A DNA stretch of 64,000 bases from Hyperoplus lanceolatus (Eukaryota > Chordata > Actinopteri > Uranoscopiformes > Ammodytidae). Each line of letters opens with the position of its first letter. Position 1 is the stretch's first letter. Positions 1 through 64,000 of this stretch are shown here, in pieces. The notes beneath the pieces were generated by a model, which was not told the origin of the DNA, ran no database searches, and saw nothing but the letters and a program-made list of their open reading frames with translations. The position numbers and the translations under genes are program-made. Location: contig CM049402.1 of the NCBI GenBank assembly GCA_026929865.2, forward strand, positions 11,223,501 to 11,287,500, written 5' to 3'.

Positions 1-2712
1 AGCACAAGCAAGCATGGCCTGATGTCATAACTCCCGTTGGTTTGGATTGCTTCTGTGTGAAGTGAATGTGTTTTTGTCTGCGCTCTCAAACTAACTGTAG
101 GCTACATACTGCAGGAGCTGCTGCGTATGAGCTATGTGGGTCAGCGTGTGATTTAAAGATGGCAGCGCGCTACAAACATGCTCCATCTGAATGAACCTGT
201 CTCGCTCTTTTCTCGGATGCAGCCTCTGCTGCACCATCTCTACATCCATAATGTGGCTCCTGACACAATGCCTGAAGCTGTTTCTTGCACAAAAGTGGTT
301 CAGTATTTGTTCTGTATGCTGCAGCTCTCCGTGAATGTGAGAGTGCGGGGGGAGGGGCAGGTAATTTTCCGTTACTCGCTGCTTCTGCAGCAGAAGGAAG
401 GGGAGCTTCAGTCAGTACCGATCGAGGTATCAGCTCCGCTCGGCTCAGCTCTCTCCCCTCTGCGGCTGGGCGGGGCCGATAACACCTAGTGTCAGAAGGC
501 AAACCGGTTGGGAGGGGCCAAGGGCGGATGAGGAGGAGAGGCTTTTGTCCAAACGACCATCCTGTGTCGTGTTTCAGTATATCTTTTTTATGGAGCAGCA
601 AGACTGTACTCATTTGCATAAAGCAGAAATGGCCTCATGTGGGTGTTTTATAAAACCGCGCTGGTGTTGATAATAAGGTACACATTTAAAAACCTATTGA
701 GAGGGCTATAGTTATTGTTTTGCAGTAATACATAAGATGTTGACTTGGGGTTTAGAGTGTGCATCCGATAAAAGCTTCTAACTCCCTCCCTAGTGCTGCA
801 AAATGCATTAAATAATTGATTCTGCAGCACATTATCCTGGTTGAGTCATACAGTTAAGTGGTTCACTGTTCATAGATTGCAGCCCTACATTAGATAGAAG
901 CATTCACCTACGTCATGTTGGTGGATTACACATGTGGGTCAAACAGATGGACCAAAATCATGACAAGAAATGTCCTTATCTAACCGGTTTTAATACAAGG
1001 TGACAGAGTGGTTACCTGAAAATGTATTGTTCTTCTGTATTTCTCTCCCCGTCACACAGTCTTATATCACTTCCTGTTTTTCTCCTTGACAAGGGTGTGT
1101 CCTTTTGTGCAAGTGAGGTTAGTGCTGCTGTCTGTGGTTACCATGGAGACTGTTCTCAGCCTTAATGAAATGATGAACTAGTCTGTTTCCAGGGAGCTGC
1201 CAGCACGTACCCACCCCCACCCAACATCCATCCCAGCATGTGTTATAGAGAGGCAGTCATGGAGGAAACAGGGTGTACGCAATGGGAGGCAGGAGAGATG
1301 GAGAGAGATAGAGAGACAAAGTGAAAGATGTCAACCAAAGATGTGCTGCATCTTGAGCAGGAATGCCAAGTCAGACCAAGGTTAAAGGATGTGAGCAAGC
1401 TAGAGAAAAGTGTGTGATTACAGAATCGTTTCTAAAAAATAAAAATAAAAAGTGGGGAGAGGGGTTTAGAGGAAGTCACAAACACAGCGGCACAGACTCG
1501 AGCCTTGAGCGTGAGATAGTGAGTAAATTGTAGCTTCTGAGGATGTGATGGACAAAAAACATATTAAATACATGCCCTGCGGCTGAGTGAGAACATCACA
1601 GGCTTACAATTGGTCACAGATGAAAGAAAAGAACGTATCACCACCATTCCCCTTCTCCCCCTCTTCCACCAACCCATCCTTCATCCGAGCTCCCTCTTAG
1701 TGGCATCGGGACGTGTTTGCAGTCATTAGATTAGCTTTGTCATGCTCAGAACCACGGGTTCCATCCTCTCCCATCCGGCAGGGATACAATACCAGTGCAT
1801 CCTAAGAGGGAAGTATCCAAAGCCGGCCTGCTTTCCCTGATAGCTTTGTTCAGTCCCACAACAAGAATCGGTGTTATTTATGCACAGGCTGAACCAGGAC
1901 AACCAAGGAACTGTTTGCAGGGCCCAAGAGGGAGGGATTTCTGCTGCTTTTGGTAGTCTTGTGCCCTTCATCTTTGAAAGCAAGGTACTCAAGGGATCAG
2001 AACAAACAAACATAACCCCATAATACCTCCTCCACCCGCTTACTGTGTCCACCTATTAAAAGGATTTTTGGGATACCTCGGGACTTTTGTTTCTGAGGTT
2101 TAAAAATGGAAAACTTCTTGCAGTGGGAGAAAAGTATGATGATAAGATGGTTTGAGAACCCATCTTTTTCATTGTGTTGTACCTATTTATTAAATAACAC
2201 ATACCACATTTCACCCACTTTTTATTTCTACGCCCATTTAATTTAATTTGAGAGAATGACTCTGAATAAGTGAGTGCCAGGAATATAGTGCAGATTGTGG
2301 TGCCTTGTCTGTGGTAGTTTGTGTATTTTCTTTTTTGTTAAGGTTAAGATATAGCCAGGGAGACAAAAATGCTTATCTTCAAGCTGGCTTTGTTCTATGT
2401 ACATGCAGTATTTTGCATTCAAATTTGCCTCTTCAGATTATGTCTGGGATATGTGTCTATCAATGAGACATTTATAGTTAGTGTTTAGATAAATATGAAT
2501 TGCCATTGTATCAATTACAGGCAGTGGTTCTGTGAATTTACCATCATGCTTCACTGGGCTCTTTCTTGTCTCACCAATGGAGGGTGCCTTGCCTTATATC
2601 TTGCTTTATCCATTGCGGTCACTGTATTGAGAGAAAATGACTGCCACTGCAGTCTGACGTATTTGCCCTCCTTCCTCCTTTTCTCTTTCTCTCACTCTCA
2701 CTCTCATCAACC

Positions 2713-2713
<1 letters not shown>

Positions 2714-2755
<42 letters not shown>
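2714..2755. repeat. (CT)n microsatellite
   Basis: An uninterrupted CT dinucleotide run of about 42 bp, followed by imperfect CT-rich sequence. The long serine/leucine open frame across it is a by-product of the repeat. Confidence 0.95.
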
Positions 2756-2759
<4 letters not shown>

Positions 2760-4987
2760 CTCTCTTACACGCACACACTCACTGGGATTATGCTTTAGTG
2801 CTTTGGCTTAATGAGAAAGCCTGTGTTGATGGGCAGTGGGGTGCAGATCACGTGGCCAACCCTTGTACTACCGATTTGATCCAACAGAGGGACCAATTTC
2901 ACCGTCTCTCCCACCTTTGTTGCCGCTTGCTCAGCCTGTCTCTGCCACCTGCCCACCCATACAGTTCATTTGCGGTGCTATTGGTATTGACTGTAAACCT
3001 ATCTGTTTTTGCAGAAGTAGCTTGATTCTGAGATTATGTAAAATATACAGTTTAGTTGTCATACATATTTCCTATTTTGGTCGAAGAGATAACCAAAGGA
3101 CAACATGATGACATGATGATTGGCTTGTGATTGTAAATAATATTTCCTCTTTCCTTGAACTGTATCTTGTACATACCACCACCACATCCGGCATGGTTTT
3201 AATCTTGAACATTTTTATTTTGCAAGACATTTGTTATGCTGTTTCTGCTGTCTCCTATAAGATAATGCCTCTGTTCCTTTATTTCAGTCCCTCTTTTTTA
3301 AGAGTTGGGTACATCTGAAAGCACATTTCCTGACATCAAAGACGCTGCTGTCCACCTACACAACAGCCTGCAGACATTTCCTCTGTTTTTCTCACCTTCT
3401 CTTTGAACTATGTAAAAAAATAGAGATAGTATTTTTGGCTTTTCCATTCTGCCAGTACAATTCTTGTCAAGATATGACTGCTATCTTGTGTACAAAGTGG
3501 CATTAAATACCAACACTTTAGAAGATATGGATTTGAAAACTTTTGGTCAGCAGTGTTAGCCTATGGATGTGGAAGCAAATATGGATTTGTCTTGCTTTAA
3601 ATTAAGGCACACAATGAACATTACCTGTGAACCAGTAGGTGCATACAGTGACCTCTAAAAGCCTGCATGGTGTTATTTCCTGCAGTATTATCGTCTGTTT
3701 ATCAAAGCCCTCCCCTGCCATTTAAGAATGAGAAGAAACCACGGCAAAATATTTTCTGACATTCATTCAGACATAATATTGTGGTCCTTGGCTAGTGTGT
3801 GTGTTTTTATGTGTAACAATGCTTGTGTGTTTTTGTGTGAGAGAGAAAGTGCATGCCTACAGTTACGGATGCCCTTTAAGTTTGCATGACTGCCTCTGTT
3901 TGTCTATGTGTTGACTGAGGGAGTGATGTAAGGAGTCCTGCTTCTTGATAGCCCAGCCGTGACCCATTCTTCTGTGGATCTTCGCTGTCATCTGACTCAT
4001 TAAATGGGGGCAATCCAGATAAGAAACTCTTTAGGGAAGTATTATGAATGCCTTTTAGAATGGCCACTTACAGTATTAATGAGGTTGAGTCAAATAGTGA
4101 AGAGAATGTTATTAATATGGTTGCCATCTTGCATAATTGATATAATGGGTGATTGCAATATCATGCAAGAGAGAATGAAAGGGAGTCTCAATTTTTAAAA
4201 TCTGAATTGTGTCTCTTAATCATAACTATCACATGCTTACCCATAGAGCTGTTGTGTTTTTACTTAAGAAACCATTCGCCATCAGCCAGCCCTCAGCTGG
4301 GACAGCAGAAATCTGAAATGCAGTTGAAGAAAAGAGGGGGACGTGACAATATGGAGAGATTGAACGAGCCTTGGGAATTAACATAAACATGTCAAGGCCA
4401 GGTATATTAATTGATGGGGGAGTGGGAAATAAGTTCAGACAACATGTGTGTGTTTTTTAAAGATGACATCCAACAAACATAAAGACTAATTAGCCAATTA
4501 GCGCTCTGAAATCAATGTATATTGATGCGTAACAGGCGTCTGTCTACAGGTGGATTAATGGTGACTGCTTTATCTGCAGCACCCTTGAGTGAAAAATTAA
4601 ATAATCCACAGCTCAATTAACACTGAAACAGATGGGAAAGAGGTATGAGAGAGATGTTACATAGAGGGAAGGGAGGAGGATTAGAGAGAAAAGGAGAGAT
4701 AGAGAAAGAGGTGCAAAGGTCAGGTGTAAATGCAGCTCTGCCTTTGTTGTTGACGGGATAAACGCTGCCTGTGTTCATTCTCATGTCATTGCCAAACACG
4801 GAGCCTTGCACGTCCCACCGGGGAAAATCTGCTAAATGTCACGGTTAGCGTGGCAGACCGTACATGCACACCATCAGAGACGGCTGGCCCCGGCTGAAAG
4901 AGACTCTGTGTTATCACCGCTGCCCAGTGGGATAAGAATGAGAGACATCTATGCTAAATGGTTTTGCAGAAGCGCTGAACATATACA

Positions 4988-5305
4988 TCGAAAAATTAGA
5001 ATATCGTGCAAAAGTTCATTTATTTCAGTAATTCAACCTAAAAGGTGAAAATAATAAATAGACTCATTACATGCAAAGTGAAAAATGTCAAGCCTTTCTT
5101 TTTTATAATTTTGATTAATATGGCTGACAGCTTATGAGAACCACAAAATGCAAAATCTCAGAAAATGTTGATATTCCATAAAATCAATGAACAAGGTATT
5201 ATCAATACAGAAATGTCCGCCCTATATAAAGTATAATCATGCATATGTACTTGGTTTGGGCCCCTTTTGCATGAATTCTTGCCTCAATTCCAATTCATTC
5301 TCCAC
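4988..5305. repeat. Fragment of a dispersed fish repeat, probably an old DNA transposon
   Basis: The stretch contains phrases I recognise from a common fish interspersed repeat: AAAAATTAGAATATCGTGCA near the left edge, then TAATCATGCATATGTACTTG and GGTTTGGGCCCCTTTTGCAT. It stops part-way through the family and carries no transposase reading frame. The superfamily is uncertain from memory. The recognition itself is moderately sure, and the edges are approximate. Confidence 0.55.
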
Positions 5306-7591
5306 GATATTCTACACGAGTTTCACCTGTAGGTAGAAACACACATTGTTTTCACACTGTCTTTAAAAAAAGCAATATAGAGTTCTTTGTGTAGCTAATA
5401 ATTTGTCATCTTTTAACTGGCATTTGGCTGCCTGTCAAACTCTCCATTTTGCCACCTCCTCCTCGTCACCTTGGAGTGTGAAGAGTCCCTTTGTATCTGT
5501 GCATCCACTAACAGCATCCGATTGAGTCACCGTCTTCTCCCCTGTCTCCCGGGGGTTGCCATGCGCTGTCATCGCCATGGGCAGACCGGGCGTGGGTGAG
5601 AAAGGCAGCCAAACAGCAGAGGAAAAAGATTATGTGGGCAGTTTAGACGCTCAGCTCGGCTCAGAGGTCGGATTGACTCAAGAAGGCTCAGGGTTAGAAG
5701 GCCAATTTTTCACAGCGTGTAACTCGTGTAAAGAGTGGTGATGGATCACATCAACACAGTTTTACTGTCGGTACTGGATGTATAATTGTTGTTCCTGCAC
5801 TCATTTGTTAGAATACCTTTTCTTTGTGGCTCCTCAGGAGATATGACCCTGACATTTAGTTAATTGAGTTGGGGGTTGGGATATCTCCCAATTAAAGTGG
5901 ATCCCATTTAAATTAGAATTGAATTGAGGTACATGGGTTCTGAGGCTATGGTATGTAGAGGAAAGCTAATGCAGCATGATTTGGGTATTGATGCCAACAC
6001 CTGCTACACTACGCATGCGCAGTTCTGTCCTTCTCATGCAGGTTGCCGAGAGTCTGTCTTTTGGCTGGGAAAGCAGAATTACGTAATGTGCGTCTTGTCA
6101 CCAGAAAATAAATCACCAGAATGGATTGATGGTGTGATTTGGTAGCTGAAGGATAATGTGTTAAGTTCTTAGGCTGATTAAATAGCCTAGCATAGAGCAG
6201 TGTGGGAAACAAGTGTGTGTGCAATAATCCATCCAAGATTTCGCTCTTTCCGGTGATGGGTTTACTTTTAATATGTATTGCTTAAGTGTGCATAGCTTTC
6301 ACTGCCTTTTAGGAGAGGCCATCGTTGCCAGATGTGTTAAAGGGGGTCACATTGGGAGCATCTTGAATGTGACCCGGTTAGCGTGTATTTCCAGTTAACG
6401 TCCTCATGACATCACGGGCTTTGTGTTTTATGTGGGAATGAACTTGTGTCGCAAAGGGCGCTGCAGCAGCACCTACGTTAAGTAACAGTGTATTCGTGCA
6501 AAACATGGTCAGCTTTCACTGTGGGGAAAGGTGATATCGTGGTCGGAAACTGTATTTTTTTTGCGCTGTTAGGGCTCCAAGTGTCTCAGCACTTAACCCG
6601 TTGACAAACACAAGGTGAAACAGCAAGATCCGCACCACTAGTCTGACTCTGATGTTGATTAGGTGAAAACTGAGTTAACCCCAATTGTTCCACACATCAT
6701 CGTTCAATTCAACTGTCACCTAATCATAATACCATGGCTTTTTAGTGACAATTACTCGAATATAAAAGCCCATCTTTAATTTGAACTAATGCGAATTAAA
6801 GTCATATAGCCGATGGTGGAATTTACTAAAAGGTTTTTTTTTTCCCTTTTCTACAGCTGGCTTATTTGTTGATATAGCCTATGACATTATTTTTAATTAA
6901 AAAATATGGTCTGCATGAATCAGTAATTCGATTTCCTCTTTGGGTAGAGGGTTCTTGAGTAATTGTGGGTTTGCATCAGTGAGGAAGTCTAATCGCCAGG
7001 CTGGTTCATAAATCTGTTCCCCAGCGGACAATAAAAAGGGCGGTGGCGCTGACAAGAAAAAAAAATGAATAACGACTGTGTCAAATTCGTTTGTTGAAAT
7101 CAGTGTTGCCATGACAGTCGGTCGCTCTATACACTATTCATATTTGTAGATGGATAAAAATCCACTCTTTTCGTCTTTGGGTTTTCTAATGTTTTATTAG
7201 ATGGTCCCCGATAATTTTATCGGAGGTGCTGCTGAAATGCAGCCAGCGAGTGCCTCCCCCTCCCCTTTTGCCCACAGACACCATCATCACATCGCAGGGA
7301 GAGAGAGCGGGAGGGAGAGAGAGTGAGAGCAATAGAAAGCATCAGTGAAAGTCAGGTCTGTTAGGAGGATAGAGAAATATAAAAACAGCACAGAGACAAA
7401 GGAAAAACATGGATGCACATGGGAAAATTACCCTTAAACAGGCACCAGCGTGCATGCGGTGGTAATGCTGCACATAGTCGGAGTCATGCACGGTCCGTTC
7501 ACTCGTTTTTAATGAGGCGGGTGGGGACGCACAGTGAGCTGAAAAGGCGGAAAGATTTCTCCAACCCGTCTGCAAATTCTGCCTGCCTGCG

Positions 7592-10172
7592 ATGGCTGTG
7601 ACGGCGGGATGCTCTTACAGTGTAAAGGAGAACGTGCCTTTTTCTTTGTATTTAATTATTTTCGTACTGAGTGGCCTTACACATGCACACATTCGTTATT
7701 CCATTCCGGAGGAGCTGGAGAACGGGGCACTTGTCGGGGACATCGTCCGGGATTTGGGTTTGGACCTGAGAAAACTTTCCAGCCGACGAATCCGGATCAC
7801 GTCAGACAGTGGCCGAAGATATTTCAACATCAATCACAAAACAGGGAAGCTGGTGGTGAGTGACCGCATTGACCGCGAGACACTTTGTGAATTCAGTGGC
7901 ACCTGTTCACGCAACCTGGAGGTGGTCTTAGAGAATCCACTGGAGGTGCACAACGTGGAAGTAGAGATTTTGGACGTGAACGATAACGCACCACAGTTCC
8001 CGCGAGATGAATATCAGCTCGAGGTGTCGGAGTCCGCCCTCACCGGGTCGCGGTTCCACATCGAAGGAGCTCAGGACGCAGATGACGGCTCCAACTCTGT
8101 GAAGCAGTACCGCCTCAGCCCCAACGACCACCTCACCATGGACTCTGTTAAGCCCTTTTCCAATCATAAACACATCGAGCTCATTCTCAAAAGGCCATTT
8201 GACCGCGAGCAGATTCCCCTTCATGAGCTTATCCTGACAGCAATGGATGGAGGAACCCCACAACGTACTGGCACGGCCAAAATCAATGTACGTATCCTTG
8301 ATGCTAATGACAACGTGCCTGCGTTTGACAGCTCCGTGTACAAAGTAAAAGTATTTGAAAACTCTCCCAAGGGTGCTATTGTGATCAAGTTAAATGCGAC
8401 AGACCCCGATGAGGGCTCAAATGGGGAAGTGTTTTACTCCTTCAGCAGTTACACGCCAGAGAGAGTCAGACAGATGTTTTCCATGGACACAGTCACAGGG
8501 GAGATTCGTGTGAAAAACAACATTGACTATGAGGAGACAAACTCATATGAAATGTACATACAGGCGATGGACAAGGGACCGGCTCCCGTGGCAGGACAAT
8601 GTAAAGTAGTTGTAGAAGTTTTGGATGTCAATGACAACATTCCTGAGATTGTACTGTCTTCACTCTCCAGCCCTGTACGTGAGGATGCCCGGGCTGACAC
8701 GGTAGTAGCATTGATCAGTGTGAACGACCATGACTCTGGACCAAATAAACAAGTTACCCTGGAGATCATGCCCCATTTGCCTTTTAAGATCAAGTCCTTC
8801 CGGAACCACTACACAATCGTCACATCGGCTTTCCTGGACCGGGAAAGCATCCCATCCTACAATGTCACCGTCAACGCTGTGGATGGAGGCACCCCACCAC
8901 TGTCATCTCGCATGACCTTTAAGGTGGACGTCGCAGATGTGAATGACAACCCACCTCGTTTTGAACAGACATCGTATACTGTGTATATTACAGAGAACAA
9001 TGCCCCCGGTGCACCCCTGTGTGTTGTTAAGGCCACCGATGCTGATGCTGCAGAAAACGCACGCATCACTTATACCGTTCTAAATGACAACAACCATGGT
9101 ATCCCAGTAACCAGCTATGTCAGCGTCAAACCTAACACAGGTGAGGTCTATGCCCCGCGAGCCTTCGACTTTGAGAAGCTGAGAGAGTTCCACGTTCAGG
9201 TTAAAGCCCAGGACAATGGTGTGCCCCCCCTTAGCCGTGTGGCCACAGTGTATGTTTACATCATGGATCAGAATGACCACACGCCCAGGATAGTTTACCC
9301 ACCTGCCAACGGGAGCCGCACCACTGAGACACTTATGAAAAACGCTGAAGCAGGAGTGTTGGTCAGCAAGGTGACAGCGTGGGATGGCGATGCAGGGCAG
9401 AATGCTTGGCTGCTCTATGCTCTGGAGCAGACCAACGCAGACTTTGACCTGTTCAAAGTGCATGAGCACACGGGCGAGATCCGCACCACGAGGCGAGTCA
9501 TTGAGGATAACTCCACCTCCTTCGCTCTGACGGTGCTCGTGTACGATAACGGCTTACCACCGCTTTCCTCCACCGCCACCATCCACGTGCATGTGATGGA
9601 GCTGCCGCCAAAGTTGACCCCCGACCCCAAGCGCATCATCAGGCCCAACAGCCCGTTAATGTTTTCCAATGTCACCATCTACCTCATTATTGCCCTCAGT
9701 GCCACAACCTTTGTGTTCCTGGTCACCATCTTTGTACTGGCTATCGTGCGATGCCATGCGTACTGCACCCAGCCTGGCTCCTGCTCTCCATGTTGCGTGT
9801 CCAAGAAGAGCGTTCCAGAGGGAGGCACCGCGGCGGGTGGGGGTGGTGGAGGAAGAGCTGCAGGTGGAGGGGGGGGGTGGAGGTGCAGGTGGTGGAGGTG
9901 CAGGTGCAGGGCAACCGAACAGCAATGTGGCCGCACGCCGGGACCTCAAAGTGGAGCCGCATTATATTGAAGTGCGGGGAAATGGGTCATTGACAAAAAC
10001 GTACTGTTACAAGACATGTCTGACCGCCACGTCAGGAAGTGACACTTTTATGTTCTACAACACAGGACGGCCGCACAGTGGCACCTGGGGCTCGGGCTAC
10101 GTCACCAGCCACAGCGGACAGAGCCAGTTATTTGTACGGCGTCTCAGTATGCCAGACGCCACTGCCATTCAG
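7592..10172 (+). CDS. pcdhac2: Protocadherin alpha C2 variable exon (frame change in a G run)
   Basis: A neuronal cell-surface adhesion protein of the clustered protocadherin family, type alpha C2. The exon encodes a signal peptide (about residues 1-32), six cadherin repeats with calcium-binding DxNDN linkers (near residues 128, 237, 345, 449 and the variant DQNDH near 559), the EC1 Cys-x5-Cys loop (LCEFSGTC) and a membrane span at about 696-719. The tail piece RGNGSLTKTYCYK and the following SGSDTFMFYNTG are very close to mammalian PCDHAC2, which supports the subtype. The exon ends in phase 0 after ATTCAG at a GTGTGT donor (10173) and joins the constant exon at 13363. Odd point: the N-terminal frame runs to 9868, but the conserved tail is one base out after the nine-G run at 9869-9877, inside a glycine-rich segment. 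One G too many would explain it, so a sequencing error or a polymorphism is likelier than a dead gene. No CSE-like box is seen upstream, as expected for C2-type promoters. Confidence 0.93.
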
Positions 10173-10498
10173 GTGTGTGTCTGCTGTGATCTCCTGTCTT
10201 TTTTTTTTGTTTTGATTGCCTCACAACTGTAAAATACATACAAAGGACAAACCATAAACGGAAAATTCACTAAGAGTTATTGTTCAGGTTTTGCTTAAGG
10301 GTAGTGTTCTTGCAATATTATTGCGGTTGACATTTACGGCTGTGGAGCTGTTGGAGCCTTTCATTTGTTCTACTTGTGTGATGTTTTAACTCAATAATTT
10401 GTCTAGCTGCTTTTTAATTAGATAGTTTTTATAGTGCAAACATATGAATACTTTTTTTCCACTGCAGATAGTTGTACTCAAAACATTGTTCAGGAACC

Positions 10499-10501
<3 letters not shown>

Positions 10502-10540
<39 letters not shown>
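10502..10540. repeat. (CT)n microsatellite
   Basis: A pure CT run of 39 bp within the first alpha intron. Confidence 0.95.
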
Positions 10541-10544
<4 letters not shown>

Positions 10545-11676
10545 AATTTTCTGCTCCCAGTTAATTATGTTATTTTTTTCCAAAACAAACTAGAATTCAG
10601 TAGCTTGTTCACATTCGACCCCACACAGCAAGGGTAATTTGTTCACCGTGGGCTGTGTGGCAAAATATTCAAGTCCAGTAGGTCCAGTGGGGGATTCAGT
10701 GGTCATACCTCTAGAGAGAGAGTCTGGGAAAATAGCAGCCTTCACCAGCTATGAGGGCCACCAGTCCCACTGCACCAAAATATCCTCTTCTGGTCACGTA
10801 CTTCTCTGGTAGTAAGCCAGAGTTTGGAAATGGTTGAAGAAGGCAGGAAAGAGGCAGAGACTGTTTGAGCTTTGTTCTCTGTCTGAGTCTAAATTGTTGG
10901 TATTTTTCCAATGTAAAAGGTTGATGACGGTATCAACAGAGTTGTTTTCATAATTTCTGGCTGTGGTAAAGAGTAAACAGTATTATTAGGATAAAAACAA
11001 ACATGTTTTCTGTTTTACATAACAGTGCTTGCCCCAAAGCCTTTCTTGGTCCGTCTAGGCGATGCAGAAAAGGATATTAGTGAAAATAAGCCATTATAAA
11101 TAGGAATAAAGAAAGGTTTAAGGTAATTGTTCCGTTATCACTTGGCGTGTACCTCATTAAATGCCAGTCATGTTTGTTCTTGCTATGTAATTAACTGGCA
11201 TCGATGTGTTTCTCGGCACTGTGCGTGGATTGGCTGGCTCGGCGCAGATGAGGCGGGGGACGAAAGGTGATTGGACGGAGTGTTGATGGCGGAGGTGTGA
11301 GCTCTGTATCCATGCTGGAGGTGTTCCCTCCAAGGAAAGAGGGAAGAATGGACAAAAGGGCTAGGAAAGGGTTGATTGACCAAACCGAAAGCTTTCTTTC
11401 TTCCCAATACAGTATGCCCAGCCAAATAAAATTAATTAAATGTTTCACTATTACTCATGGTACCAAATTAAATGGAAATAGAGAAAAAAATATATAAGAA
11501 TGCAGTGATTTTTCATCCTCAGTATGTGTCCAGCTTTGTGTTTATTTTTATTTTTTTTCTATTTTGTTTTCATTTTATTGCATGAACCGGTACATTTTTT
11601 TCTTGTAAGTCTTCCCTTGGGAATATATCAAGCTGCGAACATGTTTAGTTTCCAGATGCTCTCATGTGTGTATGTG

Positions 11677-11679
<3 letters not shown>

Positions 11680-11772
<93 letters not shown>
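11680..11772. repeat. (TG)n microsatellite
   Basis: A pure TG run of about 93 bp. The Cys-Val and His-Thr open frames over it are artefacts of the repeat. Confidence 0.97.
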
Positions 11773-11774
<2 letters not shown>

Positions 11775-13362
11775 TTATACTTACCCCCATAAACACCATA
11801 CGGCCAAGCAGACCTCTCCCTTCGGCCACTTCCATGCCGCAACAGGGCAAACGTTTAGCAAAGCTGTTTAGTCCTATTTGTGCACAATCTGGTCTTATTT
11901 AGATGTTTTTCTGTCTCACTCTTTTGCCCTACATTGTATGAAAGATACAATATTCAAAGAGCTTTCATTTAAGTTTCATGTTAATGATGTAAAAACATAG
12001 TTTAGATTGATATTGAAAGGAAAAAATGTATCGATCCAGGAACTGATTGCTTTTTTGAGGAATTATAAATAATCAATTCCTGCAGTGCTCTGTGTCCCCT
12101 TAAACATTGTGCTGTTTGAATTACTCCAGAAGGAATACCAGGGCTCTCTCATTAAGACCAAATATTGGATTTCAAAGGTGATGAATGCTCACTGCAGACT
12201 TATAGAGGTCATTGCAGCTTTGGCTGCAAGTGAACATCTGTCATGTTTGAAAGGAAATGCGATTGCAAATGGATCTCTTATGAACTGCATGGCAAGACAG
12301 AAAGAATTTAGTGTTCTACGTCAGATTGGTTTATCAATGTCAGTTGTTCTGGTTGATATCAGAGAAAATAAATGTTTATGCTGTCAGGTTAACAACAGCC
12401 CATGTTGCTGCATTTGGAGCTTGAAATAGAATCCCAACCCCTGTTTGTGATAATATATATTTTACTAGAAGCACTGAAATATAATTTTAGGATTTGACAT
12501 GTTAATTGCATCCCTAGCAGACAGGTTATGTGTGGTGCCCCTATGTCGTCCCTTTGTGTCCCTCTATTGTGATATGTCTGAGTCTAGATGCAGGAATGAA
12601 GGGGTTAATCTGATATCTGCCATCCCCCTTCCTCCCTCCGTCCTCCACCTGTGACCTTCACAAGAGTGAAATGATGGAGGGCAGTGGGTGGAGGGTAAAA
12701 TGTAGACCTGGCTCTGCACTGTTACCATGGCAAGATGTATACGTCTGTGTAAGACTGCTGGTGAAACTCAAGGTTTTGGGATAAAGAACTCAACAGCACA
12801 GAGGAGAGGGGGTGGTGAATGTACAGAGGCAGAATAGAGGAATGGGGGGTTGGGTGTACAGTGGAAAAATGCAGCAGGCGATGAGGGTCGTCGAGAAAAC
12901 CATGATCTATGAATCATGAATTTTTTTTTACAGTACAGCAATCTTGTGACGACTGGTTTTCATGTGTCTTTGAATTGAGTCTGTCATCATCACATACAGC
13001 AAATGTAAGATTTCTGCGATGATTTTATGGTTATAGAATGTACCACGACAAGCCTAGTCCAAGTGGACTAATTCTGAATATGTAGTATTTTTTCAAGGAA
13101 AATGGATGGAAATCGGGAGGGTGGGGGTAGAAGGACAGGATGTTAGTGTGGGAGGAGAGGAGTGCACCTACAAGCTTCAAATTCATCCCTCACTCCTCTC
13201 CAATGACAGGGGTCTGCTGTCACTGCTTTCATTGTGTGTGACTATGTTTGTGTGTGTGTGACACACATGCACTAGCTGCTCTCGCTATAACTTATTAATG
13301 AGGTGGTATTGGCTTTCGCTTGTACTTAATACTCAATTCCTCTCACTCTCTTTCTATTGCAG

Positions 13363-13427
13363 CCCAAAGTGCAGAGTGGAGACTGGAGATATTCAGCCTC
13401 CCTGAGAGCAGGAGGTGTAATGCAGAG
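13363..13427 (+). CDS. pcdha: Protocadherin alpha constant exon 1
   Basis: This 65-base exon is too short to stand out as an open frame. It follows a TTGCAG acceptor and ends at a GAG|GTAAGC donor. Read in phase 0 it gives PKVQSGDWRYSASLRAGGVMQ. The segment DWRYSASLRAG is the hallmark of the vertebrate alpha constant domain (human: PDWRYSASLRAGMH). The exon ends with two bases of a codon, completed by the first base of the next constant exon. Every alpha variable exon in the cluster is expected to splice to it, so it serves all alpha isoforms and not just C2. Confidence 0.95.
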
Positions 13428-14639
13428 GTAAGCCCCTCATTTTGTTTTCTGTTTCTTTCCCCTAAGCTATCTCATCATACCTCACTTTCATCCTGTTTTG
13501 TTGAAGACAAAACTACATGTACACTGTCGTCCTAATAAGAAAGAAGCAAATAACCAAATCAAGCACCATTCTCTTTCTGATTGATCGTTAGCACTTAAGG
13601 TGCGCCCAGACCAAACGCGTAACGCGCCCGTTCCTTAGGCTACCTCAGAAAACAAAATTTAATATAGAAACTTAATGCAAGTATACAATTGATTTTGTTC
13701 TGGTATATAGAACATATTACTTTAAATATATTCCATAACATGGCCTCCAGGGAATATTTATATATGTCTTCAAAGCCCCGACCAAATGTCTGAGATCATC
13801 TTTGCTGACAGCTGCTGCTCAGCTGTGGTTACATTGCTTAGGGGAAATGGGTGAAACCTAGCATCAGTCATTTTCCAAAACAGAATCATTTACCATCCTT
13901 CTTTACCCATTACATTTGCATTTCCCAATGTTCATTATTTCTATAAAATGAAGATTGAAGTAAATTGTGATAAACCCCCCAAATGATTTAAATTTGATGA
14001 AAAAAAATGTTTTTATTAGAAGAAATGATTACTCTTAATCATTGTAAATAATTGTATGTGAAACATAAAATAATTGACATAGTGAGGACAAATTCAGTTT
14101 CTCAATATTACCCACAGACAGATGGAGAACTGACAGGAGGGAATGGTAAGCAGAGAGGGGGTCAGTGATGGATTAAGGGCAGGTAGTCAGGTGGAAAGAG
14201 AGCCTATCATAGACTGGGTATTGCTGAATGACCACGTCAGTTATCTCATTACCCATAAGACACTGGGCTATAACCTGCTGTGGGATCAGATGGACCCAAC
14301 CAAATTAAGGGTCATGCTAATGAGATGTCACCATAATTACAAAAAAGATTCACAGGCTTAATGAGTTAGGCTTAGCCAAGGTGTCTCTACCTATCATCTT
14401 TCATATATGCAATCTATCTAATCTATCCACTCCTTCCTTTAGATAGATATGTCATAGATGGATAGATTGGAGACAGTGGACTTCAACAGAAAACAAATGG
14501 CTTTCCAATTCCTTTTGTTAGAAAAAATAAAATTAGAATTTCTCTGTTACACTCAAACCCATAATAATAATCATACTAATATTTAAACAGTCTTATTGAA
14601 TAGACAACCACAGTTAAAGATACATTATGTGTAGTGAAT

Positions 14640-14720
14640 ATGCATTTGTGTGTGTGTGCACTCATCATGTCCATGTCAATGCATGCATTTGTGTGTGTGC
14701 ACTCCTGATGTCCACGTGAG
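14640..14720. repeat. Imperfect tandem duplication of about 40 bp
   Basis: Two adjacent copies of a unit starting TGCATTTGTGTGTGTG and continuing GCACTC(A/C)T(C/G)ATGTCCA(T/C)GT can be lined up by eye. It is a local duplication seeded on a TG tract. Confidence 0.7.
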
Positions 14721-15441
14721 TGAAGGTTCCCTCATAATTACAGCAGGGATTAATCAGAGTTAATGGGAGCTTGTGTGAACCAGCCTAACATATTCAATCT
14801 GTCTCGTGTCTCAATACCTTGCATGTGTTTAAAGTTGACTACTCCCCATGTCCCAATGCCAAGCCTCACTAAATGTTCATCTATAATCAGAGTTTATGTA
14901 AGAGATTTCGGATACCACACCCAAACACCATGTAAATACTGACCTATTTAATGCCTAATTTCTGGTTGAACACGCAACATTTCCTTTCTATTGTGTTTTT
15001 AGGAGGTTGTGTCTTAGATTTAGATCATTTTGTGTAGTATTCACTGTAGTATTGATTTGAAACAAATAAATTAAGTCTTATGAGAAAGCACTGGAAAATG
15101 ATGAGGAAGCGTGTGTTTACAGACGTTAGCAGAAGATGAGATGATGTGGAATGAGCAAGAGGGGCTGACATTATCTGAAAGTGTTTTCCATTAATATTGT
15201 ATCAGTGTACCTTGATGATGCGGTTGCTTAGCAGCACTTAAAATGGCCTCTGTCTCCGCGTGTGTTCTCCTTACAGAACCACTGTATTCAAGTGTCTAGA
15301 TGCGTACACCTTGATCTCTTTTTAACATTATTAAACTGCATACCTGCACTCTTATTTATTCACTTCTATGTCAGTACTTCCTGGTTCCCAAGACCTTCAT
15401 TAAGACTGAAAGCTTCTTGTTTAAACACATAAAAAAGAATA

Positions 15442-15443
<2 letters not shown>

Positions 15444-15480
<37 letters not shown>
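15444..15480. repeat. (AT)n microsatellite
   Basis: A pure AT run of 37 bp. Confidence 0.95.
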
Positions 15481-15483
<3 letters not shown>

Positions 15484-16249
15484 ATAACTCCAAATGCACA
15501 CATTATCAGGAAGCCAAACCAGCTCACACAGACTTCAGTAACATTTTTATTTTTTAAACAACTAGTTTATATACTCTGGAACAGTGCGGAGAAGAGTGGA
15601 CAGTTAGACTAAAGTGGAACAGAAGCAGGTAGGGATTCAAAGAGTCAGAGTAGTGGTTTTAAATGTATATACAGTTATAGATTCAGATGTATCTGAATCG
15701 CTCCGATTTTGCTTGAACACAATTAAGTCCCCCAACAGCTTGAAGGTAACTATTAAATGGGTGGTGCAGCCAAATCACAGCAACATTATTCATATTTGCG
15801 GTGAGAGAGAACGGTGGTCTGTTGCAGCATTTCTGTTGTTCAGCACCAGAGAGGGTGTGGAGTTATTCAGTAGAGGGGGAGGGTGCTGAAATCCCACAGA
15901 GTCAGTGTGAAAATTAGAGAACGTCCATCTGTAATCCATAATCCAGAAAATGTAGGGTGAATACTTTAATCTTAATCTGAATGTTGCATTTTTGGGATTT
16001 TGTTTGCTACCTCCCCAAGCAAGACCCACACAGATTAAGGTTTGATTTGTAATATTTTGCATTATGGGAAACATATGGGGATGAGAAAATTACATATGCA
16101 GGATCTTATATTTAAGTCTCAGGGAACAATTATAAAATAGTTACTAAAAGTTTTCAATTATGTGCATGCATGCCTTGTCATGCAGTGTCATTTAACTCGA
16201 TATGAGAGAGCAGTGTGTAATATGTGCATGTTTGTTTTTTGTCTTCCAG

Positions 16250-16335
16250 CTCAGTGCACATGGAAGAGTCCTCAGTAATGCAGGGAGCCCAAGGTGTCCT
16301 GGTCCAGAATTGGCCAACTGCATCCAGTGCCGCTG
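16250..16335 (+). CDS. pcdha: Protocadherin alpha constant exon 2
   Basis: An 86-base exon between a TTCCAG acceptor and a CTG|GTAAGA donor. With the two carried bases from exon 1 it reads SSVHMEESSVMQGAQG, then VLVQNWPTASSAA. This matches the alpha constant domain (human SSVHLEEAGILRAGPG, then WPTVSSATPE). It leaves one base that joins exon 3 to make the Asp codon. The fish version has several substitutions between the SSVH and WPT anchors but keeps the length class, so the exon appears intact. Confidence 0.94.
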
Positions 16336-17759
16336 GTAAGAATCTGTCATGCTTCTAACACCTACATGTACATGGTGTAGTCCTAAATGTTAAAATTGTT
16401 ATAACCTTCTACAAATTAGTTTAGGGGATCTCTCTGCAGCACATTCCATGACACATATCCAGGAAATACCAGCAAAGACTATCTCATAACCACTCACTGT
16501 AAATTCCCCAATACGTTATCAAACTGCGAATAGAGAGTAATAACATGAGGAAAAAAGATACCATCTAGGAGATCGCCCAAGCCTATACTCCCACCATTTT
16601 GCAAAGCTGCATCAAAAGGAAATGACAGATGCTATGTAGGCGTTGATGGATATCTCTGCTCTCTGCACCAGGAAGGGAGACAATACAGCGAGGGAGAAAG
16701 AGAGAGCCCATAGTTTATTGGATTATCAGCAAGATGTTTACTGAGTCATAAACCACTGGAGCCACAAAGGACAAACATTAGAGAATAATACTGAAACACA
16801 ATTACATTACCTCGTAATGTGGATCTCTCTCATTCACTAGCTCTTTTATGCTCACACTCACAAGACCAATAGTAAGGGTGGCTGATTGGAAGAAACAAAC
16901 AATATACTTTTTAAACATTTGAATTTATTTGTGAGCTTTTAATAATTTAATATAATGTATAGATATTTAAAATGACGTGTTTGTGCTTTACATATTAAAG
17001 CATTACATCCGATGAGTAGTTGAATGTTAACTGTTATATGGTGAAATATTTGAATACTGGACATAAGTTGCCCAGGACCCATTACATGTCAATTGCTAAA
17101 ATTGCACATTTTTGGCTACGTCAAAACAGAAAAGTAACCATTGGCAGCGCTGTTGCTGTGACAAAGTGGCAATACTTCACTTTGTTAACAGAAAAAAATT
17201 GTTTATGGCTGCCTGGCCTTCATGGAATAAACTCAATGAAAGTACTTCAAAAGAGCTTATAAGAAAACAGTGCTGTGATTCTCAAGAGAAGGAGCACTGG
17301 AGCAGCTCTAAATGACAGCATACTCAATGGTAGACGACAGTTCATGGGCATTGAAATGTGCATGTCATTGCATATGATTCCATTATTGTTTGCCCCCTAA
17401 GCAAGATGTATGTCCAAAAGATGCACTATATACACAGTGTCAGTGCGTTTTGTGCATTGAGAATTCAGTTGTCAGCTCTTGACTTTCCTCATGATGACAG
17501 GGAAGTAGGGTCAGAAATGATTAAGAATGAAATGGAGATATGAGTGGCCTGGTTGAGAATATTAAAGGAGGAAGCAGGTGAGATAACTAAAGAGAAAGTA
17601 CATCTAATGCGAGGACGACAGTGCAATTAAGCTTAGTAAAAGTGGTGATTTGTTTGAAATTACAAGTGTAGAGGTGTCCTGGTGTCTTTTATAGAAAGGA
17701 GGCGGTTGGGTGGGCAGGCAGACAGAGTACCCACACACTAACTACTGTCCCTTCCTATC

Positions 17760-17760
<1 letters not shown>

Positions 17761-17805
<45 letters not shown>
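17761..17805. repeat. (CA)n microsatellite
   Basis: A pure AC run of 45 bp. Confidence 0.95.
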
Positions 17806-17806
<1 letters not shown>

Positions 17807-19060
17807 CCTCCTCCGCTCTGCCATCGATTTCTTGCCTTGGCTGAGGACTTACAGCCTGGAGGCACTTCAAAACATGAGATAGGAAGACAGAAAGACAGAG
17901 AGACTGAATAGAAACAGGCAGTTGTGACGTCTTCAGGGTGGGTCAGTGGCAACAGGATCAGCTGGCGAGGATTTAAGGTCTAATTAAATTGTGGCAGGTC
18001 CAGAACAACACATCGTGTATACGCTATTCTTGCTTTGCCTAAGGGCTAACAGTACCTTCTTTAACTAATTGCTAGCCAGGATAAGAATGGGAACGGAATT
18101 AGCTTAGGGCAATATTAACTTGAGGTCACATTTTAGGGCTGGATTAAGGATAACTCTGGGTTAAGAGTGCCAGATAAATTGTGGAAACCATTTATTTCTG
18201 GAGTTCCTTGACTGGAGAACAATATTGAAAATGATTCTTGTTCATGTTTTTCAAGTTAGTTTTGTTAATCTTTTCTCAGAAAGGAGAGGAATGGAGATAT
18301 TGATTCAACGTGGCCTGTCACCGCACACTGCGTCATAGTCCGAGCTATTTATAGCTAAATCCTCTTGTTTGTTAGACAGGTAGGGAGCAACATAATAATG
18401 GTTTAGTTGAGGGAAATGTTTTAAGATGGGTGCTGTACATACAGAGTGCTGTTTTGCCTCACTGTATTTTTAGTTGTATAGTTTTTTTCCCCATGCTACT
18501 TCTGACAACGCCCCTATTATATATTTATTCCTCCCTGATTTTTAAGTGTGTCTATTTGTGTGTCTGTGTCGCTGCATCTTGTTGTGTGTTTTTCATGTGC
18601 ACGGGCCTGTGTGTGTGTGTGTCTCTTGGCTCAGTTTCTCTGTGTGTTTTGGATGCCTGCCCCCGATCCCGCTGTGACAGATGGAGCGCAGCCTACGCCC
18701 AGATTAACAGACCCACATTAATGGAATCAGGGTTCTGCTTGCCGTCTAACTCTCTCTCCTTATTGTTTCCTCACCAAGGGCAAGCAGGGATTCAGAGAGA
18801 ACTGTGCACAATTGCAACTGGATAGATGGGCAAAGAGAGAGAAAGGAGGGAGATGGCTGGATTGCAAAGTGCAGGGACTGTATGAGAGAAAAGGCAATAA
18901 ACGATAGGGTGGCTAGGAAGGCAGAGATGCGATGAACGTAAACTGTTTGGGTGGGAGTGACAATGACTAAATCTGAGTGATTGACTGTAGCAAAGTCTAC
19001 AAAAGGAAAGAGAGGGAGCTGTATGATGTTGCTGTTGCTAGGGGAGTGTTGAAACTAGAC

Positions 19061-19084
19061 AGAGAGAGAGAGAGAGAGAGAGAG
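19061..19084. repeat. (GA)n microsatellite
   Basis: A short AG run of 24 bp. A second GA-rich patch follows near 19204. Confidence 0.85.
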
Positions 19085-22000
19085 CTTGCAGCATTATTCT
19101 CCATCAGCACAAGCACTGTCACCATGACTCCTACCAATGTCCTACTGCTTCACTGGAGGATGTAGTTTCCACGGCAACCATTCATGGCCCCCAATATCAG
19201 CAGGAGAGAGAGAGAGGAAGGGAGGGAGGTAGTGGGCTGTTATATAGCAGGAAGTGCAAACATATGGCGTGGGATGGAAGGTGCTGAAAGAGACAGAAAA
19301 AGCTGACCGTGGAGTCAGGTGAAGGACAAGAACAAAAGGGAAGTGTTGTTGAACAAATGCACGTACAGTATATGAGCAGAAGTGAGTGATGGAGTTAAAT
19401 GAAGAAGGGATATGTTTGGAAAGTGGGAGCTGAGGTGTAAAGTGAAGGAGAGAGCAGTGACCTACATTGAAATGGGTGGTGGTTTACTGCAGAGGTGGAC
19501 GTAGGTTTACTGTTCTAACTGTACCGTCCCGGATCCACATACATTATCAAAGGAACAGGGAAGACAGATTTGATTAGAGTTAACCGTAATCAACTGCAGC
19601 AGGCACCTGTCAAGGCAAAAACAGAGGGTGGAGGCAAAAGTACAAGAGTGCATGTGTTTAGTTGGGCTGGTGGATGATGGAGAAAAAAGTGGACAAGAGG
19701 AGAATGTACTGGAGAATGATGTTCTATTTTGCTCATGATTTGCTATGACGTCATTAATTTACATTTAGTCTATTTCATTGGGAAGGGTAGGCGCAAATTT
19801 CTTAAAGTAAACAAGGGGCAGATAAACATGGGAAAAGAGGTATGTAACAAGGAATAAACAGGTAGTCTAATCAATGTAAGACTAGTTTTAATACTTTAGA
19901 GCTGTAGTCCTTTAGTTCTGTTGTACTTGATAGCAAATATTTTTGGCACCATCAGTAAGGCGAGGTAGAAAAGTCTGGAAGCTGTCAGCGTACCGTTCAC
20001 TGTTTCCGAACCCTCCGCCCCATCTGTTTCCTGTTCTCGACTTCAGTTATTTGCTTTCCTTTAATTGTCACTCTGTTAGTTCCCATCCTGCACTCCCCCA
20101 ATCTTTAGATATACTTCCAGTTCTCTCCCTCGCTTTCTCTCTGGAGAATAAATCAATTTCTTCTTCATCATTATTTTTCCATCATAGTAGCACATACACT
20201 TATCAATATATATGAGCAAAACAACACAAACTCCCATACATACTGTACAAACAACACATTGTTATACTTATTGTGTTAAGTCCTGTCACTTGGGATTGCT
20301 TGTGTCCACCATCTGCCACATGATCCAGCTGGGAGAAGACAGCAAGGTGCTCATGCTGGCATGAAACGCATACAGGCAAACACACATACACACACAATTG
20401 TAAACTCAGATATACATATGCAAAATGCCCACAGATGCTTAATTTCTCTAATTCATTTACCCTTAGCAGATTTGATAGTGTATGGTAATTTATGCAGGCA
20501 CATTCATTTATTCTTCTATCACCACCGAGGCACATCAGTAAAAGCACAGACAAACAAATAAGAAGAGACAGCAACATCATATTTTGTTTCTATTAGAATG
20601 GAAACAAACTGGACAGCAATAACTCACAAACCCAGGTGCTATTTTTGGAGAAGGGTGTGGTTCAAGCTGATGAGCTGGTAACAATAACAGATTTCTCTAC
20701 CACTGCAGTGTGAAAAAAAAATCGCACCTTCAGGATCTTCTTAATCTATGCTTTTCCCCTCCTCCCACCCTGAGTTTGGTGGTGAGCATCGTGTTTCATA
20801 TCTGCATCCTTGCACTTCCTGGCCCCCTCTTTTTCTTCTTCCTCCCCCTCCTCCTCTTCCTCCTCAGCCTGTTATGTAACGCTGCACTGCGCTCCACTGC
20901 GCTTCTGCCCAACTGGCCGGTGGTAGGCCGAGACAAGGGGCTGAATAAAGTAGACGTGGCAAAATGAAGCTTTGGTGATTTTTAAGCGACTGTGAAAACC
21001 TTGGGGCGGCACAGGGGAGCGAAGGGACCGTCACACAAAGACATGCTGTGCCAAAAAGAAACTCAGGGAAAGCTATGGAGAAAATACCTGTCTTTAATGC
21101 AAACATATTGATTATAGTGGCTTATGTCACTCTAGAATTTCACATACAGAGGGTTTACAATTGTGCAAGTCATTGATACAGGGAGAGAGTTATAGAGTTG
21201 AGTTATAAACAGTCTACAGCACTATAAAAGTAAACCGTCTGTGTCTCTTAATGTGCCTGTTAGTAATCGGTGATGGACCAGCTGTTTAATAGCCCTAATC
21301 ACATTAATGTTAGCATAGCCATTGATAGACATGATTAGAACTTTTGTCAATAACTGGGAGGGATGGGTGTTGCTGGCTGAGTTTTCACGCAAGATTAGTT
21401 AAAAGGTCAGAGGAATTGAGAGAGAGAACAAGAGAGGGAGGGAGTTTGTGCGAGAGTAGCAGAGAGGAGAGGAGAGAGGAAGTTTTGCTCTGCAACAGCC
21501 ATCGACAAATCAGATTGAAGCAGTGGCTGTGTGGAGATCAGTGTTGGGCGAGGCGAGTTTGGTTTTGTGACGGAGGAGACGCAGAGAAGAGGCAAAGAGT
21601 AACTATAGTGAGAGTAGACATACAGTATAAAGAGACAGATAAAATGGGTTAAATATGTTGGGAGCAGATGTGTTGCTAGAATCACACTACAACGTCCATA
21701 TGGTCTGTAGCATTAAACTAACATATGTTTTTAGAAATGTCTTTAAAATGTGGCCAAAGACTACCTCGCAAAGCAGCGTAAACTCTTATGCTATGATCAT
21801 TTCAGTGGTACCAGATCTAAACACAGCCAGATTGCAGTGTGTCCCATGATTTTGTTTTTGATTTTGTTCTTTAAAAACAAATCCCACATGAGACATTGAC
21901 TCTCTCAAGAGCGTAACCCTGCCCTGACTTACAGTAACCTTTTCGATACGTCTGCTCTCAGCATGACTCATCACTCTCCGAGGTGTTGTTTTGTTTGTGA

Positions 22001-22512
22001 ATGCGAGTTTGCATGGGGGCACTGGTGTCTCATCAGGTTCCCACATCGAGATGGACAGGTAATCTATAGAGGCCGGAGAGTAGACACTTTGGTGTAAAGC
22101 ATTTCCAGCACTCCAGTATTCAGCGTTTTTCATGACGTGTTTCCCTGCGCTCCTTCCTTTTTGAGATTATAGAATCGGGGTCATGTTTCTGCTTGGAGAG
22201 TCAGATGATGACTTATCATCTGGGGGAAGACTCTTGCCTTGTAAATTAATGTGACTAGCTGTCTCTGTGTCTCCATGTGGACAAAGCTGTGGCTGGATCT
22301 ACCCTGTCCAGTGCGGTCCATATCTTTTAAGTCTCTTTGTAAAATGTTGACTTCTCTCTGTGGCTTTTGCAGCGGTGTGTTAGCCAGTTAGCCAGTCAGT
22401 AAATAACTTTTTGAGGAATAGGGATGTGTAGCCATTCAAATGTATGATCCAATCAATTATTTTAAATACCTGTATCTGAGGAACTACACGTCATTGAATG
22501 TAATAATATAAA

Positions 22513-22788
22513 TTAGGGTTGCATCTAACACTTATTTTAATAATTAAATTCATCGGTTATTACTTCAGTCTTTAACATGTTTGAATATAGTGGAACATCT
22601 GTTTAAATTACTGTCTTGTCCAACTTTTCAATATACAATTGTCTAAAACAGGATCAATTGCAAAATCTTCACATTGGAGAAGCCTGATCCTGAGAATTTT
22701 TCAACGATTTCATTATTGTCAAAATAGCTGTCAAGCTATTTTCTGTCTACTGACTAATCGATTATTTAATCCATTATCTCGCCTCTAA
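22513..22788. mobile_element. Degraded hAT-type MITE
   Basis: The left edge (TTAGGGTTGCATCTAACACT) and an interior with CTTCACATTGGAGAAGC, GAGAATTTTTCAACG and ACTAATCGATTATTTAATCC follow the layout of a very common non-autonomous hAT element of teleosts. In that family the left end reads GGGTTGCAACTAACGATTAT and the interior reads CACATTTGAGAAGCTGGAA. Many substitutions indicate an old insertion. There is no reading frame. Edges are approximate and I could not define a clean target-site duplication. Confidence 0.6.
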
Positions 22789-25181
22789 TTTAGACTAGAT
22801 TTCCAAAAGAAATGCATCTAATGCTGTTGGCTGTTCAACTAGGGCAGTTTGTTCTGCAGAAGCTTTACAGCAATGCGTGCCTCTATGATGGATTAGGATT
22901 GTATGCCAAGGAGGGGGCATCATGTTTGCAGGGGATTTACTCAATGAATCCTTTACTGTGGGCAGACGTAACTGAGAGTCTGTACTTGAAAATTTGAATG
23001 AATCGTCTAAATTAATCAAATGAAATATGTATTAAAAAAATATATATATTATTAATGACAGGGACTGCATTTGTATAGCAATGCAATGTAGTATTGTAAC
23101 AGCCAAACATAAAATAAACAAGATGTACAGGCAAATATATGTATATCACTGGTCACTTTAACCTCTCATCATATTTGGATAAAATTAATCTTCCATCGAA
23201 TAGTACATTAATAGTTTAGTCAGAATAGTCCAACTATATTTAGGATGACAATTAATTTAGTGCAAGATATGCGACATGAAGAAAACTGAAACCAAACATA
23301 GTGTAAATGTTAAGGCTGCCAGGGTAATAGTGCGTGCGGTAAGATGAAATTGCAAGCTAGTATTCTCTGCCCTGGGTAGTGCATGAGGTCAGGCTTTTTC
23401 CAGACACTGTTCCTTCTGGTTGGATGGAGTCCTGCTCAGTTAATCTCCCCTTTGGAAAGAAAAAAGTCAGAGAAATAAAAGGAAAAGGCAAGTATGGCAA
23501 TTAGGTCATTGCTGTGAGGAAAGAACCATAGTCAATGGGTCTTTTGATGTTAGACTGCTTACTTTCGTTATATACTGCATATAGACCATTATATAATGAC
23601 ACACTCCCACACAGTGGAGTACAGGTGTGATCACTCCTTGGACGCATGGACAGCTTGGTTGTTAACGCCCCTCTCCATCCTGTTACACCTACCATTTACT
23701 GAATAATTACGTTTATGCTTTTTGTCCACTTTTCTGGCCGATGTCCTTTTCAACAAGTAACTACATTCACCACTTACTACCCTTGTAATTCATTTCTGGG
23801 GGAAAGGTATTACCATGGCAATGATCAAACATATTTTCTCACCTATGTGTTAACTACCAGGAAGCCAGTGGTCAGCCCAGCTAGACCCAGTAACCTTGGG
23901 AGACAGTTCACTGGTTTGAATCCTTGAACAAACACTTCATTTTCATCATAAACATCTGAGCAAACAGAAAAATGGTATCTATAAAGGCCAGAAAATAGAC
24001 TATTCGATAAAAGTAAAATGTGATGATCTTTTTTTGGAAAAACAGTTCAATTGAAATCCACTAAAGTACCACAGCTTTATTTTATTACAATTCTCAGGCT
24101 TTAGCATAATGACAAAGGGCTTAATTTTTGCCACGGATATTGGCTTTGGCCGAGAGGGAGCCTATGATTTATTGCCCACTTAGCAGTCTCTTGTTGGAAA
24201 CCTCCCATTAAGTTCTACCACCTCACACCTGTTATAGCATGGCACGGCTGTTCCTCATGCAATGCATCTTATTATTGACCGATTAGATATTCACAGTGGC
24301 TGCTGCTGGTATCAGAAATATCTCCTTGCAGTCAACATTTTGAAAAAGTAGCTAAGATGTATGTGCATAACTACAGGGATGATTTCCAATGGGCCTTTTA
24401 TTTACAGCAGCTTATTTTAGGGTCAGCTACCGAGGCTCCCACTTACAGGCAGATCAGAATGTGCAGTTCAGTTGGCAGGGATTTTTCTAAAGAAATCCAA
24501 ACATTGTGATACTAGTTCATTCAAAGAAAACCGTTAATTACATTACAAATGGCTTCAATTAATCTCTTATTAAGAAAATATGTGGACATTTATTACCATT
24601 TAAATTAGATAATAATTTCAAATAAAGACGAGTAATGCTTGAGTAATGCTTTTTTTAATAGAAAGGTTTGTGGAAATCAGCTTTGCTTTGGTGCAGTAGC
24701 AGCCCAGAGCATGTCTATTTCAAATTTAAATTTACCCACCCTGTTTTGTTTTTATAATTTTTTTCAAAATGAGTTTTCACAAAAGTACAACTAGTTTTTA
24801 GAAAGAATGTAAGATTACTATGGCCAATAATACGCAGATACAATATCTTCTTATAATACAAAACAGAGCTTGTACTCCCATTGGATGTTATAATTGCCAC
24901 TTTATTGTATAAACCTGCTCATGTTTGCACATGCTCTTTAGAGACAGATATAATTCCACATAAAACAGACCCTGTTAATTGGCCGAACTTGTGCAAATCC
25001 AGCCAAAGGTGTTCTATCTAAACCCTCCCTTTAGTCTTCTCTTACATACGACACAGCTTGATGAGATCTCAAACCACATATGATTTTGTGTACGAGTATG
25101 AAAACATTTGGTCATTATAGGAACCACATTTGTTTGAAGCAAATTATAACCCAACATCCATCTCTCTTATGTTTCTTTTAG

Positions 25182-25486
25182 ATGCTGAAGGGGGAGAGGT
25201 GTCCCCTCCAATGGGTGCTGGCGTAGACAGCAACAGCTGGCACTTTCGCTATGGCCCCGGCGGTCCTGGTGCACCCCCACAGCACCTGAAACCTGGCGAG
25301 GTTCCCCCAGAAGCCTTCATCATCCCTGGCTCCCCCGCCATAATATCCATCAGACAGAACCAGGGAGGAGAGGACGACAAGAGTGACTTCATCACCTTTG
25401 GAAAGAAAGAGGAGGCCAAGAAGAAGAAGAAGAAGAAGAAGGAGAAGAAAGACAAGAAGGATAAGGGGAAGGATGATGATGAGTAG
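25182..25486 (+). CDS. pcdha: Protocadherin alpha constant exon 3 with stop codon
   Basis: The last alpha coding exon begins inside an Asp codon shared with exon 2 and ends at TAG (25484-25486). It reads [19 protein letters not shown], then a Gly/Pro-rich segment, then [14 protein letters not shown] and [14 protein letters not shown]. These are near-identical to the mammalian alpha constant domain ([43 protein letters not shown]). A run of eight lysines and a charged tail rich in Lys, Asp and Glu follow. The domain is the shared cytoplasmic end of all alpha protocadherins. The C-terminus here (GKDDDE) is shorter than the mammalian one. The Met codon further upstream in the open frame (25130) is intronic and was not used. 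Confidence 0.97.
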
Positions 25487-27106
25487 AGAAGGAGAGAGAG
25501 AAAACGGTGAAAAAGAACAGGGCGTTGTTAAAACAGAGGTACCAACCAAAGTCCAATGGGCAAAAAGAAAATGCGAAAAGTATTATAGATTTTCCAATTT
25601 CATTTTATAACCAATTTTTATTGATAGTATTTTAAAGCTTTTTATGTTATGAACCTGGCCTTACCAAGATTTACTTTACCGCCAGGCCCTTACTGAGGTG
25701 AATTATCGATCTTGCCTTGATAAATAATATAAATTATAGATTTTTGCTCCACGTCCCTATGTGCCTATACACCCTGATGAGTCAACTCATGGCAGTTATC
25801 TTTTCCAAAAAGGGAGGAACCCTGTTCGCCCTCGTCTGAAATTGTTTCTCCTTTAACCCACTGGGCATGTTGGCACCTCTGTCTTACCCCCTCCCCAACT
25901 ATGATGTGTAAACCATTCTCTCTGAGAGAAGACAAATACTTTCTACAAGAACAACAAAATGCTCTGTGCCAGCCAAGGAAAAGAAGAAAGACAAAGAAGA
26001 TTGAGACAGATGTATGTCACACGGAGCTGGACACAAACTACTTGTAAATAGCACAGGAGAGAGTCACTGAAAACTAAGGCTTACAACATAACACTGCTGC
26101 AGATTCCTCTGGTATTTACCAACAGAGTTCCCTGAGATCTCAAAGAAACCACATGCACAAACACGCATGCTCACACATTCAAACGTGCAAACACATAAAC
26201 ACTTACCATGAAAAACTAGATACGGAAAGCACTCGAGAACTACAAAGAGGGAAATAAGTAAAAAAGAAGAGAAAAGCTACTGACATCCAAGAAAAGTGCT
26301 TAAAACTAGACACTGCAAGCTTTTTGCCCTGCACAGTCGCCTATGTTGTGCGCATGTGTACATCAACTCTCTCAAGATGGAGGCAGCATCCTTTGCAATC
26401 ACTCTGTTTTTTGCTCACTGCATTTGAGGGACACTGAGAGCTCCATCTCTAGCCAGAACCACAACTGAGGAATGCAGAGAGCACCGGAGAGATGGAGCGA
26501 TGGGAGGATACCTCACATTCTCCTGAGAATAACAGAAGGGAGAGTCCAGCTAAGCTGGCATGTGACTGCGCATTCAGTCAGTGAACTGAAACCTTACAGA
26601 ATATTAGGAGAGATTTTGATAACACCATCTCTGCTCCCCCTGCCGCAGCAAAAGCCTAATGCTTTCTGCTTTGAATGTTTGGTAGCTACCAGTCCTTACC
26701 TGATACCTTGAGTTTACAACCTCTCACCTGCTTGTACTTGCCCCAAGCTGCCACAAGCCATCCTCCCCTCTCCCAACTTGCCTTTTTCCCCACGGTCACC
26801 CATCCCACTGACTGCCTCTTTATGTGATGATGAAGTTTGTGAACGTGTTCTGTTCTCATTTATTCTGTAAAGAGATTCACTATTACATACTCTGGCTTTT
26901 TTTATTTTTTATTTCTTCCTCACAGCTTGAACTGCTTTTTGCGTGTGATGCCTACCCTCATTTACCTCCAGACACTACACCTAACCCCGGCTCCTACCCC
27001 CTGCTCAGGATTGATCCTGGCAACGGCCTGCTCTGAACATTGTGGTGTGCTGAGAACAGCATGGAGTAATGTAGTTGAGGCCTGGGAAAGCCCAGTCGGA
27101 GGGTTT

Positions 27107-27126
27107 GGGGGGGGGGGGGGGGGGGG
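27107..27126. repeat. Poly(G) run of 20 bases
   Basis: Twenty consecutive G in the inferred alpha 3' UTR. This length is easily miscalled or could form a G-quadruplex. Confidence 0.9.
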
Positions 27127-28344
27127 TTCTACACCCTGAACTCTTGTCAGTCAGATGTCTCTCTTGGTGCACAACGGTTCAGTGCTTTTAACTTGCAACT
27201 ACAGTATGCTGTTGATTTCCTGTTTGCCACTGATGAGAGGGGACCAGGTGGGATGAAGCAGGTTAGAGGACTGGGATGAAGTGAGGAGTAGAGGCCGTGG
27301 GCTGGCCCTCCCCATTCATGTACAAGAGAAGAAAGTTGTTCTCCAAATTGATTGTTCTCATTGAGTCTCATGTTCGCTTTCATGTACGCTGTAAATGTAG
27401 CGTAGACTTTTCTTAGATTATCTCTACATTAGTATTTGAAACCTGCTAAAAATACGGGCATCTATGGATTCCCAATCTAACAGCTATATCCCACCAATCC
27501 TCTCTCAGGAGGTTTTGAGAAAGGGGTGCAAACACGCCTCAAGACCTGCTTCAGTTGGTTCTCCTCCCCTGCCTGTAACTTGTTGCCACGTCCCCAAAGT
27601 TTTGCGGCTCAGTATGACGTCACTCCATTAAGTGGCTGCTGCATGTACTGCTCTAAGGAAACACATACTATATAGAGAAATATATATATATATAAATAGA
27701 TAGATGGCTATGATTTTATTCTTTTGTAATATAATTTTTCTTCATTACTCGCACAGGAGATATTTGTATGTACTTCTGTCCGCCAAACATCTATGTACTA
27801 CAATCTTCACGCTCCACAGATGTTGTATGGCATCCACTAAACCTCTTTAGATATTTGTAAATGCTACAGTGTGATACCTTTCAACGCAAGTCTTTTGTTT
27901 TACCAACCATGATTTTTGCTTTTGAGAACAAGCAAAGCAAGAAAAAAGTTTAAAAAAAAGAAAAAAAAATGTGTCCGGCTTTGACATGACCTAACTAACA
28001 CTGTATTATTGTAACTGAAATATGTATGATCCTATGATGAGCTATCACTTCCCTTTCACTCTTTAAAAAAAAGACAAAAAATATACCAGTGTAAAAAAAA
28101 CGTATATGTAGTGTATGCTTGTATTTAGTGAGCCTTCATGCTGTCATTATTTCCCAATGTATGGTGGTGAACTATGGTGGCAATGTGCAGTCCTAAATGG
28201 ACTAGCCCAGATATGTTGTAAAACCCTTTTTTTGTACACCCCGCTCATCAACTGTGACAGTGAAGTAGTGAATTTCATTTATTTTCGGACTTTTTATTTT
28301 ACATAAATGGATACAGTGGTAATGTGTTTTGTTTATAAATCACT

Positions 28345-28350
28345 AATAAA
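28345..28350 (+). promoter_or_regulatory. Polyadenylation signal of the alpha transcript
   Basis: A canonical AATAAA, followed by a second AATAAA-like string (AAAATAAATG) about 20 bases on. It is the first good candidate signal in an AT-rich setting after the alpha stop codon. Confidence 0.6.
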
Positions 28351-30128
28351 GTTTTCTTTCTTAAAAATAAATGTGGATTAATTGACTCTGCTATTTTCTT
28401 TGTCTCTGAACAGCTTATCTGTACATTTGAAAATTGTGTAATGAATGAAATGTTTTAAAGATAGGCTGAAGTATTCAAAGCCTTTATTATAAACCGTGAG
28501 AATCATTAGTTGAAAAAAAGCCAATGCAACCTACCATGAGACTTGGAAAAAATACATTTGTAAAATTTTGAGTATTATTTTTCATGTCAGTGATGGCAGG
28601 ATAGACAAACACTCAGTGCCCAGTACTGAGGCCAAATTTCTCCTTGTTGAAAGCAGTGGTCACAGATGGTCCAAACAGTCCCTTGTGAGAGGCAGCTTCC
28701 AGACACGACATAATTTAATTGAGTGCCTAAGTAGATCTATTGTATTCCAGCGGGGCAGTTTGCAGAAGAAGAAAAAAAAGATCACAATGTCACAATGGAG
28801 AGACATCAGCCATGCTGGCCTATAAATGCAGTATTGATAATTGTTTTATCCGGTGGTTTCCTAAAGGGTAATTTAGATCTCTTTGAACTACAACAGTTTT
28901 CCCGTTTTGTCACTGTGCTTGTCTGAAATATAAACCTCATGAAGACTCATTCATGACATGTGTAAGATACATGTGTCATTATTCTGAGTTTTATACTTAT
29001 GCTGCCCTTGAAATGTATAAAGTTAATGAGCCGGAGTTGTCTCTATGGCAACAGCCATGCTTAGCAAACACAGGAGGGTGAAAACAGTTGGATGCCCAGG
29101 ATGGGGTCAAGGTGTCTGTGGGGTTGTGTATTTTCATTCCACACAGCACACATGACCATTGCTGCTGATTTCATATAGCAAAACCATAAACAATGTCTCT
29201 GACTCCACACTGGACATTTTACATTAGAAAGCAGCAGATCCATAGAAGCACAGCACTTTAACAAAAAACACTACACCCACACATTTAAAATGCCTAAAGT
29301 TATATTCCCATGAGCATTCACAATGTGCTCTGGTCTTTCTGGATTTTGGCTCATTTGAGTTATACAAACAAATTAACAAACAAACAAATGGCTAAGTGTG
29401 CAGAGAAGTAGCGCCTGCAGTGTTTGGTCTGCAGAGCAGTGAATCTCTGGCTAACAAATACATATACACACATTAGGGCAGAGTGGACAGAGCAATGCAG
29501 GCAGACCAGTAAGCCATATGCTCATTGTCTTTATAAGATGGCCACAGATAAAAATGTAAACCCATAAACAATGAAGTATATGTTCATTTGTGCAATATGG
29601 ATTCAAACAACTTAAAACTTCAATTATCTAATGTGAAAAGAGTCTTAACAGTTGATGAACAGATTTAGCTTAGGCAAAATTGGGGGACACAGGCATTGAA
29701 GTGTGCTTGTGTTTGTCTTAGGGAGTGTTGTCTGGTGATGTTGCCAGCTACGGTGACTCCGCAAAACCATCTTCCTGCTGTGGAAAGGCAAATGGATTGG
29801 CTTGGAAGCAGCCAGGATGAAGATGGAGAGATTTATGTGCACAATAATGTTGGCCTCTGGCAATAACAGCACTAAACATAACACTAGAGACACAGACCGT
29901 GTGGAAAAGTACGAAGGGGGTAAGTGAAGCAGGGGCAGACAGTGGATCTAGAATTAAGTAAATGTGTTTCAGCCTGTCAAGATGAATTGAAATTATCTTA
30001 AATTGACTACTAGTAGCTTACATATAATAAATAGACTATGTAAGTGCAAATGTGTCCCTGATATTTGGTGTTAGATGTGTAAATACATTGCCATTTGTTC
30101 AAGATGCCAAAATATGACAGAAACAATG

Positions 30129-30261
<133 letters not shown>

Positions 30262-30513
30262 CCATAGTTCTGATGCTTCTGTTAGCATAGGCTAAAAATA
30301 TTAAGTTATATTATTTAAATTATTTCAACGTCACAAAATGTAACCCAGATCTAGGCTGAGGTGGGATGGAAATGGCAAGTTAAAGCTTTACATGAAACAC
30401 AGCGGCAGCAAGCACAAATGCCTTGATAGTTTACCATGCAGGCTGCCTCAACACATAAGCCTTTACTTTTGTGTGATGGCCGTTGAGAATAGATGGGCCC
30501 AAACAACAACGGG

Positions 30514-30670
<157 letters not shown>

Positions 30671-32106
30671 GTGGCTGCGCATTGCTTTGTCCATCCATTC
30701 CTGTTTGCAGCACCTCTCCCATCTGCAGCAGGACAAGCGGAAGGCGCCATCTCCTGGCCAAAGAATCACAGCACATTGGGTGCCAGTGGCTAAAAGATTA
30801 ACCAGGAAGAAAGATGACAAAAAAAGAGAACTTGTTAAATGATTTTTTTTTAACTGTATCTCCATTGATTATAAGAATTAGGCTACTTTAAAAAATAAAG
30901 TGGTTGAGAGCAAGGGAATGGTATAAAAGCAAAGTAGCCTAAATCATATAGATCTCTATACTGTAGGCCTAGCCTATATATGTTTTACATTGATTTAAGG
31001 TAAATAGTGTTGCATTGCATAAAAGAACAATTATAGGTAGCCTACATTTTCAGAGGTTAATTGAACATAATAAGAAATAGCCCAGGCTACAGCAGAAATT
31101 GTGTTTGAACATTGTGAACAAGAAAGGGCCTAAACATCCCAGCGACGCAAGCTTTCTGACTAGCCTGAAAAAAAATCTAGGCTATATGAACATAAACAGT
31201 TTGAATTGGTGTTGCCAGTACCGGAAGGCCAATTAAGGTTAAGGTCGTCCTTCTACAACGCTATACTTCTTGACATTTTAAATCATATAAAGTTTAAAAC
31301 CATATACAATTTAAAAAATATATATTTGAAAGATTATGGCATTTTTCGTGCTTCATTGACAGTTCAGAGACGCGGATTCAAACCCGCGTCTGCTGCAACG
31401 AAGAGGAGCCTCATGGGAATGTATGTGGTTTGGTGGCGGACAAAGTCTAATATTAATCTCGGGCCTTAGCCTACAATAACAAAAAAAGGAGAATAGAAAT
31501 CCAATATAATGTAGGCCTATTTAAATGCTATAGCCTTCAATTAAAAATGTAACACTCTTAAATCTTAACTTTTTATATAAAAATGTTACTTCTTCAATGT
31601 AATATTTAAGTACCTAATTTAATATTTCATAATTCAAATTATTGCTGGCGGCGACGGAAGTCATTAAGGTTAAGCACCGGTGTCTCACACAAAATAGTCC
31701 CCTGAAGAATTTGCTTTGGTAACTTTGTGGGGGGAGCGCTCATTATCTTCCCTTTGTCGCTTTTATGTTCTATGGAAAAGTCCAATAAGTTGCCAGACAA
31801 CGTTTGGGAAGATTTGTTCAGGACTTCGAAAGGAATGAATCAACGACGACGTAGACTAATAATTATGTTCATCGATAAGTCAACCTCTCTATGGTTACCA
31901 AGGCGACTACAACAATGGCCGACAACGGAAGCTACACGTCGAAGTAAGCGTATCTATCTTCACCCCCAAGCTAACATAATGGACATGTATTGTTTGGTTT
32001 CTCCACCTACACTTCTACTCAAACAAACCAGTATTATATTACCAACCTTATTATAGTATTTCCTAAATGGCATATCCATTAATGTAAATAGGCCTACTTG
32101 AAGTTA

Positions 32107-32259
32107 AAGGTGCAGTGTGTAATATGACATCATCAAGAAAGTTCTACAAAGTTCTAGAATGCAACGCTCCCTGGGTAACCCCAACCCTTTACAATAATAA
32201 CAGAAGCTACAATGGCCTTCAAGGACAAGAACAATTCTAAATGTTAAACAATGCACCTT
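32107..32259. mobile_element. Short MITE with 16-bp inverted ends
   Basis: The left end AAGGTGCAGTGTGTAA and the reverse complement of the right end (AAGGTGCATTGTTTAA) match at 14 of 16 bases. Both ends are flanked by GTTA (32103-32106 and 32260-32263), which would be a 4-bp target duplication. The AGGTGCAGTGTGTA start is a familiar terminus of small TTAA-type elements in teleosts. There is no coding capacity. Confidence 0.75.
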
Positions 32260-33204
32260 GTTATGTATCTTTATTAAGCTATGTAGGCTAGCTGAAGTTG
32301 TAACTACAAAGTAGGACACAGGACATGGTCAAACCACAGAAACATAAAACTGCTAGCCAACATAGCGAAGAGTGTTGCCGAAACCAACATAAAACCACAA
32401 AGAAAAGTCGGTTGTACAAATGTTTGGAGGCAAATGCTATTGGAGTTTAATATCTGTTAACCATGAGTAAGGTTTTATTTATGTCTACTCCGCAGAACTA
32501 AAACCTTCTGACTTTTAAAGTGCACTGTGGAAAAAAAAGAAGACTTGCTTTAATATCTAAATAATATAGACTAGTATTTGAATATGCCTAAGGGAGTATC
32601 ATATCCTGACAGCAACTTGTTGTCTTGTTCAATGTGCATATTATGCTCAATTATAATTTAATTATCTGTGTAGACAGTGTAACGTTTTGAAGCTAACATT
32701 GCTTTTTGTGGTCGACCTTTTTCCATTAATCACAAAAGACTAACTGGGCGCTTTCAGCATCCCATCTGGAAAATGTTTCTAAAAATCCTGTGTATTTCAT
32801 ATATTTTAACCAAACTGTATACACTAATTTAAATCTAATCTAGCTTTGAAATAAAATGTCAATGCTAAATTAATGCATATCTGCACATTCAGTAGAAAGT
32901 ACAGAATACTAAACTACATTTGATGATGTTGTTTTCTCCTTAGGTGTCTGTACTTCGAGAGAGGAAACCCTTTATTGTGGATAATGCTGGACATTCTTGA
33001 AAAACATTTTCCTGCTCATCATTCAAAACTACAATCATAGTGAGTTAATTAAATTGAATTCTCTTTTATGGGCCAAGAAGAAGAAATGAACATTTAAGAT
33101 GTGACAACAAAAGTAAAATGACTCCAAAGACCCCATTAACTGAGCAGCTCAGCTCCAAACTGACAGAGGGATAGTAGTAAGAAAAAGTACAGTGCTTCCT
33201 GCTT

Positions 33205-33432
33205 TTGGGTCGGATCGAGTCCGGCCAAATTCACACCACAAACTGCAGCAGAGTGCGTTTGGAAGCGCACCGAGACCACCTCTTAAGGTGGGTTTTGGAG
33301 CTTGTTTGGTCCGCCCTTGAGTGCGATTGCTGTATTCACACCTGCCTGAAAGATGCGCACCGAAGGCGGAAGTGCACCTGAGTTTGTTTCAACCAAACTG
33401 AACATGGCAGGTGTGAATACACCCTGAGACTC
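33205..33432. repeat. Possible old MITE
   Basis: The inverted pair GTATTCACACCTGCC (about 33332) and GGCAGGTGTGAATACACC (about 33406), with several GCGCACCGA motifs, resembles non-autonomous hAT-type elements of fish. The boundaries and the family are not secure. Confidence 0.35.
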
Positions 33433-33971
33433 ATTGATGTTTAGGAATTACTTTTTATTTAGGTTTAGTATTCAAAGTTGATATTTTGATTTGGGACATT
33501 ATTAGTGTCTGCATTGGAAGGAACTATGTGGAGACAATACTGACTTCTGCAATTCAGTTGTGAAGTTTTGCAGAGACTGAAAGATTGAGAGTAAAGATAC
33601 TACGTGATGGCGGAGCTGCTGGCTAGCTGTTTGTACTAAAGCAAAAAAAAACAAATGACAGCTGAAAAGCAAAATAGCTGGTCATTATACGCGGTGTTAC
33701 ATTGCTCTTTAGTCATACAGCAATCACTTTTACAGTGTGCTGGCTTCATAACGCAGTCACTGACAGGAAGTTAGCTAAAAAAACATTTCCCTGACTTCTC
33801 CTTTAATATAAGTGTATCTTCCTAAAATGATTTTTTGTACAATGTTTTTGATTTCATCCATAGATTTTCCAAGAGTTCTCACCTGTAACAACACCATGAA
33901 TAAAGCTATCACCCCTACGTTGTGTGTTGACATTATTTTATAGTGATATAAATATGGTTTCCCATCTTTAA

Positions 33972-34872
33972 AAGAATAGTTCAACATTTTACATGTTAAG
34001 CTTTTTGCCTCATTCCTCAGCTCAAGAAAAGACGACAGAAACCAATCCTGTAACTGTCCGTGTATTTCTGATGTAGGGGTGGTGGGGATGGCCTAGAGGA
34101 AAGCGGGCTGACCAGTACCCATGAGGTAGCTGGTTTGATCCGCAGGAACCGGACAGGAGGGTGGTATTCACAACACAAGTGGTGGCTGGTATTGCATATA
34201 CGGTAGCCTACCCACCATCTCAGCAAGACACTTAACCCCAAAACTGCTCCAGGGGCACGGCACTGCGTCACCCCTTCTTGAAGAACTGCATTTGTGTGTT
34301 AGAGATGTAGGAGGGGTTAGTGAATAAGCAATTGTGATTACTGTATGCATGTGTTAATTGACGAATAAAGACTTAACTTAACTTAAATGGGCAAAGGTCG
34401 CTCATCCAGGTTATCTTAGCTCAAAGACTGGTAGTCAAGGGAAGCAGGTCAAAAGATAATCTTCACAACATCACTTAATGCTCCTGTGTGCTTGTTGGGA
34501 CTTGTTTATTTATCACGTTATGTTGTGCTCTATATGTTAAAATGACATGTTGTGTCATTTTAGAATCAACTACATATGTGACCGTCACAGGTACTTCCTG
34601 GTTTCCTTCCAGTATGTATTTCATTTTTAAGGGACATACTGTGGTAAATAAACAAGTGCTTGTGCACACAGGAGTGTTTAGTGATGTTTTAAAGTTTATA
34701 TTTTGACCTGCTCCCCTTGACTACCAGTGTGTGAGCTAAACTAACCTGGATGAGTGAAATTTCAACCATTTCTGCATAAAAAATGCACAGTTACAGGAAC
34801 GTTCTTTGTCGCCTTTTCTTGAGCCTGAGTGTGAGGCAAAAGGTTACAAATTAAAAATATTGAACTATTCCC
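33972..34872. mobile_element. Fold-back MITE flanked by TTAA, interrupted by a SINE
   Basis: TTAA (33968-33971 and 34873-34876) flanks two long inverted arms. The left arm begins AAGAATAGTTCAACATTTT and the right end reads AATATTGAACTATTCCC. Further in, CTCAAGAAAAGACGAC pairs with the reverse complement of GTCGCCTTTTCTTGAG. The inner arms (about 34401-34510 and 34645-34754) also pair over roughly 110 bp. The GGAATAGTTCAACATTTT-type terminus is common in teleosts. A SINE sits within the left arm. There is no transposase. Confidence 0.8.
34073..34387 (+). mobile_element. tRNA-derived SINE inside the fold-back MITE
   Basis: A pol III promoter-like head (GGGGATGGCCTAGAGGAAAG as box A and GGTTTGATCC as box B) leads into the core phrase CAAGACACTTAACCCCAAAA, CTGCTCCAGGGGC, typical of fish tRNA-derived SINEs. 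It ends in a short ACTTAACTTAACTTAA tail. It splits the left arm of the fold-back element, so it inserted later than that element. Confidence 0.78.
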
Positions 34873-35335
34873 TTAAAGAAAGAGTCAACCTGAAATGTGT
34901 CTTTCTATCATGCTTTGTCATTGTACATCTGATAATCATTTATGTGATTTGCCAGGAAGTTTTTTCATGTTTGGCATAATGTCTATGGAATAATAAAATT
35001 GTCTTTTTCAATCAAGTACTTTAAAAAAAATCTTTGAACATTATGCATTAGGGTGTATACTAAGTGACTCAATGTGTGGGTGAAGATGAGGCAGGTTTAG
35101 ATGCCAACAGATATTGCTAGCAGGTGTAAAGAGTAAAGTGTTTAACCAGGACGTTTATAAAGCAAGTCTTTCTGAAAACCCTCCTACATATGCCATAGCG
35201 ATTAATGTTAAGCATTTTCTTTTCTGAAAACTCTTGTGCTCACATTAATGGAGTGCCGGGGCATAGGACATTAAATAATTTTAGCATGTAGCATCATGGT
35301 CACTTTGTGGCAATGGTCCTCCTTCTAATCTCAAG

Positions 35336-35356
35336 GTATCTGTCCATGGTGCTGAA
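35336..35356 (+). promoter_or_regulatory. RE1/NRSE site upstream of gamma gene 1
   Basis: The 21-bp site contains CTGTCCATGGTGCTGAA, an exact match to the reverse complement of the core of the canonical REST/NRSF site (TTCAGCACCATGGACAG). It lies about 617 bp before the CSE-like box of gamma gene 1. REST represses neuronal genes in non-neuronal cells and is known to act on Pcdh clusters. Confidence 0.88.
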
Positions 35357-35952
35357 ACCCTCCTCATGCACAAATGCAACTGTTCTTTCAACTTTAACCA
35401 TGCTACTAATAATATTGACCTTTTTTAAAAAAATTACATGCATTCCATTTTAAAACTGTTTTAAACGTGTTAGTAGTTATCCACTGTATTTTTCTATCGT
35501 ACGATTTTAACTTAAGGGACTTTTTTTACTTTTTTTTTTACTCTTTATTTTTTTGGACCTATTCCACCACATTTTAGTGAGAAACAGAAAACAAATAACG
35601 AAATATTGTTTAGATTGAGATTTAAAGAAACAATTTAGATTTTTAAGAACACATGATGAGGTTAAAAAATACAATGAAATATTAACCACTAATTCCCAAA
35701 CTTTTCTGGATTATCACGAAATTTCACGATCATGAAAAAAGCAGCTTCAAATGTAGGCTCCCTGTACTTGTGTAAAGTTAGTATATAATAGTTAATTCTA
35801 ACTCCACAAGGACCATATTCAACAGTGAAGTGCAGCTAACATATTGACAAATCACTATTAACAATCATAGACTACTGAACTAAATATTACCTTGACGTGA
35901 TTGTATGAAGTGAACACCATTTCATAACATGATACTGAAGAGAAGAACACGA

Positions 35953-35970
35953 CTCAGGGTGTCGCTGTTG
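35953..35970 (+). promoter_or_regulatory. CSE-like promoter element, gamma gene 1
   Basis: CTCAGGGTGTCGCTGTTG, with the CGCT core, sits about 228 bp before the ATG. The same position and core recur before every gamma exon in the window. The conserved sequence element of clustered Pcdh promoters is a CTCF-binding box that governs stochastic promoter choice. Confidence 0.8.
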
Positions 35971-36180
35971 GATGTCAGAAAATTAACACACTCCACTCCA
36001 CCCCACCCACTATGAGACTATCCAGAGATCTTTGTTTCCCCCTCAGAGAATCGGTTCAATACACGTACACATGTTTGCGAACGCTGGAGCTTAATGTTGC
36101 ACCGTGCACTTTTTTGGACATATTTATTATTTCGCTCTGGAAAGCACATCTTGCAAGGTGAAGAAGATTTTTTTGTCAGC

Positions 36181-38565
36181 ATGGGAGACAAAGGATTTGT
36201 ATCGCTTCATCCGATCTTGTGCTTCGCTTCCTTTAGTGTAGCACTGCACCTCGTTAATGGAGACTTGAGCTATTCTATTCCAGAAGAGATGAAACGCGAG
36301 TCTGTCATTGGAAATATAGCCAAAGATCTCGGTCTTGACCGTGGAACCTTTTCTGCAAGACAGGCCCGTGTTGATTTCGAAGAAACTCGGAAAAGGTACT
36401 GTGACATTAATCTGAGTACCGGAGATTTGATCGCATCGGAGAGAATTGACAGAGAAAGCCTTTGTGGCAAGAAACCCTCGTGTGTTGTGAAAATTGATCT
36501 CGTGTTAGAAAATCCTCTTGAGCTTCATCGTGTAAGCATTCATGTCCAAGATGTAAACGATAACTCTCCACAATTCAACGATAATTTCATTGAAATGGAA
36601 ATAAGTGAGCTAGCTGAAAAGGGAAGTCGATTTCCAATCGAGGAGGCCCATGACGCAGATATAGGTCAAAATGCTGTTCAAAGGTACAATCTACAAAAGA
36701 ACGACCATTTCGTTTCATCGGTTGACAGCAACAAGGTGGCTCTTGTACTACAGAATAAACTTGATCGAGAGAAACAAAAGGAGATTAATTTGGTCCTTAC
36801 TGCTTTAGATGGTGGCTCTCCTCAAAGATCGGGCACAGTGGTCATACACGTCACTGTGCTGGATGCTAATGATAACGCCCCAGCGTTTAGCCAGGCCGTT
36901 TATAAAGGCACTCTGCCTGAAAACTCTCCTCCAGAAACCTTTGTGATTAAAGTTAGTGCTACAGACGCAGATGAAGGAGTGAGCGGAGATGTCACATATC
37001 AATTTGGTCACGTATCTGATGACCATGTTGATGTTTTCTTAATTGATCCTAAAACTGGCGAAATAAGAGTAACTGGTGTGATTGATTTTGAAGAAAGGAG
37101 TTCTTTTGAAATGAGGGTGAAAGCTAAAGATGGGTTAGGACTAACCTCATATGCCAAAGTGTTAATAGATGTCACTGATAAGAATGACAATGTTCCGGTT
37201 ATATATCTGAAATCACTTTCCAGCCCCATACCTGAGAACGTGTCACCTGGTGCAGAGGTGGGCACCATTAACGTGCAAGATCGAGACACTGGGAATAACG
37301 GACAGGTCCGCTGCTCCATCCAACAAGGCGCCCCCTTTAAATTAGTTCCTTCTATTAAAAACTATTATTCTCTGGTGACCACAGGACAGCTGGACCGTGA
37401 ACTAGTGTCTGATTACAACATTACAATCACTGCCACTGACGAGGGCTCTCCACCTCTGTCCTCCTCTAAAACTGTTCAGTTATCTGTAGCAGACATCAAC
37501 GACAACCCACCTGTGTTTGAGGAACAGTCCTACAGCGCATATGTGACTGAAAATAACAAACCTGGCTCCACTTTATGTACCGTTACTGCTCGAGACCCCG
37601 ACTGGAGACAAAACGGTACAGTGATGTATTCTCTGTTACCCAGTGAGGTGAACGGTGCCCCGGTGTCCTCCTATCTGTCTGTTAACGGAGACACGGGGGT
37701 GGTCCACGCTGTGAGGGCGTTTGATTATGAACAGTTCAGGAGTTTTAAAATTCACGTGATGGCCAGAGACAACGGTTCTCCTCCGCTCAGCAGCAACGTG
37801 ACCGTCAGTGTGTTCATATCGGATGTGAATGACAACTCTCCTCAGATACTGTACCCCGCCCCGGAGGGCAACTCCTTCATGACCGAGCTGGTCCCCAAAG
37901 CTGCACACGGAGGCTCTCTGGTGTCCAAAGTGATAGCGGTGGACGCAGACTCCGGACAGAACGCCTGGCTGTCCTATCATATAGTCAAATCCACTGATCC
38001 GGGACTTTTCACTATCGGTCTACACAGCGGAGAGATCAGGACACTGCGGGACATTTCTGAATCTGACAGCATGAAACAGAACCTTATTGTGGCAGTGAAA
38101 GATAACGGACAGCCCTCTCTCTCTGCCACCTGTTCCATGTATTTACTTATTTCTGATAACTTGGCTGAGGTGCCAGAGCTGAAGGATATTTCATATGATG
38201 AGAAGAACTCCAAGTTAACCTCATATCTGATCATTGCGCTGGTGTCTGTCTCCACCTTCTTTCTGACATTCATTATCATCATCCTGGGTGTGAGGTTTTG
38301 TCGCAGGAGAAAGCCCAGACTGTTGTTTGATGGAGCAGTGGCTATCCCCAGCGCTTATCTCCCTCCTAATTACGCAGATGTTGACGGCACAGGAACTTTA
38401 CGCAGCTCTTACAATTATGACGCCTACCTGACAACGGGTTCTAGAACCAGTGACTTTAAGTTTGTGACATCTTACAATGACAACACGCTGCCTGCTGACC
38501 AGACTCTGAGGAAAAGTCCTTCAGACTTTGTCGATCCGTTCGAGGATTTAGAGGCATCTATAGAG
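36181..38565 (+). CDS. Protocadherin gamma-type variable exon 1
   Basis: A gamma-type clustered protocadherin variable exon of 795 codons. The start MGDKG is shared with the next four copies, so it is preferred over the in-frame Met 29 codons upstream. Signal peptide about residues 1-27, EC1 with Cys95-x5-Cys101, DxNDN linkers near 124, 228, 333, 438 and 548, membrane span about 682-704 and a cytoplasmic piece ending [11 protein letters not shown]. The phase-0 donor is GAG|GTAGGA at 38565/38566. Constant exons lie beyond the window. Read through the donor, the frame ends at 38610 after [16 protein letters not shown]1-EC3 differ most from the sister copies (for example [14 protein letters not shown]), whereas EC4 to the tail is shared. 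The gamma assignment rests on position after the alpha constant exons and on sequence character. Confidence 0.93.
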
Positions 38566-39090
38566 GTAGGAACCGTTCAAAGGATTTCATTGTATAAAAT
38601 GCATCTATGAGTTGTTTTGGTGCAGCGTGTTTGTTGACTGTGTTTGTTGAAGTGAACTGTTTACATGAAACACTTTCTCTATTTTGGTAGATGCTTACTT
38701 TGTGTATTACATCATTCATTAATTATATATTGTCTCCTCATTACATTCCATTAGAACTAACCTAATGTCCTTTTATGAAAGTTTTTTTTATATATTATTT
38801 GCATGTATCCACACATAAGTCAGGTCCCATTTTATATTCCATGTTTCGGAATGATAAACTTTAAATATCATTACGCGGAGAAGCAGTTGTTTTGTAGACG
38901 TGTTTCCCGTAATCATCCCTTAACTGCACGTGACTGAAAGGGGCTTCTATTCCTGAGTCAGCCAACCGGTAGCTGTCTGATAGTTTTAGTCTAAAAATCC
39001 GTAATTGTTTGCTTTTTTGAAACTGTTTAAGTCATTATTATAGGATAAGAGCACTATTAAACCTATTTGATCCATCAGCCATATCACAAG

Positions 39091-39111
39091 GTGTCTGTCC
39101 ATGGTGCTGAA
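39091..39111 (+). promoter_or_regulatory. RE1/NRSE site upstream of gamma gene 2
   Basis: Contains CTGTCCATGGTGCTGAA, the RE1 core, 554 bp before the CSE-like box. Confidence 0.88.
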
Positions 39112-39644
39112 ACACTCCGAGGCGCACAGGCACAACCGCAACTGTGTGTCTTTTTCTCCTCGGTATGCTTTCTAAATGTAATTGATGATAATATCAGCAA
39201 TTTTACATACATGACATGGCTGTTGATTTTCTGACGTAAGGGTATTTTTTTTCATATGGTGCACACATCCATAATGTTATGATTTTAAAAAGTAACAGTA
39301 TAAGTGGATTTAAGTGTTTCTCAAAGCTTTGCTGGCTTTTTTCCCCTCAAACCGTAATATTTATTGAACTACCACGTCTGTCCTGCATATAGCTTATTAA
39401 GAAAGCTCTGTAGAGAAAACACTAACACATCAAACCAACATCCATGGAGCTGCAGTATTAATAGGGTGATGCAGATGTAAATCTCCAAATCTGAGCTAAT
39501 TCTAATGAATAGATCATGAGGTTTATTTATTCATTAGAAATTCATTTAACAGGGAGTTGCGATTATCTTATTATGGCTTGAGACTTTATAAAATAACTGT
39601 TTATGGAGTTAATATTTTGTGACATATTGTTTGGATAAAAAGTG

Positions 39645-39669
39645 TCTCATGGTGTCGCTGTTGACTGAC
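39645..39669 (+). promoter_or_regulatory. CSE-like promoter element, gamma gene 2
   Basis: The core GGTGTCGCTGTTGACTGAC lies 235 bp before the ATG. A conserved downstream stretch (CAGGCAGTCACCACTCCACC) follows in genes 2-5. Confidence 0.82.
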
Positions 39670-39721
39670 AGAAAACAGGCAGTCACCACTCCACCCACTG
39701 CTACAAAGATATCAGCTGCAG

Positions 39722-39844
39722 ATGTCTAGAAGACCGTTTACATTTTGGCCCACATTTTATCTTCTAGCGTACATTGCCGTGAATGTTTGGATTATTCACT
39801 GTTTTTATGAAAGCTTCAGTTTTTTTTTGACCGGGAATTTCTAG
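39722..39844 (+). other. Upstream open frame in the gamma gene 2 leader
   Basis: An ATG within the conserved leader opens a 40-codon frame ([12 protein letters not shown], then hydrophobic residues) that stops at TAG 39842-39844, before the MGDKG start. The same ATG in genes 4 and 5 stays open and in frame with MGDKG. Whether it is transcribed or translated is unknown. Confidence 0.4.
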
Positions 39845-39879
39845 CTTGTACAGACTAAGGGACGCATCTGTGTGACAAT

Positions 39880-42264
39880 ATGGGAGACAAAGGATTTTCA
39901 GCGCTTCGTCTGATCTTGTGCTTCGGTTCCTTTATTGTTGCGCTGCACATCGTTAATGGAGACCTGAGCTACTCTATTCCAGAAGAGATGAAAAGCGAGT
40001 CTGTTATAGGAAATATAGCCAAAGATCTTGGTCTTGATCTAAGGACCTTATCTTCCCGGAAGGCCCGTGTTGATTTTGAAGGAACACGAAAGCGTTACTG
40101 TGACATTAATCCAAGTACGGGGGATTTTATGACATCGGAGAGGATTGACAGAGAAAGCATTTGCGGCAAGAAACCCTCGTGTGTTGTAAAAGTAGATCTG
40201 GTGTTAGAAAATCCGTTGGAGCTTCATCGTTTAAGTCTTCATATTCAAGATGTAAATGACAACTCACCAAAATTCAAAAAGAATTTAATTGAAATGGAAA
40301 TACGTGAGTCAGCAGACAAAGGTAACCGCTTCCCTATCGAGGAGGCCCATGACGCAGATATAGGTCAAAACGCTGTACAAAGATACAATCTACAGAAGAA
40401 CGATTACTTTATTCTCGCTGTTGACAGCAATAAGGTTGAACTCGAACTTGAAAATAAACTAGATCGAGAGAAACAAAACGAGATTAATTTGCTCCTTACA
40501 GCTCTAGATGGTGGCTCTCCTCAGAGATCGGGCACAGTGGTCATACACGTCACTGTGCTGGATGCTAATGATAACGCCCCAGTGTTTAGCCAGGACATTT
40601 ATAAAGCCAGTCTCCCTGAAAACTCTCCTCTAGATACTGTAGTGATTAATGTTAGTGCTACAGACGCAGATGAAGGAATGAACGGATATGTGACATATGA
40701 CTTTGGCCACGTATCTGACGACGATGTTAATGTATTTGCTATCGATCCCAAAACTGGAGAAATAAGAGTAACTGGTGTGATGGACTTTGAAGAAACTAGT
40801 TCTTTTGAAATGAGTGTAGAAGCTAAAGATGGTTTAGGGCTAACCTCGTATGCCAAAGTGTTAATAGATGTCATTGATAAGAATGACAATGCTCCGGCTA
40901 TATACCTGAAATCACTGTCCAATCCTATACCAGAGAACGTGTCACCTGGTACAGAGGTGGGCATCATTAACGTGCAGGATAGAGACTCTGAGACAAACGG
41001 ACAGGTCTGCTGCTCCATTCAACAAGGCGCCCCCTTTAAATTAGTTCCGTCTATTAAAAACTATTATTTTCTGGTGACCACAGGACAACTGGACCGTGAA
41101 CTAGTGTCTGATTACAACATTACAATCACTGCCACTGACGAGGGCTCTCCACCTCTGTCCTCCTCTAAAACTGTTCAGTTATCTGTAGCAGACATCAACG
41201 ACAACCCACCTGTGTTTGAGGAACAGTCCTACAGCGCATATGTGACTGAAAATAACAAACCTGGCTCCACTTTATGTTCCGTTACTGCTCGAGACCCCGA
41301 CTGGAGACAAAACGGTACAGTGATGTATTCTCTGTTACCCGGTGAGGTGAACGGTGCCCCGGTGTCCTCCTATCTGTCTGTTAACGGAGACACGGGGGTG
41401 ATCCTCGCTGTGAGGGCGTTTGATTATGAACAGTTCAGGAGTTTTAAAGTCCACGTGATGGCCAGAGACAACGGTTCTCCTCCGCTCAGCAGCAACGTGA
41501 CCGTCAGTGTGTTCATATCGGATGTGAATGACAACTCTCCTCAGATACTGTACCCAGCCCCGGAGGGCAACTCCTTCATGACCGAGCTGGTCCCCAAAGC
41601 TGCACACGGAGGCTCTCTGTTGTCCAAAGTGATAGCGGTGGACGAAGACTCCGGACAGAATGCCTGGCTGTCCTATCATATAGTAAAATCCACTGATCCG
41701 GGACTTTTCACTATCGGTGTCCACAGTGGAGAGATCAGGACACAGCGGGACATTTCTGAATCTGACAGCATGAAACAGAACCTTATTGTGGCAGTGAAAG
41801 ATAACGGACAGCCCTCTCTCTCTGCCACCTGTTCCATGTATTTACTTATTTCTGATAACTTGGCTGAGGTGCCAGAGCTGAAGGATATTTCATATGATGA
41901 GAAGAACTCCAAGTTAACCTCATATCTGATCATTGCGCTGGTGTCTGTCTCCACCTTTTTCCTGACGTTCATTATCATCATCCTGGGTGTGAGGTTTTGT
42001 CGCAGCAGAAAGCCCAGACTGTTGTTTGATGGAGCAGTGGCCATCCCCAGCGCTTATCTCCCTCCTAATTACGCAGATGTTGACGGCACTGGAACTTTAC
42101 GCAGCACTTACAATTATGACGCCTACCTGACAACGGGTTCTAGAACCAGTGACTTTAAGTTTGTTACATCTTACAATGACAACACGCTGCCTGCTGACCA
42201 GACTCTCAGGAAAAGTCCTTCAGATTTTGTCGATCCGTTCGAGGATTTAGAGGCATCTATAGAG
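39880..42264 (+). CDS. Protocadherin gamma-type variable exon 2
   Basis: A 795-codon variable exon with the same architecture as the first copy: signal peptide, six EC domains, membrane span and cytoplasmic piece to a GAG|GTAGGA donor. The signal [18 protein letters not shown] and EC1-EC3 are very close to copy 3 (about 35 residue differences over the whole frame), so these two arose by a recent duplication. Oddities: an extra cysteine in EC4 (QVCCSIQQG, where others have VRCS), CRSRK instead of CRRRK just after the membrane span, and DEDSG instead of DADSG in EC6. The unspliced frame would end at 42309. Confidence 0.94.
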
Positions 42265-42809
42265 GTAGGAACCGTTCAAAGGATTTCATTGCATAAAATG
42301 CATCTATGAGTTGTTTTGGTGCAGCGTGTTCTTATTTCTCTGAAATGTAAAGAGGACTGTGTTTGTTGAAGTGAACTGTTTACATGAAACACTTTCTCTA
42401 TTTTGGTAGATGCTTACTTTGTGTATTACATCATTAATTAATTATATATTGTCTCCTGATTTCATTCCATTAGAACTAACTTAATGTCCATTTATGAAAG
42501 TTTTTTTTATATATTCTTTGCATGTATCCACACATAAGTCAGGTCCCATTTTATATTCCATTTTTCAGAATGATAAACTTTAAATATCATTACGCGGAGA
42601 AGCAGTTGTTTTGTAGACGTTTTTCCTGTAATCATCCCTTAACTGCACGTGACTGAAAGGGGCTTCTATTCCTGAGTCAGCCAACCGGTATCTGTCTGAT
42701 AGTTTAAGTCTACAAATCCGTAATTGTTTGCCTTTTTGAAACTGTTTAAGTCATTATTATAGGATAAGAGCACTATTAAACCTATTTGATCCATCAGCCA
42801 TATCACAAG

Positions 42810-42830
42810 GTGTCTGTCCATGGTGCTGAA
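42810..42830 (+). promoter_or_regulatory. RE1/NRSE site upstream of gamma gene 3
   Basis: Exact RE1 core CTGTCCATGGTGCTGAA, 554 bp before the CSE-like box. Confidence 0.88.
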
Positions 42831-43363
42831 ACACTCCGAGGCGCACAGGCACAACCGCAACTGTGTCTTGTTCTCCTCTGTATGCTTTCTAAATGTAATT
42901 GATGATAATATCAGCAATTTTAGATACATGACATGGCTGTTGATTTTCTGACTTAAGGGTAATTTTTTTCATATGGTGCACACATCCATAATGTTATAAT
43001 TTAAAAAAAGTAACAGTATAAGTGGATTTAAGTGTTTCTCAAAGCTTTGCTGGCTTTTTTCCCCTCAAACCGTAATATTTATTGAACTACCACGTCTGTC
43101 CTGCATATAGCTTATTAAGAAAGCTCTGTAGAGAAAACACTAACACATCAAACCAACATCCATGGAGCTGCAGTATTAATAGGGTGATGCAGATGTACAT
43201 CTCCAAATCTGAGCTAATTCTAATGAATAGATCAGGAGGTTTATTTAGTCATTAGAAATTCATTTAACAGGGAGTTGCGATTATCTTATTATGGCTTGAG
43301 ACTTTATAAAATAACTGTTTATGGAGTTAATATTTTGTGACCTATTGTTTGGATAAAAAGTGG

Positions 43364-43387
43364 CTCATGGTGTCGCTGTTGACTGAC
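43364..43387 (+). promoter_or_regulatory. CSE-like promoter element, gamma gene 3
   Basis: The core GGTGTCGCTGTTGACTGAC lies about 234 bp before the ATG. Confidence 0.82.
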
Positions 43388-43439
43388 AGAAAACAGGCAG
43401 TCACCACTCCACCCACTGCTACAAAGATATCAGCTGCAG

Positions 43440-43562
43440 ATGTCTAGAAGACCGTTTACATTTTGGCCCACATTTTATCTTGTAGCGTACATTGCCGTGA
43501 ATGTTTGGATTATTCACTGTTTTTATGAAATCTTCAGTTTTTTTTTGACCGGGAATTTCTAG
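43440..43562 (+). other. Upstream open frame in the gamma gene 3 leader
   Basis: The same 40-codon leader frame as in gene 2, closed by TAG just before the main start. Function unknown. Confidence 0.4.
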
Positions 43563-43597
43563 CTTGTACAGACTAATGGACGCATCTGTGTGACAAT

Positions 43598-45982
43598 ATG
43601 GGAGACAAAGGATTATCAGCGCTTCGTCTGATCTTGTGCTTCGCTTCCTTTATTGTAGCGCTGCACATCGTTAATGGAGACCTGAGCTACTCTATTCCAG
43701 AAGAGATGAAAAGCGAGTCTGTTATAGGAAATATAGCCAAAGATCTCGGTCTTGATCTAACGACCTTATCTTCCCGGAAGGCCCGTGTTGATTTTGAAGG
43801 AACACGAAAGCGTTACTGTGACATTAATCCAAGTACGGGGGATTTTATGACATCGGAGAGGATTGACAGAGAAAGCCTTTGCGGCAAGAAACCCTCGTGT
43901 GTTGTAAAAGTAGATCTGGTGTTAGAAAATCCGTTGGAGCTTCATCGTTTAAGTCTTCATATTCAAGATGTAAATGACAACTCACCAAAATTCAAAAAGA
44001 ATTTAATTGAAATGGAAATAAGTGAGTCAGCTGAAAAGGGTAATCGCTTCTCTATCGAGGAGGCCCATGACGCAGATATAGGTCAAAACGCTGTTCAGAG
44101 ATACAATCTACAGAAGAACGATTACTTTGTTCTCGCTGTTGACAGCAATAAGGTCGAACTCAAACTGGAAAATAAATTAGATCGAGAGAAACAAAAAGAG
44201 ATTAATTTGGTCCTTACAGCTTTAGATGGTGGCTCTCCTCAGAGATCGGGCACAGTGGTCATACATGTCACAGTGCTAGATGCTAATGATAACGCCCCAG
44301 TGTTTAGCCAAGCCGTTTACAAAGCCAGTCTCCCTGAAAACTCTCCTTTAGATACCATAGTGATTACTATTAGTGCTACAGACGCAGATGAAGGAATGAA
44401 CGGAGATGTGACATATGACTTTGGCCACGTATCTGATGACGATGTTAATGTATTTGCTATCGATCCCAAAACTGGAGAAATAAGAGTAACTGATGTGATG
44501 GACTTTGAAGAAATTAGTTCTTTTGAAATGAGAGTAGAAGCTAAAGATGGTTTAGGGCTAACCTCGTATGCCAAAGTGTTAATAGATGTCATTGATAAGA
44601 ATGACAATGCTCCGGCTATATACCTTAAATCACTGTCCAATCCTATACCAGAGAACGTGTCACCTGGTACAGAGGTGGGCATCATGAACGTGCAGGATAG
44701 AGACTCTGAGACAAACGGACATGTCCGCTGCTCCATTCAACAAGGCGCCCCCTTTAAATTAGTTCCTTCTATTAAAAACTATTATTCTCTGGTGACCACA
44801 GGACAACTGGACCGTGAACTAGTGTCTGATTACAACATTACTATCACTGCCACTGACGAGGGCTCTCCTCCTCTGTCCTCCTCTAAAACTGTTCAGTTAT
44901 CTGTAGCAGACATCAACGACAACCCACCTGTGTTTGAGGAACAGTCCTACAGCGCATATGTGACTGAAAATAACAAACCTGGCTCCACTTTATGTTCCGT
45001 TACTGCTCGAGACCCCGACTGGAGACAAAACGGTACAGTGATGTATTCTCTGTTACCCGGTGAGGTGAACGGTGCCCCGGTGTCCTCCTATCTGTCTGTT
45101 AACGGAGACACGGGGGTGATCCACGCTGTGAGGGCGTTTGATTATGAACAGTTCAGGAGTTTTAAAGTCCACGTGATGGCCAGAGACAACGGTTCTCCTC
45201 CGCTCAGCAGCAACGTGACCGTCAGTGTGTTCATATCGGATGTGAATGACAACTCTCCTCAGATACTGTACCCCGCCCCGGAGGGCAACTCCTTCATGAC
45301 CGAGCTGGTCCCCAAAGCTGCACACGGAGGCTCTCTGGTGTCCAAAGTGATAGCGGTGGACGCAGACTCCGGACAGAACGCCTGGCTGTCCTATCATATA
45401 GTCAAATCCACTGATCCGGGACTTTTCACTATCGGTCTACACAGCGGAGAGATCAGGACACTGCGGGACATTTCTGAATCTGACAGCATGAAACAGAACC
45501 TTATTGTGGCAGTGAAAGATAACGGACAGCCCTCTCTCTCTGCCACCTGTTCCATGTATTTACTTATTTCTGATAACTTGGCTGAGGTGCCAGAGCTGAA
45601 GGATATTTCATATGATGAGAATAACTCCAAGTTAACCTCATATCTGATCATTGCGCTGGTGTCTGTCTCCACCTTCTTTCTGACATTCATTATCATCATC
45701 CTGGGTGTGAGGTTTTGTCGCAGGAGAAAGCCCAGACTGTTGTTTGATGGAGCAGTGGCCATCCCCAGCGCTTATCTCCCTCCTAATTACGCAGATGTTG
45801 ACGGCACAGGAACTTTACGCAGCTCTTACAATTATGACGCCTACCTGACAACGGGTTCTAGAACCAGTGACTTTAAGTTTGTGACATCTTACAATGACAA
45901 CACGCTGCCTGCTGACCAGACTCTGAGGAAAAGTCCTTCAGACTTTGTCGATCCGTTCGAGGATTTAGAGGCATCTATAGAG
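43598..45982 (+). CDS. Protocadherin gamma-type variable exon 3
   Basis: A 795-codon variable exon starting [12 protein letters not shown]1-EC3 are closest to copy 2, including the shared [18 protein letters not shown] segment. EC6, the membrane span, the cytoplasmic piece and about 0.65 kb of downstream DNA are instead closest to copy 1 (shared TLRDISESD and LRSSYNYD; copies 2 and 4 have TQRD and LRSTYNYD). The gene is therefore a mosaic. It has the standard GAG|GTAGGA donor, and the read-through frame would end at 46027 ([14 protein letters not shown]). Calcium-binding linkers and the EC1 disulphide loop are intact, so the copy looks functional. Confidence 0.94.
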
Positions 45983-46507
45983 GTAGGAACCGTTCAAAGG
46001 ATGTCATTGTATAAAATGCATCTATGAGTTGTTTTGGTGCAGCGTGTTTGTTGACTGTGTTTGTTGAAGTGAACTGTTTACATGAAACACTTTCTCTATT
46101 TTGGTAGATGCTTACTTTGTGTATTACATCATTCATTAATTATATATTGTCTCCTCATTACATTCCATTAGAACTAACTTAATGTCCTTTTATGAAAGTT
46201 TTTTTTATATATTCTTTGCATGTATCCACACATAAGTCAGGTCCCATTTTATATTCCATGTTTCGGAATGATAAACTTTAAATATCATTACGCGGAGAAG
46301 CAGTTGTTTTGTAGACGTGTTTCCCGTAATCATCCCTTAACTGCACGTGACTGAAAGGGGCTTCTATTCCTGAGTCAGCCAACCGGTAGCTGTCTGATAG
46401 TTTTAGTCTAAAAATCCGTAATTGTTTGCTTTTTTGAAACTGTTTAAGTCATTATTATAGGATAAGAGCACTATTAAACCTATTTGATCCATCAGCCATA
46501 TCACAAG

Positions 46508-46528
46508 GTGTCTGTCCATGGTGCTGAA
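46508..46528 (+). promoter_or_regulatory. RE1/NRSE site upstream of gamma gene 4
   Basis: Exact RE1 core CTGTCCATGGTGCTGAA, 520 bp before the CSE-like box. Confidence 0.88.
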
Positions 46529-47027
46529 ACACTCCGAGGCGCACAGGCACAACCGCAACTGTGTGTCTTTTTCTCCTCGGTATGCTTTCTAAATGTAATT
46601 GATGATAATATCAGCAATTTTACATACATGACATGGCTGTTGATTTTCTGACTTTAGGGTCATTGTGTTCATATGGTGCACACATCCATAATTTTATATT
46701 TAAAAAAAGTAACAGTGTAAGTGGATGTAAGTGTTTCTCAAAGCTTTGCTGGCTTGTTTCCCCTCAAACCGTAATATTTATTGAAAGCTCTGTAGAGAAA
46801 ACACTAACATATCAAACCAACATCCATGGAGCTGCAGTATTAATAGGGTGATGCAGATGTACATCTCCAAATCTGAGCAAATTCTAATGAATAGATCAGG
46901 AGGTTTATTTATTCATTAGAAATTCATTTAACAGGGAGTTGTGATTATCTTATTATGGCTTGAAACTTTATAAAATAACTGTTTATGGAGTTAATATTTT
47001 GTGACATATTGTTTGGATAAAAAGTGT

Positions 47028-47051
47028 CTCATGGTGTCGCTGTTGACTGAC
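47028..47051 (+). promoter_or_regulatory. CSE-like promoter element, gamma gene 4
   Basis: The core GGTGTCGCTGTTGACTGAC lies about 232 bp before the MGDKG start. Confidence 0.82.
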
Positions 47052-47259
47052 AGAAAACAGGCAGTCACCACTCCACCCACTGCTACAAAGATATCAGCTG
47101 CAGATGTCTAGAACACCGTTTACATTTTGTCCCACATTTGATCTTGTAGCCTACATTGCCGTGAAGGTTTGGATTATTCACTGTTTTTGGACAGCTTCAG
47201 TTTTTTTTGGCCAGGAATTTATAGCTTGTACAGACTATCGGACGCATGTTTGTGACAAG

Positions 47260-49644
47260 ATGGGAGACAAAGGATTTCCAGCGCTTCGTCCGATCATGTG
47301 TTTCGCTTCCTTTATTTTAGCACTGCACCTCGTTAATGGAGACCTGAGCTACACTATTCCAGAAGAGATGAAACACGAGTCTGTTATTGGAAATATAGCC
47401 AAAGATCTTGGTCTCGATCCGAGGACTTTTTCTTCCCGGAAGGCCCGTGTTAATTTTGAAGGCACCCATAAGCGTTGCTGTGACATTAATCTGAATACGG
47501 GGGATTTGATCACATCGGAGAGAATTGACAGAGAAAGCCTTTGTGGCAAAAAATCCTCGTGTGTTTTAAAAGTAGATCTTGTGTTAGAAAATCCTCTGGA
47601 GCTTCATCGTGTAAATCTTCATATGCAAGATATAAACGATAATTCGCCAAAATTCAGAGAAAATCTAATTGAAATGGAAATAAGGGAGTCAGCTGAAAAG
47701 GGTAACCGTTTTTCTATCGAGGAGGCCCATGACGCAGATATAGGTCAAAATGCTGTTCAAAGGTACAACCTACGGAATAACGACAACTTTATTCTCGCTG
47801 TTGACAGCAACAAGGTTGAACTCGTCCTGGAAAATAAACTTGATCGAGAGAAACAAAAAGAGATTGATTTGCTTCTCACAGCTCTAGATGGTGGCTCTCC
47901 TCAGAGATCGGGCACAGTGGTCATACACGTCACTGTGCTGGATGCTAATGATAACGCCCCAGTGTTTAGCCAGGACGTCTATAAAGCCAGTCTCCCTGAA
48001 AACTCTCCTCTAGATACCATAGTGATTAATGTTAGTGCTACAGACGCAGATGAAGGAGTGAACGGAGATGTTACATATCACTTTGGTCACGTATCTGATG
48101 GCGAAGTTAATGTGTTTTCAATTGATCCTAAAACTGGAGAAATTAGAATAACTGGTGTGATTGATTATGAAGAAATAAGTTCATATGAAATGAGAGTTCA
48201 AGCTAAAGACGGATTAGGGTTAACTTCGTATGCTAAAGTGTTTATAGATGTTACTGATAAGAATGACAACGTTCCAGTAATATATTTGACATCACTGTCC
48301 AACCCCATACCGGAGAACGCGTCACCTGGTACAGAGGTGGGCATTATTAATGTGCAGGATAGAGACTCCGAGAATAACAGACAGGTCCGCTGCTCCATTC
48401 AACAAGGCGCCCCCTTTAAATTAGTTCCGTCTATTAAAAACTATTATTCTCTGGTGACCACAGGACAACTGGACCGTGAACTAGTGTCTGATTACAACAT
48501 TACGATCACTGCCACTGACGAGGGCTCTCCACCTCTGTCCTCCTCTAAAACTGTTCAGTTATCTGTAGCAGACATCAACGACAACCCACCTGTGTTTGAG
48601 GAACAGTACTACAGCGCATATGTGACTGAAAATAACAAACCCGGCTCCACTTTATGTTCCGTTACTGCTCGAGACCATGACTGGAGACAAAACGGTACAG
48701 TGATGTATTCTCTTTTACCCGGTGAGGTGAACGGTGCCCCGGTGTCCTCCTATCTGTCTGTTAACGGAGACACGGGGGTGATCCACGCTGTGAGGGCGTT
48801 TGATTATGAACAGTTCAGGAGTTTCAAAGTCCACGTGATGGCCAGAGACAACGGTTCTCCTCCGCTCAGCAGCAACGTGACCGTCAGTGTGTTCATATCG
48901 GATGTAAATGACAACTCCCCTCAGATATTGTACCCCGCCCCGGAGGGCAACTCCTTCATGACCGAGCTGGTCCTCAAAGCTGCACACGGAGGCTCTCTGG
49001 TGTCCAAAGTGATAGCGGTGGACGCAGACTCCGGACAGAACGCCTGGCTGTCCTATCATATAGTCAAATCCACTGATCCGGGTCTTTTCACTATCGGTCT
49101 CCACAGCGGAGAGATCAGGACACAGCGGGACATTTCTGAATCTGACAGCATGAAACAGAACCTTATTGTGGCAGTGAAAGATAACGGACAGCCCTCTCTC
49201 TCTGCCACCTGTTCCATGTATTTACTTATTTCTGATAACTTGGCTGAGGTGCCAGAGCTGAAGGATATGTCATATGATGAGAAGAACTCCAAGCTAACCT
49301 CTTATCTGATCATAGCGCTGGTTTCTGTGTCCACCTTCTTTCTGACATTCATTATCATCATCCTGGGTGTGAGGTTTTGTCGAAGGAGAAAGCCCAGACT
49401 GTTGTTTGATGGAGCAGTTGCCATCCCCAGCGCTTATCTCCCTCCTAATTACGCAGATGTTGACGGCACTGGAACTTTACGCAGCACTTACAATTATGAC
49501 GCCTACCTGACAACGGGTTCTAGAACCAGTGACTTTAAGTTTGTGACATCTTACAATGACAACACGCTGCCTGCTGACCAGACTCTGAGGAAAAGTCCTT
49601 CAGACTTTGTCGATCCGTTCGAGGATTTAGAGGCATCTATAGAG
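47260..49644 (+). CDS. Protocadherin gamma-type variable exon 4
   Basis: A 795-codon variable exon starting [15 protein letters not shown]. An in-frame ATG at 47104 would add 52 residues ([12 protein letters not shown], then a hydrophobic stretch). The MGDKG start is preferred because it is shared by copies whose upstream frame is closed and because it is followed at once by a signal peptide. EC1 has some unusual residues ([13 protein letters not shown] gives an extra Cys next to the conserved one). EC4 to tail is the homogenised block, with a VLKAAHGG variant in EC6. Donor at 49644/49645; the unspliced frame would end at 49689. Confidence 0.93.
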
Positions 49645-50189
49645 GTAGGAACCGTTCAAAGGATTTCATTGTATAAAATGCATCTGTGAGTTGTTTTGGT
49701 GTAGCGTGTTCTTATTTATATGAAATGTAAAGAGGACTGTGTGGTTGCTGGAGTGAATTGTTTACATCCAACACTTTCTCTATTTTGGTAGATGGTTACT
49801 ATATATTACAACATTAATTAATTAGATATTGTCTCCTCATTTCATTCCATTAGAACTAATAATGTCCTTTTATGAAAGTTATTTTATATATTCTTTGCAT
49901 GTATCCACTCATAAGTCAGGTTACTTTTTATATTTAATTTCTCAGAATGATAAACTTTAAAAGTCATTACGTGACGAAGTAGGTATTTTGTTCACGTTTT
50001 TCAGTAATTGGCATGTGTCATTGATCATCACTTTACTGCACGTGACTGAATGGGGCTCCTATTCCTGAGTCAGCTGTATCTGTCTGATGGTTTAAGTCTA
50101 AGAATACGTAATTGCTTGCTTTTTTGAAATTCATTATTATAGGATAAGAGCACTATTACATTTATTTGAACCATCAGCCACATCACAAG

Positions 50190-50210
50190 GTGTCTGTCCG
50201 TGGTGCTGAA
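50190..50210 (+). promoter_or_regulatory. RE1/NRSE site upstream of gamma gene 5 (one change)
   Basis: CTGTCCGTGGTGCTGAA differs from the RE1 core by one base (A to G in CCATGG). It is 2,422 bp from the CSE-like box because of the mobile element between them. Confidence 0.78.
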
Positions 50211-50506
50211 AAACTCCGAGGCGCACAGGCACAACTGAAACTGTATTTTTCTCCTCGGTATGCTTTCTAAATTTAATTAATTATAATATCAGTAATTTCA
50301 GATACATTACATGAAAACTTCGGCTTGTTAATTTTATGTCTCAACCATAATTGTGTCCATATGGTGAGCGCATCCATAATTTTATATTTAAAAAAAGTAA
50401 CAGAATAAGTGGAGGCAAGTGTTTCTCAAAACTTTGCTAGCTTTTTTTTCCTCAAACCGTATTTTTTATTGAACTACCACGTCTGTCCTGCACAAAGCTT
50501 ATTTAA

Positions 50507-52371
50507 AGGCCCTGGCAACCCAAATCCACTAAATCCTTGTAACTATGTTATTTGGGGAGTAAAATGAATGTTAATATGTCTATGAAAGGTTTTAGGAATA
50601 GCTGCCAACCCCCGCAAACATACTTCCATGTCAGTTGGTCGAGCATTTGAAAAATCCTGATTCGAATGTCGCATGACAAGCCGTTTTCACACGCATCTCC
50701 ACTCCAACATACATTGGACTTCTCGTTAGAAAATTTCAAATTCGAATTTTGGCTTGGAGTTTTGTTTTCACACGTCACGCGATTCTTAAAGACAATAAAA
50801 ACAATTCTATGCCATCTCTCTGGTGCCGCGCAAGTGATACAGACAGTCTCTTTGCGCCTGAGCCTACACTCAAAGCCCCGTCTGAGCGAAGCAGCGCGCA
50901 CCCCGGTGAAACACTGTGATGGTGACGTTCACAGTGAGCCCTCGCCGAGCCGCCGTGCAGAAAAACTATGTGGTTTAAGACTAAATGATCACCGGGGATT
51001 CCTGCATGTTAACGTTGCAGAGGGGACATGCTTTCACGAGCCGATTGCATGTCCCGAGCCCTGATACACAGAGACATATGTCTCCTAACTGACTGCGCGA
51101 CGTCGATCGCTGCCCCGCTTCATGCCTCTGACACGTCGACTCACAACATAATGAGTCGAGGCTTTGAATTCAGTGCTGGGGATGTGGGGCCATTTCACGT
51201 GCCTCGTTTTCCTCTCGTCACTTCGTTCTCTATCCAAGCACACACACCTCTGTCCGGCCGCATCTGAGTGCGCAGCCAGTGCTCCACCCAAAAAAATAAA
51301 AAACAAGTTGGACACAAGCCCTGAAGCTTAATGATCGCTCTGGTAACGGTCAGTCCATAACTGGACGCTGAATATTAGACCCCGAATATAAAACGACCCG
51401 ACTTTTTACGACCTATTCCCAGGGGGAAACCCCTTCTTATAGGCTAATCGGCCCAATACGGCATGTGTCACCGCTGCATGTAACAATATTGCATTGGTGA
51501 TGCATTTTTTTTTAATCAATGTAGCGAGTTATTATTGAAGTGCAGGCAGAGCTTCTTTTTTGTCAGCACTCCCTTCTGAGAATATGTTTCCGCGGCTATG
51601 CCTGTAGCGTACTTCAACAGCGAGTCTCCACACTGTTGAACCGTAGCCTATATCGCATCAGCTCACGTGATGAGAAACATAATCAGACTCCGTTTTCTCT
51701 CTCTCTCTATTCCCACTCCTGTCCACAGAAAAATCTGATTTTAAAAATACAAATGCCTAAAATAAGATAGGGGATTTTTTGCAAGTTAAATGGGAAATAA
51801 ACTAATAAGAGATAGTCTAACAATAAATATGAGACAGATATTTTTATATATTTTCATTGTGACACAGACACTTGTTTCAAATAGGTTGCGGTTGTGGTGG
51901 GGAAAAAATAGCATACAACTAATTGCAAAGCTAGCCTATATAGGCTAATAATAATAAGTTACTTTCTAGCAGGATGCAAGTGATTCTGAGCTGCGCTCTC
52001 AGCTGTGCCAAAGCATTCACCGTTGCTAGGGAAACCAGCTACCGTCGCAGCCCGTGCAGCAGTGTGAACTGCCAGTCAGGCTCGTTGAGCATTTGCAACA
52101 TTTTCAAGTTTGCGTTTAGTTGTGTGGCGAATCTTTGGTCTGAACTGGGCTAAACCTGTTCAGCACCGTGAGTGAGAGAACGTTCCCTAACAGAACGTTA
52201 TTGACCACGCCCACACCGCCCTGCAAAATGTTCTAGACAGCAAAAAAGCAGTTTTTAGACGAAATTTTATAATATTTATGAAAATAATTTTTTAATTGGA
52301 TAGCTGCAAACAGCTTGTAGAGAAACACAATATTAATGTCATATATTTAGGTCTCTGGGTTGCCAGGGCCT
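50507..52371. mobile_element. Non-autonomous TTAA-flanked DNA element, 1,865 bp
   Basis: Perfect 16-bp inverted ends (AGGCCCTGGCAACCCA on the left and its reverse complement on the right) are each bordered by TTAA (50503-50506 and 52372-52375). The matching DNA before genes 2 and 3 reads straight across the site (CTTATTAAGAAAG), which gives an empty-site comparison. TTAA targets are used by piggyBac and Kolobok transposons. I see no transposase in either strand, so it is a non-autonomous copy. It carries a GC-rich interior (about 50820-51260) unlike its AT-rich surroundings. Confidence 0.88.
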
Positions 52372-52611
52372 TTAAGAAAGCTATACAACGCAAACATTTC
52401 AAACCAACATCCATGGAGCTGCAGTATTAATAAGGTGATACAGATTTACATCTACAAATCTGAGCTAATTCTAATGAATGGATCATGAGGTTTATTTATT
52501 CAATAGAAATTCATTTAACAGGGAGTTGTGATTATCTTATTATGGCTTGAGACTAACAATAACTGTTTATGGAGTTAATATTTTGTGACATATTGTTTGG
52601 ATAAAAAGTGG

Positions 52612-52635
52612 CTCATGGTGTCGCTGTTGACTGAC
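52612..52635 (+). promoter_or_regulatory. CSE-like promoter element, gamma gene 5
   Basis: The core GGTGTCGCTGTTGACTGAC lies about 232 bp before the MGDKG start. Confidence 0.82.
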
Positions 52636-52843
52636 AGAAAACAGGCAGTCACCACTCCACCCACTGCTACAGTGATATCAGCTGCAGATGTCTAGAAGAC
52701 CGTTTACATTTTGGCCCACATTTGATCTTGTAGCCTACATTGCCGTGAAGGTTTGGATTATTCACTGTTTTTGGACAGCTTCAGTTTTTTTGGGCTGGGA
52801 ATTTGTATCTTGTACAGACTATCGGACGCGTTTTGGTGACAAG

Positions 52844-55228
52844 ATGGGAGACAAAGGATGTTCCGCGCTTCGTCCGATCGTGTGCTTCGCTTCCTTTATT
52901 GTAGCGCTGCACCTCGTTAATGGAGACCTGAGCTACACTATTCCAGAAGAGATGAAACGGGAGTCTGTTATAGGAAATATAGCCAAAGATCTTGGCCTTG
53001 ATCTAAGGACCTTTTCTTCCCGGAAGGCCCGTGTTGATTTTGAAGGAACACGTAAGCGTTACTGTGACATTAGTCCAAGTACGGGGGATTTGATCACATC
53101 GGAGAGAATTGACAGAGAAAGTCTTTGCGGCAAGAAACCCTCTTGTGTTTTTAAAGTAGATATGGTGTTAGAAAATCCTCTTGAGCTGCATCGCATAAAT
53201 CTTCATATTCAAGATGTTAACGACAACTCACCAAGATTCAATGATAATTTGATTGACATGGAAATAAGGGAGTCAGCTGAAAAGGGTAACCGCTTCTCTA
53301 TCGAGGAGGCCCATGACGCAGATATAGGTCAAAATGCTGTTCAAAAGTACAACCTACAGAAGAACGACAACTTTATTCTCGCGGTTGGCAGCAACCATGT
53401 AGAACTCGTACTTGAAAATAAACTTGATCGAGAGAAAAAAAAAGAGATTAATTTGCTTCTCACAGCTTTAGATGGTGGCTCTCCTCAGAGATCGGGCACA
53501 GTGGTCATACACGTCACTGTGCTGGATGCTAATGATAACGCCCCAGTGTTTAGCCAGGATGTGTATAAAGCCAGTCTCCCTGAAAACTCTCCTCTAGATA
53601 CCATAGTGATTAATGTTAGTGCTACAGACGCAGATGAAGGAATGAACGGAGATGTTACATATCACTTTGGCCACGTGTCTGATGGCGAAGTTAATGTGTT
53701 TTCAATTGATCCTAAAACTGGAGAAATTAGAATAACTGGTGTGATTGATTATGAAGAAATAAGTTCATATGAAATGACAGTGAAAGCTAAAGATGGTTTA
53801 GGACTAACCTCGTATGCCAAATTGTTAATTGATGTAACTGATACGAATGACAACGCTCCGGTTATATATCTGAAATCATTGTCTGACCCCATACCCGAGA
53901 ACGTGTCACCTGGTACAGAGGTTGGCATTATTAACGTGCAGGATAGAGATTCTGAGAATAACAGACAGGTCCGCTGCTCCATTCAACAAGGCGCCCCCTT
54001 TAAATTAGTTCCTTCTATTAAAAACTATTATTCTCTGGTGACCACAGGACACCTGGACCGTGAACTACTGTCTGATTACAACATTACAATCACTGCCACT
54101 GACGAGGGCTCTCCACCTCTGTCCTCCTCTAAAACTGTTCAGTTATCTGTAGCAGACATCAACGACAACCCACCTGTGTTTGAGGAACAGTCCTACAGCG
54201 CATATGTGACTGAAAATAACAAACCCGGCTCCACTTTATGTTCCGTTACTGCTAGAGACCCGGACTGGAGACAAAACGGTACAGTGATTTATTCTTTGTT
54301 ACCCGGTGAGGTGAACGGTGCCCCGGTATCCTCCTATCTGTCTGTTAACGGAGACACGGGAGTGGTCCACGCTGTGAGGGCGTTTGATTATGAACAGTTC
54401 AGGAGTTTTAAAGTCCACGTGATGGCCAGAGACAACGGTTCTCCTCCGCTCAGCAGCAACGTGACCGTTGGTGTGTTCATATCGGATGTGAATGACAACT
54501 CTCCTCAGATACTGTACCCCGCCCCGGAGGGCAATTCCTTCATGACCGAGCTGGTCCCCAAAGCTGCACACGGAGGCTCTCTGGTGTCCAAAGTGATAGC
54601 GGTGGACGCAGACTCCGGACAGAACGCCTGGCTGTCCTATCATATAGTCAAATCCACTGATCCGGGACTTTTCACTATCGGTCTCCACAGTGGAGAGATC
54701 AGGACACTGCGGGACATTTCTGAATCTGACAGCATGAAACAGAACCTTATTGTGGCAGTGAAAGATAACGGACAGCCCTCTCTCTCTGCCACCTGTTCCA
54801 TGTATTTACTTATTTCTGATAACTTGGCTGAGGTGCCAGAGCTGAAGGATATTTCATATGATGAGAAGAACTCCAAGCTAACCTCTTATCTGATCATTGC
54901 GCTGGTTTCTGTCTCCACCTTTTTCCTGACATTCATTATCATCATCCTGGGTGTGAGGTTTTGTCGCAGGAGAAAGCCCAGACTGTTGTTTGATGGAGCA
55001 GTGGCCATCCCCAGCGCTTATCTCCCTCCTAATTACGCAGATGTTGACGGCACTGGAACTTTACGCAGCACTTACAATTATGACGCCTACCTGACAACGG
55101 GTTCTAGAACCAGTGACTTTAAGTTTGTGACATCTTACAATGACAACACGCTGCCTGCTGACCAGACTCTGAGGAAAAGTCCTTCAGACTGTGTCGATCC
55201 GTTCGAGGATTTAGAGGCATCTATAGAG
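52844..55228 (+). CDS. Protocadherin gamma-type variable exon 5
   Basis: A 795-codon variable exon starting [15 protein letters not shown], with an in-frame ATG 52 codons upstream (52688) that I do not prefer. EC1-EC3 resemble copy 4, sharing the [17 protein letters not shown] segment and the [15 protein letters not shown] segment. EC4 to tail belongs to the homogenised block. Oddities: SDCVDPFED replaces SDFVDPFED in the cytoplasmic piece, VTVGVF replaces VTVSVF in EC5, and [13 protein letters not shown] replaces [13 protein letters not shown] in EC4. After the shared GAG|GTAGGAACCGTTCAAAG the downstream DNA diverges sharply from copies 1-4, and the unspliced frame runs to 55372 with a different tail. 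Confidence 0.93.
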
Positions 55229-55372
55229 GTAGGAACCGTTCAAAGTACTTATATGGACATAATGCATTTTTACTTTTTTTCATTCAGTCCGTTATTGTCT
55301 GCTTTACTGCAATTGAAAGTGGATTGTATGGATGTTGAAGGGTATGCCTACGATTTACACAATGAAGCTTAA

Positions 55373-56221
55373 TTTTATGTTGGCTGCTTATTTATCAAAT
55401 TACGTCTTTAAATGATTATCTATTTTGCCGGCTTTCTCCTAAACCATGACATTTTCTCTACATCTGAAACTTCAGAAAAAAGTACACTCATAGGGGTCAA
55501 TTATTTAATTTTCATGTCTCAGAGAAATACACTTTCAATTTGATTAATAAACCAATCAGTTCAATATAATATGATATTTAGTTAGTTTGTTTTATAAAAG
55601 TGGATCACTCTAAGCTGGACCAATTTTAAATGAAACGGAAACATTCCATAAAAGCCAACAGAGAACTTGGGCCTCATAGAAAAATTCAATGTGGCAAAAA
55701 GTATTTTGACCAGCAAAGTAGTTATGATTGAAACTTTAAATTTTTTTTTAATGGAGCGTTTTCCTCAGACTGTCATTAGTCTTTGCTTTTACAAGGTTCA
55801 CTTTCATATGTGTTCAGTCTTTGGCATGTGCCACTGATGAGTCACTGACCATCACGTATCATTAAATGAAATAAGGATGGCTGACATTCCTCATATATTG
55901 TAGAGGAACGTCTGAAATGGTTAAAGTGTAAGAATAGGTCATTGTTTTCTTTTGCACGATGGTCTCATAATCTATTTGAAGGTTTTAAAAACACTGGCCA
56001 AGGGATCCCTACACCATTCAATGTGTTTTTTGGTGTTTTGTCCTCCCAATGGTGCCTCCAAGGCAGCTGCCTTGGAGGCAGCGTTAGGAACAACAGTGGT
56101 TATGGTTAGGGTTAGAGTTAGTGCATTCCAGGCAGCTCCAGGCAGCGCTGCATCCATGGCTCCGTTGGGAGGACAAAACACCATTGAGCATGTAATGTTT
56201 TTATTCCCTCAGCCAACCCTT
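55373..56221. other. Diverged spacer unit after gamma gene 5
   Basis: Weak but ordered resemblance to the standard spacer can be followed (for example TTTGGCATGTG, then AAGTGTAAGAATA and TCTATTTGAA), interrupted by a 153-bp palindromic element. No coding sequence. Confidence 0.65.
56031..56183. mobile_element. 153-bp palindromic MITE
   Basis: The left end TGGTGTTTTGTCCTCCCAA and the right end are inverted copies of each other. Inside lies a shorter palindrome (GCCTCCAAGGCAGCTGCCTT, then GGAGGC) and a GGTTAGGGTTAG phrase. The layout matches a small dispersed fish repeat. No target duplication is clear. Confidence 0.7.
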
Positions 56222-56842
56222 AAGGTATCTGTCCATGGTGCTGAAACACTCCTCATGTGCTGAGTCACAACTGCAACTGGATATGTATTTTTCTCCTCTG
56301 CATTTTATCTTAATTTGATTGATAATAGCAGCAATTTTAAATGAATGCAATACAAAGTTTTGAATTGTTGTAATGTACCCAACTCCCAGCTTAGTTTCTC
56401 AATAAAAACACTTTGCCGCGGTTCCTTATTCAAAAATTAAATAACTGTTAGTGAATGTTACAGTTACTCAAAACCACTGGCATTCTCTTTCTCAAACAAT
56501 GATATTGGTTTACTTAAGTCCTGAATATAGCTGCAAAGTAACTTTGATTGAGCTCTTTGGTTAATCATTTACATCTTCAAAGCTGAGCCAGTTCTCTTGA
56601 ATAGATAAAACCGTTTATTCTAATAAGAACATGTAACATTTAGCACTAACTCAGTTCATTTGAAAGTGATTGAATATTATCTCGATATATCTTGAGACTT
56701 CATAAATGATCATTATTGTTTATTTTTTATATAACATAGATCTACTACTACTGTTAAGATGAAGAAGTGTCACCAAAGTGAGGAAAAGTCCTTCAGGCTT
56801 ATCTTAAGTATTTGGTCTTTCAGACCAGTTCCCAGAGGTAGG
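56222..56842 (+). pseudogene. Scar of a deleted gamma protocadherin gene
   Basis: The left part is a recognisable promoter unit: an RE1 site (56225-56245), then TTTTTCTCCTCTGCATT, GATAATAGCAGCAATTTTAA, ACATCTTCAAAGCTGAG and CTTGAGACTTCATAAA in the same order as in the other gamma spacers. Just where the CSE-like box should come (AGAAGTGTCACC, near 56774) the sequence jumps to TGAGGAAAAGTCCTTCAG (56779-56796), an exact 18-base match to the 3' end of the variable exons. A donor-like AGAGGTAGG (56834-56842) then follows after exactly the same 37-base gap as in intact genes. The simplest reading is one gene whose exon, from the promoter to the last 20 codons or so, was deleted. The 37-base gap itself is poorly conserved. 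Confidence 0.72.
56225..56245 (+). promoter_or_regulatory. Orphan RE1/NRSE site of the deleted gene
   Basis: Exact RE1 core CTGTCCATGGTGCTGAA with no intact gene of its own. The next site downstream (57909) serves the following exon. Confidence 0.85.
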
Positions 56843-58047
56843 GCCCAAATATGTTTGTATCTAAGATTTATACTTTAATATGACATTCCACTTGTATTGC
56901 CATGCACTTGTTCAATGGTCTTGTATCTAGATTCCAGTATGCATGGCTAACTGAAGACATTAACTATAATTTGCTTTTTTATGCAAAAAAAAGTTCTGCC
57001 ACAAGCGTCCATTTTCATGGCGTTACCGATACATGTATTCAATAGTAGGTTTGATTTCAGTTTTGTGTGTTTGTGACACGTTTTGTCCTATCTTGATTTA
57101 ATACACGTTCTTCTCTATTCATGGATTGTTTGCCTTTTAAATGCAGCATTAGTTTGTCATTTTTTTAAATTAATTTTTAAATAATCAGTTACTGTATTTT
57201 GTTTAAATGCGTCTAAACACAGTTCAGCTTGTTAACAAGATTTTTCAAAGCAATTCATTTTCAAGCCACATTTATTTCTGGTTTTACTACGCAGCCAGAT
57301 AGGCTTTCACCTGCACACATCCATGTACAGTATATGGGAATGCAGTCCTTCCATTGAGTTGATCACTTGTTATGTGAAATGTTAATTGGTTCCTTTCATC
57401 CAACTAGTTCAAAGAAGCAGTAATACAAGTTTCGAAGTTTGATTTGCAAAACCTATTAGAATCAGAAACTAACCAATCGATTACTGAAGAAAATAAATAT
57501 TTTGTTGACCACAAATTTGAATGCATTTCAAGCGAAAGTTCTACATTCAATGTTATTTGTCAGATTTGGTAATAGTTGGTTCGATACATATGCAGATAAC
57601 TGAGCGTGTTAATGTGGACCTCAGACAATGGCCAACTCCTATACAACTATTCGGAGCACAGAAGTTAAACGCGTTTGTTGTTAACAATCAATTTAATTTA
57701 CAGATGAAATGAAAAAGCCCGGTAGTATAGAATAACTGTGAGAATAAGATACAAGCATTTTGTCGAGCTAATGATGCTTAATATTGGAAAAAGTATTTTC
57801 CATTCTCAATTTATAAATATTCGACTACATACATTATCAAGATCAATCAGTTTTTTTTTTCCAACGAACGGAAACAGTGAAATCTGAGGGTGTTCTCCTC
57901 GCCGTTCAAACGCTGTCCATGGTGCTGAATGGTGTTTTTTTTGTGTTAGCGCCTGTTAAACCAAACGCAACATTGTCCACTAAAATTCTCCTTCACTGTG
58001 TCCTTTAATGCTGGGCTGGTTTTGTTTATTTGTAATATTCTAAACAC
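56843..58047. other. Spacer before the gamma pseudogene
   Basis: AT-rich non-coding DNA with an RE1 site near its end (57909-57929). No exon or mobile element is recognisable. Confidence 0.75.
57909..57929 (+). promoter_or_regulatory. RE1/NRSE site upstream of the gamma pseudogene
   Basis: CGCTGTCCATGGTGCTGAA is a 19-base match to the reverse complement of the canonical RE1, the best match of the set. It is only about 139 bp before the CSE-like box, much closer than in the tandem array. Confidence 0.9.
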
Positions 58048-58072
58048 ACTCACGGCGTCGCTGCTCACTCAC
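58048..58072 (+). promoter_or_regulatory. CSE-like promoter element, gamma pseudogene
   Basis: ACTCACGGCGTCGCTGCTCA keeps the GTCGCT core, about 190 bp before the ATG. Confidence 0.75.
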
Positions 58073-58237
58073 AGATATGAGGAGGTTCATTTCTCCACCC
58101 TCCGCAAAAAATTCATTAGAATAAAAACTAGACCTGCCATTGTTGTAGGAGCGGCGTACCTTCGTTTACCATTACGCTTTGATTAAATCAAATACAAGGA
58201 CTATTTGCGTTTCTGTATCCTCTTTCATGACAACAAA

Positions 58238-60630
58238 ATGGACCGTAAAAAGCAGAAATCGTTGTTGGGGGTTATCTTTGGATTTGTTGTCTTCGTCGAT
58301 ATCACCGCTTCAGACCTCAGCTATTCTGTTCCGGAGGAGATGAGACCCGGATCCATTGTTGGCAATATTGGCAAGGATCTCGGGCTGGAAGTGGGGAAAT
58401 TGGTCACTCGCAAAGCCCGCATTATACCGAAGAGAGCTACCAACGTTACTGCGATATTGATCTGAAAACGGGAAATTTTGTCATCAGGGAAAGATTGACA
58501 GAGAGGAGCTGTGTGGGGAGAAGGTTTCGTGTTTGCTTAAATTTGAATTGGTCCTAGAGAGTCCTTGGAGCTGCACCGCATTTCGCTACCATCCAGGACG
58601 TAAACGACAATGCACCTGTATTTCCGAAGGATACGATCAAACTAGAAATAAGGGAATCAGCTTCAAGGAGCAAGATATCGTGTCAATGAAGCACACAGGA
58701 CGCCGACATCGGACAAAATACGGTTAAACAACATAGTATACAAAATAATGAACATTTTGTTTTATCTGTCCGAGATGACACAGATGGATCTAAGAGCGTC
58801 GAGTTGGTTTTAAACAAAGAGCTTGACCGTGAGAAAGAACACGATATAAATGTATTTATTACTGCCGTTGATGGCGGCAATCCTGAAAGATCTGGAACAA
58901 CCAACATACACGTTACCGTTCTGGATGCTAATGATACCGCCCCACTGTTTGACCAAGCGCTTTACAAAGCCAGTCTACCAGAAAACTCTGCCCTTGGATA
59001 CTGTAGCTCTGTCACAGTAGGTGCCACTGATGCAGACGAGGGGATCAATGGGGAGGTGACATATGAGTTTAGCCGCATCTCAGACAGGGCTAGAAAGGTA
59101 TTCTCGTTAAACGGTAAAACTGGAGAAATAAAAGTAACAGGACCGCTTGATTTCGAAAGTAATTCTAAATATGAAATGCGCATCGATGCCAAAGATGGTT
59201 ATGGACTTTCATCTGATTCAAAAGTAATGATTGATATTACTGATGTGAATGACAACGCTCCAGTGATTTATATGAAATCACTGCTCAACCCCATAGCAGA
59301 GAATGTGCATCCTGGTACGGAGGTGGAAAAATAATTAATGCAAGATAGAGACTCTGAGACGAACGGACAGGTTCGCTGCTCCATTCAACAAGGCGCCCCC
59401 TTTTTAAGTTAATTCCTTCTATTAAAAACTATTATTCTCTTGACCACAGGACAACTGGACCGTGAACTAGTGTCTGATTACAACATTACAATCACTGCCA
59501 CTGACGAGGGCTCTCCTCCTGTCCTCCTCTCTAAAACTGTTCAGTTATCTGTAGCAGACATCAACGACAACCCACCTGTGTTTGAGGAACAGTCCTACAG
59601 CACATATGTTACTGAAAATAACAAACCTGGCTCCACTTTATGTTCTGTTACTGCTCGAGACCCCGACTGGAGACAAAACGGTACAGTGATGTATTCTCTG
59701 TTACCCGGTGAGGTGAATTGCGCCCCGGTGTCCTCCTATCTGTCTGCTAACGGAGACACGGGGGTGATCCACGCTGTGAGGGCGTTTGATTATGAACAGT
59801 TCAGGAGTTTTAAAGTTCACGTGATGGCCAGAGACAATGGTTCTCCTCCGCTCAGCAGCAACGTGACCGTCAGTGTGTTCATATCGGATATGAATGACAA
59901 CTCCCCTCAGATACTGTACCCCGCCCCGGAGGGCAACTCCTTTCCATGACCGAGCTGGTCCCCAAAGCTGCACACGGAGAACCGCAAAATCCAAAGTGAT
60001 AGCGGTGGACGCAGACTCCGGACAGAACGCCTGGCTTTCCTATCATATAGTCAAATCCACTGATCCGGACTTTTCACTATCGGTCTCACGGCGGGAGAGA
60101 TCAGGACACAGCGGGACATTTCTGAATCTGACAGCATGAAACAGAACCTTATTGTGGCAGTGAAAGATAACGGACAGCCCTCTCTCTCTGCCACCTGTTC
60201 CATGTATTTACTTATTTCTGATAACTTGGCTGAGGTGCCAGAGCTGAAGGATATTTCATATGATGAGAAGAATTCCAAGCTAACATCTTATCTGATCATA
60301 GCGCTGGTGTCTGTGTCCACCTTCTTTCTGACATTCATTATCATCATCCTGGGTGTGAGGTTTTGTCGCAGGAGAAAGCCCAGAATGTTGTTTGATGGAG
60401 CAGTCGCCATCCCCAGCGCTTATCTCCCTCCTAATTACGCAGATGTTGACGGCACTGGAACTTTACGCAGCACTTACAATTATGACGCCTACCTGACAAC
60501 GGGTTCTAGAACCAGTGACTTTAAGTTTGTGACATCGTACAATGACAACACGCTGCCTGCTGACCAGACTCTGAGGAAAAGTCCATCAGACTTTGCTGAG
60601 GTTTTTGGAGACTTTGATGCTTCTCCTGAG
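58238..60630 (+). pseudogene. Protocadherin gamma-type variable exon 6, frame-broken
   Basis: The exon begins with a good start and signal peptide (MDRKKQKSLLGVIFGFVVFV) and EC1 (DLSYSVPEEMRPGSIVG). Its domain order is that of a full variable exon, ending at a TCTCCTGAG|GTAAGG donor (60630/60631). The frame changes repeatedly, by my reading about ten times, mostly single-base losses or gains between about 58425 and 60080. The longest intact stretches are 58804-59330 (EC2-EC3), 59440-59945 (EC4-EC5) and 60136-60630 (EC6 end to tail). EC1-EC3 are distant from copies 1-5. The part from about 59340 is the homogenised block, but the last 40 bases return to a different tail (DFAEVFGDFDASPE). Between breaks the residues look constrained, so either the loss is recent or this stretch is poorly sequenced. 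Confidence 0.82.
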
Positions 60631-61900
60631 GTAAGGGAATCACGCATTCGATCTACTACTATTTAGAATTGTTACGGGCAGTATGTTAACAAACCACAAA
60701 GGCATTTTCTCACAATGGCTTTTAGTTGGTATTGTTGGGCATTTGTATTTAGAAAGGGTAAGTGAGGGTGTTGTAATTTTGTCTTCAAGTGACTTGACTT
60801 GTTTCAAGTATGTTTTCACCAGGATTACACATGTCCAGCTTATAATATTGATAAACGTTTGGATGCATTTTGCTCATTGAAAAGTATTTGTCTTTAGTTG
60901 TCTCCATGGCTGTAAGCTGGTTAGGTGATTTGACACACATAAATAAGTTGATTGTAGAGGTTTTAAAATCTTGGAACATGTATTTGCTCCTCATTTGCTT
61001 AACGTTCTGAATTTTTTTTTGTTATTGCCACCATACAGGAATCCCATACCTGTCAGAAATGTAATCCTGTCTATTGGACATCTCCTAAAATGTTGATCAT
61101 TTCTGTGGTTTGGCTCTCAAATGGAACTAAACAGTTTAATTTAAAACATGTCCGGATCTCAGTGCTTGTTCCTTTGGCTACAATTGTTCATGTTGACACC
61201 TTTAGTTTTGACTCATACTATGGCCCGTACATTTGGGGGGCTGGGTTTTGTGTGTCATTTATTTTGTACATATTACGTCTCCTCCTTCTACAACACAACA
61301 ATATGCACATCAGGTTTGAGGGGCGTTGACGTTTAACTGATCCTTTATTGTTGCTTTGCATATACATACTTTTTTTTGTCAAAATCCATGGTCCTATATA
61401 TATTTTATCTATTTTCTATTTGCATATACTAGTCCATTGTGTTCTAATTCAGAATAGTTTCTCATTGGGCTTAGTTTTGTTTCTCACATAGTTTTAGCAC
61501 TTAGTTGGTGATTTATTTCACTATTAACCTATAGGATTTGTCAACGGATGTGGTTTGCATGCTCTTTACAAACACATTATTTATGGCTAAAGCTGTTGTC
61601 ACAAAAAGCTGCCACACCATTTTAAGAAAATGTACAGATACATCAGTAAGAGATTGGGATATTAAATGTTAAGCTAAACATGGCCATGCTATTCACACCG
61701 AAAAAGCAGTGGTCAAGAGATGCCCTGGTTCAATAATGCTGTAGTTTTAGAGGTGCCCTTTCATTCTGAGCGTCTAAACATTCGTCAAATAATTTAACTA
61801 TGTTCTTTGTAAATTAATATGCTCTTCATATACGATGTTTTTATTTATAGTCGGTTTGTATATACTTGCTGTTTGGGAGAATATGCAATTTCTAGACGCT
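60631..61900. other. Spacer before the last gamma exon
   Basis: Non-coding AT-rich DNA. I find no RE1 core here, unlike the other gamma spacers, and no recognisable mobile element. Confidence 0.75.
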
Positions 61901-61923
61901 ACTCACGATGTCGCTATTCACCA
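61901..61923 (+). promoter_or_regulatory. CSE-like promoter element, gamma gene 7
   Basis: ACTCACGATGTCGCTATTCA keeps the GTCGCT core about 220 bp before the ATG. A CATCCACCCACTG phrase downstream matches the CCACCCACTG of the other copies. Confidence 0.75.
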
Positions 61924-62120
61924 GCTGTAGTAGATAGTATGTCGACATCCACCCACTGTTGTCTATGTATAGTATAGCTGATAGTACTGCAGTTGATCGT
62001 ACAGAGGGACAGAGACCTGGTCGTGGATTTTGTTGATTTTGGTTTGAATCCTTTATTCATTTGGGGCTGTTTTCCTGCATACGAACTTGGGATCGTTTAT
62101 TGTTTCTGTTTGACGCCACA

Positions 62121-64000
62121 ATGGCTATCGCTGAGCAAGCATTACAAAGCTGTGCCGTTGTTTTACTGCTCCTTTCTTTTCATTTTGCCAATGGAGATAT
62201 AAGCTATTCTTTCCCGGAGGAGATGAAACGCGGATCTGTGATCGGAAATATCGCCAAAGACTTGGGTCTGGAAACAAGCAGGCTATCTGCTCGGAAAGCC
62301 CGTATTGATACCGATGGAAGCGACACACGTTATTGTGACTTAAACCTACGTAACGGGGATCTAACTATCGGCGAGAGGATTGACAGAGAGGGCCTTTGTG
62401 GAGACAAAGCATCCTGCGTTATAAAGCAAGAACTCATGTTAGAGAATCCGTTAGAATTGCATCGAATTAGTTTACATGTTCAGGATATAAATGATAACTC
62501 TCCGCAATTTAATAAAGACTTGATCCAAATAGATATAAGTGAATCTGCGGATAAAGGTGCACGATTTCCAATAGAAGAAGCACATGATGCGGATGTAGGC
62601 AAATATGCAGTTCAGACGTACAACCTCGAAACGAATGAACATTTTATTCTGGGCGTTGGGACAAATTCTGTGGAACTCGTCCTTAACAAGGAGCTTGACC
62701 GCGAAACATTAAAGGAAATCAATCTGCTTCTCACAGCAGTGGATGGCGGTTCTCCTCAAAAGTCAGGTACTGTGGTGATTCACGTCACTGTACTGGATGC
62801 TAATGATAACGTCCCTGTGTTCAGCCAGGCCGTCTATAAAGTCAGTCTGCCTGAAAACTCCCCACTAGGTACTGTCGTGCTGAAAGTCAGCGCCACGGAT
62901 GCAGACGAAGGGCTTAATGGGGATGTTACATATGATTTTGGACACATTTCAGAAGATGTAAAATCAATGTTTACCATAGATCAGAAGACTGGTGACATAA
63001 AGTTAACGACCACGGTTGATTTTGAAGTGGCATCGACGTTTGAACTGCGTGTCACAGCGAAAGATGGTTTGGGTTTAACTTCTTATGCGAAAGTCATCAT
63101 AGATGTTACTGATATAAATGACAACGCCCCAGTAATATATCTAAAATCCCTCACCAACCCAATTCCGGAGAATGTGTCACCTGGTACAGAGGTGGGCATC
63201 ATTAACGTGCAGGATAGAGACTCCGATAATAACAGACAGGTCCACTGCTCCATTCAACAAGGCGCCCCCTTTAAATTAGTTCCTTCTATTAAAAACTATT
63301 ATTCTCTGGTGACCACAGGACAACTGGACCGTGAACTAGTGTCTGATTACAACATTACAATCACTGCCACTGACGAGGGCTCTCCACCTCTGTCCTCCTC
63401 TAAAACTGTTCAGTTATCTGTAGCAGACATCAACGACAACCCACCTGTGTTTGAGGAACAGTCCTACAGCGCATATGTGACTGAAAATAACAAACCTGGC
63501 TCCACTTTATGTTCCGTTACTGCTCGAGACCCCGACTGGAGACAAAACGGTACAGTGATTTATTCTCTGTTGCCCGGTGAGGTGAACGGTGCCCCGGTGT
63601 CCTCCTATCTGTCTGTTAACGGAGACACGGGGGTAATCCACGCCGTGAGGGCGTTTGATTATGAACAGTTCAGGAGTTTTAAAGTCCACGTGATGGCCAG
63701 AGACAACGGTTCTCCTCCGCTCAGCAGCAACGTGACCGTCAGTGTGTTCATATCGGATGTGAATGACAACTCTCCTCAGATACTGTACCCCGCCCCGGAG
63801 GGCAACTCCTTCATGACCGAGCTGGTCCCCAAAGCTGCACACGGAGGCTCTCTGGTGTCCAAAGTGATAGCGGTGGACGCAGACTCCGGACAGAACGCCT
63901 GGCTGTCCTATCATATAGTCAAATCCACTGATCCGGGACTTTTCACTATCGGTCTCCACAGTGGAGAGATCAGGACACAGCGGGACCTTTCTGAGTCTGA
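62121..64000 (+). CDS. Protocadherin gamma-type variable exon 7, cut by the window end
   Basis: An open frame from [20 protein letters not shown] to the last base of the window with no stop (626 codons plus two bases). Signal peptide about residues 1-25, then EC1 ([17 protein letters not shown]) with the LCGDKASC loop and EC2 to EC6 with intact DxNDN linkers. EC1-EC3 are clearly different from copies 1-5 ([28 protein letters not shown]). From about 63170 ([19 protein letters not shown]) the sequence joins the homogenised block. The missing part should hold the end of EC6, the membrane span, the cytoplasmic piece and the donor. Confidence 0.93.

Follow-up and report, generated by a model that had tools for sequence, protein, structure and literature searches.

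A relic of a deleted protocadherin gene between variable exons 5 and 6 of a gamma-type array in Hyperoplus lanceolatus

What lies between variable exons 5 and 6 of a protocadherin array in the ammodytid fish Hyperoplus lanceolatus? The window analysed here is a stretch of 64,000 nucleotides, positions 11223501-11287500 of contig C8 (CM049402.1), taken from a genome of 807 Mb in 527 contigs; features beyond its end are given in joined coordinates, which run through the window and a 120 kb downstream extension. The array in which the window lies is predicted to be a gamma-type clustered protocadherin array. Members of such arrays serve as neuronal identity tags in brain cell recognition. Twenty exons of one broad family, e1 to e20, all stand on the + strand at 36181-130510 (joined coordinates), with further exons, more distant in sequence, downstream of them, and this tandem arrangement on one strand with repeated spacers is that of gamma-type variable exon units. 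The best PDB match of exon 3 is protocadherin gamma B4 (E = 2.5e-195), and the Pfam domains Cadherin, Cadherin_2 and Cadherin_C_2 were found in exons 3 and 5, the two that were examined. The intact neighbouring exons code for a protocadherin ectodomain, a transmembrane part and a short cytoplasmic part and then end in a splice donor, which is present at all 20 exon ends.

Two types of exon tail divide the array. Exons 1-5 share one type with a 14-residue ending, in which e5 has C in place of the first F, and e6-e20 share the other, with endings that are variants of DFAEVFGDCDGSPE. The feature that concerns us here, which we call the relic, sits at the boundary of the two types. Upstream of it is variable exon 5 (52844-55228, + strand), which is intact, and downstream is variable exon 6 (e6; 58240-60630, + strand), a pseudogene with six in-frame stops in its protein match (three TGA, one TAG and two TAA). 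Exon 6 has an RE1 of its own, separate from that of the relic, at 57913-57929 on the - strand, 327 nt before the exon start. Elsewhere in the array, the spacer of gene 5 is split at 50514-52371 by about 1.9 kb of extra DNA, which lies between the RE1 part and the promoter part, and the gene is still open despite this addition. Exon 11 (79973-82361, joined coordinates) has a frame break near query residue 375 and is either a pseudogene or the site of an assembly error. A distant exon at 146112-153107 (joined coordinates), whose pieces match query residues 18-487 and then 474-773, is apparently split by about 4.6 kb, as by an insertion.

The left side of the relic, 56205-56709 on the + strand, has the form of a promoter spacer of the type found in genes 2-5 (at 39071, 42790, 46488 and 50171). 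An nhmmer model built from the spacers of genes 2, 3 and 4, with which 184 kb were searched at E up to 0.01, aligns with the relic collinearly over model positions 1-525 of 815 and scores 103.6 bits, a value reached after a bias correction of 40.1 (E = 2.3e-31). A previous description of this DNA, the sequence-only reading, had reported an RE1 followed by phrases in the order of intact spacers, and had named a lack of significant similarity left of 56774 as an outcome that would speak against it; the RE1 17-mer is exact, the order holds throughout 56205-56709, and the similarity is significant. The eight places that the model finds in the 184 kb are the three spacers from which it was built, the gene 5 spacer in two pieces, the relic, the RE1 neighbourhood of gene 1, over 56 nt only (E = 5.6e-8), and a promoter-box stretch of e6 (E = 4.8e-4). 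Similarly, blastn against the intact spacers gives 77% identity both at 56205-56342 (E = 1.8e-23) and at 56567-56619 (E = 1.5e-5). Over 495-519 aligned bases, the relic spacer is 64-66% identical to the spacers of genes 2-5, about equally for all four, and these are 87-98% identical among themselves. A genome search with 56222-56842, in which very common words were skipped and six candidates scored, returned six places including the query itself; all are within this array, and the relic spacer is in this respect unlike a dispersed repeat. Before the spacer, at 56031-56183, there is a short element that resembles a small DNA transposon; its ends are inverted repeats of 26 bases (92%), and a palindrome lies inside it.

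The zone of the left breakpoint is 56710-56771 (+ strand). Its last 23 nt, 56749-56771, fit the spacer just 5' of the CGCT box and are in spacer register, but they are not significant alone (p = 0.08, 0.13, 0.08 and 0.31 for four spacers, with 1000 shuffles each), and the rest of the zone is not confidently alignable. In genes 2-4 the bases next after the matching stretch run into the CGCT box, in gene 2 about 224 bases before the ATG. For the mouse, a CSE with a CGCT box has been placed about 200 bp before the start codon (PMC4978886). In the alignment with the spacers of genes 2-4, the CGCT promoter box is absent from the relic.

Between the left and right sides are seven nucleotides, 56772-56778 (+ strand), that can be assigned confidently to neither. 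Their exon-side score of 11 does not exceed that of shuffled sequence (null mean 12.7), and the junction shows no clear microhomology. The sequence then changes to an exon stub at 56779-56837 (+ strand), identified with nhmmer and made up of an 18-nt core (56779-56796), a 38-nt gene-specific tail (56797-56834) and a final GAG; the splice donor GTAGGG follows at 56838-56843 on the same strand. The core is found unchanged in 13 of the 20 exon ends and with one base different in the other seven, the pseudogene e6 being counted among the 20. It is separated from the donor by 37 nt, the spacing seen at every one of the 20 exon ends. Both the abrupt switch to an exact 18-base copy of the exon end and the donor-like sequence at the spacing of intact genes had been pointed out in the sequence-only reading, and both are confirmed here. 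Two of the 20 exons, e17 and e19, have the same donor as the stub, GAGGTAGGG (56835-56843), and GAGGTAGG occurs in 12 of the 20. The expected number of exact 18-mers on one strand of 64 kb is 9.9e-7, and the best match in 200 dinucleotide shuffles of 55373-58240 is 15 of 18. The 18-mer thus beats chance, and the second outcome named as counter-evidence, a match no better than in shuffled sequence, is likewise absent.

Which subfamily does the stub belong to? Of the 37 bases after the 18-mer, 18-21 agree with e6-e20 and 12-13 with e1-e5, and among 63,672 other windows scores as high occur in 0.03% with the e6-e20 profile and in 12% with the e1-e5 profile. In nhmmer searches, a profile of the e7-e20 tails that includes the donor scores 27.8 bits at 56779-56844 (E = 2.5e-7), and the e1-e5 tail profile scores 12.0 bits at the stub (E = 0.017), from the core only. 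The best scores in 40 shuffles of 46,421 spacer bases are 8.4 bits for the downstream type and 10.7 bits for type 1-5, and therefore only the downstream-type match is well clear of chance. The stub translates as RKSPSGLS*VFGLSDQFPE, with an in-frame TAA stop and with VFG, D, P and E placed as in the downstream type. At the 21 sites where the majorities of the two types differ, the stub has the downstream base at eight, the type 1-5 base at four and neither at nine; it agrees with the downstream majority at 44 of 65 positions and with the type 1-5 majority at 40 of 65, and the two majorities agree with each other at 44 of 65. The relic has the spacer type of genes 1-5, with whose spacers and exon ends the sequence-only reading had proposed to align it, but not their tail, where 27.8 bits stand against 12.0. 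A full-exon model, run with the 20 exons masked, finds three places in 131 kb, namely the stub (E = 0.0051), an alpha-side exon at 7646-9418 and a fragment at 35137-35210 to which we return below. For the DNA 3' of the stub (56838-57900), a genome search returned the query itself alone, and the 3' flank models of both types have no match at the stub. The downstream-flank model does match weakly at 57779-57938 (7.2 bits with a bias of 9.1, E = 0.00099), where it overlies the RE1 of exon 6, about 0.9 kb away. Since the flank is without matches, the right side of the relic rests on 59 exon bases and the donor.

The collinear remnants flank one gap, and its two sides differ in subfamily type. Aligned with gene 2, the gap covers 39647-42205, or 2,559 nt, if the spacer match is taken to end at 56771, and 2,610 nt with an end at 56709. 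Neither the promoter box nor the ATG is present, and of about 2,385 exon bases only 59 survive (a loss of ~97%). What remains has no coding capacity, with the exon start gone, 59 exon bases left and a stop in frame. These alignments bear out the view that a gene was lost from the array, that the CSE-like box, the start and nearly all of the exon were removed, and that the spacers and exon ends align with the relic collinearly around a single gap. The further claim of a single deletion of roughly 2.5 kb stands in part: the size is right for a one-gene event, but one event is not proven, and the downstream-type tail also fits a longer deletion.

We conclude that the relic is the stump of a deleted protocadherin gene, whether by a one-gene or by a longer deletion (probability about 0.88). 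We consider it rather probable that a single gene, consisting of a gamma-type protocadherin variable exon and a promoter of its own, was lost here by one deletion. The alignment shows directly that there is a gap and where it lies; the history as one event, its mechanism and the sequence of steps we infer as follows. The gene would once have occupied a place between exons 5 and 6, until about 2.6 kb were deleted and its upstream spacer was fused to a point 59 bases before the exon end, with the left break some 10 to 60 bases 5' of the CGCT promoter box. The RE1 and the donor would have been spared, and the promoter box would have gone together with the start codon and about 97% of the exon. 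The breakpoints are at non-matching positions of the repeat unit, and therefore unequal crossing-over between aligned units does not explain the loss. We propose instead a deletion of the end-joining or replication-slippage type within one repeat unit, after which the stub would have decayed. Its tail and its stop speak for a long decay.

The lost gene would have carried the tail type of the downstream genes. It probably branched before genes 2-5 diversified, because its spacer is about equally far from all four, an argument to be read with caution: gene 1 has an exon and a tail of the 1-5 type, yet its spacer resembles the model less than that of the relic does. The exactness of the 18-mer might suggest that the deletion is recent; we rejected this, as all 20 exon ends have this 18-mer with at most one change. 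It lies in an exon stretch that is near-identical across the array, and the sharp drop in similarity after it falls where the subfamilies differ; its exactness is therefore no clock for the deletion. Regional homogenisation of exon 3' ends has been described in fugu and zebrafish (PMC1852091). The relic pins down one gene-loss event in the array, with a visible junction.

How firmly can the loss be assigned to one gene? If one gene of the 1-5 type had simply been deleted, a tail of the other subfamily would not be expected, and the tail therefore counts against that simple form. The main rival, which we regard as possible but distinctly less probable, is a longer deletion across two genes, from a 1-5 type spacer to a downstream-type exon end, with the loss of both; from the unit lengths in the array, it would have measured at least about 6 kb. 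It accords with a spacer and a tail of different subfamilies and with the location of the relic at the border of the 1-5 and 6-20 tail types, but it requires one more lost gene. A tree of the first 1000 exon bases, in which e6, e7, e12 and both outgroups have long branches and several forks are unsupported, joins e1-e5 in one group (100/100) and places this group among the other exons. A constraint that keeps e6-e20 in one group is rejected when two outgroups are used (p-AU 0.0245) but not when either of them is used alone (p-AU 0.269 and 0.285). The tree thus favours, without settling it, a history in which the downstream tail type would be ancestral and a single early-branching gene would be enough to account for the relic; this weighs against the longer deletion, though not firmly. 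Spacer similarity, for its part, does not follow the exons closely, the spacer of gene 1 matching the model over 56 nt only. On balance, we place the one-gene deletion ahead.

Three further alternatives can be weighed. That the exon end is a copy, a short segment brought by insertion or conversion into a spacer in which no exon had ever stood, seems improbable to us. Such copying would draw on exon 3' parts that are very alike in the array, with an unchanged 18-mer in 13 of 20 ends and with 92-98% identity to the majority still seen across the 3' half of the adjacent pseudogene e6; yet a copy should resemble its source, and the tail matches none of the 20 exon ends at more than 21 of 37 bases. 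Moreover, the stub is in the expected place, order and strand, after a spacer broken off before the promoter box. An assembly misjoin that collapsed a real gene might be suspected in an array as repetitive as this one, but we judge it very unlikely, as the stub tail and the spacer have both diverged from the other copies, the stub has a stop of its own where a collapsed intact gene would leave an intact tail, and exons 1-5 assemble as open frames. Finally, that AT-rich DNA resembles an exon end by chance we regard as negligible. Past the 18-mer, the agreement with the downstream tails amounts to only 18-21 of 37 bases, and the 12.0 bits against the 1-5 tails are little above the best of 40 shuffles (10.7); however, against the downstream tails the score is 27.8 bits with a best shuffle of 8.4, and the place and spacing of the stub are those expected of an exon end.

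The deletion reading leaves the array with an orphan RE1/NRSE at 56229-56245 (- strand), with both half-sites complete. The 17-mer match, which reads TTCAGCACCATGGACAG on the - strand, is identical to those at 35340, 39095, 42814, 46512 and 57913, and its half-sites, TTCAGCACC and GGACAG, are two bases apart. The RE1/NRSE consensus is TTCAGCACCACGGACAGCGCC (PMC3529185); the last four consensus positions, which have been called less conserved (PMC4430910), do not match as a block at 56229-56245. The block 56226-56252 equals the gene 2-5 majority at 26 of 27 positions, and in the relic spacer outside 56227-56247 the matches are 323 of 496 (~65%). Retention of the RE1 at 20 of 21 positions has a probability of ~1e-4 against the whole spacer and of 0.004 against its own neighbourhood (88 of 114), figures that treat all 21 positions as kept, though 20 are. 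Retention of the block is compatible with a putative site still in use. It falls short of showing use, because the comparison is with paralogues and the exon core of the stub is kept too. An intact RE1 as proof of function was rejected, the exon core in the stub being equally unchanged; the idea of the sequence-only reading, an orphan silencer that may still act on its neighbours, thus gains no evidence of function from the intact sequence.

With up to three mismatches allowed, 25 RE1-like sites precede e20 for 20 exons: 14 of the 20 spacers have one, five have more than one and one has none. A gene-free RE1 may therefore not be special to the relic. Since RE1-like sites outnumber exons and the block stands at 26 of 27 positions against ~65% in the spacer, it is conceivable, though doubtful, that the orphan RE1 has been kept by selection, as one of several gene-free silencers that would help to keep the array or its promoters off. 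Four multi-RE1 spacers have two or three RE1-like sites each (92302/92972, 97156/97846/98186, 113840/114898 and 119090/120002, joined coordinates). All four have one site about 1.5 kb (1503-1535 bases) before the next start, and three of the four have another 130-314 bases after the previous exon. The extra sites in these spacers would be either duplications or traces of lost genes; exon and tail models at E up to 1 find no exon remnants in the other multi-RE1 spacers with the exception of one at 90479, detected by the tail model only. For clustered protocadherin genes, NRSE/RE1 sites have been described (PMC8096226), and there as here the RE1 belongs to a protocadherin gene unit. In contrast to those sites, the RE1s here sit in spacers and are known from sequence, and that of the relic is without its own gene; a word search of the text of PMC8096226 finds no mention of fish or zebrafish. 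The relic offers a natural test case, in which a candidate silencer site has been parted from its gene by evolution.

The relic is not unique in the array, which also holds a second exon-end relic, a mid-exon fragment, the decayed e6 and the multi-RE1 spacers. The second exon-end relic is in the spacer between exons 13 and 14, at 90479-90509 in joined coordinates (L009:6479-6509; C8:11313979-11314009), and its 31 nt are a near-perfect match to the downstream tail with its donor (E = 3.4e-5). Two pieces of the DNA after it (90480-90618 and 92139-93037) match the end of exon 14 and the flank 3' of that exon, with about 1.5 kb of unrelated sequence between them. Like the stub at 56779, it is an exon end with a donor and without the rest of the exon; unlike the stub, which has a promoter spacer on its left, it has the 3' flank of the preceding exon there. 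It is probably the younger of the two, given its near-perfect tail match and the exon 14-related DNA that follows.

Relics occur in mammalian protocadherin arrays as well, and the one described here documents gene loss clearly but is otherwise ordinary, one more case of a familiar sort. In the anole lizard, 14 protocadherin pseudogenes have been reported, half of them with a single-nucleotide insertion or deletion (PMC2764143), and degeneration has been described in fugu (PMC1852091). Common to these and the relic is a dead variable exon that gene turnover has left within a tandem array. The relic differs from both in that only the upstream spacer and the last 59 exon bases with the donor remain; among the literature matches listed, no title or abstract opening describes a fusion of a spacer to an exon end.

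The other two remnants are of different kinds. The pseudogene e6 is 92-98% identical to the array majority in its 3' half. Of its 20 indel runs against that majority, 18 are not multiples of three, a count that overstates the frame breaks, as the same comparison gives six of seven in exon 7, which is open throughout, and three of five in exon 11. The fragment at 35137-35210 comprises 74 bases that match the middle of an exon (E = 2.8e-9 with the full-exon model) and is a further relic. It is 77-85% identical to the same place in exons 1-5 and precedes the RE1 of gene 1 by about 130 bases.
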